Shown piece after piece: positions 1-64,000 of a stretch of DNA of 64,000 nucleotides. A program made the position numbers and the translations under genes. Under the pieces are notes generated by a model, which did no database searches, was not told the DNA's origin, and saw nothing but the letters and a program-made list of their open reading frames with translations. Position 1 is the first letter of the stretch; each line of letters begins with the position of its first letter. Origin of the DNA: Kalmanozyma brasiliensis GHG001 (Eukaryota; Basidiomycota; Ustilaginomycetes; Ustilaginales); the NCBI RefSeq assembly GCF_000497045.1, contig NW_015961981.1, forward strand, positions 250,401 to 314,400, written 5' to 3'.

Positions 1-366
1 CTCTGCTCGAAGCGAGCAGCTAACAGATTGTATCTGGAACCAATCAGAAGCCGTCTTTTCACTGGACCTGGCTGGAAATATCTCCAGGCCATGACGGTTT
101 GAGTCTAACAATGGAAGCTGTAAATGATCGGGCCGGATTTCGTCGATCGGTCTAGATCTTCCTTTCTTGCGACGTTGCTTTCACCTCGTCATCTCAAAGC
201 CTCATCAGACGCTGAAACTCGTACAATGCAGGTCCGCAATGGAGTCAACCGTCCTCGAAGCCGAGCTGGGTCGCGTCATTCTCAAGCGATGCCTTTTCCC
301 AAAGCACCAATGAAGTAGAGCGGAGTAAAGCTTGCGTATGTGTTGCGATGGATGTGGGATCATCAG
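1..366. other. 3' flank of mS35 gene, no gene seen
   Basis: This left-edge stretch lies downstream of the minus-strand mS35 gene. The only open frame (about 64 codons) has no recognisable domain. It is probably 3' UTR and intergenic DNA, possibly with the end of a gene outside the window. Confidence 0.5.
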
Positions 367-1098
367 CTACAACCACTCCTTGGGGAAGTCCTTCAGGCTA
401 GGCCTGTCCGTCCTCAAATAATGCCTCTTCTTGTCCTGCCTGATCAGCGCCGACCTCAAATCCAACGGCAGCTCGTCCACCTCCTTTGTCCTGACATTGG
501 CCTCCTTCACCAGCGCATCCAGGGTATCCGAGCACCACTTCATGTTCTGCCTCTCGTTGGGGAACAGCTCGCAAGAGATCTTGATCTCCCCCTTATCCCC
601 TTCGCCCTGCAGGCTCTTTGGTTGGAACCTGGTCCCCGCGAGCAGCAGCAGCTTGTGCTTCGACTTGGCGTCCTTCACCGCACCGGCTTTGACCAGTTCA
701 TCGACGTCGACGTTGAGCACCACCTTGCGCGACGCTGGGTGGTTCTCCCCCTGATAGTGTTGGAAGCGAAACTGCAGATACTGCGATGGCTTGGGTGGGG
801 TGTAGGATTGACGGAAGGCGGACAGCTTGGGAATCTCGAATTCGACCGTGCGCATTAGTTGCAGCACCTCGCGCTTGCGTTGAAGGATGGCGTGACCGAG
901 CGTGGGGACGTCGTCGTAGTTGAACTTGCCCATCTTGCGCAGCGCCATTGGGTCGGCCATGTTGCGCTGCTTGCGCGGCTTTGCGGAGGCTGAGGCGGAG
1001 ACCGAGAAGGCTCGAACGGCCGAGGATGAGGAAGAGGCAACGGCGCTGGTGCCGGTTGCTGACCGCAAGGACGATCCGAAGTTGGTCGCGAAAGACAT
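367..1098 (-). CDS. RSM24: Mitochondrial small-subunit ribosomal protein mS35 (Rsm24)
   Basis: A 243-residue protein. The first ~45 residues are rich in Ser, Ala and Arg with almost no acidic residues, as expected of a mitochondrial presequence. The body (about 50-240) carries conserved blocks that I recognise from the fungal Rsm24/mS35 family, including MALRKMGKFNYDDVPTLGH near residue 50 and a C-terminal segment ending in LRTDRPSLKDFPKEWL. The protein is a structural component of the 37S mitochondrial ribosomal subunit. It is divergent from the P-loop kinase gene, with about 290 bp between the two ATGs. A second mitoribosomal gene, mS29, lies at 27.6 kb. No intron is needed. Family assignment is from remembered resemblance, not a search. 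Confidence 0.85.
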   Translation of the reverse strand: MSFATNFGSSLRSATGTSAVASSSSSAVRAFSVSASASAKPRKQRNMADPMALRKMGKFNYDDVPTLGHAILQRKREVLQLMRTVEFEIPKLSAFRQSYTPPKPSQYLQFRFQHYQGENHPASRKVVLNVDVDELVKAGAVKDAKSKHKLLLLAGTRFQPKSLQGEGDKGEIKISCELFPNERQNMKWCSDTLDALVKEANVRTKEVDELPLDLRSALIRQDKKRHYLRTDRPSLKDFPKEWL

Positions 1099-1392
1099 GG
1101 TGACGCGGGACGACGGAAGCTATGAGAAATGGTGCTGTCCGGAGCGTACGAACGCAACGAGATCCTTCGAGATTGTTTTGCTGTGGTGAGTATGGTGTCG
1201 ATGAAGGATGATGATGATGAGCAAAAAGGATCGAGATGCGCAAATCGAGATTTAGGAAGAAAGTTGGCCGTCACGTGCAAGTCTCTTCCGTAGTCTAACA
1301 CCCTTGTGAATTGTTTTCGCTGCTCCGCGGATCAACTTCTGAGAAGAAAGCAACGAAGGACCCTGCTTCTATTCGACCATCTCGATCCAGCC

Positions 1393-2409
1393 ATGCAGGC
1401 GACACCTGTGCTCTCCGCCTCGGAGGCTGCGCCTGGCGCGACGCTCACCGGATCCACATTGCTTCAACATGACACACAAGCAGCGGCAGGCTCGTCGAAC
1501 CCAGCCATAGGCGAGACCAGCAGCAATGTTCAAGAGCAATACCTCCTAGTCCTCTCCGGTCTCATCGGCAGCGGCAAGTCCACCTTCGCACGCGCGCTAT
1601 GCGAGCACTTTCCCAGCTGGCGACGTTGCAATCAAGACGAGCTAGGCGATCGTCACGCGGTCGTCTATGCTGCTCGCACGGCTCTCTTGGCTGGTCACAA
1701 CGTCATCATCGACCGAACCAACATCGACGCAAAGCAACGCAGGACCTGGCTCGAATTGGCGCGAGAGCTCAGCACAACATCCTCTGCGGACTTCAATCCC
1801 ACAAGCGGAGAGCCGAACGATGGAGCAAGGAAGATCATCACCATCTCTCTGACGCTCACCATCTCCACTGGCGCCGCAGAGGAGCGGTTGCGCGTACGAT
1901 TGGACCACGAGACCATCAAGACTCCCGAAGACGCTCTGGGGATTCTGCCGCACTTCTTGAGATCATATCAGAAGGCGAGCACGGACGAAGGCTTTCATTA
2001 CGTGCTGTCGTACCCTGCGGCGAAGATGTCTAGGGAGCCGAGCGAGGCCGAGGTGAAGGAGATTCTGTTGGACAGGCTCGGAACGGAGACCAGGGCGGAG
2101 GGCCTGCTGCCGGATCGACCACCGCCAAGAGCGGGGGGTGGACGAGGTAGAGGTGGGCCAAGAGGGAGAGGCGAATGGAGAGGGAGAGGTGGCAGGGGAG
2201 GCTCAGCGGTCTACGCACCACACCACCAGCATCAGCCTTACCCTTCGCCGGCCGGCCAACAAGGATGGTCGCAGAGCAATATTGCAGCCGAGTCAGCGAG
2301 TTTATCGACGCAAGGCATTTCAGCAACACCGCCATCATTTGCTGCTGCTGCCGCCTCGATCCCTCCACCTTCTACTCAGTACGAAACGCAGCCTCAACCG
2401 CAGATCTAA
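1393..2409 (+). CDS. P-loop kinase (AAA_33/PNK-like) with RGG-rich tail
   Basis: A 338-residue protein. The open frame extends upstream to 1306 but only with non-ATG codons; ATG at 1393 is the first in-frame Met, so it is taken as the start. A Walker A motif GLIGSGKST lies near residues 55-63, and an IIDRTN segment near 96-101 resembles the AAA_33 / polynucleotide-kinase-like P-loop families (conserved D-R-T/C-N). Conserved Arg-rich helices follow (AEERLRVRLDHETIKTPED). From about residue 243 the chain becomes Gly/Arg-rich with several RGG/RGRGG repeats, then His/Pro/Gln/Ser-rich low complexity. This suggests a nucleotide-dependent kinase acting on or near RNA, but the substrate is unknown. 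The RGG tail is a typical PRMT1 target, and a PRMT1 gene lies at 12.5 kb. No gene symbol is assigned. Confidence 0.7.
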   Translation: MQATPVLSASEAAPGATLTGSTLLQHDTQAAAGSSNPAIGETSSNVQEQYLLVLSGLIGSGKSTFARALCEHFPSWRRCNQDELGDRHAVVYAARTALLAGHNVIIDRTNIDAKQRRTWLELARELSTTSSADFNPTSGEPNDGARKIITISLTLTISTGAAEERLRVRLDHETIKTPEDALGILPHFLRSYQKASTDEGFHYVLSYPAAKMSREPSEAEVKEILLDRLGTETRAEGLLPDRPPPRAGGGRGRGGPRGRGEWRGRGGRGGSAVYAPHHQHQPYPSPAGQQGWSQSNIAAESASLSTQGISATPPSFAAAAASIPPPSTQYETQPQPQI

Positions 2410-2536
2410 GCCTCATATACCCTCGCACGCTCTGTACCAACAACGATTTTCATCTATCCTCGTGCAAGTGTGGTGTGCTCGTGTGCTAGTATTCCTTTGA
2501 GATATTTCGGACATGAGTCTCTTGAGGCGGGCGTTT

Positions 2537-4432
2537 TCAAATGGGCGCAGCATCGGCCTGCTCTGCCGCAGCAGCCTCGGTGCGCTGCCGCTTCCTTGCT
2601 TCTTCCTCCTCTTCCTCCTGAGCTCGTCGTGCCCTGACTTCGTCCCTGCCTGTCTCGTTCAGCTTGTTTTCGTCGAGCAAAACGATTGATGGATGGACCA
2701 GCCTTGGCTCCTCGCCCTTCTGTCGCGAGAGGCCTGGATTTGGATTGCTGTCTCGTGGCAGCCCGCCGAGCCAGCAGCAGCAGCCCATCTCGTTCAGCTG
2801 TATGTACGAAAGCCAGGGCATGGTCTTGACGAGCTCAAACACGTCTGGGTCGGCCCAGATGCCCACATCTTGCGACGACAAGGGCGATCCTTCGGCGTGT
2901 TCGAGCGCTTCGAGGCTGGATGCCTGGCAAACAAACTCGCGTTGCCGGTCGCCTGAGCTCAGAAACTGGTATCGATCGGCGGCGATGCGAATCTCTGTAT
3001 GTACAGGAATTGGATCATGGCCGTTCGCTGGCTTGCGAGAATCGTTCCAAAGCTGGATCAGATCGTGCTTACCCTGGTGGACCAGTTGCCAGTGCTCGTC
3101 CTCATCTGCCACATAGCCTTGCCACCGGTCGTCCAGCTCTCCGATCCTTGCGATGATCTCTTCGGGCACCTTGGCGTTGGCACCAAACAGCAACGCCAGC
3201 TTACCCGTGGCAGCATAGCTCTCACCGTCTCCGGCGCCAGGTAATGGAAATGTCTCTGACACACCCTTGAGCGCGCCTTCCTCGACAAGCTGCCGGAGTG
3301 CCCCGTAGGGCTCGTCGTGCATGTCCGTGACGATGTCGAGAATGACGAGTCTGAGGCTGGGCAGCTTCCGCGAGTTGCTCGCGAGATTGTACAGCGAATT
3401 CTGAAATTGGAAGCATTCCTCCGTGCTCTCTGGTGGTCGGGGAGCCGCGCGCAGAGCTCGCTCTGAGGGTGACAGGCTTCTGTACGCATCGTATGCCTTG
3501 CGCCAGACGGCAAAGTCGCCAAAGTGGTACAGTGCTTTGCGAGGCAGGTCCGAGATTCGCAGACACTCCAGCGTCAGATGCGGCGAGAGGCCTGCTTCGA
3601 TCTCGTCGCGCACCAGAGGCGACAAAACATCATCCGGGTCCACGAGAGTTATGCTCGCATCGCCGAGGAGGAAGGCGGTCAGATTCGCCGGCGGGATCAT
3701 GCGGACCAGATCGAGATGCGTGAGCTTGGAAAGGGGCGCGAACGACGTCGCATGCCACAGCGATACCTGTCTCTGCATCGGATGATTCTCCTTGTCGCCG
3801 AGGCTCAGGCTCAGTCCACGAGGGCGACACTTGGTCTTGTGAGAGAGAAAATGCACCACGGGATGGTCCAAGACCGGCTCTCTTTGGTCCGCCCTCCTCC
3901 GGCTGTCTTCGCAATGCAACGAGAGGTAGCGCATCTGGTGGGCGAGCGAGAGCGCAACGTGGATGTCGCAGAGACACAGCAATTTCGTCGCTTCAAAGCC
4001 ATCGTTCGTCGTGACCACAGTCGCCATGTGAAGCGCGCGGATGTACGACGCACGCTCACATGTGTCCAGCACCAGCCTCCCCTCTTCGTTTGAACATAGA
4101 TCAAAGAGAAAGCCATCGGATAGAGATCGGTCTGCGAGGAATATTGTTCGATAGGCTCTTCGCAGAGCGATTGTCTTGAGCTGCTTGCAAGTCAAAGCCA
4201 ACGATACGAGGGATGCTTTGTTCGCCGAGAAGGGATAGTCTCGGTCTCTGAGAAATCTTGCTGATGGTCGGGGGAAGACGCACTGCTCTGTCGGGTCATC
4301 GGGTAGGAAGCTGACAATGCGTTCCCAAATCTCTGTGGGCAGACTGAGCCACGCAGGAGAGCGATCTTTGCTCTGCAACCACAGATCGTCCTCTTGGCTT
4401 GAACCATTGCGGGATGACGATGCGTTTGGCAT
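2537..4432 (-). CDS. F-box protein, first member of a local paralogous family
   Basis: A 631-residue protein. Residues ~27-95 form an F-box-like segment (PAWLSLPTEIWERIVSFL, then SLALTCKQLKTIALRRAYRTIF), which in known proteins binds Skp1 in SCF ubiquitin ligases. The middle is leucine-rich and irregular (LTHLDLVRMIPPANLTAFLLG, TLECLRISDLPRKALYHF), suggesting degenerate leucine-rich repeats. The C-terminal ~200 residues hold a module with EHWQLVHQGKHDLIQLW, the signature WADPDVFELV, a Cys cluster GCCCW and LPRDSNP, then an acidic/basic tail. The gene at 4843-6429 shares the whole architecture, and the fragment at 11595-12293 shares only the C-terminal module. The substrate cannot be told from sequence. 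Confidence 0.7.
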   Translation of the reverse strand: MPNASSSRNGSSQEDDLWLQSKDRSPAWLSLPTEIWERIVSFLPDDPTEQCVFPRPSARFLRDRDYPFSANKASLVSLALTCKQLKTIALRRAYRTIFLADRSLSDGFLFDLCSNEEGRLVLDTCERASYIRALHMATVVTTNDGFEATKLLCLCDIHVALSLAHQMRYLSLHCEDSRRRADQREPVLDHPVVHFLSHKTKCRPRGLSLSLGDKENHPMQRQVSLWHATSFAPLSKLTHLDLVRMIPPANLTAFLLGDASITLVDPDDVLSPLVRDEIEAGLSPHLTLECLRISDLPRKALYHFGDFAVWRKAYDAYRSLSPSERALRAAPRPPESTEECFQFQNSLYNLASNSRKLPSLRLVILDIVTDMHDEPYGALRQLVEEGALKGVSETFPLPGAGDGESYAATGKLALLFGANAKVPEEIIARIGELDDRWQGYVADEDEHWQLVHQGKHDLIQLWNDSRKPANGHDPIPVHTEIRIAADRYQFLSSGDRQREFVCQASSLEALEHAEGSPLSSQDVGIWADPDVFELVKTMPWLSYIQLNEMGCCCWLGGLPRDSNPNPGLSRQKGEEPRLVHPSIVLLDENKLNETGRDEVRARRAQEEEEEEARKRQRTEAAAAEQADAAPI

Positions 4433-4842
4433 AACAATGAAGCCTTCGAGCGAAGGGCGCCGCTCTTCTTCTTTCTTGTCCGGAGGCTACGTTTGGTGAC
4501 GAGGCACGCTTCTTTTTCACTTGCTTGTTAAAGTGGCGCGACGGAGCTCAAATTCGCAACGAAGACGGTGGTGAGTGGGCTGCGAAGCAACAAACGCAGG
4601 GGATTATATACGGGAGACGCCCCTCGGTTATGCAGACTCAGAAGAATCGCTTTCAAGGTGCTCTCGCTCGTGATCACGAAATTTGGTGGCTCGTGTGATC
4701 TCGTCAAGCCGGATTTCTTTGAATTGATCGTCAGCTGGCGATCGACCGCCAATACGTTCAGAGACACACGACAACAGACTTGTTCACACAACGAAAGCTC
4801 GTCCAGCCTGCTGCGATTAGCGAAACTTGTATTTCTATTGAG
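4433..4842 (-). promoter_or_regulatory. Upstream region of the first F-box gene with TATA-like box
   Basis: This 410-bp stretch lies between two co-oriented minus-strand F-box genes. On the minus strand a TATATAAT element occurs at 4610-4603, about 170 nt upstream of the ATG at 4432, a plausible core promoter. The rest holds no recognisable gene. Confidence 0.4.
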
Positions 4843-6429
4843 CTACGAGCCGGAAACAATCGACGGCAAGGTCAATGGCGACGGATGTCTCGTTTGGCGA
4901 GGAAGCTCGCCTGTCCAGTACCAGCCTGGCGCCGATCCGCCTAGCGCTCTGAATGAAAGATGCGGGGCCGTCCGAACGAGCGAGAAGACGTCCGGATCTG
5001 CCCAGCTTCCCGCGTCTCCTGGTCGTTCGTCGTCTGTGTACGTCGTTGCAAAGCCATTTGCATCTCCGTTCGACGAAATTGCACCGAGATTGTCAGGCTC
5101 GTGCTGCGCCTGGCAGTCAAAGTCCTGAAAGCCCTCTCTACGATCGTGGCCATTCGGCCTTGCAGCGACGACACGAATGTCGACTCGCCCACTGAAAGCC
5201 TCCTGAGAATCGGCCCAAAGTTTCGTCAAGGCCAGCTTGCCGTCTTCAATCTGTGCCCAGTATCTATCGCGCTCGTATGCGTTCGGGTCCGGTATTGGCG
5301 CCTCGACATCTGTAGAGGATCTAGCGGCGTCTAAGAAGGTGTGTGCATCTTCGTGCGCAGCCCGCCTTCCTGCCGGCTTCTCAGCCTGGTAGTCGGTATG
5401 TATCAAGGGTGACAAGGCGATGAGCTCGAGCATGAACAGCCGCAGCCTCGGCAGACGATGTGAGTGTACAGCGAGATCGTACAACGCTTCCTGGACGGCG
5501 AAACGTCTTGCTGGGCCACGAGGAGCTCGTGGCGCGGGCTCGCGCGCCTGTTGCTGAGCCGACAGTTTCTCGTACACCTTCCACGCCCGCCTCCACGCAA
5601 TGTAGGCGTCGAAATCTACCAATGCGTCTGCTGGCAGCAGCGAAAGGCGCAAACACTCCAGCGTTTCTCGCGGCGACAAGCCTGCGGCGAGACTCTTAGG
5701 AATATTGCCTTGTTCTTCGGCGTTGATCTGCTCGCCGACGAGGAATGAGATCAGCGCTGGTGGAGGAACAATCTTGATCAAGTGCAGGTGTGTTACTTTC
5801 GAAAGCGGCGCGAGGGACTGCGTTGTCGAGAACGGTGGCGCAGAGAAGGACAGGTTCGAGAGCGTAATTCTACGAGGACGGCAGACGGTCGAAGGGCGGA
5901 GGAACTCGAGCAACGCAGCGCCGGCTGGACGATGCTCTAGCGAGACGTAGTCTATTCGAGTCGCGTGTTGGAAGAGGGTGCGCAGGCTGTCGACGTAGCA
6001 TGTTTGCTCGGCGAGGGTATCGCCTGGCTGAAGAAGTCCGTCGCCTGGCGGCAGCTGAATGGAACGAATTTGCGTAGCGTGACTGCTTTCGCCATTCTTG
6101 CTCGACGACGACAGGTCTATATGCTGTGCGGCTTCGCTTGTGATGGTGGCAGCGAGCTGATTGAGTGACTTCAATGTCCGAAGGAGTGGCCGACGATAGA
6201 GCATCCGAGTCGCGATGTCATGAAGTAATCTAGAGGATGACGCAGCGGCCAGGAGATCGCTGTTCGGAGATGGTGGCAGTGCGGGTGTCGAGTCGAAGTC
6301 GAGACCCGCCAAATGAGGCAGCGTCGACGCATTCGGGTCAACAGCTGGTACGAGACTTGCGATGATGCGAGCGAGAACCTCAGCAGGCAGCGCTGGTATC
6401 CTGTCTCTCGATCCGTTGGCGCCATTCAT
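4843..6429 (-). CDS. F-box-like protein, second member of the local family
   Basis: A 528-residue protein if translation starts at the ATG at 6429 (MNGANGSRDRIPALPAEV). The open frame extends to 6606, but the added residues are unlike its paralog and I judge them to be 5' UTR. An F-box-like segment (IPALPAEVLARIIASLV) opens the protein. The middle aligns by eye with the 2537-4432 gene: LAPLSKVTHLHLIKIVPPPALISFLVG, AAGLSPRETLECLRLSLLPADAL and LYDLAVHSHRLPRLRLFMLEL. The C-terminal WADPDVFSLV and WTGELPR signature is kept, but the acidic tail and the Cys triplet are missing. The two genes are tandem, same-strand duplicates that have diverged strongly. Function is inferred only as a possible SCF substrate adaptor. 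Confidence 0.6.
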   Translation of the reverse strand: MNGANGSRDRIPALPAEVLARIIASLVPAVDPNASTLPHLAGLDFDSTPALPPSPNSDLLAAASSSRLLHDIATRMLYRRPLLRTLKSLNQLAATITSEAAQHIDLSSSSKNGESSHATQIRSIQLPPGDGLLQPGDTLAEQTCYVDSLRTLFQHATRIDYVSLEHRPAGAALLEFLRPSTVCRPRRITLSNLSFSAPPFSTTQSLAPLSKVTHLHLIKIVPPPALISFLVGEQINAEEQGNIPKSLAAGLSPRETLECLRLSLLPADALVDFDAYIAWRRAWKVYEKLSAQQQAREPAPRAPRGPARRFAVQEALYDLAVHSHRLPRLRLFMLELIALSPLIHTDYQAEKPAGRRAAHEDAHTFLDAARSSTDVEAPIPDPNAYERDRYWAQIEDGKLALTKLWADSQEAFSGRVDIRVVAARPNGHDRREGFQDFDCQAQHEPDNLGAISSNGDANGFATTYTDDERPGDAGSWADPDVFSLVRTAPHLSFRALGGSAPGWYWTGELPRQTRHPSPLTLPSIVSGS

Positions 6430-6705
6430 TTCCGATCTCTTGCATTGAGACGGCAAGCAAAGGGACCCGGCGTAAAGCTGGATGATGAGGAGAGTGAGAA
6501 TCGAGAAAGAGGAACAGGGTCCAAAGACATCGTGGTTGTATGCGGAGCTTTCGAATTCCGCTTCTGGACCCTGTACGAGCCTAGGACCGTGCACACGACT
6601 CGACACCGTTATCTGCGTCTGCCACTGTCTGCGTCCCGTTCACCATCTGCAGCAGCCATTGCATGTGCGTGCATCGACACTACTAGCTTGCGCTACCTCG
6701 CAATC

Positions 6706-8571
6706 ATGGGTCAGATCGAGCAGATCAAGGCTGGTCTGCCGACGATTCACAGCACACAAGAAGAAGCCCGTCGTCGACTTCTATGGCGGACGACACTTCA
6801 GCGCTGCGCTGCCTTGCTTCTCTGCCTTTGGCTGTTCGCAGACATTGCGCTGGACATCTTTCCATGGTCCATTGACAACGTCGGCCTCTCCTCGAGTCAG
6901 CACAATGACGCATGTCCGCAAGTGCCTCCGTTCAAGCTGCCAACCTCGAAGCTCACGCCCGGTCTCAGCAACAGCACCGACGCAATAGAGCTGCCATCCA
7001 GCTCAGATCTCGCTCGCCTTCTATCCGGCGCTGTTCAAGTCGACACCTCTGTTGGCGATGACTGGCCTACCGTAACTCAAGATCCTGCTCGATGGGAAGC
7101 AGTCTTTGCACCATTCCACGCCTACCTGCGATCCGCGTTCCCTCTGATCCACGCGGCAGACTCTCGCATCAAGTTGGAGCTCGTCAACACCTGGGGACTC
7201 GTCTACACATTCCCCGGCTCAAATGAAATCCTCCCACCGCTCGTGCTCATGGCGCATCAAGATGTCGTCCCGGTCGAACCGGAGACCGTCTCAGCCTGGA
7301 CGCATCCGCCCTTTTCCGGCTTCGTCGACGCCGATCTCGGTCTGGTCTGGGGCCGAGGCGCTGGCGACTGCAAGGCTTCGCTCATCTCGATCCTCGCGAC
7401 CCTTGAAACTCTGCTTCGCGCGAACTTCAAGCCCGAACGCACAATCGTATGCTCTTTCGGCTTTGACGAAGAGAGCGCAGGCACGCAAGGTGGTGTGGAG
7501 CTCGCCAACTTCCTTTACGAGCGATACGGCGACAATGGAGCTGCGATGATCGTCGACGAGGGCGGCGAAATCGATCTCGGCCTCGGCATTGCCGTTGCAT
7601 CGCCGAATGTGGCCGAGAAAGGATATCTCGATGCTAGGATCACGGTCCACACTGCAGGTGGTCACTCGTCCGAGCCGCGAGACCACACGTCGATCGGCCT
7701 GCTCGCTCAGCTCATCACGGCGATCGAGGCGAATCCGTACAAGCCAGCCATTCAACTCGCGGGCAAGAAGCCCGAGGAAGTCACGCCAGCGTTGCAATAC
7801 CTGCAATGCACTAGGGATGCGCCTAAGGCAGACGCAAAGCTCAGCAAGGCGCTCAAGAAGCTCGAGCGGATGCAACGCAAGATCGCGAAGGGCAGCAAGT
7901 GGGGGAGAGGCTGGCTGGACAAGTCGCTCGACAAGCAGGCGGCCAAGCTGCTCTCCTTGATGGACCGTGAGCAGCGCTTCGGTTTCCAGACCACTCAAGC
8001 GGTCGATCTCATCTCTGGCGGTGTCAAGATCAATGCTCTGCCCGAACAAGCGTCGACGGTCATCAATCACCGCATTGACGTATCGTCTTCAACGGACGAG
8101 GTGCGACGCCATATCTTCCACACCCTGCAACCAGTCGCGAAGAAGCTCAAGCTCTACTTGCAAGGCGATAGCCCGGCATGGAACTTCATCCCATCTTCGT
8201 CATCAAAGACGTCTGCTGGCAAAATCGTTTTGTCGGATGCATTCGACTCGCCGCTGGAGCCCGCACCGTTCACACCGATCGGTCCGAAGGACGCCCCGTG
8301 GAAACTCTTGCAGGGCGTGATTCGTGCTGTGTGGGACGATATCCTCGTCGCACCAGACGTGATGGGCGGCAACACAGACACGAAGAGCTACTGGAAGCTG
8401 ACGAAGCACATCTTCCGATTCAGCCCGGGCTCAGATCAGCCCTTCCCAATCAAAGGCCAGGGAGACAACATCCACACGGTCGACGAGCGAACCAGCATCC
8501 ACGGGCTGGTCAAGGCGACAGAATTCTACTCGTTGCTCATCCAGGCTGTAGGCTCGCAGACAGAGTTGTAG
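6706..8571 (+). CDS. CPS1: Vacuolar M20 Gly-Xaa carboxypeptidase S-like metallopeptidase
   Basis: A 621-residue protein. The frame is open from 6313, but ATG 6706 starts a typical Cps1 layout: a short cytosolic N-terminus with an Arg cluster (~22-28), one hydrophobic anchor at about residues 32-52 (LQRCAALLLCLWLFADIAL), then a lumenal peptidase. M20 zinc-site motifs are visible: AHQDVVPV with His184 and Asp186, GRGAGDCKASL with the bridging Asp near 223, and FGFDEESAGT with the Glu pair near 256. AGGHSSEP marks the dimerisation/lid region, and GGNTDTKSYW near the C-terminus supplies the last His/Asp-type ligands of the family. In yeast the homologue releases C-terminal amino acids in the vacuole for nitrogen supply. 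It is divergent from the second F-box gene, 276 bp apart. Confidence 0.88.
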   Translation: MGQIEQIKAGLPTIHSTQEEARRRLLWRTTLQRCAALLLCLWLFADIALDIFPWSIDNVGLSSSQHNDACPQVPPFKLPTSKLTPGLSNSTDAIELPSSSDLARLLSGAVQVDTSVGDDWPTVTQDPARWEAVFAPFHAYLRSAFPLIHAADSRIKLELVNTWGLVYTFPGSNEILPPLVLMAHQDVVPVEPETVSAWTHPPFSGFVDADLGLVWGRGAGDCKASLISILATLETLLRANFKPERTIVCSFGFDEESAGTQGGVELANFLYERYGDNGAAMIVDEGGEIDLGLGIAVASPNVAEKGYLDARITVHTAGGHSSEPRDHTSIGLLAQLITAIEANPYKPAIQLAGKKPEEVTPALQYLQCTRDAPKADAKLSKALKKLERMQRKIAKGSKWGRGWLDKSLDKQAAKLLSLMDREQRFGFQTTQAVDLISGGVKINALPEQASTVINHRIDVSSSTDEVRRHIFHTLQPVAKKLKLYLQGDSPAWNFIPSSSSKTSAGKIVLSDAFDSPLEPAPFTPIGPKDAPWKLLQGVIRAVWDDILVAPDVMGGNTDTKSYWKLTKHIFRFSPGSDQPFPIKGQGDNIHTVDERTSIHGLVKATEFYSLLIQAVGSQTEL

Positions 8572-8606
8572 AGTACAATGCAAATAGATTCCAAACGATG
8601 CGAGGA

Positions 8607-9947
8607 CTAGAACGAGACCACCTTGGCACTACTCTTTTGCCTCTTTGACGGACTTGCCTTGTCCACCTTGGCCTCCGAGTCCACCTGAGCGCGCTTCCTT
8701 GCGAAACTGTGGAAGTCATCCTCGTCTCCGCCTGCTGCTTGATCCTTTGTCGATCCGACGATGACCTGGTTGACCAGCGCCTTGGCCTCGCGATCGCCCT
8801 TGGTGCTCTTGCCCTCGTTCCTGAGTGACAGCGGGCAGTCCTTCGCCAAGTGTTCTACGGAGGAGCAGAGCTTGCACGATCCGCCCTCGGGGTAGACACC
8901 GCGACCGGCATTGTTGGGACACTTGGAGGAGAGATGGCCCTTCGAGTGGCAGATGAAACAGGTTGCGTACGGTAGTTCGTCGTTCTTGAGCGCAGGCTTG
9001 CGGCATTTCGAAAGCGTGTGTTCGGTCGAGCCGCAGCGGAAGCAGATTCCTACCGCATCGCGACCAATCATGGGCGTGTCCGAGGTGGAAGCGTCTCCCT
9101 TTAGCGAGATCGATTGAGCGTCGAGCGCGTTCGGGCAGTCCTTTGCCGAGTGACCCATACCACGGCACGCGAAACACTTGAGTTTGGACTGTCGCTGGTC
9201 CGCCCTCTCTTCACGTCGAGCGTCTCGTCGGTCCATGCGTCGCTGTTCGTCTGTCTGACCCCACCCTGCGTTGCCGTTGCTGCCCTGGTTCGAGTATCCG
9301 CCACCATTGCCGTAGCTCTGAGCAGCGCCGCCACGGGCACCCCATCCCCGATCACCTCCCATCTGATTGCCGGACCAATCCTCGCCCTTGTGCCTCGACT
9401 GACACATGGTATCCGACTGAGCCGCGCCGAGACGGATAAGCTGACCCTTGGGGCCATACTCGAACGAGCCAAACATCTGCTCGACCTGACGCTCAATGTC
9501 GCGCGTCATCTTCTGGAAGCGTTTCTTGCTCTCCTCGTTCTTGGCCTTCTTGGCCTTGAGCTTGAGCAGCTTGGCGCGCTTGAGGAGCTTCTCTACGGTA
9601 GGTGGCTCGGCATCGGCGGCTGGTTGATCTGTCTCGGCTGCAGAGGCTGAGGTGGATGCGACTGGCTCGGTGGGTTGCGCCTCGTCCTGAGCCTCGTCGA
9701 CAGCAACTTCATTTACATCGTCACCACTGTCTTTGTTCTTCTTGTCCTTCTTCTCTTTCTTGTCCTTCTTATCCTTCTTATCCTTCTTCTTGTCCTTCGA
9801 TGGTGTCTCTGCTGCGGGATCTTCGAGAGTCGGCGGTGGTGCGGCCTTGACAGGCGTGGCGACAGGTGTGGACTCAGGCTCGCTGTCCGAGTCGACCATC
9901 TTCTTGGCGAGCGACCGCCTTCCGTCCAGCTTGGTGTATCTTGTCAT
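8607..9947 (-). CDS. Zinc-knuckle (CCHC) protein of the ZCCHC9 type
   Basis: A 446-residue protein starting at ATG 9947 (MTRYTKLDGRRSLAKKMV); the open frame runs on to 10037 but this start matches a basic, conserved-looking N-terminus. Residues ~65-85 are a Lys/Asp run (KKDKKDKKDKKEKKDKKNK), typical of nucleolar proteins. A coiled/basic segment follows (KLLKRAKLLKLKAKKAKNEESKKRFQKM). Four CCHC knuckles lie at about residues 257-270, 300-313, 327-340 and 357-370 (CFACRGMGHSAKDC, CFRCGSTEHTLSKC, CFICHSKGHLSSKC, CKLCSSVEHLAKDC). This arrangement matches the ZCCHC9 family, RNA-binding proteins linked to the nucleolus. The gene is convergent with CPS1, only 35 bp apart. Confidence 0.8.
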   Translation of the reverse strand: MTRYTKLDGRRSLAKKMVDSDSEPESTPVATPVKAAPPPTLEDPAAETPSKDKKKDKKDKKDKKEKKDKKNKDSGDDVNEVAVDEAQDEAQPTEPVASTSASAAETDQPAADAEPPTVEKLLKRAKLLKLKAKKAKNEESKKRFQKMTRDIERQVEQMFGSFEYGPKGQLIRLGAAQSDTMCQSRHKGEDWSGNQMGGDRGWGARGGAAQSYGNGGGYSNQGSNGNAGWGQTDEQRRMDRRDARREERADQRQSKLKCFACRGMGHSAKDCPNALDAQSISLKGDASTSDTPMIGRDAVGICFRCGSTEHTLSKCRKPALKNDELPYATCFICHSKGHLSSKCPNNAGRGVYPEGGSCKLCSSVEHLAKDCPLSLRNEGKSTKGDREAKALVNQVIVGSTKDQAAGGDEDDFHSFARKRAQVDSEAKVDKASPSKRQKSSAKVVSF

Positions 9948-10226
9948 GGTGCTTGGTTCCAGAGTTGGTTGTATGGAGTCTGGACAGGAAGAGTCGTACA
10001 AGAAGGTTAGGCGCCACCAAAATTTCTCGGCTGCCAAAATTTCTTCTGCAGAAACGACATCCTTTCAGGGTCCTCTTGAACTCTAGCTTAACATTCTTGG
10101 AAAATTCGACCTGGTGGAGGCGAAAGCCTTCGAGTTTGGGCCACGTCGACCAACGCTTGCTCAGCCTCGTTCTTACCCCGCGTCACTTCCGCACACCACC
10201 ACCATCCGCACCGCGAACACGAAACG

Positions 10227-11537
10227 ATGGACGAGATACGCAAGATACCGCCCGTAACGCGGCTCATGCTCGCTGCTACGGGCGCCATCACCCTTCCCTG
10301 TATCCTCGCCATCACCAGCCCCTACCGCTTCGCCCTCTTCTGGCCTCTCGTCACACGCAAGTACGAGATCCACCGCATCTTCACCTCGTTCTTCTACGGC
10401 GGTGGAGGTCTCAAGCTCCTCTTCGACCTCTTCATCCTCTATCGCAACAGCAATGACCTCGAGCTCAACCATTTCGGGCGGCGCACTGCCGACTACACCT
10501 GGTCGCTGCTTGTCATGGGCGTCATCATCTTGGCTACAAACTACCCGCTGGGGTCGCCCATCTTTTTCGGGCCTTTGCTCAATGCGCTTGTGTATGTATG
10601 GGCACGCGCGAACCCAAGCAGCATCGTATCATTCTTCGGCATGGTCAACGTGCCTGCACGATGGCTGCCATATGTGAACATCGGGCTGGATTTGCTGCAG
10701 GGTGGGCCAGGGTTGGCCATTCAGAGTGGAACCGGATTGCTGGCCGGCTACGTCTACTGGCTGCTCGACCAGGTGCTTCCTGCTCGCCGCGGCGGAGGAG
10801 GCAGAGGCGGTGGGAGAGGTGGAAGCTACATCCCCACACCAGGCTTCCTCTACCGTCTCATGCCAGACTCGGTCGATCCAGCACTCGCAGGCCACGCCAT
10901 GGGCGACAGGAACGCAAGGCGTGTCGCTGGAGGGACCGCTTGGAATGCTGCGCGCGATCGGGGACACCGCCTGTCGGACCGTTCAAGTGGAAGTGCAACG
11001 CCTCGCCCAACCAGCATCGCTTCTGCTCTAGGCGCAGGCGTGCGCTCGACCATGTCGGCCGTCAACCCTTTTGCTGGCCGCAGCACCTCGACACGCACCA
11101 ACGCCGGTCCAAACAGGGAAGAGATGCTCGCCGCTGCAGAACGACGATTGCGTGCCTCGCAGGGGAACTCGATCGTCGGACGCAACGCTTCGGAACGCCC
11201 TGCGAAGGCGGCAGGATCCAACACACCAGGCACGACAAGCCTCAACGCTCGACCGGGGGCTGGGGACTCGACCACCAATCTGAGGAAGACTGCCGCCGCC
11301 TCGGGCCAGTCGAACATGTTCACGTTTGGACAGCTCGCCGAGAAGCAAGGGTCAGGCAAGGAGGCGAAAGAGGAAGATCACAGTTCGAGTGGCGGCGCGG
11401 TGGCGGAACAGAGGTGGGGCCAGGGAGGCAAAGGGAAGGGCAAAGCGAGAGACAGCGACGATGAGGGCGATGCTGGCAAAAGCGGTGGAAGCACAGGGTA
11501 TAGCTGGGGCACGGGAGGTCAGCGTTTAGGCGATTAG
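10227..11537 (+). CDS. DER1: Derlin (DER1 family) ER-associated degradation protein
   Basis: A 436-residue protein. Residues 1-190 form the rhomboid-like Derlin fold with several hydrophobic helices: the N-terminal IPPVTRLMLAATGAITLPC, then EIHRIFTSFFYGGGGLKLLFDLFILYRNS, and the pair around LLVMGVIILATNYPLGSP. Rhomboid catalytic Ser/His motifs are not evident, as expected of a pseudoprotease. A long hydrophilic tail (190-420) is Gly/Arg- and Ser-rich. The extreme C-terminus reads YSWGTGGQRLGD, a near match to the SHP box by which Derlin-1 (NWGQGFRLGD) binds Cdc48/p97. The protein should sit in the ER membrane and couple retrotranslocation to Cdc48. It is divergent from the ZCCHC9-like gene (279 bp). 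Confidence 0.9.
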   Translation: MDEIRKIPPVTRLMLAATGAITLPCILAITSPYRFALFWPLVTRKYEIHRIFTSFFYGGGGLKLLFDLFILYRNSNDLELNHFGRRTADYTWSLLVMGVIILATNYPLGSPIFFGPLLNALVYVWARANPSSIVSFFGMVNVPARWLPYVNIGLDLLQGGPGLAIQSGTGLLAGYVYWLLDQVLPARRGGGGRGGGRGGSYIPTPGFLYRLMPDSVDPALAGHAMGDRNARRVAGGTAWNAARDRGHRLSDRSSGSATPRPTSIASALGAGVRSTMSAVNPFAGRSTSTRTNAGPNREEMLAAAERRLRASQGNSIVGRNASERPAKAAGSNTPGTTSLNARPGAGDSTTNLRKTAAASGQSNMFTFGQLAEKQGSGKEAKEEDHSSSGGAVAEQRWGQGGKGKGKARDSDDEGDAGKSGGSTGYSWGTGGQRLGD

Positions 11538-11594
11538 CGTGTTCCTCTTTGGATCTCCCGAATCAGAGCGTTTCACATTATACAGGAAAGGAGG

Positions 11595-12293
11595 TTGAAG
11601 TTGTTTGAGCAGCAAAGGCGCGATGGCGAGCAAGCACTTCGGAATGAGCACTGGCGTCTGGTTCACGAGGGCAAGCATGCGCTGATCAAACTCTGGGTCG
11701 ACTCACGAACGGACTCTGCGGTGGAGACCAAAATCTGTATTGCAGCGGACAGGGTTGGTTTGCACCCCTCCCGATACGCGGCGGAACAGGAGACGCAGTT
11801 TCTCTGTGAAGCAGCCAATCTCTCGCAGCACGAGCCCGAGCGAAGTCGTCCCGAATCGGATTCGAACGACATAGGCCATTGGGCCGACCCGGACGTCTTT
11901 GACTTGGTCGAGACTAAGCCCTGGCTCGCGTACATGCAGCTCAACGCCCTCGGGTGCTGCTGCTGGACCGGCGAACTGCCGAGAGACAGCAACCCGAGCT
12001 CGGTCCTCCCCGGCCCACACGGCGAGTGGCGCCGCGTCGTCCATCCGCCGGTGATCGCTCTCGACGAAGCAAATTTGGACGAAAGCGGCAAGGAGGAGTT
12101 GAAGAAGCTCAAGGCTAGACGGGTTCGAGAGATCGAAGAGGAAGAAGGGGGGGCGAGGAAGCGACCGCGCACTGAAGGCGAGGGCGAAGCGACAGATCAA
12201 GTTGATGCGACGGACCAGACTGGAGCGGCAGATGAGGCTGATGAGACAAGCGAGTCTGATGCGACGGACGAGACTGTTGCTGCGACCAACTGA
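11595..12293 (+). pseudogene. 5'-truncated copy of the F-box family C-terminal module
   Basis: An open frame of about 232 codons with no ATG at its 5' end (it opens with TTG; the only internal Met codon is deep inside the module). It aligns by eye with the C-terminal third of the 2537-4432 protein: EHWRLVHEGKHALIKLW, WADPDVFDLVETKPWLAYMQLN, GCCCWTGELPRDSNP, the VVHPPVIALDEANLDESGKEEL block and an RKRPRTE tail. The F-box and middle parts are absent; the frame begins only ~58 bp after the Derlin stop. It is on the opposite strand from its paralogs, about 7 kb away. No stop interrupts it, so either the truncation is recent or it is read as an exon of something unseen. An upstream ATACAG could act as a splice acceptor, but no donor or leader exon was found. 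Confidence 0.65.
12189..12278 (+). repeat. Degenerate 18-bp minisatellite, about 5 units
   Basis: Five consecutive 18-bp units of the type GCGACGGACGAGACTGTT lie in the tail of the truncated F-box-family copy. They would encode the hexapeptides ATDQVD, ATDQTG, AADEAD, ETSESD and ATDETV. The unit length keeps frame. Confidence 0.7.
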
Positions 12294-12493
12294 CACCTGC
12301 ATCGAAGAAAACGATTCAGATTCATACACCTGCGGTCCCGCTTGCGATCGCAAATCCCACCGTCGAAAGAGAAATGTCTATATCAAGTTACTAGAGAGAA
12401 CAGTGCGAGAGCCTAATTACACAGCGAAAGAAGGAGGAGTGGACCGCTCATGACAGGAATGCGAGGTCCTCTTGGAGGAGAGCAGAGTCGATT

Positions 12494-14161
<1,668 letters not shown>

Positions 14162-14947
14162 ATGAACTCGCTATACAACCAAGCGCTACGGCAATTCTCC
14201 TCCATCCAATCGGACATTTCGCGCATCGATTCGGAGGGCGATTCTGCGCCATCCACATCGTTCGGTCCGGTCACCGTCTCGCTCTCCTCCCTCGAGCGGA
14301 CGATCGACGAGTACGAGAACCTGGCCAAAAAGGAGCTGATCCAGTCCAAGCAGGAAAAGGCGCTCACACGCGTATCGAAGTTTCGCACGGACTATGCGGA
14401 GCTCTCTTCCCAATTGGCGCGGTTGAAAACGAAAGGTGCTTTGTCCAACGCCAACGGCCATGGTAGTGGCTCATCAATACGATCGCCCACCAATCCGGGG
14501 TTTGGCGGTCAAAGTGCGAATCGGCGCGTAAGCGGGATCGCCGAGTCTCCCTTCAGTTTGCACGCTCGCAACTCGGCCGCCTCACCACCCACCGACCCGC
14601 TAGCGGCATACAAGATGAACGCTTCCGCAGCAGCCATGTTCGGCTCCTCGGAGTTTTCGGCACGAGAAAGCCACGCGTTGAGGGAACACTCGTTCATCCA
14701 ACAGACCGAGCAACAATTGGACGCCTTCATAGCCCAGGGTCGCGAAGTGTTCGGCAATCTCGTCGAACAAAGAGGGATACTCAAGGGAACGCAAAGACGG
14801 TTGAGAGACGCAGCGAACACCTTGGGGTTGAGCAGAGATGTCATCGGGTATATCGAAAGGAGGACGTTGCAGGATAACATTATTTTTGCGGTAGGGGCGA
14901 TTTTCACGTTGGTCTGCTTTTGGTATATCTACAAGTGGTTTGGGTGA
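14162..14947 (+). CDS. BOS1: ER-Golgi v-SNARE Bos1 (membrin/GOSR2)
   Basis: A 261-residue protein starting at ATG 14162 (MNSLYNQALRQFSSIQSDI), which matches the family N-terminus; upstream in-frame sequence from 14030 looks like leader. An N-terminal three-helix-like region (1-90) is followed by a Ser/Gly-rich linker. The SNARE helix lies at about 175-235 (REHSFIQQTEQQLDAFIAQG, GTQRRLRDAANTLGLSRDVI), then RRTLQDNIIF and a C-terminal tail anchor (about 240-258, FAVGAIFTLVCFWYIYKWF). Bos1 is a Qb-SNARE that drives fusion of COPII vesicles with the early Golgi. No intron is needed. Confidence 0.85.
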   Translation: MNSLYNQALRQFSSIQSDISRIDSEGDSAPSTSFGPVTVSLSSLERTIDEYENLAKKELIQSKQEKALTRVSKFRTDYAELSSQLARLKTKGALSNANGHGSGSSIRSPTNPGFGGQSANRRVSGIAESPFSLHARNSAASPPTDPLAAYKMNASAAAMFGSSEFSARESHALREHSFIQQTEQQLDAFIAQGREVFGNLVEQRGILKGTQRRLRDAANTLGLSRDVIGYIERRTLQDNIIFAVGAIFTLVCFWYIYKWFG

Positions 14948-15269
14948 CGAGGGGGGAGGCAATGAACTGCTGCAAAGAAGAGGCTCACGTTCTCGTGTGT
15001 GCAGAGTGGTTCTGAGAAGCCTGCGTGTGGGTCGACGGTAGCCAAAAGCTTCTGTGAGCAAGGCAGAAGCTTGTGGTTGACTGCTTCCTAAGGACGCATT
15101 CTGTTGCGAACGCCCTGATTCACCATCTCTCACGCAGATCAAATTGCTGTTTAAAAGGCAGATGGAATCCTGATCGAAGAAGAGAAGCTGTATTGCAGGG
15201 ACGAGGAACAAAGCTGTCGGCACTACTCGTCATGTTGGATGAGCACGACGCCCGATGCGATTCTGTTCT
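14948..15269. other. Convergent 3' region between BOS1 and NDUFS7
   Basis: These 322 bp lie between the stop codons of two convergent genes and should hold both 3' UTRs and polyadenylation sites. No gene or repeat is seen. Confidence 0.45.
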
Positions 15270-16004
15270 CTACTTTCGGTACCAGAGCGTGGTCTTCCTG
15301 TTCCTCCTGATCTTCCTGTGGAGCTGCAAGAAGCCATACAGCAGCGCCTCGGCAGTCGGTGGGCAACCGGGCACATACAGATCGACGGGCACGATCCTGT
15401 CGCACCCCCTGACGACCGAGTACGAGTAATGGTAGTATCCACCGCCGTTGGCGCAAGAACCCATGCTGATCACCCACCTGGGTTCGGGCATCTGGTCGTA
15501 CACCTTCCTGAGTGCGGGTGCCATCTTGTTGGTGAGCGTACCGGCGACGATCATGCAGTCCGATTGACGCGGCGAGGCACGGAACACAACACCCAGACGA
15601 TCCTGATCGTATCGCGCGGTGGCGACATGCATCATCTCGACGGCGCAGCAGGCGAGACCGAAGGTCATGGGCCAGAAACTCGACTGACGTGCCCAGTTGG
15701 CCATCTTGTCCATCGACGAGAGGACGTATTCGACGCCGTTCTTGGGGGTCTCCAATGAAAGCTGGTTCGAGCCACGGTTGGCGACGGGCATGAGAGGCAG
15801 AGGTCCATCCGGAGAGGCATCCTTGGCGGGTGCGGAGGAGGAGATGCTGCGCGAAGCGGAAGGCTTGGACGGACCAGCAGTGACAGCGCTAGCAGCAGCC
15901 ACCTTGGGTACAGACTTGATGGTCGATGTCTGGAACGAGCGGGCGAGCGCCATGGTAGGCTTGGCCGACAGGCCGACGCGAGAGAGCGAGCGAAGCGAAG
16001 CCAT
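15270..16004 (-). CDS. NDUFS7: NADH:ubiquinone oxidoreductase PSST subunit (NDUFS7)
   Basis: A 244-residue protein. Residues 1-60 are an Arg/Ser/Ala-rich mitochondrial presequence. The conserved domain begins near [20 protein letters not shown]. All four ligands of iron-sulphur cluster N2 are visible: Cys119-Cys120 ([11 protein letters not shown]), Cys184 ([10 protein letters not shown]) and Cys214 ([14 protein letters not shown]). N2 is the last cluster before ubiquinone in the Q module of complex I. The C-terminus [13 protein letters not shown] is typical. The window also carries the fused ubiquinone hydroxylase gene, so two steps of ubiquinone biology are encoded here, though 30 kb apart. 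Confidence 0.96.
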
Positions 16005-19000
16005 CTTTGCAAACGCTCAGCCTTGGTGTGAAGGTGAGTGTGGGTTGCGGTGGTGGTGATGAGCTGGATGATGTCGACGAAGAATAGTGAAGTTGAGCGG
16101 CGGCGGCGTGGTTGCAGGCTGCAGCCGCTCAGCAAAGCCACCTCGCTGAAGCGTCTCTCATTACCAATCATTGACGAAATTTCGGATCCGTTTTGGCGCG
16201 CGTCATCGATTCGTGCGATATGATTTTTAAAATGCTGCGAGCTTCATCACGGTGTAACATGATTGACAGAATTATCTGGGCCTAACATGTCAGAATATTT
16301 CGCAGTGTGCTCGCGACACCTCCTGCGCTATGCCGAAGAAGTCCAGGCCAGGCACCGTCTGCATGGCAATGGATACCAATGTTGACAATCCTGGATCCAG
16401 GTTCCCTCGGACCTGCGTCTGACGCAAATCAAGCTCAGCCGTGACCACCAACAGTCATAACACAGGACCTCGTACTTGCGGCTCTGAGGTTCAACCTCGT
16501 TGCGACTCAGCTTAGCGCTCCAAGAGCGCGAGGTAGGAAACAACCAACACCTTTGAGCGCAATTTGCAATTCCAAGCGGCGCTTCAACTTTGTCTTTCTT
16601 CGCTCGGCCAAGGGTCTCGCAGGTGCATTGGCGCGCGCGGAGAGTGGCGACGGATTGGCTTTCCCGCAGGGCCCAATGCATAGGCCGCATAGGCCGTATC
16701 CATTGTTCCATTGCGAGTCGCCCAAAGGTGTGGCAAGTGTGGATAAGAACGAGGCTGCCAAGCGCGAGGACGGGCCAGGGGGTCTTTCCGTTCCTCTGGC
16801 GGCCGACACGTGTGTCTATGTGGCTTGCGAGACGCTGGCGTGGTGAGAAGTGTGCGTGGCGCTATAGAATTCGAGCAAGCTTGTACCGCACAAGTAGAGG
16901 ATAACAGCGTGAACTGGACGGGGCAGTGGAGAGCGATGGGTTGGCTTCGCTGCCCCGGCCTGCCAGTCTACCGGGTCGCCGTTTGCGAGGTCGACACCAA
17001 GGATCTCCCCCGCGCTCATCCATTGGTCCAGAGCTCGCACTCAATCGCTTGGGCCCACCACCCATCTCTGGTACGCTTCGAAGAACAACACCAACCGAAG
17101 GTTACGAACCAGCGTAAGGCCACCAGTGATTTTGATCGCCGTCGGATCATCAAATGTGAAAAGGGGCGGGGCGGAAGGGAAAGTACGCGATAAGCATAGA
17201 TTGAGATTCGCTTAAGCGGAGAGGCAATTTGGCCTCGGACAAGGGAGCAGCGCTCATTTAATCTATGCATGGAGTCTCTCTATCTTGGGTCTTCAGCTAA
17301 GCCGCTCTTTGCTGTAGAGCACTTTGCGAGCCGCTTGCATTGCCGCTGGGGGATGTCGCCTTTGTTGGCAAGAAATGCAGTTGTTGTTGCTTTGCTGGAC
17401 ATGGCGGAAACGACGGGTCAGCGGTTGTGGTGTTGGATGTGAGACAAAGTGGAAGCTGTGGGAGTGTGTCTTTCGCCCACATGGCAGCCATTCACACGCG
17501 ATTGAGCGGCTTGCCACGGTACAGGTGAAGGATGGCCCCTTCTTCCTGCATTACACACATTGACCCGCAGAGCAAAGCCACTCGGAGCCGTCGAGCGAAC
17601 ATCGACATGGTGCCTGCTATGGTGCCGATACTTCCAATTGGTGTGCGACGCTACCGCAGTCTCTGCCTTGTTGGTGCCGAGAGCCGATCAAACTCGCAAT
17701 CTCGCCCCCACACACAAGACGAGGACTCGGACCAGGATTTGGGTCGGAGCCAACGCATCTCTTCGGTTAAGCGCGTCCGATTCCCCGCTCTCGGCCCCGC
17801 CACTCCGCCTTCTCTTTCCTCTCGCCTCTCGGTTGGGCTCTATCGCGCGAGGCGCAAGGCGACTCCGGACGCCGTATCTCGCTCATTTGGACCAAATTGC
17901 CTGCCTTCGCGGACGTCACCAAGGCTGTGCCTGCGCTTGCGAATCACTTTAACCAGCGTCTCGGCTTTCGCTTGCACGGTGTGGCTTGCAATCTTGAACA
18001 GCCGAAATGCGTCCACGATAAGGCGAAACCGGTCAAGATCCAGTTCGTCATCTCCTCACCGCACCCAATGATCTGCCCCAATCTCAAATTGGCTTGTTCC
18101 ATTTGCCGCGAGGCGCCAGCGAAGCGCGTTGATCCGGGGAAAGTTGAGCACCGACGGAAGGGTAATTCGAGGGTTGCAAGTCCTTTTTAGCCGCATGGAT
18201 TTGCCCGAGGGCTGCAAGTAGATCCCGTGTTTTCGCACGCCAGCGATGGATCAGAGTGGCTCTAGCGGCGGCTATTGGTCCGTGTGCCTGACCCCACAAT
18301 CTGCAGCTTGTTCCCGCAACCACATTGCGCGGATAACGTGGGTGAAGCAAGCAGGAACAAGCGTCTTGTGTCAAGCACACTCTCCTCGCAAACAAGAGAG
18401 GTCCGAGAGGAGGGAGGCTTTGGAGTTTTCGACGTGGAACGGCCTAACAAAGGGAGGAAAATTCAAATAAGGTTTGCCGGACGACTGAAACAAGCCCACA
18501 CGAGCAGGGAAACGCGTTCGACAGATCGCCACCTCGTCTATCGGCGATCGTGGCACTTTGGCGTCACGTCACGACACGTCAAGCTGTCAAATTACGGCGA
18601 CGCGTTCGGTTCTCGCGTAAATTAAACTTCTTCCTCTGTCGCTTCCCGATTTTTCAAGGCACGCAAATCGGAAAGCGCAATTTCGATGGGCGGGCGGGGA
18701 GGTTGCATGGGAACGCAGAGGTAGCGAGATCGACCGATCTGCGAAAGTCTGGTGGAGTTGGTGGTCAACGTGGTACGCCAGTAGACGGCTGCAAGGAACC
18801 GTTTCACTGTGCGCAGGCTTGGACATGTGACGACATTGTAAGAGGGATCCGAGCCTTCCGATGTTTGCAAGGAGCAATTGCAGCTGATCGAACGCCGCAC
18901 TCCGAGCGAGAGCTTTTGATGTTTGCGTGATTCTTGATGCTCATGCTCGTCGTCCAGAGCATGATGTTCCTGGGTCAGCTCGGCATGGCTATCGACCGAA

Positions 19001-22000
19001 CAAGCCGGACGACACTTTCGCTGATGGAAGTGAGAGAATTCCAGAGCTCGAGGCGATGCTCGGTGACGATGCTATCGCCGAGCCCTTTTGCTATCGAATC
19101 GTTTTGCAGTTGACCCGCTCGTCGCTTTACCCAAACCTTGTCTTTACACACTCAAAACCTTATAGTGCCTCTCCGATCTTGCCTCTGCGTCCTCTGTATT
19201 CTGATCCTGCTCCTGCGGCACGACGAATGATTCATCATTCCTATCCATCGAAAGTGCCGCTCGAACGAGAGACGCCGATAAGATGAGTCCCTGGCCGAAT
19301 GTTCGTCCAGCTCCCCGCAGTTCGACCGCTACTTTGCAGCCAATTTGAATGAAAAGGGTAGGAAGTTGCTGCTTCTCTCCTTTCTTTGTCTCCTCGAATA
19401 AAGCTCGTCGGTGGCGTCTTGATTTGCAAGGCCGATGCATTCAAGAGCCGCCATCGCTTTACTCGGTCTTCGTAGCTCCCCTTCCGCACCCTCAAGGCGG
19501 CCTCTTTGCTCAGAGAGATGTCGATGGGCGCGGACAATCGTGCGACCGGGCCAGGACTCCGGACCGGCATGAGGCGGGACCGAGTTTAGAGCTCATCCAA
19601 TTTGTTCCCTGCACACCATGCCCCTCCTGGTCCCAATCAAACCCGCGACCAAGGTCATGATAGTCGAACGAGAAGGCGCGAGCTGATTGAGTGTTACGAT
19701 GGCGATCTTGCTTAATCGGGCGTAGAGGCTAGGTTGCCGATGAGAGGCAAAGGTCGCCTAACGGGACGGCAGCGCTTAGGCGCGAGTCGATGGTCAACGT
19801 GGGTCGGTCAAGCGCGCTTCTAAGGAACCCTCGATTTAGGTTTCGATGGTCGCCATGGCCAGCCTGCGACAACCATCTGGAAAAGAACTTGACCGGCCTC
19901 GCTTAGTTTCTGCGGCATGCACGTCAGGCGCGCAGATCACATCGAACAATACCTTGGCGAGAGGCAAATGGTGGAAACGTGTGGGTCGTCGGATGTGACG
20001 GCTGTGCTATCGACGAAGAGATAAGCAAAGGCCTTTGCCGGACGGAGGGATCATGCACGATGGGGGTATCAGCCCCGCCTGCGCTGGTTTCAGCTGCAGT
20101 GGATCGCGAAACGGAGCAGCAGCCTGCGATGGCGGTCAAAAAACGGATTGCGAAATTTTCGGCAACCGCAGAGCCCTGGTTTTGCTGCAACGACAGCATC
20201 GATGGACACACGACGGCAATGCAGCTTTGACCGGTGCAACCCCTGTTCCGCTTGCGGCTATCACACCACCATCGATGGCAGTAGCTGTCAAAGTGGATAG
20301 GCGAGCTGCAAGATCAGCGCTACGATGGCTTCGAAGAGGCACAGCCGAGACGGATCGTGGCGAGCTTAGTGAGAGCGTGCAAATGTCGAAAGGGATGTTA
20401 CACTTCAGCCACGGGGTGCAAAATGTCGCTTGCTGCAAGCCTGCACAAAGCACGCCAGATGCTCGCTTTGCTCGAATCACTGTGTCTCGCATCGCCTTGA
20501 CAAGGAAGTCCAATCTTCTAGTTGAGACAACAACAGCGGGCGGGCAAAGCGGCTAGCTTCGGCCTAGTCCGAGGATGAGTCCGAGCGATGACGAGGAGAA
20601 GGTGCAAGGAGCTCCCCGTGCCAGTCCGGAAGACAGAGAGGCGGACAAGGAACGAACTCACACGGAACAACTATCTTGAATGCCGTCGGACGCTCGGACA
20701 GACGAGATGGTGAAATGAAGCGGGGAAGCTGTTCGAGGGAGCACCCAGACAAGCACCAGCACCACCAGCACCAGCAGCCTGCAATCTGGTCAAATTCGAT
20801 TTTCCAAGAATTATAGTTTGGCAGACGCCGCTGTAGCCTGCCCCGAGCCTGGCCTGGACCAAAAATCATTTGGCTCTTGCTCACTCGGCATGCTGTCCAT
20901 TCCAAGGATCGACGATGAGCATCGACAAGATCGAGAGCTACCATGTTGGAGGGAGATGCTGCCACGAGCGAGAACGACAGGGCCCTCGTTGTGGGCTGCG
21001 TGCTAGCGCTGCAATACAATGACAAGCGAGGTGTAGGATGGCTCAACCGGAACGGATAAGCGACAAGAGGAGCAGAATTGTTGCTTGCAGAACTTCAACT
21101 GTCAAAATCGAGGGGGCAGAGCCAACGAAGCTCGAAGCGAATCGCCTAAGGAAGCGCCTCTCTCTTTTGTTCTCATGATGGTCTTTGCCATGCATTGCCC
21201 ACGTCGACGCCTCGCCAGCCTCGCCCGCTCTATAACATCTCAAAATGGAGATGTCTTTCTCTTTCTCATTGGTTGTGAGTCTTGCCACGGTCCTACCGTG
21301 ACAATGATCTTTCGCTGACAATGGACAGTTCATAGTTCGCTCACCGAGAGAAGACATCATTGTGCGAGGACAAAGAAGGTTCCTGCCTCGGGGAAGTGGG
21401 CATCCGGCTCAAGTGAGGCGAACAGTGAAGCATGCCGGACCATCGTTGGACCGATCTTCGAGATACGTTTGCAAATTGCCAATTTGTCCATTTCCCGCCC
21501 GCAACAGCCCAGCCTCTCAGCCTCGCTTCTCTCGCTTAAGCTTTCTTTTTTTCTCACCCAATAAATTTCCCACTCAACTTGCATCGACGATCTATTTTCT
21601 GGGCCGTTTTTTGGGCAGGCAGCACAGCGCAGTGTTGAGTCAAGGCAAGATAAAATGAATTTATTCTGAGTCCCTGCCTCGATGCTTGACTTGCTTGCTG
21701 TGTCTCGAGCCTGGCTTGGTGGTGTGCCCCTTAAATTTCAAATGGCGATTTTTAAGTCGCTTTCTGAGGTTCACGCACAGCACAGCGCAGAACCGCGGAC
21801 ACACGCTCAGTCTGGCCCACTCGATGGCAGCGTGCCTGCCAACTGACTTGCTGTCCGCTCGTGCCCTGGTCGGTCTTCTCGCCTTGAGCCAGCGCGCGAT
21901 CGTCGACAGCACCACGAACGCGGTCAACCTCTTCGGTACAGCAACCGCCGTCGTCGCCCTCGATACCGCTGCTGTCATTATCTCGTTGACCCTTGATAGA

Positions 22001-22903
22001 TGGTAGAGACCCTCAATTGCTGGATAGCTGGTCTCTGCCAGCAGTGTGCGAGGATCTCATATCCATCACAGCTTTCAAAGTGTAACGAGACGGTCAGCGG
22101 GCAACGAGGTCAAGAGCGAGTGATTGCCGACTTGCACCTGCACCTGCGCTTGCCCTTGCGCTTGTCCATGCACTAGCCTGCGCTTTCTGGGCATGCACTT
22201 CAAAGACACCCAGCAATTCCCAATCTCCCTCACTCGACAATCCGCTGCAAGTGCTTCTCCTCCGCTCTACCCCTTGGGTGCCTGCCTCGCTTGCTACAGT
22301 GTTCGCACGCCTCCCCTCTCCTCTGGCAGACAGGCTTGCAACTCCGACTAGACGCCTTCACACGCTCTAAACCTCGCTCGATCCTCCTGGCGAGCATCCT
22401 CCCTTGGCATCCTCATACAGCACACCCTAGATTCCTATCTGGCTTGCTAGCTCATCCTCGTCCCCTCTGCTTTCCCCATCACCACCACCTTCATCACCAA
22501 CCAAACCGATACTAGCCTTGTCGCTATCACCGCTTCACCACACGTCTCTACAACTTCATCGCATCGCTACACTCAGATTCTCGACCGACACCGATCGGCT
22601 GCTTCTCATCTCGTCGACCTCATCAGCAACCACCGCATTTGCCTGTCTCGCCGCCCCACCTCTACCTCGTCGTGCCTGTCGCCATCTCCAACTACAAAAG
22701 CAGAGCTGCTACGTCTGGAACGTCCGCTTATTGCCTCTCTGCTCAACGTGCAATCCACTTTCTCGCCCGCATCATCACCACATTCCAGCTCTAGCAGCAT
22801 CGCATGCTTCCGGCTCTCATCTGCTCACCGTCTCAACTGCTGCATATGTTCTAGAGTCTCGCCCTAGCTGATTCTGCACTGCGAGTTCGCTCACAATCTC
22901 ACA
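16005..22903. other. Roughly 6.9-kb gene-poor region upstream of the kinase gene
   Basis: No frame in this stretch exceeds about 180 codons, and none shows a recognisable domain, biased composition typical of neighbours, or splice-linked continuation. The left ~200 bp should hold the NDUFS7 promoter. The right ~800 bp (about 22100-22900) is pyrimidine-rich on the plus strand and probably belongs to the leader of the kinase at 22993; it contains a short CACCTG/CTTGCC-rich run at 22130-22175 and an upstream ATG frame from 22194. A CAC/CAG-rich patch lies at 20749-20785. No tRNA, rRNA or transposon coding sequence was recognised. It may be a long regulatory region, a non-coding transcript or remains of decayed DNA. 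Confidence 0.55.
18447..18605. promoter_or_regulatory. Cluster of regulator-like motifs (PRE, MCB, CRE half-sites)
   Basis: Within 160 bp there is one ACAAAGGGA (18447-18455), identical to the pheromone response element bound by Prf1 in Ustilago. There are two ACGCGT boxes (18512-18517, 18600-18605), the MBF/MCB core. Two ACGTCA half-sites lie at 18566-18571 and 18576-18581. Each is short and can occur by chance; clustering inside a gene-poor region is the only reason to list it. Nearest downstream gene start is 4.4 kb away. Confidence 0.25.
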
Positions 22904-22992
22904 GTAAGTCCACCCATCTACGGCTAAGCCGCTCTGTCGGTGCTCGAACATATGCTGACCTCGTTTCCACTCCAAACCCTCGACAATCGCAG
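22904..22992 (+). other. Predicted 5'-UTR intron ending at the kinase ATG
   Basis: A GTAAGT donor at 22904-22909, a TGCTGAC branch-site-like element near 22953 and an ATCGCAG acceptor at 22986-22992 define an 89-nt intron that abuts the ATG at 22993. The upstream exon has an in-frame stop with no Met after it, so the ATG at 22993 remains the likely start. Confidence 0.6.
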
Positions 22993-25539
22993 ATGTTGGC
23001 TTCGACCCTGTCATCCCAGGCCAACTCGGCTCTAAAAAATCACATGGCCGCTACACAAGACGCATGGAATCCCGCCGAGGACATGGAGTGCGACCCCGAC
23101 ATGATCCAAGTCGCTGCTCCCATCATGACCTCATCTCAGTCCTCGCACTCCATCTCGCCATCAAGTAGTACGGGCGACCTCGACTTCGAGCCCGAGCTCA
23201 GCCAGTCGTTGGGCTCCGTCTCGAGCTTTGACCTTCGCACACCGCTCAAGCCCAGCCTCGCGGCCAACCAGCTCTACGACCACAACGACTCGTTCAACCT
23301 CCTCGGTCTTCACAAACAATCTGCACCGGCTGCAGTTCGTCCTGTCAAGAACCTGCTCGCCGAGGCTCTCGCAGCAAGAAAGACTCGACCCACCACCAAC
23401 ACCAGCAGCAGCACACCATCCGACACCGCCGCTGCCATCGACGCGTCCTCCGTATCACCATCACAGGTTCGCTTACCATCTACCGAAAGTGTTTCGCCCA
23501 AGAGCATGTCTCAGGTTGGACCTCACCGATCGCCGTCCTCTCCACTCAACCGTCCCAACAAGCCCAAGCTCAGCCTGCCCTCATTGGCACCCTCGGCTTT
23601 CTCTCGCCCCAATCTCCCCCAGACTCCTGGCGGTTCTCTCTTCTTCGGCGCTCGTGATGGTGCTGCCACGGGAACTCCCGTCAGCCCCTTCATGCCTCCC
23701 ACTCCGCTGGTCGCCTCCATGATGGAGGACGAGCAGAGCAAGCGTCTTGGCGAAGGCGAGCGATCGATGCGCGAAGAGGAAGCCGGCCGCCGCTCCTCCC
23801 TCTCGCCTCAGCTCTCCAGAGGCTCGCTCCCCTACCCCATCGCCGGCACCCCTCGTCCGTCCAGACCTGTCCGTGCTCCTCTGCAGCGACACGGCTCTTT
23901 GGGCATGTCTCCGCTCTCAAGGGAGTTTGCCAGCGTCAGCATGCACGGCAAGTCCAAGAGCAACGAGGACCCTGCCTCCACTGGGTCTCCCGTCCCTCGT
24001 CGCGCGCAGGAGCTCTCGGCTGGCCGCACCACCCTCGGCTCGCCTTCGACGCTGCTCACACCTCCCTACTCTCCGCTCACCTTGGCCAAGAGTCTGCCCG
24101 AGGAGGCATCGGTCATCGCACAGCGAAGGTCCAGCTCCAGCAGCAGCAGCGTTTCGTCATCAAGTAGCAAGAAGCTGCGCGCCAAAGAATACCTCCTCGG
24201 CGGTGGCGCCGATCTCTCGCGATCCTTCAGCGCCAACCGCCTCAAGTCGAGTACGCGCAACAAGGCCGTGCCCAAGCCGTTCAATCTCGACAAGGCTTTC
24301 CCCACGGCCCCCGCAGCCGAGACGCAGCGTCTTGATGCCAACGCTGATGCCCCGCTGCCACTGTCAGCACCGGCGATGAAGATCTCGTTTGCCGACGAAG
24401 AGACTGAGATCGAGATCGACCAGCGTCTGAGCCCGGAGCCCATGGCGCACGAGCAGTCCACCTCGCAACCCGACATGACCATGGTCGAAGCGATGCCCAA
24501 GCCCGACGCTAAGCTCTTATCGCCATGCGACGCGCTCAAGGCGCCCGCGATGGAGAAATCGTTCAGCGCGCCGGTCCCTCCTCAGACCGTCTCGGCGCGC
24601 CATCTGGCGGATTACGAGCTTCACCCGCGCTTCGCATCCTCCTACACGCTCGGCGACGAGCTCGGCAGCGGAGGCTTCGGCTTTGTCGTCGCGGCAAAAC
24701 GCAACAGCGACGGTTTCAACGTCGCCGTCAAGTTCATCTTCAAGGACAAGGTGCCCGCCCACGGCTGGGTGCGGGATCCCAAACTCGGCGTCATCCCGAT
24801 GGAAGCGTTCGTGCTCAAAGTCGTCGACCACCCGGGTGTCGTCAAGTTCATTGACCTGTTCGATGATCGCAACTTTTTCTACCTCGTGATGGAGCTTCAT
24901 GGAACGCCGTGGCAGCCTCCTGTCCCGGAGCCGGTTGCACCTGCCAAAGGTCTCCGTCCAGCACCCATGATGCGCCGCACCAGCCGCGACCTATTCGAGT
25001 GCATCGAGCAGCACTCGCGCCTCACCGAAGAACAGGCTCGCTGGGTGTTCGCCCAAGTCGTCGAAACCGTCTGGCACCTCGACCGCATCGGCATCTCGCA
25101 TCGGGACATCAAGGACGAAAACTGCGTCGTCGACGCCGACTTCAATGTCAAGCTCATCGATTTTGGTTCTGCGGTCATCACAGACGTTCGCAAGCCTCAA
25201 CCGTACTTTAACAGGTTCTTTGGGACCATGACTTTTGCGTCTCCGGAGATTCTCCAGGGGAAGCCGTATCGTGCGCCCCATGCCGAGATTTGGAGTCTGG
25301 GCGTGCTACTGTCGATCCTGTTGTCTGGCCAATGTCCCTTCCCCGACCCCGCCGCCGCAGTCAAGGGTCGGATCAGCAAACCCAAAGGCCAGTGGTCCGA
25401 ACAAGCCCTCAGCCTGCTCCTCCTCTGCCTCGAGGTCGACCCCGACAAGCGCGCCACCATCGCCCAGATCCGGGATCACCCCTGGGTGTGCACAGCCTGG
25501 AAGGTCCGCGCTGCCAAACTCGCTCCCGCATCGCTTTAA
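22993..25539 (+). CDS. CAMK-group Ser/Thr kinase, PASK/PIM-like
   Basis: An 848-residue protein. Residues 1-545 are Ser/Pro-rich and apparently disordered, with many SP/TP sites; no PAS domain is evident by eye. The kinase domain spans ~551-837: glycine loop LGSGGFGFV, catalytic Lys580 in VAVKF, His703-Arg704-Asp705 in HRDIKDENCVV, Asp723 in LIDFGSAV, then GTMTFASPEIL and WSLGVLLSILLSG. HRDIKDEN plus DFGSA resemble PAS kinases (yeast Psk1/2), which couple nutrient status to metabolism and growth. A ~70-residue loop between strands (PWQPPVPEPVAPAKGLRP) enlarges the hinge. A 5'-UTR intron and a very long upstream region precede it, which suggests complex control. The exact subfamily is uncertain. 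Confidence 0.8.
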   Translation: MLASTLSSQANSALKNHMAATQDAWNPAEDMECDPDMIQVAAPIMTSSQSSHSISPSSSTGDLDFEPELSQSLGSVSSFDLRTPLKPSLAANQLYDHNDSFNLLGLHKQSAPAAVRPVKNLLAEALAARKTRPTTNTSSSTPSDTAAAIDASSVSPSQVRLPSTESVSPKSMSQVGPHRSPSSPLNRPNKPKLSLPSLAPSAFSRPNLPQTPGGSLFFGARDGAATGTPVSPFMPPTPLVASMMEDEQSKRLGEGERSMREEEAGRRSSLSPQLSRGSLPYPIAGTPRPSRPVRAPLQRHGSLGMSPLSREFASVSMHGKSKSNEDPASTGSPVPRRAQELSAGRTTLGSPSTLLTPPYSPLTLAKSLPEEASVIAQRRSSSSSSSVSSSSSKKLRAKEYLLGGGADLSRSFSANRLKSSTRNKAVPKPFNLDKAFPTAPAAETQRLDANADAPLPLSAPAMKISFADEETEIEIDQRLSPEPMAHEQSTSQPDMTMVEAMPKPDAKLLSPCDALKAPAMEKSFSAPVPPQTVSARHLADYELHPRFASSYTLGDELGSGGFGFVVAAKRNSDGFNVAVKFIFKDKVPAHGWVRDPKLGVIPMEAFVLKVVDHPGVVKFIDLFDDRNFFYLVMELHGTPWQPPVPEPVAPAKGLRPAPMMRRTSRDLFECIEQHSRLTEEQARWVFAQVVETVWHLDRIGISHRDIKDENCVVDADFNVKLIDFGSAVITDVRKPQPYFNRFFGTMTFASPEILQGKPYRAPHAEIWSLGVLLSILLSGQCPFPDPAAAVKGRISKPKGQWSEQALSLLLLCLEVDPDKRATIAQIRDHPWVCTAWKVRAAKLAPASL

Positions 25540-25956
25540 CCCATGCAAAACTCCGAATCGTTTCTCTCGCATCTTTCTGCATCCTTTGTCGTTTTCTTCG
25601 CATGTTCCTCGCATTGTTCCCCTTCGTTGTCAATTCTCAAGCCCCACTGGGGAAGATCGGTGACGCTGTATTTGTAGTTCTCTCTCCTCGCACGTCGCGT
25701 TGCATGCTATCTCAGTCCGGTCTTCATTTGCAACTCTTGTGTGATTCGCGTGGCTCAAGCTGAACGGGCAAGCTGGACAGCGTGGGTGAGGTTGCATCGT
25801 GATCAGCGTCCTAGGCCGGGTCCGCCACCGGCTCAGCGTCACCCTACCGCTCAACAGTGACAACAATCTTGAACCTTCGTCCTGGCTCGGGTCGTTGCCA
25901 TCGTGAATACAAACGGATGCAAGAACAAGTCAATTGTTACATCGTGACGCCAGAGA
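25540..25956. other. Convergent 3' region between kinase and ARPC1
   Basis: These 417 bp lie between two convergent stop codons. The region is probably two 3' UTRs; no gene, repeat or hairpin stands out. Confidence 0.45.
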
Positions 25957-27240
25957 CTAGATCTGCATGCTCGACAAGCCCTTCTGAATCCCACCGACGT
26001 TTGTACCCTGGGCGACGCTGAAGATGCACAATCGGCCATCGACACCGCTGGTGCTGACCTGTTCAACGTTCTCTTTGCCTCCCGCGAAGGGCCTGACACT
26101 AGTAATCGTATTCTGGTGGGTGGTGTGCAGTTCTCCGTCCGCAGCGACGGATGCGCCCGCTACAGCACCCAGAGCACCGGCGACGCTGCCACTCGTCGCG
26201 GGCGCAGGGGCAGAGGACCCACCGCGCGAATCGGCCGACTTGAATCGGTTGAACGCTTCGTTGTTGAGCCTGCCCGGGCCAGCCAGGCCTGGGGCCTTCG
26301 GGGGAGGGGGAGGAGGGGCACCCTTCGAAGCAGCCGCACCGGCAGCGTCGAGTGACTTGACCAGCGTCCATCCGGAGGAAGCATCACCTTGGAAGAGGAC
26401 GGGTTGGCAGTCGTGGCCCGCAGCGATGAGGGAGGTCTCCGACACAAAGGTCAGCGTTACATACGGCAGCGTGGGGGAGCGGATGACGTGCGTAGCTGCC
26501 GGGGGCTGCTCCGGTCCGGCTGGGTAGACGACGGTCAAGCTCGAATCGTGCCCGACGAACGCCAGCACATTTCCACTTGGGCTGAACGCCACACCGTGCA
26601 CCCATCCGCCACTGGGAGTGCCGAACTCGCCGCATACCGTGCCAAACGGCAGGCGCTCACCCCACACGCTACCGGGCGGTTTGGCATCCACACCCTTGAT
26701 GTAGGCGCTGAACACGCGCGCCTTCATGTCCGCACACCCTGCTGCCAGGAGCACGTTGTTCTCGTGCCAATCCAGGCTCAGCACCGTGGAGCGAAGAGGA
26801 CGCTTGATGTGCTTAGCGACCCACCAATCGTTGTCCTCCTCGAACGAGCAGATGCTGATGATGCGGGCACCGGAGGCGACGGCGAACTTGTCCTCGTTCG
26901 GACTCCATCGGACGAAGGTAGCGGCGCGGTTGAGACGAAGGAGTACGAGCGTAGGCTTCCATACCTGGGCACCGGTTTGGGCGTCGGGTTGGAGCTGCCA
27001 CACGTAGGCATTGCGGTCCTGGGAACAGGTGACGATGCGGTTGGAGGAAGGGGCCCAGTCGATGCCCGTGACGAGCTTGTCGTGCTCCGCGAGCGAGTGC
27101 TCGAGAGTCCATCCGGAAGAAGACTGGGCGTAAATGTGCACAACGTTCGAGTTGGGCGAGACGGCCACTTTGGTGCGGTCCGCGTTGAAGGCGTGCGCGG
27201 TCAGAGGGCCGAGGGAGAGCTGGTGGACTTGGCTAGCCAT
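25957..27240 (-). CDS. ARC40: Arp2/3 complex subunit 1 (ARPC1/Arc40), WD40 protein
   Basis: A 427-residue protein built of WD40 repeats. The N-terminus HAFNADRTKVAVSPNSNVVHIY, followed by LAEHDKLVTGIDWAPSSNRIVTCSQDRNAYVW, is characteristic of ARPC1. Later repeats include RPLRSTVLSLDWHENNVLLAAG and GWVHGVAFSPSGNVLAFVGH. A Pro/Ala/Ser-rich insertion (about 295-365) containing a proline run interrupts the last blades, at the place where ARPC1 carries its Arp2/3-contact loop. The last repeat ends near VDGRLCIFSVAQ. The protein is part of the seven-subunit Arp2/3 complex that nucleates branched actin at endocytic patches. It is divergent from mS29. Confidence 0.93.
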   Translation of the reverse strand: MASQVHQLSLGPLTAHAFNADRTKVAVSPNSNVVHIYAQSSSGWTLEHSLAEHDKLVTGIDWAPSSNRIVTCSQDRNAYVWQLQPDAQTGAQVWKPTLVLLRLNRAATFVRWSPNEDKFAVASGARIISICSFEEDNDWWVAKHIKRPLRSTVLSLDWHENNVLLAAGCADMKARVFSAYIKGVDAKPPGSVWGERLPFGTVCGEFGTPSGGWVHGVAFSPSGNVLAFVGHDSSLTVVYPAGPEQPPAATHVIRSPTLPYVTLTFVSETSLIAAGHDCQPVLFQGDASSGWTLVKSLDAAGAAASKGAPPPPPPKAPGLAGPGRLNNEAFNRFKSADSRGGSSAPAPATSGSVAGALGAVAGASVAADGELHTTHQNTITSVRPFAGGKENVEQVSTSGVDGRLCIFSVAQGTNVGGIQKGLSSMQI

Positions 27241-27626
27241 GGTGGAGCAGATGTGGGAGGTCGAGTAGGTTTGGATTAGATGGAAGGACTAGCAGTCGAC
27301 TCCCAGTATTGTTTGAAGATGATGGTGAGGAGGTCGGAGAAGGATGGGATTGCGAGATGAGCACAGCCCATCCGAATCGAGAGATGGCCCATCCGCACAC
27401 GCACCTCGTCATTGCGCCCAACACTCCGCACATCGCTCTCGATTCGGCGGAAATTTTGGAACAAAGACGCAAGTGATGGCTTAACACAAGGACGTCTTTT
27501 GCAAATCGGCTCCGATCTGACCGCAAAGCAATTTTCGCTTGGCCCATTTCTTCCAATCCTTTGACACCCGGCACTTTCAGCATCTTCCTCTCCATCATCT
27601 CGTCATCATCTCCCTCATCATCCCAA
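27241..27626. promoter_or_regulatory. Divergent promoter region between ARPC1 and mS29
   Basis: These 386 bp between two start codons should hold both promoters. The plus-strand segment just before mS29 is rich in TC/CATC repeats (27580-27625), a common leader composition in this window. No specific factor site is claimed. Confidence 0.4.
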
Positions 27627-29012
27627 ATGGCGTCCGCTTCTCGACTCGGCAGCTCGCTGAGGCTGCTCTCCCAGCAGGCTTCCGCCCTCGTCGGTCCAAG
27701 TACCGCTTCTCGCACCCTCACAACCTCAGCGATCGCCTCTGCAGCAGCGAAAAAGCCCGCCTCTGTCAAAAAGAAGGCGGTGGTCAAGAAGAAGGCTACC
27801 CATTCGGGCCCACGATCGTCCGGTGGTCGTCGCAAAGGAGGCGCTGACTCCACCACCGGTCTTTCCAAGACGTCCGAGTTTCACGTCGATGCACCGGACA
27901 TGTCGCACCTGCCTTTCCTGCACGCTGAGAGCCTTACATCCACCTCTGCCGGCCAGACGTTCGCCTTCAGCGACCAGACACTTGCGGCATTCAAAGCGTT
28001 CGGTCTGCCACAGGAGCTCGAGCGCGATCTTGCATCTCAACCAAAGCCCCGCTCGCTGGTGCGTCAACAGACGCTCGATCTGCTCGACAAGCTCGACGCA
28101 GCGTCCAAAGGGAAGAAGGGGTTGAGCGTGGTGCTCGACGGACAGAGGGGGAGCGGCAAGTCGACGTTGTTGGCGCAATCGATTGCGTACGCGCTGGACG
28201 ACGGGTGGGTGGTCGTGTCCGTACCGAGGGCAATCAACCTGGTCAACTCGTCGACCATGTACAGCTACAGTGCGGGCCACAAGGCGTACTTGCAACCGGA
28301 AGCGACAAAGGCGTTGCTCGAGGCGACGCTCAAGGTCAACGGTGGCGCGCTGAAGGGGATTAAGACGACAGTGGCTGTCGATGTGGACGGGTCCAAGGTG
28401 GAAGCGGGAACATCGCTCGAGGCGCTTCTCAAGCGTGGGATCGACGAAGCCGCGTCCGCCTCCGCGAGACAGACCATTCTGGAAACGCTGTTCACCACCC
28501 TCGCTACGCAGACCGAAGTTCCCGTGCTCATCGCCGTCGACGACGCACAAGCGCTCTTCCGAACATCTCTCTACAAAGATCCGGACTTTATCAACCTCGA
28601 GTCCTTTGAGCTCGGTCTCCCTCGCGCCCTCCTCACCCTCCTCACCACCCCCACCCTCACCCGCGGCGCAATCATCTCCGCCCTCTCCACCACGCACACC
28701 GAATTCCCTACACCACCAGAACTCACGCTCGCCCTCTCCCCCTCCACACGTCCGATCACACAAGCCATCAACGCGTACACCAAGCTCCACCCGCAACACC
28801 TCGAGCACGCGCGTCTCGCCGCTAAGTACGCCGAAAAGATCGACACCTCCCAGCCGCTCTCCCGCTCCGAGGCGGCAGCCATCTTTGCGCAGCTCAAGGA
28901 CGAACGTCGACACTGGAGTGCGGTCAACGACGAACTGTTCATGGAGAAGCTCGTCGAGTCGAACGGCAACGCGCGGATCTTCAGTCGAAGTCTCGTTTCG
29001 ACCCTCTTGTAG
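27627..29012 (+). CDS. RSM23: Mitochondrial small-subunit ribosomal protein mS29 (DAP3/Rsm23)
   Basis: A 461-residue protein starting at ATG 27627 (MASASRLGSSLRLLSQQASA), which opens a clear mitochondrial presequence; the frame is open from 27561 but without a better start. A P-loop, DGQRGSGKST, lies near residues 172-181, followed by GWVVVSVPRAINLVNS, a block I recognise from DAP3/mS29. A Walker-B-like stretch VPVLIAVDDAQALF lies near 302-315. mS29 is the GTP/ATP-binding head protein of the mitochondrial small subunit. It is the second mitoribosomal small-subunit gene here, with mS35 at the left edge. A long minus-strand frame fully inside it is a codon-usage shadow. Confidence 0.88.
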   Translation: MASASRLGSSLRLLSQQASALVGPSTASRTLTTSAIASAAAKKPASVKKKAVVKKKATHSGPRSSGGRRKGGADSTTGLSKTSEFHVDAPDMSHLPFLHAESLTSTSAGQTFAFSDQTLAAFKAFGLPQELERDLASQPKPRSLVRQQTLDLLDKLDAASKGKKGLSVVLDGQRGSGKSTLLAQSIAYALDDGWVVVSVPRAINLVNSSTMYSYSAGHKAYLQPEATKALLEATLKVNGGALKGIKTTVAVDVDGSKVEAGTSLEALLKRGIDEAASASARQTILETLFTTLATQTEVPVLIAVDDAQALFRTSLYKDPDFINLESFELGLPRALLTLLTTPTLTRGAIISALSTTHTEFPTPPELTLALSPSTRPITQAINAYTKLHPQHLEHARLAAKYAEKIDTSQPLSRSEAAAIFAQLKDERRHWSAVNDELFMEKLVESNGNARIFSRSLVSTLL

Positions 29013-29073
29013 ATGCACCACACCGCAACAACACACAGTTCAATCCCGACGAAATACAATGTGTGAATTGAGT

Positions 29074-31335
29074 TCAGAATGGACCAGGGGGCACCTGTCG
29101 AGCGTCCACCACGTCGCCTCTGCGCATGAGCGTCTTGATCCTCGTCAACTCGTCCGTGAGCACCTGCAACTGATCCATCACCTCGGCATTCTCCCTCTGC
29201 TCGAACCTGGCCAATCTCGCCAGCAGCGGTTGCAGCTGCCCTTCGATATAGCGCTGCATCTTGTCGTTCAACCCCGCTAGCTCTGTCAGCAGCTTGCTAG
29301 GCGGAATAACCTCTGCGTCGCTCGTACCAGGAGCGGGGGTGATGAGCAAGGCATTTTCCTGCGCCAACCGGTCCTTGAACGTCAACACCTTTTTGTACTC
29401 CTCTGCGAGCCCATCGACTGCTTGACGATGTTCCTCCTTGAGCAGTTTTACTTCCTCAATGAGTCTTCCTCGCGCAGTCTTCCATTCCGCCCCGAGCAAC
29501 TCATATGCCTGCTCGACACGACTCCGCTTTACACGTTCGGTTCCCAATTGCTCCTCAACCTCCCTCACCCGCGTCCCCCACTCGCGGCTCGCCCGGCCTA
29601 GATCGCGACACTCCGCCTCGGCCTTGCGTGCCCGCTCGAGCGCTTCCACCACCTGCCGATCTTTCCGCGCTAGAATGGTGACGGAGGAATCGTTCTCCAG
29701 ACGTGCGCGGCCGAGCGTGGAGCGCATCTCGTCCGCCGCCGCTTGGTGGCCGGCAGACTGCGCGCGGACGGTCGATAGGGCAGTCCGGGTGGCGGAGAGC
29801 AGTTGCTGCGTCTCGGCGAGCTCGGCAGTGAGCTTGGCGATCACCGCGGTGGACTTGCCCGTGCTAGGCGAGGACGGTTGCGGGGTGGTGATGGGGGCCG
29901 CGCGGGCGAGGGCTGCTGTGCTCGGCGAGGGCGTGATTGGGGCGGCACCTGATGATGCGATTTTGCTCGGCGTGCGAGGCGCTGCAGCTGCTGCAGCGCC
30001 CTGGGTCTGTTCGGTTTGTGTAAGAGGTGCAGCGAGAGCGACGACAGTCGACCGCTCTGGCGTCTTCGGTTCGACACCTTGAGCGGGCGCTGCGAGCGCC
30101 TTTGCCTGCGCTGCCTCTGCAACAGCCTTCTCCCGCTTGAGCGTCTGAATTATCCCCATCTGCTCCTCGCCCTGCTTCCTAAGCTCTGCGATCACCCCGT
30201 CTTTCATCCTCCCCTCCGTTCTCAAATGCTCCAGCTGCGTCTTGAGCGTCTCGACCTCGACCCCGTTGAGTCCGTCCCCCGACAACCCTGTGGGGATGTT
30301 TGACATGCTCACGTCGAATACATTGTCCGCGCTGACGTCTGCATCGCCATTCGCCAACGGTGCAGTGCGTGCTTGCTCATCCTCGGCCACGTCGTGCAGC
30401 AGCTCGAGTCCGAGCAGTGTTTCTTCGATGCCTGTCGTCCATAGTGAAGTCTGACGAAGCGGTAGATGGAGTGTGATGTTTCGACCACGAGCCAGGTCGT
30501 GCAATGTTGATGCTTGAGTTGATGTCAACCTTCGTGTTGTCGCTGGTTCGAGAAGTATGATCTTCAGAGTGCTGATGGAGAGCAGCGCTTCGAGAAACGG
30601 CTGCATGCTGTTCGAAGGGGACCGTGCCGATCCAATATACACGCCTTCCGCGCCGGTGGACGCGATCAATACCGCCAGCCCTGCTACATCCACTCGATCC
30701 GAATGGACGAGTTCTGTCGTGTGCTCTGACGTGGGTGCTGGCCGCAACGATGCTCGTCCCACCAGACCGTGAGCGTGCTTTGTCGCCGCCTCCAAGGCCA
30801 GAGTTGTGAATGCCAGATGTACAGTTCTCCCCGCAATCCTCGACCCCGTCTGCTCTGTCGATGCGGGCGAATCGACCATCGCCCAGCTGCCCGACGTGGT
30901 CATCGCCGTCGTCGCCTGAAATGAACTGGCACCACTGACGCTCCCCGCCCCCCTGAGACGCGACATGAACCCGCGCTTGCCCACACTCCCTTGTTGGAGC
31001 GACATACGCTTGTCATCCGCGTCTTCGTACTTGCTTGCCTGTGAGCGCACCGTTGACCGGGTAGAGGCGGTGTTGGTCGATTCGGTGAGTTTTTCGCTGC
31101 TCCGTGCCGTTGGTGGTGACGACTCGAGCGTGCGCAGGAAGGGCATCGCCCGCTCGTCTGCATCGAGCAGCAGCCATGTTGAGCACGAGGCTGGCGTGTG
31201 GGCGGGTGCTTTGAGTCGACGCGACTTTGCCACAGAAGAGCCTCGAAAGGGCACACTGGAAGGCCCGCTGTCGTGGGAAGAGGACTCGGCTTTGGACGAG
31301 CCACTGGCGGTAGAGGGGACGGCTAGTGCGGCCAT
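29074..31335 (-). CDS. Hypothetical coiled-coil protein
   Basis: A 753-residue protein that I do not recognise. Residues 1-180 are Ser/Thr-rich and probably disordered. Residues ~180-320 look ordered, with hydrophobic strands and helices (HLAFTTLALEAATKHAHGLV, VDVAGLAVLIASTGAEGVYIG, FLEALLSISTLKIILLEPA). A first heptad-like segment lies near 355-415 (LKTQLEHLRTEGRMKDGVIAELRKQ), then an Ala/Pro/Thr-rich linker. A second long coiled coil covers about 500-700 (RKAEAECRDLGRASREWGTRVREVEEQLG, then LIEEVKLLKEEHRQAVDGLAEEYKKVL). The architecture suggests a scaffold or cytoskeletal/septin-associated protein, but that is inference. The gene ends 62 bp from the mS29 stop (convergent). Confidence 0.6.
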   Translation of the reverse strand: MAALAVPSTASGSSKAESSSHDSGPSSVPFRGSSVAKSRRLKAPAHTPASCSTWLLLDADERAMPFLRTLESSPPTARSSEKLTESTNTASTRSTVRSQASKYEDADDKRMSLQQGSVGKRGFMSRLRGAGSVSGASSFQATTAMTTSGSWAMVDSPASTEQTGSRIAGRTVHLAFTTLALEAATKHAHGLVGRASLRPAPTSEHTTELVHSDRVDVAGLAVLIASTGAEGVYIGSARSPSNSMQPFLEALLSISTLKIILLEPATTRRLTSTQASTLHDLARGRNITLHLPLRQTSLWTTGIEETLLGLELLHDVAEDEQARTAPLANGDADVSADNVFDVSMSNIPTGLSGDGLNGVEVETLKTQLEHLRTEGRMKDGVIAELRKQGEEQMGIIQTLKREKAVAEAAQAKALAAPAQGVEPKTPERSTVVALAAPLTQTEQTQGAAAAAAPRTPSKIASSGAAPITPSPSTAALARAAPITTPQPSSPSTGKSTAVIAKLTAELAETQQLLSATRTALSTVRAQSAGHQAAADEMRSTLGRARLENDSSVTILARKDRQVVEALERARKAEAECRDLGRASREWGTRVREVEEQLGTERVKRSRVEQAYELLGAEWKTARGRLIEEVKLLKEEHRQAVDGLAEEYKKVLTFKDRLAQENALLITPAPGTSDAEVIPPSKLLTELAGLNDKMQRYIEGQLQPLLARLARFEQRENAEVMDQLQVLTDELTRIKTLMRRGDVVDARQVPPGPF

Positions 31336-32128
31336 GGTGACTATGCCGGTCTAGGATGGAGCATGAGTTGGGTGTGAAAGGAATCGAGCGGCTTGCAGAG
31401 TGGGATCCCTGATGTGCTGAATCGGGGTCGTTGGACTGTGAGGGAGAGCTGGTGGTCGGGTCTGTCGAGACTGAGACAGCTGATGAGGGTTTCGATAGGT
31501 CGGTCGACCGCGTTCCGTCTATGCAGGTGACAGATCTACCCGTGCGCTGAATGCGCGGTCCTTTGTCCCTTCCGATCGCTGCTGACTCGGTCGAAGAAGA
31601 TTCTGCTCAAGGAGCGTGTGTGATGGGAGAAGCTCAAAAGCAACGACAACGGACCCTCGAAAGCCAAATCTCGAGACCAGACCCTTGAGTTCGCTGGCCG
31701 TGCCGCGCGTCAGCGGTGCGTCCTGCGTGTGCGTGAGCCTTCCAAAAATTTAGGGACAACAACACTTCGAAGCGAGGCAGCGCCGAGCCAGAGACCAACA
31801 CGAGCAGCCGTCCTCATAAATTCCGCATTGGCGAAGCAAGTGACCCTTTAACATGTTTCGAAAAAGGTTCTCATGAGACTTCTTCTCGTCGTCCTTCATC
31901 CTTTGCTTCGCCCTGCCTTTTGAACACCAGAACGCACTCGTCGCTGGTCTGCATCTCGAGAAAGCAAAACTCAGGCGTGCGAACCACAACCACGGGGAAT
32001 AGCAAGAATAAGTTGACTTTGACAGAGACGGAATATTTTACACGCGAGAGAGCGGCGGTAAGCGGTGGAGCAAACTATGCTTCTTTTTTGTTGAACTTCA
32101 CACAAGACCAATCACTCGGTCTTGGTCT
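31336..32128. other. Intergenic region upstream of the coiled-coil gene
   Basis: These 793 bp lie between the start of the coiled-coil gene and the stop of the KH-protein gene, both minus strand. The region should hold the coiled-coil gene's promoter and the KH gene's 3' UTR. Only short frames without domains are present. Confidence 0.4.
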
Positions 32129-33583
32129 TCAGGGAGCACCACCCTGCGCGAGTCGCATCTTCTCCTGCTCGAGCCTCTGATAGAGCAGCGAGACGGCCAT
32201 CTGGATGTTCGGCGGTGGGCCGGTGATGGTGACGAGCCTCTCGTTGCCGCTGCCGCCAGCGGCGATGCCCGCGCCGGGCTCCATGATCTTGATGTGACTG
32301 GCGCTCATGCTGCGGATCTCGTTGATCTTGGAGCCGCCCTTACCGATGATGCAGCCCACCAGGTCGTTGGGGATGAAGATTTGCTGCGTTTGCGAGCCGG
32401 GCGGCAGCTGGGGTGCGCCACCGGCACCGGCAGGCGCGGCGCCGAAGGGAGGGGCGGGTGCACCGTAGCCGAATGCCTGCTGAGGAGCAGCATATGGGTT
32501 GCCGCCGGGGGCGGGGGGACGGGTCGATGGACCACCGGCGGTGGGTCGGTAAGGGAGGTTGTTGGCGTTGCGGTCCTGGTGCTCGAGCAGGATGGTGCCG
32601 ACGTAGTAGACGGCAATGTGAACGGCGTCGGCGACACCCGAGATAGAGAGGACGCGCTCGGTGGAGCCGGGCAGCATGGCTTCACCTGCAGTGAGACGGG
32701 CACCCGAGGCCTCCTGGATCTCCTTGATCTTGGAACCCTGCTTGCCGATGACGGAACCCATGCGGGAGTTGGGGACGATGAAGCGGATGGTAACGGATTT
32801 CGAGCCAGGGACAGACGGCTGGTCAAAGGGCTCGTCGTTGATTCTGCGAACGATGAGACCGAAAGCCTGCAGGAAGAGAGAGGAGAATGGGAGTCACCGA
32901 GGAAAGTCTTATGGTCAGTGAGTGCTCGTCGAAGTTGTATGGGACAATTTCAAGCTTGACTCACCTTGCTGACAGCGTCAAGAGGACCCGAAACGGTCAA
33001 GATGCGCTCGGGGTTGCCTTGAATGATCTCGCTCTGCGTGCGGGCAAGGAAGGGAGGAAGAGGGTGAAAGCAAGATGGCGGTCAGTCTCACGGGCCTTTC
33101 TTTCTTTGATCATGTGTGCCACGACAGTCAACTTACAATATTGAGACGGGCGTTGCTCTTGTCACGGATTTCGTTGATGTGCTTGCCGGACTTGCCAATG
33201 ATGATACTGGCATCGCTGGTGACGATCAAGGTTCGCATCGAAATCTGGGTCGCCTGCGTCTCGGACGAGTCGCCGACGCTGCCGGCGCTGTCAGCGACCT
33301 GATCGCCATCCTGATCGTTGGAAAGCGCGCTGGTGTCGGCGTTGTTGTTGTCGCCATCTGCAGTGACATTGCCGAGATCAACGGCGTCCATCTCCTCGGG
33401 CTTTCCGGAAGCGTCGGAAGCCATCTTCTTGGTGGTGCTGTTGCTCTGGCGGTCGGGTGAGGCAGGGGTATCGTTACCGTCGTTCTTGGACTTTGCCTTG
33501 ACGTTGGCGTCTACGTTGAGGCGCTTGGCTTCTGGTTCGGGGGAATTGGAGGAGTCTCGATCGCGCTTAACGACTGCTGACAT
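32129..33583 (-). CDS. Three-KH-domain RNA-binding protein (PCBP/Rnc1/PBP2 type)
   Basis: Three exons, read on the minus strand: 33583-33137, 33033-32965 and 32866-32129, giving 417 residues. Intron 1 has donor GTAAGT and acceptor CACGCAG; intron 2 has donor GTGAGT and acceptor CCTGCAG. Both splice in phase 0 and rebuild a continuous first KH domain. GXXG loops are visible in all three domains: IIGKSGKHI (~120), VIGKQGSKI (~212) and IIGKGGSKI (~346). The N-terminal ~110 residues are charged and low complexity; a Pro/Gly/Ala-rich linker separates KH2 and KH3. Relatives (Rnc1, Pbp2, hnRNP K/PCBP) bind C- or U-rich mRNA and tune stability or translation. Intron 1 falls inside KH1. Confidence 0.85.
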
Positions 33584-35349
33584 GGTTGGATGAGGAGGGT
33601 GAGAACCAAAAGGGAGGCTCGAGTTGATCAGTAATCACGGTCCAGCCTGGGCTGAGGCACTGAAGGAAGGAGTTTGAGGTGGAGGTGAGCTGCGGCAGTG
33701 TTTGAGTGAGGAGGTTGTGAGGACGTTGTCGAAGTCCAGGAGTGTGAGAGGAAGAGTGGCGCGGGATGGAAGGCGGAATTGCGTACGACTGTAGACAGTG
33801 GGCGGCAATACAGCGAGGAGCCATGTGTGAGGGCCGAAGTGGAAGGGAGGGGGATTGCAGACGGTCTAGTTCAGCGTTTGTATGAAAGGAAGAGAGGGAT
33901 ATGATGGTGGAAGATGATGGAGCCGGGCTCGATTCGATGTGTCGTGGCAAAAGGATGGCGGTTCTGATCCCTTCCAGAATGAAGCGATTTGCAACGCTAC
34001 AGCCGATATGAAATTGTTGCAAGGATGCAGCTTGGCTTGCGAAGAGAGGATCGTGCGCTGAGACCAATCAGGCTATCCAGAAGCCGCCGCAGCCGAAACC
34101 TGGACGTGCTCGGGGGATCTAGAGACGAGAATGATGCGGTGATGACTTACCTTAAGTGTGTTGCCGTATTTTGCGAGAGGCTTCTTTTAGGCCGGGAAAG
34201 TGTCGACTGAGGACTGCTTATATCAAACAAGCACGATGGTGGTGGGACTGCCCTTCGAGACGATGGAGTGAATGGTGGGTCGAGAAGAGGCACCGAAAAG
34301 CGACTTGGTCTGCGCCTGCAATTGTAGCTGCTGACGGGGTCGAATGCGCGGAAGAATGTGTCTGGTCGACGAGTGTAGCGAGGGCTCGTGGATGGTCGAG
34401 GTCGGAAGGTGAAAGAAGCGGAAGAGATAGAGTGCCAGTAATGGCGGCGTGGAGAAGCGTGGAGATGGATGGTGGTGAGGAAGATGGGAAAGAAGAATTG
34501 GCGACGAGGAGGATGGTGAGGTGGAGCTGTGCCGCTGCAGGTTGCTACTAAAATCAGAACCAGAGCAAACAAAGGAAGAGAGCCAGGGAGCGAGGCTCGA
34601 AGCTGGCTAGCTTCATTTTGCGCAGATGAAAATATTGCGTGGGAAGAAAGACTCAGCTGCAGCTCAGTCGCTGCGCGCCCGTTCGAAAGCGGGAGAAAGC
34701 CAAAATCGAGTCGACGCTCGCCCGCCTTGAGAACGGCCAATTTGATCGTAACTCGTTCAAAATGTGCGTCGGTGTTTGCAGGATGAAAGCGCAGCGCAAC
34801 CTTGCGCTCGCCAACTAACCGGTGAACTGATGATCGTGCGCACAGGCTCTGAGCATTCTATCCATCTCACACTCTCATGTACCGCGACGCTGCCTCCCGA
34901 GGATACCTCAGAATCATTTAACGATGTTGGGGAGGCCGATTTCGGGAAACATGCCGCGCCGGAATGCTCTCCACCAACACCAGGCCGACCGAAGCGATGC
35001 AAGACCCAACACCCATGGCTTTGAACTGACTGAGCTCTTTGACCACGAGCAATGTCGAGAACCTTCGAGCTGCGACCTCGCATGACCGCAGGCCATGAGC
35101 TGTGGGATCTTCTCTCGATGATCACACTGGTCGGGTGAGCCGATCGGTCGGAACAAGGCGTGGGAATCGCCTTTCGGACCACATCCGAATCAAAACGAGT
35201 CATCCTTGCTGCGCAGCTGTCCCGATGGCCGTACGCACGTGAGACAGGGTGGTCGTGTGTGATTGAGAATCGATGCTAAAATACAAGGCAATGCGAGTGC
35301 CTGAGAATCGTCGTAGGATATGCGTGTGGTGTTTGGAGTATTCGTCCTC
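33584..35349 (-). promoter_or_regulatory. Long upstream region of the KH gene, possible leader intron
   Basis: These 1.77 kb lie between the KH gene start and the SmD3 stop. The minus strand is pyrimidine-rich over about 33600-34550, as in other leaders here. A perfect AAG|GTAAGT donor occurs on the minus strand at 34150-34145. Acceptor candidates (CTTCAG, CCCAG) lie near 33650-33670, so a ~0.5-kb 5'-UTR intron is possible. Frames in this stretch (up to 197 codons) have no recognisable domain. Confidence 0.35.
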
Positions 35350-35914
35350 TCATCTGCGAACAGGAGGAGCGCCTGCGCCATTCGCGCTTGTCGAACCTCC
35401 TCGTCCACGCCGCGCTTGCGCTGTTGATTACCGAAACACAAAGATGAAGATTGTCAGCACTCATCGCAAATCTTGTAGTCGTCGGCACTGGAAGCGACCC
35501 ACCTCTGAGAATCGTCGCTCGCCCACGGGCACTTCCGATACCTCTGCCCTTCATCGCATTCGGACCGATGCGCTTGAACATAGGCGCCTGCTGCAGCATG
35601 TCTGGCACGATGATGAAGCGCAGCATATTGCCCCGGATGTAGACGTTTTCGAGATGCGACTGCTTGCCATCGGGCGCTGTGACGGTGATGTCCTTCATGG
35701 CAATGTTGAAGTTGTCCTCGGCTGTATGAACAAAGGCACAGATCAAGAGTGTCAGCGACTTCCTTGCCCTTGCTTCAACTCTGTTTAGCGCGAGAGGTGA
35801 AGACGTACCATCGTAGAGAGTGCCTCGGTAGGAAGCTCCGCCCTTGAGCTCGACGGTGATGACGTGGCCCACCGCCTCGTGAATGAGCTTGACTGGGATC
35901 CCGATCGTACCCAT
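35350..35914 (-). CDS. SMD3: Spliceosomal Sm protein D3
   Basis: Three exons on the minus strand: 35914-35809, 35721-35503 and 35420-35350, giving 131 residues. Donors are GTACGT and GTGGGT; acceptors are CATACAG and TCAACAG, with a TGCTGAC branch site in intron 2. Sm1 motif: GIPVKLIHEAVGHVITVELKGG; Sm2 motif: LENVYIRGNMLRFIIVPDML, both typical of SmD3. The last exon encodes AQARRGRGGSTSANGAG, the Arg/Gly tail of SmD3 that is a known class of methyl-Arg target. SmD3 is part of the heptameric ring on U1, U2, U4 and U5 snRNAs. The third exon is essential to restore the tail; without it the frame reads into intron sequence. It is divergent from SNX3. Confidence 0.93.
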
Positions 35915-36309
35915 GATGCTGCGTCGTGTGATCTTGCAAAAGGCACGGATGAGGGCCGAAACGTAGGATGACAGGGGGCGTGTGAGAAGGACTTCTTGGA
36001 CGTGCGTTGTCAAAGGCGTTTCGCGAAATCCGAACATTTGGTATCCCGATCTGCTGCGCGCGGAAGGGCCGATCCAACCACACCGGGGGCAGTGATTTTG
36101 GATTCATGCTTCAACACAAGCGTGCCGATGGAGTCGGACCGCAACGCAGCGCAAAGGCCACGCACAGCGCTCGCTGTCGGTATCGCAATCTCGACCTTCG
36201 CAAAGTGTGTGTTCTGGTCGGAGCCCTGACCCATCGCTCATCCTGCTCTCTCTTCCATCACTTCTTCTTGGATCGGCACTTTCATCGTCAACACTAACGA
36301 CAATCGACG
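35915..36309. promoter_or_regulatory. Divergent promoter region between SmD3 and SNX3
   Basis: These 395 bp separate two ATGs on opposite strands and should carry both promoters. Short frames only; no named element is claimed. Confidence 0.4.
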
Positions 36310-37497
36310 ATGGCTTTCTACAGCGCAGGCCCACTCTCTCCAGGCTACAACACCACCTCGGCCTGGGGAGGCAACGACAATGCCGAAGAGGATCCGTGGG
36401 GTGCCAATGGCGCCTCTTCATCCTCTGCAGCCGCTCCTGCTGCTCCCTCAGCAACCTCTGGCGGCTTCGCAGACACGTCTCCCGGCGGCAACGGCTTCGC
36501 CTCCTATTCCGCGCAACATCAGCAGCATAGGCAGCAGCAGGGATACTTTGGAGGCGGCAACGGAGCCGAAGCAGATGCATACGCAGGCGGGTCGATGGAC
36601 AACGGCTTCGGCGCGGGACGGGCTGGTTTAGAGCGTGCCGACTCTGGTGGATTCGCTTCCGCTTCTGGTGCGTCGGGCCAGTTCGGGGCGGCGACCCAAT
36701 CGCATCTGCCAAACGCACCCTCATCCAGCACGCATGGGTCTGCGATCAGCACCGCAGATCAGCCACCTTCGCAACAGCCACAAGCACCAACCTCGCCCAC
36801 CGCAGCAGCTCGTGCTCAACCACAACAGCCGCCGCAAACGGGAGCCTTCCCATCGGGCGTCAGTTCTCAGTACCAACCCACCTCCTCCGTCACGGGAGCT
36901 TCGCGCTTCCAATCCCACACGCCCTCCACGCTCCTCCCGCACGAACCGGCCGGCTTCTCCTCGCACACGTCCACCGACTACGGCGCGGCCCCTCGCCAGC
37001 TTGCTCCTGGCTACCCTCTCCCCGCTTCGAACTACACCATCCCCGCCTACTCGCCCTTTGCCCGTGTCGACTCGCTCTCCACCCCGCGTCGCGAGACCGT
37101 CGAAGACATGTACGGCGTCCCCGAGAATTTCTTGGAAGTCGAAGTGCGCAATCCCCTCACCCACGGTGTAGGTCGCAAGATGTATACGGATTACGAGATC
37201 GTCACGCGCACCAACATCCCAGCGTTCAAGCTGAGGTACAGTGCGGTGAGGAGGAGGTACAGCGATTTCGAGTACTTTAGGGATATTTTGGAGAGGGAGA
37301 GTACCAGAGTCAACATCCCGCCCCTGCCAGGGAAGGTGTTTACGAATAGGTTCACGGACGAGGTGATCGAAGGGAGGAGGGAGGGACTGGAGAGGTTCTT
37401 GCAGGTGGTAGCGGGTCATCCGTTGTTGCAGACGGGGAGCAAGGTCATGGCTGCTTTCTTGCAGGATGCGGGCTGGAGCAAGGATCAGTGGTTGTAG
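36310..37497 (+). CDS. SNX3: Sorting nexin 3 (Snx3/Grd19), PX domain, long N-terminus
   Basis: A 395-residue protein. Residues 1-255 are low complexity, rich in Gly, Ala, Ser, Gln and Pro. The PX domain occupies ~268-390: [36 protein letters not shown], the phosphoinositide-binding [14 protein letters not shown], then [12 protein letters not shown] and [16 protein letters not shown]. This block order is that of SNX3/Grd19, which binds PtdIns3P on endosomes and retrieves cargo to the Golgi with retromer. Typical SNX3 proteins are only ~140-165 residues, so the N-terminal extension is unusual. The C-terminus WSKDQWL is close to the Ustilago-type ending by impression only. It starts 395 bp from SmD3 on the opposite strand. 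Confidence 0.88.
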
Positions 37498-37621
37498 CTT
37501 TCAGTCGAACTCGTTATGGCTTCATCACGCCTCAAGTGTGAGCGGACGTCAGCTCGACATGTGTGACAAGTGTCTCCGTATTGACTGTGCAGCATTGTCA
37601 CCAAGGCAGCACCTTTGAGGA

Positions 37622-40600
37622 TCAGTCCGAATCATCGATCTCAATGACATCGACCTCTTCCACGCCACTCTTCCGTGGCGACGTGCTCGGCCTAGCCCCC
37701 TTCCTAGGCGAAACGGACTTGCTCGCCCTCGCACTCCTCCCTCCCGCGCCCCTATCCACATTCAGCTCGGGCTCGCTCTCCGTCTCGCTCCCCATATCCT
37801 CCTCCGTCGCCTTCTTTTCGGGCTCTCCACGCGGCACATCTTCCTGATCCACATCCATCTCCTCGTCCTCTTCAGACACCAACAGCTCATAAACACTATC
37901 GATCTCCTCTGGACTCAACACGATATCCACCAGATCACCCGCCACATCTGCGATCGCCTCCAGCAGCATCGACACCCTATCCAGCCCCTTGACACTCTGC
38001 TCCACCTGCTCTCGCACCCTCTCCTCCCCTTGTCCCTCTTTACGCAGTCCCGGCAGGATTAAAACAAGCAATTTGCGCTCGGTCGCGATCCAATCCGGCT
38101 CCGAGCAGAAAGCAATCCGTGAAAGTGCGACGACAAAGCTCTGCCGAATGCCGTTGAGCATGCTATACGTCTCGGGCTGGTCCAGCTTGTTGGCTAGGGA
38201 GATGCTTCCCATGCGCTCCTGTGCTTGACTCGAGGGTTCGAAGCGATGGGACTGGCCGGTGGCGTTGGGGAGCGGGTAGTTGTACAGCAGGTTCAGGAGG
38301 CGAACATCCATGACGATGCGTTCGGTTGCTTGGACGAGATCTGCGCCGGAAGGATCGGGGGTGGCGTGGGAGGATCCGCGACGGTATGTCGGCATGCGTG
38401 GCGGTAGTAGGAACGTTGGACGGCTCTGGAGCCAGACGAAGTCGGAATCGAGCGAGAGACACCGGATCAAGGCCGCGAGGAGCGCCGCGCTGTCGGCCAG
38501 GACGATGAGTGTGTCTGCTGAGCGAAGCGCGGCTTGCGTCAGGAACGTGAGGATAGCGCGGTGCAGATGATGCCATTCGCTCTCTGCCATGTCGAAGCGT
38601 CGGTCGACCAGATGCTTGACGAGCAGTTCGAGGACGGGGAAGCGAGCATTTGCGCGTGGCGCTGTCGAATGGTGACTCGACCGACTGGCTTCTCGAAAGT
38701 CCGATTTTGTTGCCAGGCATTCGTGAATCAAAGGAGCATTAGAGACCGCCGAGCTGAGCATGCGTACGACGTTGAAGAGGATGAAAGTAGATCGATCGGG
38801 GTGCAAGAGCTTGTGAAGCACGCCTGGTCGAGAAAGCAGTCGAAGAGGATGGACGCTCGACGTCAGACTCGCTTCAGGACATTCGCACATGGCGCGGAGA
38901 ACTTGCACGGCCTCATGCAGCAGATCCTCGCGAGCCTCCGACGACAAAGTCCAGCTACCAAGCCCAACTCCGCCGCCCGGTTCCTTGGCTGGGGAGTCCA
39001 TGTCTAGGTCGTCGTCTTGATGGCTTTCGTCATGCGAGACGCCGTTGCTGCCCGAGCGCGCTCGCGTGCCTGAAGATCGGCAATCAGCCACGCACTGAGC
39101 CAAGATCTCGCGCACATGGATTGGCGTACTATACTGTGCCCACTCCGCATTGAAGACCTCTTCGTCGATACCGAGAAAAGCCATCTCATCGCGCCTAGCT
39201 TCTTGATCCGTCTGGAGGCACTCGAGATCCAACCAGAATCTCGGCAACGTCGAGACGAGGCACGAAACCAGACGCAAAACGTCAGTTAAGAGATCGGTCT
39301 GACACAGTCGCAGTAGCACGCCGGCCATGACCATGAGCGAAGAGGCAATGGCGTGCGAGAGATGCATCGTCGCGGAAGAAAAGTCGAGCTCCTCGATTGC
39401 TCCACCACTGCCGTCGGCGGACAGTAGACGGAAGGCATCTTCGCGTTCCTCCGGCTCCAAGACCCTGGCGCTGCTGAGACTGGTGAGCAGCGATTCGACC
39501 GCCTTTCGGTAGCGAAAGAGCAGGAGATCCGGGCATCCTTGAACGAGATTGGCGGAGATGAGGCGGCTGAGTGTGCTGGTGCTAAAGGCGGAATCCTCTG
39601 TTGAATTTGGCGTCCTTGCGTGAGGTGACGAGGCAGATGGATTGAAGCGATTCGACGGATAAGAAGCAGGCGCAGCAGCAGGAGTCGATGCGTGGCTGAG
39701 CAAGAGCGAGACGATAGTGGTACGACGAGAAAGAATCTCGGACATCGCTGCGAGATAGTGGTGCTCCTTGGCTTTGTCTGCATCATGGATGGTGGCGGGC
39801 ACTGGTGCGTTCTTTCTGACAGAGGGTGGCGGGTGGTCGTCCGCCATGGCGAAGTCATCATCGTGATCGTGCGCCGCCATTTGAGACTGGTCCCCGTCCC
39901 ATACAGCCGGAGCCAGAGCGCTCGATTGCTTGGCCTTGGCTGAAGGTTTGACGGGCGACTCTCTCTGTTGTCGTACCTTCTCCTGTACAGGACCAAAGTC
40001 GGCAAAGGAGTTCTGCAAACCTCGGAAGGCTTTTGCCTTGGATGCAGATGTGGCGGCCGTGGGTGGCCGAGGAAACTGCGGCAGAGGTTTGGCGGCCGAT
40101 CTCGTTGGTGTCCCAGGCTCCTCGCGGTCGACATCCATACCTGCGTAGCGTTGACGGTTGCCAGAGCTGCCGCTTCCGCCTCGGATACCAAAGCGGTTGG
40201 CCTTCGTCGGGGTTGTGAGGCCGGCTCTCACCTGGCTCTCCTGCCTCCTGTCGACGTCGCGAAGGCCTACAGGAGGCAGTCGCGCTACGCTGGAGGGCCA
40301 TATCCGACGGCTGGTATCTTGTTCGACCCTGCGGAAGGCGGTCTCTGTCTCGAGTCGTTGAAGCCGACGCTCTTGATCCTTCTGCAAGCGATCGAGCGCG
40401 GCACGATGCTCCTGCTCCCGCACGACTTCTCGCTCTCGAAGCTTGGAGTTCTCCTGATTGAGCTTGGTCAAGTTCTGCCTGACCACAGCCACTTCTCCCG
40501 ATTTGCGATACGCCTCTTGCCTAAGCTTGTCGACCGTCTCTTCTTGCGCTTTCTGTGCAGTTCGCAGCCTTTCCACCTCGGCACGCAGCTGCTCGAGCTC

Positions 40601-41206
40601 CTCGGTGTCGGCGCCAACATGACCTTGGTGCGCTGCGTCGGTGACGGTGATTGGATCTGGTGGCTCCTCAGAGATAGCCGAGGGTCGACCTCGACGTTGC
40701 GGCTTCCGTGCTACGTCCTGGTTGTGATCCGCATTCGATTGATGCGGCTGCGATGTTGGCATCTGCTGAGACATGCGGATTGCCTCCTCCTCTACTTGGT
40801 CGAGCGCATGGTTGCCCGCCCACCACTGCTCATCATCATTGTCGGCGAACTCTTCATCTCTGAAGTTGCGGACGATGACCTGATCTGGCTCTGGTTCGCG
40901 ATACGCAGCGGCGACTCGGCTGAGATTGGAAGGTCCGGGATCCAGGCGTTGCTTCTTCGATGGCGGTTGGACGAATGTGCCGATGCGTCTTGCGGGTCGT
41001 GGTGGTTCAGCTTCAAGACGAAAGGTGAAGCTCGCATTTGGCGCTGCAGCGTGTGAGGCTGGCTGCTGGACGGCCTGAGAAGCAGAGTAGTTGGCTTCAG
41101 CCTGTGCAAGGCTCTCTTCGAGCTCCGGGTCGAGTAAGCTTTGATCATCGAAGAGAGAATCGAATTCGTCTTCGTCTGCGTCGGGTTGACGAGCGTAGGC
41201 CGACAT
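37622..41206 (-). CDS. ATRIP/Rad26/Lcd1-like DNA-damage checkpoint protein
   Basis: A 1194-residue protein from ATG 41206 (MSAYARQPDADEDEFDSLF); an in-frame ATG five codons upstream at 41221 is also possible. The acidic N-terminus EDEFDSLFDDQSLLDPELEESL resembles the RPA-binding motif of ATRIP. A coiled coil lies at ~200-290 (LEQLRAEVERLRTAQKAQEE, YRKSGEVAVVRQNLTKLNQE), matching Rad26/ATRIP layout. A disordered stretch follows, then a long helical, HEAT-like C-terminal half (~490-1080). The C-terminal ~120 residues are acidic, then basic, ending VIEIDDSD. ATRIP recruits the ATR kinase to RPA-coated ssDNA. The divergent neighbour FEN1 works on Okazaki fragments, which fits. Assignment rests on motif style, so it is less certain than its neighbours. 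Confidence 0.65.
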   Translation of the reverse strand: MSAYARQPDADEDEFDSLFDDQSLLDPELEESLAQAEANYSASQAVQQPASHAAAPNASFTFRLEAEPPRPARRIGTFVQPPSKKQRLDPGPSNLSRVAAAYREPEPDQVIVRNFRDEEFADNDDEQWWAGNHALDQVEEEAIRMSQQMPTSQPHQSNADHNQDVARKPQRRGRPSAISEEPPDPITVTDAAHQGHVGADTEELEQLRAEVERLRTAQKAQEETVDKLRQEAYRKSGEVAVVRQNLTKLNQENSKLREREVVREQEHRAALDRLQKDQERRLQRLETETAFRRVEQDTSRRIWPSSVARLPPVGLRDVDRRQESQVRAGLTTPTKANRFGIRGGSGSSGNRQRYAGMDVDREEPGTPTRSAAKPLPQFPRPPTAATSASKAKAFRGLQNSFADFGPVQEKVRQQRESPVKPSAKAKQSSALAPAVWDGDQSQMAAHDHDDDFAMADDHPPPSVRKNAPVPATIHDADKAKEHHYLAAMSEILSRRTTIVSLLLSHASTPAAAPASYPSNRFNPSASSPHARTPNSTEDSAFSTSTLSRLISANLVQGCPDLLLFRYRKAVESLLTSLSSARVLEPEEREDAFRLLSADGSGGAIEELDFSSATMHLSHAIASSLMVMAGVLLRLCQTDLLTDVLRLVSCLVSTLPRFWLDLECLQTDQEARRDEMAFLGIDEEVFNAEWAQYSTPIHVREILAQCVADCRSSGTRARSGSNGVSHDESHQDDDLDMDSPAKEPGGGVGLGSWTLSSEAREDLLHEAVQVLRAMCECPEASLTSSVHPLRLLSRPGVLHKLLHPDRSTFILFNVVRMLSSAVSNAPLIHECLATKSDFREASRSSHHSTAPRANARFPVLELLVKHLVDRRFDMAESEWHHLHRAILTFLTQAALRSADTLIVLADSAALLAALIRCLSLDSDFVWLQSRPTFLLPPRMPTYRRGSSHATPDPSGADLVQATERIVMDVRLLNLLYNYPLPNATGQSHRFEPSSQAQERMGSISLANKLDQPETYSMLNGIRQSFVVALSRIAFCSEPDWIATERKLLVLILPGLRKEGQGEERVREQVEQSVKGLDRVSMLLEAIADVAGDLVDIVLSPEEIDSVYELLVSEEDEEMDVDQEDVPRGEPEKKATEEDMGSETESEPELNVDRGAGGRSARASKSVSPRKGARPSTSPRKSGVEEVDVIEIDDSD

Positions 41207-41774
41207 CGTCTTGGCCCCCAATGGTGGACGAAGCTCGGCAGGAAGGCGAGGATGTTCCGGTATGGAAAAGGTGGGATCGAAGCCGCATGCTCAGCACTGG
41301 TTACAGCTTGCGTCTGAACGTAGCCCCGCGGTATGGAGCACATCCATTGATGCTGCCCCGGCTTCAATGCGTGTCGATGGTGTTGGCGGCGACGAAGCTG
41401 AGTCGAAGAGATTAGCCAAACGTCGAAAGGGACAAGCAAGCGAGAGAACAACACTTTCCCGCAACTCAGCTCACCAAATCGGACGGAAAAAACTGAGCCT
41501 CAACGCTGTCTCGCAAGAAACAACGCGGCGCGCGTAAGCTTGGACCACGCGTAAAGAGCCAAAAATGTGGAGTGTTCAGGCCGCTTTTCTTCTCGAGGTT
41601 GAGGTGGAGACCCTGACTGAGCTGGGGCCTCTTCTTCCTCCCACCTCCCACTTCGACTCTATCATCGGTCTCGTCATCGTCCATCGCTGAGCATTTCGAA
41701 TCTGCTCCCTGAAGCAGCTTTAAACGCCTACTTCAAAGCTCAGCCGAAATCAACACCCTGTTATCCTCGCCACG
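41207..41774. promoter_or_regulatory. Divergent ATRIP-FEN1 promoter with an MCB box
   Basis: This is the 568-bp shared upstream region. An exact ACGCGT (MluI cell-cycle box core, the MBF site) lies at 41547-41552, about 220 bp upstream of the FEN1 ATG, close to a GCGCGCGT run at 41528-41535. Yeast RAD27 and other S-phase genes use this element, so shared G1/S control is plausible. Confidence 0.45.
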
Positions 41775-42899
41775 ATGGGCATCAAAGGCCTCACCGCCCT
41801 CATCTCCGACGAGGCGCCTGGCGCCATCAAGGAGATGGAGATCAAGACCTACTTTGGTCGCAAAGTCGCCATCGACGCCTCCATGTCTCTCTATCAGTTC
41901 CTCATCGCCGTCCGACAGAACGACGGCCAACAGCTCATGACCGAGTCGGGCGAGACCACCTCGCATCTCCTTGGCTTCTTTTACCGAACCCTCCGCATGA
42001 TCGATTACGGCATCAAGCCCATGTACGTTTTCGATGGTACACCGCCTGACCTGAAAAAGGAGCTTCTCCAAAAACGATTCGGTCGCCGAGAGGAAGCGAG
42101 GGAGCAGGAGGAGGAACAAAAGGACGTTGCTGACGTGGAGAAGATGGACCAGCTGGCGCGACGACAGGTTCGACCCACGCGACAGCACAACGAAGAAGTG
42201 CGACACCTGCTCAAGCTCATGGGCATCCCATGTGTGATTGCGCCCTCCGAAGCCGAGGCTCAGTGCGCGGAGCTCGCCCGAGCCGGTAAGGTCTTCGCTG
42301 CAGGATCCGAGGACATGGACACGCTCACCTTCGGAACGCCGATCCTACTCAAGCACCTCACGGCGTCCGAACAGAAGAAGCTGCCTGTCCACCAGGTCGA
42401 CCTGCCCAAAGCGCTCGAAGGGCTCCAGATGTCCATGGCGCAATTCATCGACCTTTGCATCCTGCTCGGTTGCGACTACCTCGACCCCATCAAGGGCATC
42501 GGGCCCAAAACGGCCCTCAAGCTCATCCGAGAGCACAAGACGCTCGAGAACGTCATCGAGCATCTCAAAGAGGAAGGCAAGAAGTCGGTCCAGATCCCCG
42601 AGCACTGGCCGTTCCAGGAGGCGAGGAAGATCTTTGAGAACCCCGACGTGCAGAAGGGCAAGGATCTGGATCTCAAGTGGGACACCCCGGATGTTGAGGG
42701 GATGGTCAAGTTCCTCTGTCAGGACAAAGGGTTCAGCGAGGACAGGGTGAGAAAGGGATGCGAGAAGCTGCAAAAGTCGTTGAGCCAGAAACAGCAGGGC
42801 AGGTTGGATGGGTTCTTTACCGTCAAGCCGGGATCCGCACCACCAAAACGCAAGGCGGAGGACGACAAGAAGAACGCCAAGAAGAAGGGCAAGAAGTGA
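41775..42899 (+). CDS. RAD27: Flap endonuclease 1 (FEN1/Rad27)
   Basis: A 374-residue protein, the normal FEN1 length. The N-terminal domain begins [15 protein letters not shown] and carries [13 protein letters not shown] with the catalytic Asp34. [18 protein letters not shown] supplies further metal ligands. The I domain has [16 protein letters not shown] and [33 protein letters not shown] is the helix-two-turn-helix DNA-binding region. A PCNA-interaction box, QGRLDGFF, lies at 341-348, and the tail is Lys-rich, a nuclear localisation signal. FEN1 removes 5' flaps in Okazaki fragment maturation and long-patch base excision repair. No intron is needed; the frame is complete. Confidence 0.98.
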
Positions 42900-42943
42900 A
42901 GCACTCGTAGCGATGTTTGCAATGATACCATTTCTTTTTCTTC

Positions 42944-44962
42944 CTAGGCTGTAGTCAACTGCATTGGTTGAGCACGACCGCTCGCACTTCCTCGCAGCCG
43001 GTCTTCCAACACGCTCGTCGTATTGGTCCTCGTCAGCCTATCAATCGTGCCACCCGCCATGTCCCGATACATAAAAGTCTGCTCCGACGTCCCCGTGCCA
43101 TTCGCAATGTGCCCATCCACGAGCACCGACCGCGCCTCCCCTCTCCTGCTCGACAGCGTCGTGTGCGCCAACGCCGCCACTGGGTCGGCATGCACCACCG
43201 TCGTTTCGTCGCCCACCATCTGCCCGAGAGCTTCTGTGCTTGAAGTGGGAGAGATCCTCCGAACGGTCCGGTCGAACTGCTGCGTGACCTGCGCGTCGAA
43301 GCTGCTGTTGGACAGGTAGGATGCAACGTAGAGCGGGTAGTTGTAGTCCAGCTGCACGGCTTGTACATCCTGCAACCCTGCGTCTGACAGAATTTGAAGA
43401 TCGTCCCATGACCAGCTGCTGTCGATGGAGCTGTTGTCGAAGACGACCGACCTCATCCAGCCGTAGCTTCTCTGATCGTTCGTCTGAGCGGTGGCGTTGA
43501 CGTATCCCTCGTTGCCATATTGCGCCTGCTGGTACCAGCCCGCTAGGTACTCTTTCCCAGATCCAGTCCTGATGCTACTCACGACGCCGAACTTCCTGCT
43601 CCTCCGCAGCCCGACCTCGTACGTCAGCGACCCGTTCGTCGTTGGATCGCCTTCCATCGTCCCATCCACCCACCCATCCACCTCGTCCCCACCTTCCACC
43701 CTCACAACCTCGCCCGTCGTCCTCTCGCCCGACTCATCCAGATACACCTGCACATTCCCACTGACAAACCATCCCTCGCCCACCGCCCCTCCCGTCTCGC
43801 CACTTACCACCTTCACCACGAACTCATGCACCTCTCCATCCGTCAACTTCCCCAACCAGGGCGTGATATCCACGTTGTAACTCGGCTGATCGAAGCTCCC
43901 CCAATTAGCGTTTGGTCTCCACAGCAACGGATTCACCCCACCGGTAAACACCACCGGGTAGGGCGTCACGAAGCCGGCGAACCTCCCGTCGATGTGCAGT
44001 TGCACCTCGCGATACGTCCCATGACCGAAGTAGCCTGCGCTAGATAGCGAAGGGGTGAGGAAGCGAGTGGGGAGGTTGGTGTACCAGAACTCTTCGTTTG
44101 CCGTTCCCGATGCGTAGATCTCAACGATCGCTCGGGCTGCGTTTTGTGGGATCGTGAGCGATGTACTGGCGTTGTTCACCCCGGTGATGAGGAAGACCGA
44201 GTTGGCCGTTTGTAAGCGCTTCGATAGGGGCAGTACCAGATCCGGAGCCCTCTCTGCGAGCGGTAGAGCTGCGACACTTGCACGTCGACGATGCTTCCCA
44301 CCTTGCCCAACCACGCCGTCGACGGAAGCAGTGAGGCTCAACGTCACATTCAACGCCCCCGTATACGTTTCATCCACAATGTTCGGCAGGTCAAACACCA
44401 CATCCGCCCTCTGGCTCCACAACGACCAGTATCGTCCCACATCCTTTTGGATGTCCCAATAGACACCCGTGCGGGTGGGCTCCGGATTGTCCAGTCGCAT
44501 CACCTCGACTCCTTGCCCCGTGACATTGTTGCCGATCCACACCGTGCCCAGTCGGTCGAATTGGCGTCCTCGGGTCTCGCCGTGGATGTCGAGGGTGAGA
44601 CCCGTCCAGCTGATTGGATCCGCACAGGGGGTGCCGGAGAACGAGACCAAGGGGTCGAAGAGGAGGTGCGAGGTAGAGCCGTAGCTGTTGGCGAAGGAAC
44701 GATTGACTAGGGTGACCGAGCAGGAGATGCCGGAGTGGGTGAGGATGGGCGCTGGTGGGTGGATCTGGAAGCTTTCGGAGAGCGGTGTCGAGGTTGACTG
44801 CGGCTGCGGTTGACCGTTGGGCGGGGTTGAGCTGGATGTATCACCGCCCGACTGGAACATGGGTGAGCTCCAGATCGACGGGATCTTGAGCTGCTGGCTG
44901 AGCTCAACAGCACCGATGCTTGCGATCGCCGTCACTAGCAGCGCATACTGTGCGAGACGCAT
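42944..44962 (-). CDS. Secreted/vesicular PNGase A-like glycoamidase
   Basis: A 672-residue protein. Residues 1-18 (MRLAQYALLVTAIASIGA) form a signal peptide. After a Ser/Pro/Gln-rich segment the conserved region begins near residue 70. Blocks matching the peptide-N4-(N-acetyl-glucosaminyl)asparagine amidase A family include SWTGLTLDIHGETRGRQFDRLGTVWIGN (shortened here: HGETRGRQFDRLGTVWI), VEVMRLDNPEPTRTGVYW, WYTNLPTRFL and YREVQLHIDGRFAGF. Plant PNGase A cleaves N-glycans from glycopeptides in acidic compartments; fungal members are poorly characterised. Many N-glycosylation sequons are visible. A TATA box lies ~52 nt upstream. Whether the enzyme is active here is not shown by sequence alone. 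Confidence 0.8.
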   Translation of the reverse strand: MRLAQYALLVTAIASIGAVELSQQLKIPSIWSSPMFQSGGDTSSSTPPNGQPQPQSTSTPLSESFQIHPPAPILTHSGISCSVTLVNRSFANSYGSTSHLLFDPLVSFSGTPCADPISWTGLTLDIHGETRGRQFDRLGTVWIGNNVTGQGVEVMRLDNPEPTRTGVYWDIQKDVGRYWSLWSQRADVVFDLPNIVDETYTGALNVTLSLTASVDGVVGQGGKHRRRASVAALPLAERAPDLVLPLSKRLQTANSVFLITGVNNASTSLTIPQNAARAIVEIYASGTANEEFWYTNLPTRFLTPSLSSAGYFGHGTYREVQLHIDGRFAGFVTPYPVVFTGGVNPLLWRPNANWGSFDQPSYNVDITPWLGKLTDGEVHEFVVKVVSGETGGAVGEGWFVSGNVQVYLDESGERTTGEVVRVEGGDEVDGWVDGTMEGDPTTNGSLTYEVGLRRSRKFGVVSSIRTGSGKEYLAGWYQQAQYGNEGYVNATAQTNDQRSYGWMRSVVFDNSSIDSSWSWDDLQILSDAGLQDVQAVQLDYNYPLYVASYLSNSSFDAQVTQQFDRTVRRISPTSSTEALGQMVGDETTVVHADPVAALAHTTLSSRRGEARSVLVDGHIANGTGTSEQTFMYRDMAGGTIDRLTRTNTTSVLEDRLRGSASGRAQPMQLTTA

Positions 44963-45013
44963 CTTTGACGATGAAAACTGCGACAGGGTTGTGTTTGTGA
45001 GAGGCCGGCGCTC

Positions 45014-45021
45014 TATTTATA
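45014..45021 (-). promoter_or_regulatory. TATA box of the PNGase A-like gene
   Basis: TATAAATA on the minus strand, within GGTATAAATAG, centred about 55 nt upstream of the ATG at 44962. This implies a very short leader. The rest of the 360-bp interval 44963-45322 contains no gene. Confidence 0.6.
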
Positions 45022-45322
45022 CCCTTCACCAGCGTGACTGGCCCCAGATCTCGACGGAATGCTGACTCTCGGGCCGTCACCAGCCTCGCTAGACCTTGCG
45101 CCGAGCCGCAGACACCGGCTTCTGTGTGGTCGGTGTGGAAGGCGTTGGTTGCGATAAGAACAACAACACCGGCAACACCACGGCCTACGCTAAATTGACG
45201 TGCGTCTCGGCTAAATCTGGGGGATCGGCAGGATGCGTCTTCTCAGGGTTCACTCTCTCGGCAACCTCAACCATAAACCGAGCGCGATATCAGGATTGAA
45301 CCAAAGCTGTGATTGCTGGCAC

Positions 45323-48130
45323 CTACACACGGGAAGCGACCCAGATAGCGCCTCTGCACCCGGCCGCAATAACCGCCGACAACAAGGCATGCCCTGCCGC
45401 CTGCTGGCTCTCGTGCTCCACCGCAGTATCCAGATGTTCCAGTTCATCATCCCTGAACTCCCGTATGATATCGCTCAGCAACGGCAAACTCGGATGCACG
45501 TCCTCCTTCTCCAGAATCGTCTTCAACTCCTTCAACTGATCATCGTAGTGTTCGCCGATGACGCTTTCGACGGCCTCGGTGCAGGCCATGGCGCTCCGTG
45601 GGCCCAGCAGCGCGGTGACACCGCCGAGCACGCGCCCCGCCACGGACCATACGGGCAGCAGCGCCGATGGTCGAACATTGTGCTGTCGCAACAACGCACG
45701 CATCACCTCGAGATGCTTCTTCTCGGTCTGCCACATTTCTTTCGACAAATCGCGATTCTTGACGTCACCAAGCGCTCCGAACATGTCTGCTTGACCTTGG
45801 TAAATCGTGTTGGCCGCGATCTCGCCAGAGTGGTCGACGCGAAGCATGTCCCGGAGCGCCCGAACCTGGGATGGCGTGAGAGAGGCGAGCGAGGGAGTGG
45901 ACGTGGTCGCTGCCGAGTCGGAGGTGGCCGAGGGACTGGTGTAGGCGTCGGATGCCAGCGGGCCCGTAGAGTGGGAGGAGTGCTGACGGATCTGCTGGAA
46001 GACGGCGGATACCGGCAAAGCGCGAGGTCGCGATGCAGTGTGCAGGCCTCGCCGAGGGGTGGTGGAAAAGGATCGCGATGTAGGCCACGGCGCACTACTG
46101 CGAGTGGTGGTGGAACCTGCTTGACGCATAAACGCGTTCTTGACAAAGCCAAGCTCGTTGATGACCTCCAACCCCGTGCTCCTGGCCCAGACCACACCTC
46201 TGCCGACCACTTCCTTGGCTGCCGTCTTGACCAGTCCATCCCTCTCTCTTTGCTGCTTCCCGCCATCCGCCTGCTGGCTCAGTGGCACAGGTGTACCAGC
46301 ATAGAGCCAATGCAGGTGGTCTACAGCGGAGAGCATCTTTTGGTTCTCCCAGTATCTGTCCCTCGCATAGCCCTTCAGTGCATTGTACGAGCCGAGGTCG
46401 GCACCTGCCCCCAACGCTGATCGCAATGTGCGCGAAAGCGAGCGAACGTCGGCGATGCCCAAGTTGAGACCTTGTCCCGCGAGCGGGTGGATGGTATGCG
46501 CAGCATCGCCGACGAGAACAGTGCGTCCACGGCCAGCCCCCTGCCCAGCTCCCTCCGGTGCGAGACCGACAGCGGCCATGGCACCGGCGAGCAAGCCGGA
46601 CGGCAAGAGCGAAGAGCTATTGAGCGACGCGCCAATGTATGCATCTGCATGCTTGAGGTTGAGTGGGAAGCTGGCGACGCTCTTTGCATTCAGTGAGAGC
46701 ACCTTGGGTGGCACTTCACCGGTGCCGCTCTCGGGTAGAGGCTCGCCTAGCCCACGCTCGACCCATTCGGCTGCTGTTGGGATCTCTGCGTCGAGCCAAG
46801 ACCAATTGCGCTGAACGTTGTCCGGAGTAGGATGCTTGGTGTACTGCACCACGCGCTCGAACAGCCGCTCGATGTACGACCAGGGCAGACGGAATGCTGC
46901 GTCGATCAGCTTGGCGAGTGGCTCGTCAGCAGATCCGGCCGTCTCGCGGTGGAGCAGGGTCAACGCAGCGGCGACTTCGGGCTCGAGCGTCCACACCAAC
47001 GACCCTGTCGAGTCGGACAGTGGGAGGAAAGCGATCGTGCCGCTAGGCAAGAAGCGTTGGTAGGCTGTGAAGCTCACCGGTGGCTCACCATCTTCGATGC
47101 CGCGACACCGCAAGGTGCCAACCAGGCCTCGTCGGTCGTACGGCCAGCCATAGTCGCCGATGCCTGCGTATTTGCGAACAGGAGAGTTGGGTCCGTCCGC
47201 ACCCACGAGCAGCCTCGTCTGAATTGCGTCGCCTGTCGAAAGCTGCACGACAGGCCAAGGATCCTGTTCGGCAGAAGCGCTGTCTGCTTCCGTCTTGGAG
47301 GCGGCAAGGATGGATTCGACTTTGGCGCTGTCCTGGATGCTGCAGATGTCTTTGCCGGGTCCGTGCTCGAGGTATTGCAGCATAGCTTGCTGGAGATTGC
47401 TGATCTCGACCATGACGCTGATTTGGGAAGATGAACCTGCAGCATCGGAAAGGTCAGATGAGTCAAAGTCGAGGAGAGCGCCAGAGAGACCGTCCCAGAC
47501 GCGCATCGAGTTGACGGGGCGAAGGCGGTGTTCCACCAGATACGGGTAGACGCCGATACGTTTGAGCCAGTTGAGGTTTTCAGATGTAAGTGAGATGACG
47601 CGGTTCTCCCAGTCGAGACCGTCAGCCGAGGATGTCGTGGCGGACGAGAATGCCTGGCTCTGTGAGAGATGCTTTGCGCGATCGGCAGACCACGTTCTGA
47701 GGCGACTCAAATCGGAAGCTTCGATAAGGGTGATTGGGTGGGCGTTCGAAAGGCCCGGTGAGCTTACAGCTCCTGAAGCAACGAGATCGCATGCTAGACC
47801 GAGACCGACGACGCCTCCTCCGACGACCACAATGTCAGAGTCGATGTTGTGCGAGTATGGCGATGTAGGAGCGGCCGTGGCCAGTGCACGATGTGGGCCT
47901 GCCTTGGACGCAGAAGATGCCGTGAAGTGCTCTCGAGGGAGAAGCCGAGAAGGTCCTGCCACCGCATTCCGCGTCGCTTGAGTCGATGCTGCCGTCAGTC
48001 CATGTCTGAAAGATCGTGGAGACGCCGGTGGACCTGCTGCAGGTGTGCGGGAGGAGCCGGCCTTCGAAAGGGACCTTGCTGCCGCCGCGAGCGGTCCTGC
48101 CGTTGTTGATGTGCGTGCAAGCCTCGACAT
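45323..48130 (-). CDS. COQ6-COQ7: COQ6-COQ7 fusion: two ubiquinone ring hydroxylases in one frame
   Basis: A single uninterrupted 935-codon frame. Residues 1-90 are an Arg/Ser/Ala-rich mitochondrial presequence. Residues ~95-650 are COQ6: FAD motif DIVVVGGGVVGLGLACDLV (~98-116), a middle block PVRKYAGIGDYGWPYDRRGL, and GDAAHTIHPLAGQGLNLGIA (~540-560), then the normal COQ6 C-terminus. A Ser/Thr/Arg-rich linker (~655-755) follows. Residues ~757-935 are COQ7/Cat5: RVDHSGEIAANTIYQGQ, TEKKHLEVM, EAVESVIGEHY and RDDELEHLDTAVEH give the carboxylate and His ligands of the di-iron site. COQ6 (flavin) performs C5 hydroxylation and COQ7 (di-iron) C6 hydroxylation, with COQ5 and COQ3 steps in the same complex Q. 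Both halves look catalytically complete. Confidence 0.92.
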   Translation of the reverse strand: MSRLARTSTTAGPLAAAARSLSKAGSSRTPAAGPPASPRSFRHGLTAASTQATRNAVAGPSRLLPREHFTASSASKAGPHRALATAAPTSPYSHNIDSDIVVVGGGVVGLGLACDLVASGAVSSPGLSNAHPITLIEASDLSRLRTWSADRAKHLSQSQAFSSATTSSADGLDWENRVISLTSENLNWLKRIGVYPYLVEHRLRPVNSMRVWDGLSGALLDFDSSDLSDAAGSSSQISVMVEISNLQQAMLQYLEHGPGKDICSIQDSAKVESILAASKTEADSASAEQDPWPVVQLSTGDAIQTRLLVGADGPNSPVRKYAGIGDYGWPYDRRGLVGTLRCRGIEDGEPPVSFTAYQRFLPSGTIAFLPLSDSTGSLVWTLEPEVAAALTLLHRETAGSADEPLAKLIDAAFRLPWSYIERLFERVVQYTKHPTPDNVQRNWSWLDAEIPTAAEWVERGLGEPLPESGTGEVPPKVLSLNAKSVASFPLNLKHADAYIGASLNSSSLLPSGLLAGAMAAVGLAPEGAGQGAGRGRTVLVGDAAHTIHPLAGQGLNLGIADVRSLSRTLRSALGAGADLGSYNALKGYARDRYWENQKMLSAVDHLHWLYAGTPVPLSQQADGGKQQRERDGLVKTAAKEVVGRGVVWARSTGLEVINELGFVKNAFMRQAGSTTTRSSAPWPTSRSFSTTPRRGLHTASRPRALPVSAVFQQIRQHSSHSTGPLASDAYTSPSATSDSAATTSTPSLASLTPSQVRALRDMLRVDHSGEIAANTIYQGQADMFGALGDVKNRDLSKEMWQTEKKHLEVMRALLRQHNVRPSALLPVWSVAGRVLGGVTALLGPRSAMACTEAVESVIGEHYDDQLKELKTILEKEDVHPSLPLLSDIIREFRDDELEHLDTAVEHESQQAAGHALLSAVIAAGCRGAIWVASRV

Positions 48131-48718
48131 GGTGCGCGCAGAGGCTACCCGATGCCTTCTTCACTCAATGTATCGAGAGTCTAGTTGATGGTCAAGATGC
48201 AGCTGAGGATTGACGCTGTGCAAGACGAACACATGACGAAGCGGGGCGGCGAGGGCGAGAAGCAAGGCTGCTCGCATAATACGCAGTTGGATAAGTCATG
48301 CTGATGTAATTGCTATTGTTGTCAGATCTCGATAACCGATGACAGCCATATCGCACGATATTCCCATCGGCCCGCCCTTGCTCAACCACGAAATCCGAAC
48401 TGGCAGATCGGCTTTATGCAGCTCTCTGCACACACCGCTGTAGGGTTCAAGCGACTGTGCATGCAAAGCAGTCACTTCGGCCATGTCCGCCTCACAGCAC
48501 AGACGCTGTTGCTGCTTGCCGGACTGGTAGCCGGCCGGCGGTGCAACAGCGCCCTGTGAAACGCCATCCGTTGGTGGCTCGGGATGATCACGAAACGGAA
48601 GGTCAGCTACGTGATGACGAGGATGATCTATTTGAGGCTGGCTCAAGAGAAGGTGAAGAGCAACCAGGCTGAGCTGGTCGAACCGGGCGGAGCGTTGAGA
48701 TAGGCTTGTCAAGGTGGA

Positions 48719-49765
48719 TGACTCGTCGTTGCTCTAAGCTGCCGGCGCATGATGCTCTTTCGATGGTCGAAAAAGATCGCAAATTCTCGAAAATCCACTC
48801 GAAGATAGGCAGCAAGCGAAAGAGCAGAGGTCGAATCGACGCGACACTGCTCAGACGCCCTTTCATAGCTCCAGGGGGGCGGCGCGACTGAGTAAATTGC
48901 TCGATTTTCGGAATGGAGTCATCCGCCTGCGCTGCAGCTTTGCTCAGAGTCACTCGTCCAGTGCCTCGCACTTTACGCCGCCATTATCGCCACCACTCCC
49001 GCAAGGCTAGCAAGCAACATGACTCCTCCTCCCTCACTGTATAGCACAGTAGCGTCTTTGACCTAGCTGATCGCTCTTTGTCATTCGTTTTGAGATGGTC
49101 ATACGTCGAACAAGCGCATGTGCAAAGTTTTACTTGCCTCTCAATGAAGACAAAGAGGAATGCTTGCCAGATGCAATGAAGCGCAAGGCAGCTTGGTTCG
49201 CGCCTCCACACTTGTAGATCTGTGGCTCAGCGCAGCGCAGTCAGAGCGGTTGGTGGTGGCAGTTCGAGTGGCAGTGTGAGGGGTATGACTCTGACTGACT
49301 AGGCGCGCGAATTTCCAACAAGGTCGAGGCTTGGACTTGCCGATTCGAGGGATGCTCAGGGTCTCTCGCCTGTGGTGCTGCTGCCCCCTGCCGCCACCTA
49401 ATTTCGATTTGACTGACAACTGACCGCCACTCACAGCTGCTGCTGCTGCTGCTTGCTGCTGAGCGCCTGTCTAAGTGTGCCACTCAACCGCCTGCCTGTC
49501 AGTCTATCAAGCTGAGCCCTCCTCCTCCCCACTGTGCCGCTCTGTGACTCAGACCATGATCACTGCCTCCGCCACTCTCCTCCGCTCCCCCTCACCACAA
49601 GAAGCTTCTCGTCCTCATCCTTGTTTCTCGAGTCTTACTTCTGTCGTCACCACCACTCATAGCAACCGACTCAGCCATAGCATACGCGTCCACAGCTCAG
49701 CACAGCTTAGCTTACTGTCGACTCAGCTCTCCTCATCACCGACTTGCCCGATTCTTCACTGACTC
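48719..49765. promoter_or_regulatory. Cluster of seven TGACTC (Gcn4/bZIP-type) sites
   Basis: TGACTC occurs at 48719-48724, 49020-49025, 49286-49291, 49545-49550 and 49760-49765, and as GAGTCA at 48916-48921 and 48947-48952. The site at 49545-49551 is the full palindrome TGACTCA. About 0.5 such hexamers would be expected by chance in 1.05 kb counting both strands. Gcn4/CPC1 bZIP factors bind this core. Confidence 0.5.
49436..49461 (+). repeat. Short CTG/GCT trinucleotide run
   Basis: An interrupted run of GCTGCT units (about eight triplets with one T insertion) in the region upstream of the cyclin. It is non-coding. Confidence 0.6.
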
Positions 49766-50437
49766 GTGCTCAGCTCCTTACCTCCTCATCCTCATCGACT
49801 GCTCCCCGCTACTGTCGTCAACCGAACTCAGCTTTGGACAACGGCCACACTGTCCATCCTGGCGCTCCTGTTCATTCAGTAGCCCAAGTCATCGCGACTC
49901 AGCCCGCCACTCTGTACCTCTAAAGAGCTCAGTTGGCGCCTCTTTTGCGACTGCCTCAACCCAAACTCAGCTTTCTATCTTGCTACACTATATCCTCACT
50001 TTCAATGATTTCTCACGTCGTCATCCCCTCGTGGGACCTTTAGGACACCCATCTGCATTCCAGATTGTACCTCCAAGGTCCCCGTCTTCATCGACGCTCA
50101 GAACGTTCTCAACTCGGCACATCGTCGCGCTGTTACGCTCTCGGCATCACCCAGCGAGCCACCCTACACTCAACCTGTAGGACCTCGCGATCCACCCTCC
50201 CAACTTTCAGGATTGCGGTCTCCATCGCCATCCATCCGGTCCTTATCTACGTGAATTGGTTTCGTCGCATCGGCCTATCATCATCATCATCTATTTCTTC
50301 TCTCTCCGACATCTCACCCAGCAGATCTGCTCGCTTCACCTATCCATCAGTGAAGCTGGTTGACTTGCATTGACTTATCAGATAGAGTGTAGCATCGCAG
50401 CCCCTCTCTGATACTTCTTCCGCACCGGCTCGCAACA

Positions 50438-51952
50438 ATGCAGCCGTTCGGTCTTTACGCTCCGACCATGGTCATCGATGGCGCAACCCTGCCCATCTCA
50501 GACTATGTTGAGCTCAACGGCCTCAATTTGGCAAGCCACACCACTGCCCTCGAGCAGTCGGTGCTTGGCAAGCCTCACCTCGTCTCCACCGCCAATGGTC
50601 TCGCACTGCAGCCTCCCACCAGCAGCCTCGGCAAGCGTTCTCGGTCCAACTCGGATGCTTCGTCGTCGTCCTCTTCCTCGGGATCAGTCGCCAGTCACCA
50701 CGCTTCTGTCTTCTCCGTCTTCGACAATGACGGATCCGAGGCCGCCTTCGACTCGCAGACCAGCCTCGGCGAGCAGACTCCCTCGTCTCGTAAGAGCTCG
50801 ATGAGCTCGACGAGCATTCACCCCATCTCTCAGCAGCAACAGCTTGAACAGCTCGCCGCATGGCGGGCCGAGCTTCTGGCCTCATCTGAGTCGTCCGACC
50901 GCGAACACTGTGCTAAACGTATTCGCAATCTCCAGAGCGAAGTCGTCCGACTCGCTTCCGAAGTCGTTCATGTCGCTTCGCAGCCAGTACCCCAGCCTGC
51001 CCAGCCTGCCGCTGCTCCCCACGCTGTCCCAGGTCCCAGCATCTCACCTGCTTCTTCCTCGACGTCGTCTTCGTCTTCGGAAGGTTCCAAGACTGCCCTC
51101 GTCGATTGCCTAGTCGGTAAGTAGAAAGTCTTGAAGTCGCGCGCATCTCTATTCTGAATCTGAACCAGGCTGCTGACGCTCCGAGTTCGGCGTCTTCCTC
51201 TCGCTCGTCGCCATTCTATAGATGCTGCATGCAGAACACTCGACAGCATCTGGGCTCCCTCCACTGCTTGTGATTTGGCCAAGGGACAGGACGCCCTTCC
51301 ACTGCAGGTCTTTGTGCGCGAGACTCTTCGTCGCGGTCGCACTTCTTGCTCTACCCTGCAAGCTGCTCTGCTCTACTGCGTTAGACTCGGCCGAGCCACC
51401 GAAGCATCAAAGCAGAACGAGGCGATCAGCTCGCCCTCGCTCGGCATGACCAGGGAAGAGGCGGGCCTGACCCGCTGCCCGCGACGCATGTTCCTCGCCT
51501 CGGTCATCACCGCCTCCAAGTTTGTGCAGGATCGCTGCTACTCGAACCGAGCCTGGTCCAAGATCTCGGGTCTCTCGATCAAGGATCTGGGCAAGCTCGA
51601 GCGGGCCTTCCTCAAGGCCATCGACTACCAACTCGTGGTCCCAGAGGGCGACTGGGAGGCCTGGACTGCCGAGCTCAAGCGCACTCGTTTCGGTCAGCAC
51701 GCCGCCTCGACTGAAGCTCACGATGTGCGTGGCCGTCGCAGCAGCTTGAGCCGTTCGCAGTCGGACAACGTCACTGGTGCCGGTGTTGCTCCTGACACCG
51801 AGCTTCGAGCTGCCAGCCCGTTCTTGCCCTCGCAGGTGCAGCCCAAGTATCGTCACCTCGGCGATGATCAGCAGCTGTCGCTTGCCACGGCAGCAGACCC
51901 GGCTCTGCCTTTCCCCCGCGCTGGCGCAGCCACAGTCTCTGCTGAGCTGTGA
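50438..51952 (+). CDS. Pcl-type (Pho85/Cdk5-partner) cyclin
   Basis: Two exons, 50438-51116 and 51222-51952, give 469 residues. The 105-nt intron has donor GTAAGT, a GCTGAC branch site near 51170 and acceptor CTATAG; it joins LVDCLV to DAACRTLDSIWAPS and restores the cyclin box. The box (~220-345) reads LDSIWAPS, LPLQVFVRETLRRGRTSCSTL, then CPRRMFLASVITASKFVQDR and SNRAWSKISGLSIKDLGKLE, typical of Pcl1/2/5/9-class cyclins. The flanks are Ser-rich. Pcl cyclins direct Pho85-type CDKs in G1 progression, polarity or Gcn4 turnover; in Ustilago a Pcl12 cyclin controls polar growth, and this could be that gene or a sister. The Cak1-like kinase lies downstream, convergent. Confidence 0.85.
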
Positions 51953-52415
51953 TTCAGCGCTGCCATGATACTCCTTCCTTTTCCCTTTCCCTCTTCGTCG
52001 TTCCTATCGCAAACATTCTCTCTGCATCCTGTATCACCACCGTCTCTCATGCATCTCCTTCTCCTCGCAATCTCCCTCGCTCCCTAATCCAGCACCTCGG
52101 AGACATGTCGTCCCCGGTTGCTTCGCACGTTCTCAGCACACCTCTCGCGCTGCAGGCAGATGCAGCGTCTTGAGGGTGCGCAGTGCGACTCCTGTATCAT
52201 CATCTCGGGCACTCTTGCCTTTGTTGCCACGCCACGATTCGACATCTTTTAGCAGCAGTCGCGATCCTCTACAGAAAGATCGAGCTTCAGGATAACGTTG
52301 GTGTTGGCGGAGGAAGACGTGCCCTCTCTCTGTGTTACCTGTGATCTCTCACTCAATACTATACTTTTCTTTATACATCTTGCCTGTGAGGATGGGGTAT
52401 CGATTGCGGTTATGC
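51953..52415. other. Convergent 3' region between Pcl cyclin and Cak1-like kinase
   Basis: These 463 bp, pyrimidine-rich after the cyclin stop, probably contain two 3' UTRs. No gene is seen. Confidence 0.4.
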
Positions 52416-53873
52416 TTATGAGGCAGGACCGGTTGCGCGAAGGGCATTGAGCAACTCCTGCGCCTTTGGTCGTTTCGAAGTGGACAACTGAAGTGCTGGG
52501 ACAATCACCTTTTGCACCACCTCCCCCGACTCTCCACCCTCTTCTGGCTGGAAGAGGGGCAGCGCAGTCAACAAATCCTTTCCCTCGGTGGCTGCGAAGG
52601 GCATGCGTTCCAGTCGCGGCTGAAAGTGTTCTGCTTCGGGCCAATCTTGGATCGACATTGGCAGGCCGAGGAGGGCAAAGATGCTGGCGGCCAGTCCGAT
52701 GTCTCCTCTGTCAGCCTCGAAGAGTGGGGTGCGGATGTAGCCCGATTCGCTCCTGCCGCCTTGCGATGGGTCGTCCTGCGGATACGGATCTTCTTCGAAA
52801 TACAGTGGGCTATCTCCTTCGTCGGGGAGAGGGGTGTTTGAGTCAAAGGCACGCTGCCAATCCTTCCGCTCGTCATGCTCTACGTCTAGGCTGGGAAAGT
52901 CAGAAGTCGTTATGGTGGGGATGGCGGTGAGCGGCGTGAAGAAGTGCGCCAGCGTCACTGCTGCAGCCCAAACATCCACCGCAAAGGCATCGTACCCTCC
53001 GAGTGGCGAGAAGAGCAGCTCCGGTGCGCGAAACTCGCCCGTCCCCACCTGACACACCATCTGCTTCGCCTCGTCGTCAAGCGGCATGTCTTCGTCTGGG
53101 AGAGGGTTGCGGAGTGGGGTGGTGGTGTAGGCCGTACCGAGATCGATCAGTTTGAGCGTGCCGTTGTGGCTGAGGAGGATGTTGGACGGCTTGATGTCCC
53201 GATGTGCGATCTTGTGCTCGTGCAGAAAGGCTATTCCGTCGAGGAGCTGTGTCGCCACGCTGTGAATGAAGGAGGGTGGGGAGGATGACCAGAGGTGCTG
53301 TATCGAGTTGCCCGGTCTCGGTGTCTCTGCTAGGCTACCTTCTGCCGCCGCGAGCGAGGGGATCAACGATGGTTCCTGAAGCACCTCTTCCAGTGTAGCT
53401 GCATACAGCGGCATGACAAGGTCCATCACTGCCCCAAATGGATCCGACGTATCGTATAGCGCTGCGAGCAGAGGCGTGATGTTGCGATGAGGGGGCAGAC
53501 GGTCGAGAAGAGCGATTTCGCGAGCGACCGAATGCGGACGGGGCTGCTCGTCGACGGCAACGCGCTTGATGCAGACCCATCCCGGCAGGCCCTCGGCTGA
53601 CTCGGCATCCTCGGCGAGCGTCAAACCCAGCGCCAAGGTCGAAGAGGTGCCTTGGTAGGGCCATGAGGCGTAGGGAGAAAGCTTGCAACGGTAGACCGAG
53701 CTGACGAGTCCATGACTGTGCGAGACAAGATGCTGCGTGAGACCATCCCAATTGACTTCGGTTGCGGCATAGCTGTCGTGGAAAGAGCTGCCTGCGATCA
53801 GAGATCGCTTTTGAGAGCGGGTTCTCGACGAGGATATTGTCTGAGATGGGTCGAAGGAATCGAGCAGCGGCAT
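52416..53873 (-). CDS. Cak1/Csk1-like CDK-activating protein kinase
   Basis: A 485-residue, CDK-like kinase. The glycine loop is degenerate (SHSHGLVSSVYR), as in Cak1, which lacks the usual GXGXXG. The catalytic Lys is probably in VCIKRVAV. REIALLDRLPPHRNITPLL matches the alpha-C region. The catalytic loop HRDIKPSNILLS lies near 222-233. The metal-binding motif is LIDLGTAY, with DLG replacing DFG. GTGEFRAPELLF is the activation-segment end, and CDK-like features follow (VDVWAAAVTLAHFF). Cak1 (budding yeast) and Csk1 (fission yeast) phosphorylate the CDK T-loop. A ~30-residue acidic insert lies in the C-lobe. Alternative: another divergent CMGC kinase. It is convergent with the Pcl cyclin. Confidence 0.75.
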   Translation of the reverse strand: MPLLDSFDPSQTISSSRTRSQKRSLIAGSSFHDSYAATEVNWDGLTQHLVSHSHGLVSSVYRCKLSPYASWPYQGTSSTLALGLTLAEDAESAEGLPGWVCIKRVAVDEQPRPHSVAREIALLDRLPPHRNITPLLAALYDTSDPFGAVMDLVMPLYAATLEEVLQEPSLIPSLAAAEGSLAETPRPGNSIQHLWSSSPPSFIHSVATQLLDGIAFLHEHKIAHRDIKPSNILLSHNGTLKLIDLGTAYTTTPLRNPLPDEDMPLDDEAKQMVCQVGTGEFRAPELLFSPLGGYDAFAVDVWAAAVTLAHFFTPLTAIPTITTSDFPSLDVEHDERKDWQRAFDSNTPLPDEGDSPLYFEEDPYPQDDPSQGGRSESGYIRTPLFEADRGDIGLAASIFALLGLPMSIQDWPEAEHFQPRLERMPFAATEGKDLLTALPLFQPEEGGESGEVVQKVIVPALQLSTSKRPKAQELLNALRATGPAS

Positions 53874-53918
53874 GGCCGTGAAATCTGCCAGATCGCTTCA
53901 CAACCGATGTAGCTTGAG

Positions 53919-53990
53919 GTGTGCTGAGACGGGTCGAGAGACAGAGAGCTGCTAGTGTGCTGAGACGGGTCGAGAGACAGAGAACTGCTA
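53919..53990 (+). repeat. 36-bp tandem duplication, two copies, one mismatch
   Basis: Copies span 53919-53954 and 53955-53990, each starting GTGTGCTGAGACGGG; the only difference is G versus A at offset 30. It lies 46 bp upstream of the Cak1-like kinase ATG, inside the divergent region shared with DUG3. Confidence 0.85.
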
Positions 53991-54387
53991 CTTGTCGGTG
54001 ATCAATCGAAGCGCAATGGTGACGATCAAAGTAACACTCGCTCCTCGTCATCAAAGACCAACACCCTCGGTCATTTTTGGTCGCCTTTTCCAAGCCAACT
54101 TTTTTTGGCTGCATTTTCTTCTTGTCCATGAACTGAGCTCTAAATTCATCCCCCGCACGGCAACGCAAAATGACGCGATAAGGGCTGCAGATGAGAAGGT
54201 CACGAGTCACTCGCCATCTCTCCTTGCTCTTGCACACCATCTACATCCTCCTCTTCTCAGGCTCAACCAACGTCAAAGAGCAATTGGTGGCGCTGCATAA
54301 ACATAGCGGCATCCGCGAATATAGCCGACACCCAACGCTTTGCCGCTACTTCGGCGCACACGGACCTTGCAGAGCCCTCCCTGTTCC

Positions 54388-54393
54388 TATATA
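54388..54393 (+). promoter_or_regulatory. TATA-like box of DUG3
   Basis: TATATA lies 44 nt upstream of the DUG3 start codon at 54437, within the 563-bp divergent region 53874-54436. The rest of that region holds only the 36-bp tandem repeat. Confidence 0.5.
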
Positions 54394-54436
54394 CTACAGA
54401 GGCCGGCTCGGGCATAAGATCAATCCGCACAGCAAG

Positions 54437-55627
54437 ATGTGTCGATTGCTAGGTAAGTGCTCGAAGTGTTTCCGTCGTTGCGACCCTGACACCCATACTG
54501 ACGATAAACTCCAACTCGGCCTTGCCCACGCCCACCCTCGCACCATGCCGTACCTAGTCTTCAAAGGCGCCGACCCAATCCAGCTCTGCCACCTCGTCAC
54601 ACGACCCGCGCACTCGATCATCAACCAAGCTTTCGACTCACGCCTCCGTCTCGATGCCACCCGCGCCGTAAATGGTGACGGCTTCGGCGTAGGCTGGTAC
54701 GACTCCACCCCTGACCCAGAACTGGGCAACGCACCGTGCATCTTCACCTCGGTCACCCCGGCGTGGAACAACCAGAACCTCCAGCGCATCGCTGAAAAGA
54801 TCAAGTCGCCGCTCGTCTTCGCCCACGTCCGGGCATCTACCGCCGGTGCGCTTTCAGAAACCAACTGCCACCCCTGGCGGTATGGTCGTCTGATGTGGAT
54901 GCACAACGGCCAGATCAGCGAGTTTTCCAAGATCAAACGCCAGGTCCTTGCCTCCCTCCCGGAACCTCTCTTCCTCTTCCCACAAGGTCATACAGACTCT
55001 GAATTTGCATTCGCAGTCTTCCTCAGTCACCTGGGCGACCCACTCCAAACGGAGCCTTTCTCCTACAAAGAACTCCGGGATGCGATGCTTTCCACGATCC
55101 ACGACTTCAACACCTGGTCCCGAGCCGCAGGCATCCGCGAACCCTCGCTGATGAACTTTTGCGTCACCGACGGTCAGAGCATCATCTGCACCCGCTACGT
55201 CTCGTCCAAACACGACCAGGCTGCTTCGCTCTACTTTTCCTCAGGTACCAGCTTCTACGAGCACTCGCCCGGAACGTATCGCATGGTCAAGACGGACAAG
55301 CGAGAGAAGATCATCGTGGTCGCCAGCGAGCCGTTGACGTTTGAAAAGGCGGATTGGATGGAGATCCCGACGAACACGCTGGTGTGCATTACGCCCAAGA
55401 TGAATGTTCTGCAGTTGCCGATCTTGGATGAGTATGCGTTGGGGAAGGGGGAGGCGGGCGTGAGGAGCCCAACGTTTGCGTTGAAGACGGGGTACCCGCC
55501 GAGCGTTTCGGGGGCGACTGCGGCGGCCAACGGAGCAGGGATAGGCGGTGCGGCTGCGAGCGAGGATGTTGCGGCGTCGGTAAGCAGTGTACGGTCGCCA
55601 TCAAGAGCGCTAACTGCTGTTCGCTGA
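54437..55627 (+). CDS. DUG3: Class II glutamine amidotransferase DUG3, glutathione degradation
   Basis: Two exons, 54437-54452 (16 nt) and 54558-55627, give 361 residues. The first exon encodes MCRLL and the first base of the Val codon; the intron (GTAAGT donor, TACTGAC branch site near 54500, ACCTAG acceptor) rejoins it to VFKGADPIQLCHLVTRP. Cys2 is the N-terminal nucleophile after Met removal. Typical motifs follow: DGFGVGWYDS (~50), FAHVRASTAGALSETNCHPW, WMHNGQISEFSKIKR, and SEPLTFEKADWMEIP. Without the short exon the protein would lack its nucleophile. In yeast Dug3 with Dug2 hydrolyses the gamma-glutamyl bond of glutathione. The C-terminus is Ala/Ser-rich. Confidence 0.93.
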   Translation: MCRLLGKCSKCFRRCDPDTHTDDKLQLGLAHAHPRTMPYLVFKGADPIQLCHLVTRPAHSIINQAFDSRLRLDATRAVNGDGFGVGWYDSTPDPELGNAPCIFTSVTPAWNNQNLQRIAEKIKSPLVFAHVRASTAGALSETNCHPWRYGRLMWMHNGQISEFSKIKRQVLASLPEPLFLFPQGHTDSEFAFAVFLSHLGDPLQTEPFSYKELRDAMLSTIHDFNTWSRAAGIREPSLMNFCVTDGQSIICTRYVSSKHDQAASLYFSSGTSFYEHSPGTYRMVKTDKREKIIVVASEPLTFEKADWMEIPTNTLVCITPKMNVLQLPILDEYALGKGEAGVRSPTFALKTGYPPSVSGATAAANGAGIGGAAASEDVAASVSSVRSPSRALTAVR

Positions 55628-55976
55628 GGCGAGGCTCCGTCATCATCAGAATCACTTTCAATATACCCCTTCTTCACATCGGCAGTTGACCCACACCTAT
55701 ACCCTTCCTCTGCAATCCCACAAGTTCCAGCGCACGTTTATTGCATCATTGCTGAGAGTGTATACGACATTGATCGAAGACAGGCTTGCTCGTGTGGGAT
55801 GCTGAGTCGAGCATAGAGAGTCGGCTGCGGTTGAGCCAGCCGCGGCAAATCAATTTATACGGCTCAGTCGGGAGGACCCTGAATTCTTGACATCTTGGCT
55901 CCTTGCCATCTTCACCTCACACAACCAACCATTGCTAACTGCTGCAGCACACTTGAGCGAGGCGTTGTTGTGTAGC
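55628..55976. promoter_or_regulatory. DUG3-PPCDC interval
   Basis: These 349 bp lie between two genes on the plus strand. It should carry the DUG3 3' UTR and the PPCDC promoter. A TTTATA-like sequence near 55854-55859 lies ~120 nt before the ATG at 55977. Confidence 0.35.
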
Positions 55977-56888
55977 ATGGTGCCGGGGCTACACGATATG
56001 CTCGCTGCCAGCGCCGCTGAACCGACAGGCTCCTTGTCCGAAGCCGCCATCACGGCACCGAGTCTGACAGACGCCGACCGCAATCACGCCTCCTCCAGCA
56101 CCCAACTACCAGCATCGCTTCGCTCCCCTTACCCACCTCTCTCACAGCCGCCGACGCCCTCGCGGCCGCTGCACGTCGTCCTCGCGTCCACGGGCAGCGT
56201 AGCCTCGGTCAAGATCCCGCTCATCGTCGAGGCGCTCTTAAAGCACGCCAACGTGCGCGTCCAGGTGGTTGCTACGGATGCCTCGTTGCACTTTTACGAT
56301 CGCACGTCGATAGCTCGTCTCTCTGCCACGCACTCTAGCTCGGGACCCGAGGGGGAGGAAGTTCAGGACGAAGCGTATAGCGTGGCGACCCTGGCAGCGG
56401 AGAACCGCGCTGCCTCGCTCTCCACCGCCCCTCCCACCCGCTTACCCCGAGCCCATCTGTGGACGAATTCCGACGAATGGTCTTCTTTCCGCACTGTCGG
56501 CGATCCGGTGCTTCACATCGAGTTGCGTCGCTGGGCCGATGTCGTCCTGGTCGCCCCCTGCTCCGCCAATACGCTCGCCAAGCTCAGTGGAGGGATCTGC
56601 GACGATCTGTTGACCAGCTTCATGCGCGCGCTCGGACCAGAGACGCCCGTGGTGGTTTGTCCTGCGATGAATACGCTCATGTGGATGCACCCGTTGACCG
56701 AGGGGCAGGTGAGGACGGTGAGGGAGGTGTTGGGGTACGAGGTGAGGGGGCCGGTGGAGAAGCGGTTGGCGTGCGGGGATACGGGTGTGGGGGCGATGAT
56801 TGAGTGGACCGAGGTGGTGCGCGAGGTGGTGGACAGGTTCGGGCTGGTGAAGGAGCAGGGGACGGGTGAGGAAGGGACGGGCGAGTAG
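55977..56888 (+). CDS. Phosphopantothenoylcysteine decarboxylase (Hal3/PPCDC family)
   Basis: A 303-residue protein from ATG 55977; the frame is open from 55887 with another ATG there, so the start is not certain. After a Ser/Pro-rich lead, the flavoprotein fold begins at LHVVLASTGSVASVKIPLIV (~65). The key residues seen in the plant Hal3 enzyme are all present: the catalytic His in VLHIELRRWADVVLVAP, Asn in CPAMNTLMWMHP, and Cys in RLACGDTGVGAM. It converts 4'-phosphopantothenoylcysteine to 4'-phosphopantetheine, a step of coenzyme A synthesis. In budding yeast these residues are split among three proteins; here one chain has them all. An insertion around 125-165 (acidic, Ser/Ala-rich) separates the strands. 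It is convergent with CRY-DASH. Confidence 0.9.
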   Translation: MVPGLHDMLAASAAEPTGSLSEAAITAPSLTDADRNHASSSTQLPASLRSPYPPLSQPPTPSRPLHVVLASTGSVASVKIPLIVEALLKHANVRVQVVATDASLHFYDRTSIARLSATHSSSGPEGEEVQDEAYSVATLAAENRAASLSTAPPTRLPRAHLWTNSDEWSSFRTVGDPVLHIELRRWADVVLVAPCSANTLAKLSGGICDDLLTSFMRALGPETPVVVCPAMNTLMWMHPLTEGQVRTVREVLGYEVRGPVEKRLACGDTGVGAMIEWTEVVREVVDRFGLVKEQGTGEEGTGE

Positions 56889-56994
56889 AGATGGCCGTCG
56901 CAAGCAACGTTTCAACATTTGCCAAGGGATGCGGGCTCTATTGCGTGTTTGATGTCTATGATGTGAGCTGCGAGCTCGTTTGCATGAGGGCTAA

Positions 56995-58833
56995 CTACTG
57001 CGTTTGCTGTCGGTGGCCACCACCGCCGCCTCCGCGACGACCTCGGTAGCCGCCCCGTCCACCACCTCTGCCATTCCCTCGTCCGCCCCTCCCGCCACCC
57101 CCACCACCCGGCGCCCCACCCGCATTGCTATAATGCTTCCTCCACATCTGCTGTTCGATCATGGGCTTCTCGGGATACTCCCCCCTGGCCTCCCATCCAC
57201 CGGGCGTCGTCCAGGGGTGATGCCGATACTTCTCCTCCACGCCCTCCAACACGGGCAGCCACGTCTTGACGTACTCTCCTTTGGCATCGTAATCCTTCCC
57301 CTGCTTGATCGGGTTGAACTGTCTTGAGCTCCTCGGATCGTTGCCCACTCCTGCCACATACTGCCAATTGCCCCAATTCGAGTTGGGATCGAAATCCACC
57401 AGCCAGCTTTCGAAGTACTCTGCTCCATATCTCCAATTCCAGCCCAAATCCTTGGTGAGGAAGCTCGCTACGTTCTGACGCCCACGGTTGCTCATAAACC
57501 CGGTTTGGACCAGTTCGACCATGTTAGCGTCGATCATGGGCACACCTGTTTTGCCCGTCGCCCATCGAACAAAGTGATCTTTCGGGTCGGTCAGACTCGA
57601 ACTGTTCTTCCACTCGTACGCTTTGGATGAAGCGCTTTTGGGCGAGATCTCTTCCTCAATCCCGCCCAAGGTGAAGAGGTGCGAACCGAATTTCCAGCCG
57701 ACAAAGTAGAAGTAATCGCGCCAGAGCAGTTCGAAGAGGATCCAGTAGCCTCCTCCCTTGTTGTGTGCGCCAGTCTGTTCGTCGAGTTGCGTAGCACGTT
57801 GGGCGATGAGTCGGGGAGAGAGGAGACCGTGAGCGAGAGCAGCGGCGAATTTGGTGCTGTAATCGGCACCGAGCATCTGATTGCGCGTCTCCTTGTACGA
57901 CGCTCCGGGTGAAGATTTGCCAGATGCGAAATAGTGCTCGAGACGCTTGAGCGCTTCCGTCTCGCCACCGCGGTAGGGGAAGGCGCTGTGCGGAACGTCG
58001 AACTCGGTGGGTGAAGAGGAGGTCACTTTGGATAGCAACTCTTTATGACCCAGCACCGGTTCCTCCAGCAGCGGCGAGAGAAGGTGTTTCTCCACAGCCT
58101 CTTTGTTGGAGAACTCGTCCTTGGTGGAGAGATTGTACACTCCCGCGTCGTCCTGCACATCGACGTTGTCCGGGAAAGGCTTGAGTTTAGTCGGCGCCTC
58201 CAGGGGAGCACGAAACATGTCCGGTCCCTCCACCTGCTTCCTAAAGTGGGTAAACACATCGGGCAACTGCTTCACCGGGAACCCCAGATCGCGCGAGTGA
58301 ATCAACGACTTGCCCTCCAACAACTTGAACGGGCATTGCAGATCACCCAAGATCCCGTCGAGTCGCTTCTGCACGTTGACCTCTTCGGTGTTGATCTCGC
58401 GTCCGAGGTAGACGGCTTCGACGGTATCGCCTTTATCGCGGATGCTCTTGATGAGCGAAGGGACGACGCTCTCGGGTGTACCGGCGAAGATGGCCAGATC
58501 GGACCCGACGGACCGCAATCGTTCGCGCAGATCGAATACGCTCTCGTTGATGAACTTGGTACGGTGGACACCCGTGCGCCAGATGCCGAGTTCGCGCGTC
58601 TTGGCGAATTGGGAGGAGCCCTTGCCACCGCCTTCCTTGCCCGCTTTGACGAGAGACGGGAAGCCAGAGACTTCGACATGCCGCTGATCCCACACGTAGA
58701 CGGGCAGGACGTGCGTGATAGGCTTCTTGAATTGGGCGGACGAGGGTGTGGGCTCGGAACAGAGGTGGAAGATCGGATGGTCGTGCAGACGAAGGTCGTT
58801 GCGGAGGACCGCGATGAGGATGTTGCGCGTCAT
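56995..58833 (-). CDS. DASH-type cryptochrome with RGG-rich C-terminus
   Basis: A 612-residue protein. The photolyase/cryptochrome N-terminal domain opens MTRNILIAVLRNDLRLHDHP, with VLPVYVWDQRHVE following. The FAD-binding domain contains FPYRGGETEALKRLEHYF, TRNQMLGADYSTKFAAALAHG and GYWILFELLWRDYFYFVGWKFG, then GVPMIDANMVELVQTGFMSNRGRQNVASFL and NWGNWQYVAGVGNDPR (shortened motifs), all diagnostic of CRY-DASH. The last ~55 residues are Gly/Arg-rich with RGG repeats, seen also in other fungal CRY-DASH proteins. The family repairs cyclobutane dimers in ssDNA or acts in blue-light signalling. The RGG tail suggests nucleic acid binding and possible PRMT1 methylation. It is divergent from Hsp110, with a 1.45-kb interval. 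Confidence 0.94.
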   Translation of the reverse strand: MTRNILIAVLRNDLRLHDHPIFHLCSEPTPSSAQFKKPITHVLPVYVWDQRHVEVSGFPSLVKAGKEGGGKGSSQFAKTRELGIWRTGVHRTKFINESVFDLRERLRSVGSDLAIFAGTPESVVPSLIKSIRDKGDTVEAVYLGREINTEEVNVQKRLDGILGDLQCPFKLLEGKSLIHSRDLGFPVKQLPDVFTHFRKQVEGPDMFRAPLEAPTKLKPFPDNVDVQDDAGVYNLSTKDEFSNKEAVEKHLLSPLLEEPVLGHKELLSKVTSSSPTEFDVPHSAFPYRGGETEALKRLEHYFASGKSSPGASYKETRNQMLGADYSTKFAAALAHGLLSPRLIAQRATQLDEQTGAHNKGGGYWILFELLWRDYFYFVGWKFGSHLFTLGGIEEEISPKSASSKAYEWKNSSSLTDPKDHFVRWATGKTGVPMIDANMVELVQTGFMSNRGRQNVASFLTKDLGWNWRYGAEYFESWLVDFDPNSNWGNWQYVAGVGNDPRSSRQFNPIKQGKDYDAKGEYVKTWLPVLEGVEEKYRHHPWTTPGGWEARGEYPEKPMIEQQMWRKHYSNAGGAPGGGGGGRGGRGNGRGGGRGGYRGRRGGGGGGHRQQTQ

Positions 58834-60289
58834 GGCCGATGATGAGGATGTCTACGGTGCCGAGAGGAGAGATGTAGAGAGCGAGAGAGAGAAACCCCAA
58901 GAAGAATGTTACGACGGATCGAAGCGTGACGGCGATGAGAGTCTAGGTGGTCCTCGTCGCCAGAATGGATTGACAGGCAGACAGGAGCGATGGAGAGGAA
59001 TCTACAAGGGAGGGTAACGACGAACCATCTATAAGAAGGCGAGGTATGAACGAAGGGAAGAGTTGCCAAGGTGGAGGTGAGAAGAACCAGGGGGTGATGC
59101 TGTCATGGACCCTGAGATCCGGCCAAGCTTGCGCCCTCGTCATGAGCGTCATTCAAAGGACCCGGCCGTCCCGCTGCAGTCCATCGATCATCCAGGGTCC
59201 ACATGTGGTAAGGCAGCTGCCTCTGCGACATACTACCGGTCATTTCTGCTTGTCTACGAGCTTCATTGCAAGGGCTCAGAAGGACGGTCTGACGATCCTG
59301 CTACAAAGTTACATGGCAGTCAATATCATCACGAGGATACAAGGGAGGCACAAGCCTGATCATGGCTCAGTGTGGATAGAGACCCAGCGATGTGGGCAGT
59401 TGCATCGAACAGCCGACCGGCGCAGCAACAATGTCGCGGCTTAACTGATGGTGCAGCTGTCAGTAGTCACCGTCTGTGCCGGTTAGGTGATATGAGATTG
59501 ATGCTCAAAGTGACAGCCCGCGAGATGACCTCATGACACAGTCGGGGCACGAATTTTGGATAAGAAACATATACGGCGGCGTAACAGCTTTTGGAAAACT
59601 GTCGTTCTCGGCCGCATCTGAGATAAAGACCAGATCGACAATACACCTCCCGATACCACACCTCAACAAAGCCAAGAAGAGACTGCTGGTTCCACTGCTA
59701 TGAAACAGCGCAAATGTCGAGATTGTCGGGTCTCGAGGTGGACTGAGTTCAGAGCCTTTCCCTCCGTGAGTCAAATCGAGTTGTATTACCTTCAACGAGC
59801 GGTCCAAGATGATGAGCGCGAGCGATCAGCGGTACAGCTGAGCGTAGAATGGCGAGAACATCGCGAATTTTCACGAAGCTTTGGCGGAAGCGAGAAGAAC
59901 AATTTTCGACGCAGCAGACACGCGTTAAATTTCCAGAAAGCGCTGTGTTGCTTGAGAAGAAACGAAATTTTAATCCTTTCAGGTGGCTGCTGCTGCTCTG
60001 TGCGAAGGCTGCCTTTGCTCAAAAACTCAGCAGCACAGCGCGACCCTGAATACTCAGCACAGGCCTTTGTTCGATTTGATATCCACTCTTTGCACTTGTT
60101 CATCACCACCCATCACCCACACCATCTTTCCGCACTCGATACTTGTATCGACTCATTCTACGACTCCGGCTCATCTTTGCATCCGGTTTCTGACTCCATA
60201 TCGCCTCGTACAGCTCTGTGCAATACAGCTGCTTTCCTTCAGGTGAACCTTCTCTTCCACCCTTCCCTTCCGCATATCCTTCCGCAAAC
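58834..60289. promoter_or_regulatory. Divergent CRY-DASH/Hsp110 promoter region
   Basis: These 1.46 kb separate the two start codons. Near CRY-DASH, a GA-rich run (58860-58895) is present. Near Hsp110, 60070-60285 is pyrimidine-rich leader-like sequence. Heat-shock elements are listed separately. Short frames have no recognisable domain. Confidence 0.4.
59870..59938 (+). promoter_or_regulatory. Heat-shock elements upstream of Hsp110
   Basis: Two inverted TTCnnGAA modules occur at 59870-59877 (TTCACGAA) and 59931-59938 (TTCCAGAA). Further GAA/TTC units lie between and after them (GGAAGCGAGAAGAAC around 59886-59900). They are 350-420 bp upstream of the ATG. This is the expected layout of Hsf1-bound elements. 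Confidence 0.6.
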
Positions 60290-62668
60290 ATGTCGTCCGT
60301 CGTCGGTATCGACGTGGGTAACGCCTCGTCCAAGATCGGCGTCGCCCGTGCTCGTGGTGTCGATGTCATCGCCAACGAGGTCTCCAACCGCGCTACCCCT
60401 TCGCTCGTCTCTTTCGGTCAGAAGGCGAGAGCGCTCGGTGAGGCCGCTGCCACCGCTCAGACCTCCAACTTCAAGAACACCGTCGGCTCGCTCAAGCGTC
60501 TCGTAGGTCGCACATTCCAGGACCCCGAGGTGCAAAAGGTCGAGAAGAACTTCATCAACGCAGAGCTCGTCGATGCCAAGGGTGAAGTTGGCGTCAAGGT
60601 CCGTCTGGCAGGGGAGGAGCAGGTCTTCTCCGCTACCCAGCTCCTCGCCATGTACCTCGGCAAGCTGCGTGACACCACCTCCAAGGAGCTCGGTGGTGCT
60701 GGCGTCAGCGACGTCGTCCTCTCCACTCCTCTCTGGTTCACCGATGCGCAGCGACGAGCCTACCTCGATGCCGCAGAAATCGCCGGCCTCAACCCTCTCC
60801 GCCTCCTTAACGACACAACCGCCGCTGCTCTTGGTTACGGTATCACCAAGACCGACCTCCCTGAAGCCGATAACCCGCGCAACGTCGTCTTCTGCGACAT
60901 TGGCCACTCGTCCTACCAGGTCGCCGTCGTCTCGTTCAGCAAGGGTCAGCTCACCGTCCTCGGCACCGCCGCTGACCGCAACTTTGGTGGTCGTGACTTT
61001 GACCGTGCTCTCCTCCTGCATTTTGCCGAGGAGTTCAAGGGCAAGTACAAGATCGACGTTCTCTCCAGCCCCAAGGCCTCCTTCCGTCTCGCTGCTGGTT
61101 GCGAGCGCTTGAAGAAGGTTCTCTCTGCCAACGCCGTCGCCCCTCTCAACGTCGAGAACCTCATGGAGGACATTGACGCCAGCTCGCAGCTCAAGCGCGA
61201 GGAGTTCGAGTCGCTCATCTCCCCCCTCCTTGAGCGCATCACTGTGCCCCTCGAGGCTGCCCTCAAGCAGTCTGGCTTGACCAAGGACGAGATCCACTCG
61301 ATCGAGATGGTCGGTGGCTCTACCCGTGTTCCCGCCCTCAAGGAGCGCATCTCGGCCTTCTTCGGCAAGCCCCTCTCCTTCACCTCGAACCAGGACGAGG
61401 CCGTCGCCCGAGGATGCACCCTCGCCTGTGCCGTTCTCTCGCCCGTCTTCAAGGTCCGAGAGTTCAGCGTCCACGATGCCACCCCCTACTCGATCAAGGT
61501 CACCTGGGACAAGGCCGCCGACGTGCCTGATGAGGACACCGAGCTCGTGGTCTTCCAGCCCAACAACCCTATCCCTTCCACCAAGATCCTCACCTTCTAC
61601 CGCAAGGACAACTTTGACCTCGAGGCACACTACGCCTCGCCCGAACAAATCCCAGAGGGCATCAATCCCTGGATCGGCAAGTTCTCCATCAAGGGCGTCA
61701 CCCCCAACGCAGAGGGCGACCACTCGATCGTCAAGGTCAAGGCTCGTCTCAATCTGCACGGTGTCCTCAACTTCGAGGCCGCCTACACTGTCGAGGAGAT
61801 CGAGAAGGAGGAGGAGGTTCCTGTCACCGACCCCGCGGCTATGGAGACCGACGGCGACAAGGAGGCCGCTGCCCCCAAGACCGAGATCCGAAAGGTCAAG
61901 AAGCTGCAGCGCAAGGCCGACCTCAAGATTGTCTCTGGCTTCACCGGCGGCAAGGATGCCAGCCTGGTGGCCGGCATGAAGGAGACCGAGGGTCAGCTCT
62001 ACTCGAACGACAAGCTGGTCATCGACACCGAGGACCGCAAGAACGCGCTCGAGGAGATGATCTACGACCAGCGCTCCAAGCTCGACGACCGATACAAGCT
62101 CTTTGTCACTGCCGACGAGAAGGAGAAGTACCTCGCTGCGCTCAACGCGCAGGAGGACTGGCTCTACTCGGAGGAGGGCGAGGATGCCAAGAAGTCGGCG
62201 TACGTCGAGCGCATCGACTCGCTGCAGAAGATCGGCGGACCCATCCAGTTCCGCGAGAAGGAGTTCCAGGAGCGACCCAAGGCGGCCTCGGTGCTGCGCG
62301 AGGCCATCAACAAGTACATGGAGATGGCTCAGGGCGGCGACGAACAGTACAGCCACATTTCCGAAGATGACAAGCAAAAGGTCATCGAGAAGTGCGCCAC
62401 CGTCGCCAAGTGGCTCGATGACGGATTGTACAAGCAGTCCGAACAGCCCAAGAACGCCGACCCCAAGATCGTCTCGGCTGATATGATCAAGAAGAAGGAC
62501 GAGGTGATTTACTTCTGCCACCCCATCATGAGCAAGGTCAAGCCTCGCGTCGACACCACGCAGGCGCCTACTCCGGCCAAGGACGACAAGAAGCAGGAGC
62601 AGAAGCCTACCACCGCCGACGCTGACGCTGACAAGAACGACGGCCCGGGCGAGATGGATGTCGACTAA
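60290..62668 (+). CDS. SSE1: Hsp110/Sse1 co-chaperone
   Basis: A 792-residue protein from ATG 60290 (MSSVVGIDVGNASSKIGVAR). The N-terminal ATPase domain (1-~385) has VGIDVGNASSKIGVA, RLLNDTTAAALGYGI, VVFCDIGHSSYQVAVVSF and EMVGGSTRVPALKERI, the Hsp70-superfamily phosphate and adenosine motifs in the Hsp110 version. The beta domain and a long acidic loop (~505-535, EEIEKEEEVPV) follow, then the extended helical domain. The C-terminus ends GEMDVD, not the EEVD of Hsp70. Hsp110 is the nucleotide exchange factor of cytosolic Hsp70 and a disaggregase partner. An 826-codon minus-strand frame runs through the whole gene and is a codon-bias artefact. Confidence 0.97.
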   Translation: MSSVVGIDVGNASSKIGVARARGVDVIANEVSNRATPSLVSFGQKARALGEAAATAQTSNFKNTVGSLKRLVGRTFQDPEVQKVEKNFINAELVDAKGEVGVKVRLAGEEQVFSATQLLAMYLGKLRDTTSKELGGAGVSDVVLSTPLWFTDAQRRAYLDAAEIAGLNPLRLLNDTTAAALGYGITKTDLPEADNPRNVVFCDIGHSSYQVAVVSFSKGQLTVLGTAADRNFGGRDFDRALLLHFAEEFKGKYKIDVLSSPKASFRLAAGCERLKKVLSANAVAPLNVENLMEDIDASSQLKREEFESLISPLLERITVPLEAALKQSGLTKDEIHSIEMVGGSTRVPALKERISAFFGKPLSFTSNQDEAVARGCTLACAVLSPVFKVREFSVHDATPYSIKVTWDKAADVPDEDTELVVFQPNNPIPSTKILTFYRKDNFDLEAHYASPEQIPEGINPWIGKFSIKGVTPNAEGDHSIVKVKARLNLHGVLNFEAAYTVEEIEKEEEVPVTDPAAMETDGDKEAAAPKTEIRKVKKLQRKADLKIVSGFTGGKDASLVAGMKETEGQLYSNDKLVIDTEDRKNALEEMIYDQRSKLDDRYKLFVTADEKEKYLAALNAQEDWLYSEEGEDAKKSAYVERIDSLQKIGGPIQFREKEFQERPKAASVLREAINKYMEMAQGGDEQYSHISEDDKQKVIEKCATVAKWLDDGLYKQSEQPKNADPKIVSADMIKKKDEVIYFCHPIMSKVKPRVDTTQAPTPAKDDKKQEQKPTTADADADKNDGPGEMDVD

Positions 62669-62894
62669 GCGCGGTCCCCCGCGGCTGGTTTCGACCAAAA
62701 GTTGTAGATCTGTGTTCACCTTCGTCTGAATGTATCGATGTGTCTGTTCATGTTCGATAAGTTTTGTCTGTGTGATTGTTGTTGCTGTCTCTGAGTGCTG
62801 GTCTCACGGTGTGCGCTGATCTCAGGACGAACCTTCGTTTGCGACAAACGAAATGTGAATTGCCTGATGTCCCTCAACTGAGCATTGCCCTCAA

Positions 62895-64000
62895 TTACAA
62901 CTCGGGATACACTGCCTCGATCTCGCGATGCGCCCACTTCCTACCCTTATTAAACTCCCCAGCCGTCTGGGCGCCCTTGCCTCCCCCAACACTCTTGGCT
63001 ACGTACTTGTAGATCACCAACCCGTCGAGCCCCACCGGTCCTCTGGCGTGGGTCTTACCCGTACTAATGCCCACTTCGGTGCCCAGGCCGAAGCGGAACC
63101 CGTCGGCAAAGCGCGTCGAGACGTTGACAAACACATTGGCGGAGTTGATGCTCTTGACGAACCTCTCCGCTGCAGGGTTCGGCGTGTGGGTCGAGGTAAG
63201 GATGAGGTCGGTATGCCCGGAAGAGTGGGTGGTGATGTGTTTGATCGCCGCATCCAAAGAGGCGATGGAGGCGATGGCGAGGGTGAGATCGAGGAACTCC
63301 GTATGAAAGTCTTGCGGTTGGGCGCGTTTCACTTTCTCCTCGAATCTCGAAGTCAATTTCTGGGGCAGGGCTGAAAGGGAAGCCTCATCGAGACGAAGCT
63401 CGATGCCCGCCTCCAACAGCGTCTGCGCGAGGGGCGGCCAAAAATCGGCTTTGCCTAGCAACGATTCGTGCACCAACAGCGTCTCCAACGCATTGCAAGC
63501 AGCAGGATAGTCCGTCTTGCTATCCACCACCGTACCCTTGACCATTTCCAACTCGGCATCGCTATGCACGTAGCCGATGCACAGACCGTCCGCATGACCC
63601 ATTACGGGCATCCTCGCCTCCCTCTGGATCGCTTTCACCAGCTCGTTGCTGCCCCTCGGAATCACGAGGTCGATGAATTCCTCCAGATGCAGCAGGCTTT
63701 GGATGTCCTCCCTCGTCTCGACGGTCTGGATCAACCCTTTGGGCAGACCTGCCACTTCGAGCGCCTCTGCAATAATTCCCGATAGCACTGCTGCGGTGTG
63801 CTTCGACTCTTTGCCACCCTTTAGAATCGCCGCGTTCCCGCTCTTGATGGCGAGAGAGGCGATGTTAACTACCACCTCCGGCCGTGCCTCGAAGATGCAC
63901 AGCAGCACGCCGATGGGGCATGTGATACGGTACAGATCCACGGCGCCCTGAGTGGCCGTCTCGTCCGCCAACCGCTTCGCCCACTGCACATGATCCAACG
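62895..64000 (-). CDS. PRO2: Gamma-glutamyl phosphate reductase (partial)
   Basis: The gene is cut by the right edge; about 368 C-terminal residues are present and the N-terminus lies outside. The ALDH-fold motifs are those of ProA/Pro2: RITCPIGVLLCIFEARPEV, IASLAIKSGNAAILKGGKES, LVIPRGSNELVKAIQ, DYPAACNALETLLVH with the catalytic Cys, and the C-terminal FGLGTEVGISTGKTHARGPVGL. It reduces gamma-glutamyl phosphate to glutamate semialdehyde with NADPH, the second step of proline synthesis. It is convergent with Hsp110, 226 bp apart. The right-edge codon is split by the window boundary. Confidence 0.96.
   Translation of the reverse strand, partial: LDHVQWAKRLADETATQGAVDLYRITCPIGVLLCIFEARPEVVVNIASLAIKSGNAAILKGGKESKHTAAVLSGIIAEALEVAGLPKGLIQTVETREDIQSLLHLEEFIDLVIPRGSNELVKAIQREARMPVMGHADGLCIGYVHSDAELEMVKGTVVDSKTDYPAACNALETLLVHESLLGKADFWPPLAQTLLEAGIELRLDEASLSALPQKLTSRFEEKVKRAQPQDFHTEFLDLTLAIASIASLDAAIKHITTHSSGHTDLILTSTHTPNPAAERFVKSINSANVFVNVSTRFADGFRFGLGTEVGISTGKTHARGPVGLDGLVIYKYVAKSVGGGKGAQTAGEFNKGRKWAHREIEAVYPEL

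What the first reader, a model, noticed from the sequence alone, without database searches (positions are those of the whole stretch)
45323..48130. COQ6 and COQ7 fused in one reading frame
The two flavin and di-iron hydroxylases of the ubiquinone ring, normally separate genes, form one 935-codon frame without stop or apparent splice site. Both halves keep their cofactor motifs. A covalent link between the C5 and C6 hydroxylases would fix their ratio and position inside the CoQ synthome. COQ5 and COQ3 act around them, so direct channelling is conceivable.
Basis: partly seen in the sequence, partly recalled or inferred. Interest (0 to 1): 0.8.

Follow-up and report, generated by a model that had tools for sequence, protein, structure and literature searches.

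The report
Fused COQ6–COQ7 coenzyme Q gene
In a smut-related yeast, two enzymes that add oxygen to coenzyme Q are encoded as one long protein, and the stretch between them still looks like the import signal of the second enzyme, so the cell probably makes one precursor and may cut it in two inside the mitochondrion.

Summary
45323-48130 (-) is one 935-codon frame: a COQ6-type flavin hydroxylase followed by a full-length COQ7 di-iron hydroxylase. It is the only COQ7 match in the 17.27-Mb genome. It is no assembly accident: 26 protein clusters (14 named, 12 unnamed) carry both domains, and both halves fit a single origin. Databases already name five clusters 'related to ... COQ6 and COQ7'; my searches found no paper on it. 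It is nearly free of acidic residues (12 of 1334 in 26 of 27 rows), rich in arginine, disordered in the model (675-721), and carries R-x-H-S/A shortly before LASDAYT in 26 of 27 rows. Separate COQ7s of Tilletia show the same arrangement at the end of their presequence. So the joint is best read as COQ7's old mitochondrial presequence, now internal. Most likely this is a tandem precursor that the matrix processing peptidase can cut into COQ6 and COQ7, as described for yeast Arg5,6; cleavage is inferred, not shown. A lasting covalent link is possible but not favoured.

The parts
45323..48130 (-). COQ6-COQ7 fusion gene, 935 codons, 99.4 kDa
47840..48130 (-). residues 1-97: N-terminal mitochondrial presequence-like region (predicted disordered 1-89)
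   Evidence: composition; pLDDT
46118..47839 (-). COQ6 half, residues 98-671: FAD-dependent hydroxylase of the C5 type; ends near an AGS motif, shortly after which separate COQ6 proteins of the subphylum also end (8 of 12 within 10 residues, the others within 40)
   Evidence: best fold match UbiI 4k22, TM 0.84 by target length; coordinates
45968..46108 (-). residues 675-721: disordered, basic, acid-free joint, read as the retained COQ7 presequence
45974..45991 (-). IRQHSS, residues 714-719: proposed internal processing site (R-x-H-S)
   Evidence: R-x-H-[SA] with its S/A 6-10 residues before LASDAYT in 26 of 27 rows; coordinates
45938..45958 (-). LASDAYT, residues 725-731: conserved start region of COQ7 proper, shared with many separate COQ7s
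45326..45973 (-). COQ7 half (from residue 720): di-iron demethoxyubiquinone hydroxylase

Best explanation
A tandem mitochondrial precursor. In the ancestor of Ustilaginomycetes, a COQ6 gene became joined in frame to a following COQ7 gene, COQ7's own presequence included. One mRNA gives one roughly 99-kDa precursor. Its N-terminal presequence takes it into the matrix. The former COQ7 presequence, now internal, is cut by the mitochondrial processing peptidase near R715-Q716-H717-S718. This releases COQ6 and a COQ7 of about 23 kDa in equal amounts for the CoQ synthome. Shown: the fusion, its conservation, one branch for the fused rows in each tree, composition and motif of the joint, and its disorder in a model. 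Inferred: expression as one protein, import, cleavage, equal amounts, and loss of the COQ6 stop codon next to COQ7.
For: Single frame; only COQ7 match in the genome; 26 clusters with both domains; fused rows form one side of a branch in the COQ7 tree (100/99, 26 of 55 rows) and the COQ6 tree (SH-aLRT 98, 17 of 37 rows). Joint: acidic residues 12 of 1334 (0.9%) in 26 of 27 rows, against 23.8% (23 rows), 10.4% (20 rows) and 6.8% (24 rows) in three other variable stretches, 2.0% in the N-terminal presequence region (18 rows) and 1.7% in 81 of 118 separate COQ7s whose presequence could be cut out. Of 21401 windows of 51 residues outside the N-terminal region, 411 hold no acid and 337 of these centre between MRQAGS and MLRVDH. 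R-x-H-[SA] with its S/A 6-10 residues before LASDAYT in 26 of 27 rows, 7 residues in 22. Tilletia separate COQ7s end their presequences likewise (..RLHSSSSKSGPLASDAY..RCHSHSARAGPLASDAYT). The 12 residues before LASDAYT match separate COQ7s in register better than permuted columns do (3 of 2000 permutations as good; three Tilletia rows only, 7 of 2000). AlphaFold: residues 675-721 below pLDDT 50, most of both enzymes above 80. Precedents, seen as passages of papers: Arg5,6 and Rsm22-Cox11.
Against: No RNA, proteomic or cleavage data. Single Tilletia pairs are weak (2705, 609 and 463 of 20000 shuffles as good), and the rows are related, so the tests are not independent. The joint's mean hydrophobic moment (0.38) is below that of separate COQ7 presequences (0.43) and the N-terminus (0.47), not far from other loops (0.30, 0.31, 0.34). 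Eight of 26 joints hold 1-3 acidic residues (one search lists them). Violaceomyces P0027 lacks the motif and most of the joint, though its model also lacks the COQ6 N-terminus. A flexible S/T/A/R linker could look similar. No MPP-site predictor was at hand; that R-x-H-S fits an MPP or MPP/Icp55 site is recalled knowledge.
Confidence: 0.62

Rival explanations
1. The fusion stays whole: one bifunctional enzyme of about 90 kDa in the CoQ synthome, with a flexible tether between the two hydroxylases.
For: Uninterrupted frame conserved in 26 clusters; flexible joint; Violaceomyces keeps the fusion without the R-x-H-S motif.
Against: The joint keeps presequence-like make-up and an R-x-H-S/A motif at a nearly fixed place, in step with the presequence end of separate COQ7s. 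A plain tether would not need that.
Confidence: 0.25
2. COQ7 is also made alone from an internal transcript or start inside the COQ6 3' end (for example M668), with the joint used as an ordinary N-terminal presequence.
For: M668 precedes the whole presequence-like stretch and is kept in 28 of 28 rows looked at.
Against: M668 has T at -3 in the DNA, a poor start context, against A for the main ATG (the rule is recalled). The position belongs to the COQ6 C-terminus; some separate COQ6s have M there too, others I or other residues. No transcript data.
Confidence: 0.1
3. Two genes wrongly joined by an assembly or sequencing error, or an intron read as coding.
For: One related cluster (P0021) is frameshifted in its COQ7 half, so errors or decay do occur.
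Against: 26 clusters from several sources (ncbi, uniref, ena, lgn) carry the same join, with conserved residues inside it; no intron candidate in a strict scan.
Confidence: 0.02

Closest known systems
COQ6-COQ7 proteins of smut fungi in public databases (Sporisorium reilianum, S. scitamineum, Ustilago trichophora (two), Melanopsichium: 'related to Ubiquinone biosynthesis protein COQ6 and COQ7')
   Same: Same order, same domains, same joint; orthologues.
   Different: Nothing essential. The deposited Kalmanozyma brasiliensis model (P0001, 826 aa) starts 73 residues later and leaves out 36 residues of the window's frame.
Arg5,6 of Saccharomyces cerevisiae (tandem precursor cut internally by MPP)
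   Same: Two enzymes in one precursor with an internal presequence-like stretch (as told in passages of PMC8847149).
   Different: Other enzymes; cleavage is demonstrated there, only inferred here.
Rsm22-Cox11 of Schizosaccharomyces pombe
   Same: Fungal tandem mitochondrial protein cleaved after import (passage of PMC12375894).
   Different: Unrelated functions are joined there; here two steps of one pathway.
Separate COQ6 and COQ7 of Exobasidiomycetes, Malasseziomycetes and Agaricomycetes
   Same: Same enzyme families; LAS-x-AY-like start of COQ7 proper in many; COQ6 ending 1-40 residues after AGS or AGG in 12 of 12 rows of the subphylum looked at.
   Different: Two genes.

Membership tests
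COQ6 (UbiH/UbiF/VisC/COQ6 flavin hydroxylases) | Match to the family model TIGR01988 | tested here: met
   268.8 bits against cut-off 224.65; separate fungal COQ6s align.
COQ6 (UbiH/UbiF/VisC/COQ6 flavin hydroxylases) | Full-score match to the COQ6 equivalog model TIGR01989 | tested here: not met
   298.8 bits, cut-off 489.3, in two stretches, though it is the top-listed family. So COQ6 identity rests on the top rank, the family match and fungal homologues, not on this cut-off.
COQ6 (UbiH/UbiF/VisC/COQ6 flavin hydroxylases) | C5-hydroxylase fold and FAD motifs | tested here: met
   Best PDB fold match UbiI 4k22_B, TM 0.84 by target length, rmsd 4.9; motifs. The model is weak at parts of 510-549, which includes part of the GDAAHT motif.
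COQ7 | PF03232 full length with six di-iron ligands | tested here: met
   Profile 2-169 of 169; positions aligned to 7ssp_E (which residues are ligands is recalled).
COQ7 | COQ9 partner in the same genome | tested here: inconclusive
   No match at E 1e-3 with PF08511 or at E 1 with TIGR02396; one weak candidate, 16.8 bits against cut-off 20.5.
Tandem mitochondrial precursor cut by MPP (Arg5,6 type) | Two complete enzymes in one frame with an N-terminal presequence | tested here: met
   presequence by composition only
Tandem mitochondrial precursor cut by MPP (Arg5,6 type) | Internal presequence-like stretch with an arginine cleavage-type motif | tested here: met
   by composition and motif, with a modest hydrophobic moment; not met in Violaceomyces P0027
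Tandem mitochondrial precursor cut by MPP (Arg5,6 type) | Internal cleavage by MPP in mitochondria | not testable with these tools
   needs an import assay or N-terminomics

The most novel reading that the evidence does not exclude
The fusion stays uncut and ties the C5 and C6 hydroxylases into one chain. That would fix a 1:1 ratio and a common place in the CoQ synthome of a whole fungal class, possibly easing dependence on a strongly diverged COQ9.
Probability: 0.2. Interest if true: 0.65.

Novelty: new member of a known kind. Interest (0 to 1): 0.42.

Why it matters
It is a conserved natural link between two non-consecutive enzymes of coenzyme Q synthesis, which speaks for the two being needed together in the synthome. 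It also offers a clean test of how fused mitochondrial precursors evolve: did the class keep the inner presequence so that the enzymes can still be parted? And, in the sequences listed here, it separates Ustilaginomycetes from Exobasidiomycetes and Malassezia.

Tried and rejected
Assembly artefact: rejected, 26 clusters with both domains. Intron in the joint: 0 candidates in a strict scan of codons 640-765 (the last printed line of that call used wrong offsets and is not used). Second COQ7 copy in the genome: none found. Independent fusions elsewhere: of 29 long proteins with a COQ7 match, 26 are the COQ6-COQ7 kind; the other three (Marasmius crinis-equi, Phenoliferia psychrophenolica, Dimargaris xerosporica) have unrelated partners and may be merged gene models (the search reaches only relatives that share words with this COQ7).

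Loss of COQ9: not concluded, a weak split candidate exists (no PDB sequence match). Ancestral adjacency: Tilletiaria anomala COQ6 and COQ7 are both listed with a longest contig of 260435 bases, so they probably share a contig; distance and order could not be read. For Meira, Jaminaea, Exobasidium, Sympodiomycopsis, Parajaminaea, Tilletia horrida and T. walkeri the two figures differ, so adjacency is not general (same calls). Ustilago maydis was not seen by name. Contacts between the two enzymes in the model were not assessed (no error matrix returned), and no COQ7 structure is among the 50 fold matches shown. COQ7 entries P0121 and P0122 begin at MLRVDH and P0126 is a broken fused fragment; I took them for partial models of fused genes.

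Papers: searches gave none on a COQ6-COQ7 fusion, judging by titles and starts of abstracts (2, 3, 1, 0, 0, 0 and 1 papers listed); searches were for precedents and the COQ metabolon. Passages only were seen of PMC8847149, PMC12375894, PMC7615680 and PMC11495197 (the last is held only in part). Only open-licence papers are held.

Full report
Observation. The minus strand holds one ATG-to-stop frame at 45323-48130, 935 codons. Pfam finds COQ7 at 758-932, nearly the whole profile, and an FAD-binding stretch at 534-577. NCBIfam finds the ubiquinone hydroxylase family over its cut-off, and the COQ6 equivalog as top match but below its own cut-off, in two stretches. PDB chain 7ssp_E, a mitochondrial 5-demethoxyubiquinone hydroxylase (human COQ7, recalled), matches at 9e-38 with the di-iron positions in register (which residues bind iron is recalled).

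Source. The window lies in a 17.27-Mb assembly of 26 contigs. The closest database protein is the Kalmanozyma brasiliensis entry P0001: 822 of 826 residues identical, the four differences being its first four residues. It starts 73 residues later and leaves out 36 residues. The window is therefore probably that species (Ustilaginales).

Distribution. Of 385 proteins found with the whole query, the best 120 were listed. P0001-P0020 and P0022-P0027, 26 clusters, carry both domains; 14 are named and 12 are not. P0021 is fused up to the joint but frameshifted in COQ7. Named species are Kalmanozyma brasiliensis, Sporisorium (3), Ustilago (3, one with two clusters), Pseudozyma hubeiensis, Melanopsichium, Testicularia, Pseudozyma flocculosa, Thecaphora and Violaceomyces. 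Of these I looked up four: two in Ustilaginales, one in Urocystidales, one in Violaceomycetales, all in Ustilaginomycetes. The listed proteins of Exobasidiomycetes, Malassezia and Agaricomycetes are separate COQ6 or COQ7 (classes recalled except Tilletiaria and Malassezia). A search for long proteins with a COQ7 match gave 29: the same 26 plus three with unrelated partners. The own genome has one COQ7 match, this one.

Origin. In a COQ7 tree of 55 rows the 26 fused rows are one side of a branch, support 100/99. In a COQ6 tree of 37 rows the 17 fused rows are one side of a branch, SH-aLRT 98 (quick method). The COQ7 tree came with warnings: the bootstrap had not settled, and long branches meet, one such join being Ceraceosorus with the fused rows. 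The nearest separate relative is not settled. One fusion in the ancestor of Ustilaginomycetes is the simplest reading. Tilletiaria COQ6 and COQ7 are listed with the same longest-contig length of 260435, which suggests, but does not show, that the genes were neighbours; in seven other species of the subphylum the figures differ.

The joint. In 12 separate COQ6 rows of the subphylum the protein ends 1-40 residues after an AGS or AGG motif, within 10 in eight; fused ones run through MRQAGS into the joint. Separate COQ7s mostly begin with a basic presequence, then an LAS-x-AY-like stretch and the catalytic domain. The fused proteins keep LASDAYT and, before it, a stretch averaging 51 residues with 0.9% acidic and 13% basic residues (26 of 27 rows, the window plus P0002-P0026; P0027 failed the pattern). 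Three other variable stretches hold 6.8 to 23.8% acidic residues (20-24 rows), the N-terminal presequence region 2.0% (18 rows), and separate COQ7 presequences 1.7% (81 of 118 rows). R-x-H-[SA] stands before LASDAYT in 26 of 27 rows, its S/A 7 residues before in 22, and 6, 8, 8 and 10 in the other four. Violaceomyces lacks it. In a register test without LASDAYT, using 25 of 27 fused rows (P0002 and P0027 left out by the pattern) and 54 separate rows, 3 of 2000 column permutations did as well as the true register; with three Tilletia rows only, 7 of 2000; single pairs were weak. The rows are related, so these are not independent tests. The hydrophobic moment of the joint is not strong.

Structure. 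An AlphaFold2 model from 63 aligned sequences has mean pLDDT 80.8 and pTM 0.67. Residues under 50 are chiefly 1-89 and 675-721, the N-terminus and the joint, plus short stretches within 510-549 that touch the GDAAHT motif. The best PDB fold match of the model is UbiI, the bacterial C5 hydroxylase, TM 0.84 by target length, rmsd 4.9. The disordered stretch ends next to R715-Q716-H717-S718-S719.

Mechanism. The simplest account is a tandem precursor with two presequences, one at the start and one inside. A review passage says that MPP cuts Arg5,6 of yeast inside as well as at the N-terminus, and that such motifs were found in Atp25, Etp1, Rsm22-Cox11 and others; COQ6-COQ7 is not in that list (the original paper was not held). 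Another paper's passage says that Rsm22-Cox11 is cleaved after import. By analogy the smut protein would yield a COQ6 and a COQ7 of about 23 kDa (computed from residue 719). That step is inferred. The rival, a lasting two-headed enzyme, is not excluded; Violaceomyces, if its model is right, would be the best case for it.

COQ9. COQ7 works with COQ9 in animals and yeast (recalled). PF08511 and TIGR02396 gave no match at their thresholds. At E up to 10 a candidate on contig C15 appeared at 17.4 bits, whose frame reaches 16.8 bits against a cut-off of 20.5. A basic, presequence-like frame lies upstream across a possible intron. COQ9 may be there but much diverged; not settled. COQ4 matches lie on another contig, C6.

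Verdict. Real, conserved, already named in databases, and not found in the papers searched. It is a new member of the known kind 'tandem mitochondrial precursor', with the internal presequence as the main new point.

Noticed in passing
window 45323-48130 versus P0001: The deposited Kalmanozyma brasiliensis protein (826 aa) starts 73 residues later and skips 36 residues that other fused proteins shown keep in part; its gene model is probably wrong there.
   Followed up: partly
L005:1387-2615 (-): A possible, strongly diverged COQ9 in two exons, just below the Pfam cut-off.
   Followed up: partly
P0021 (unnamed NCBI source): A fused relative whose frame shifts at the start of the COQ7 half; sequencing error or decay not told apart.
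   Followed up: no
P0027, Violaceomyces palustris: Fused protein with a much shorter joint without the R-x-H-S motif; the model also lacks the COQ6 N-terminus.
   Followed up: partly
P0130 and P0131, Ceraceosorus guamensis: Two different separate COQ7 proteins are listed for this species.
   Followed up: no
window 42944-44962 (-): Downstream neighbour is a peptide N-glycanase A-like protein, PF12222.
   Followed up: no
window 37622-41206 (-): A 1194-codon frame without any Pfam match at E 1e-5.
   Followed up: no
window 41775-42899 (+), 56995-58833 (-), 60290-62668 (+): XPG-type nuclease, DNA photolyase-family and HSP70 genes; ordinary neighbours.
   Followed up: no
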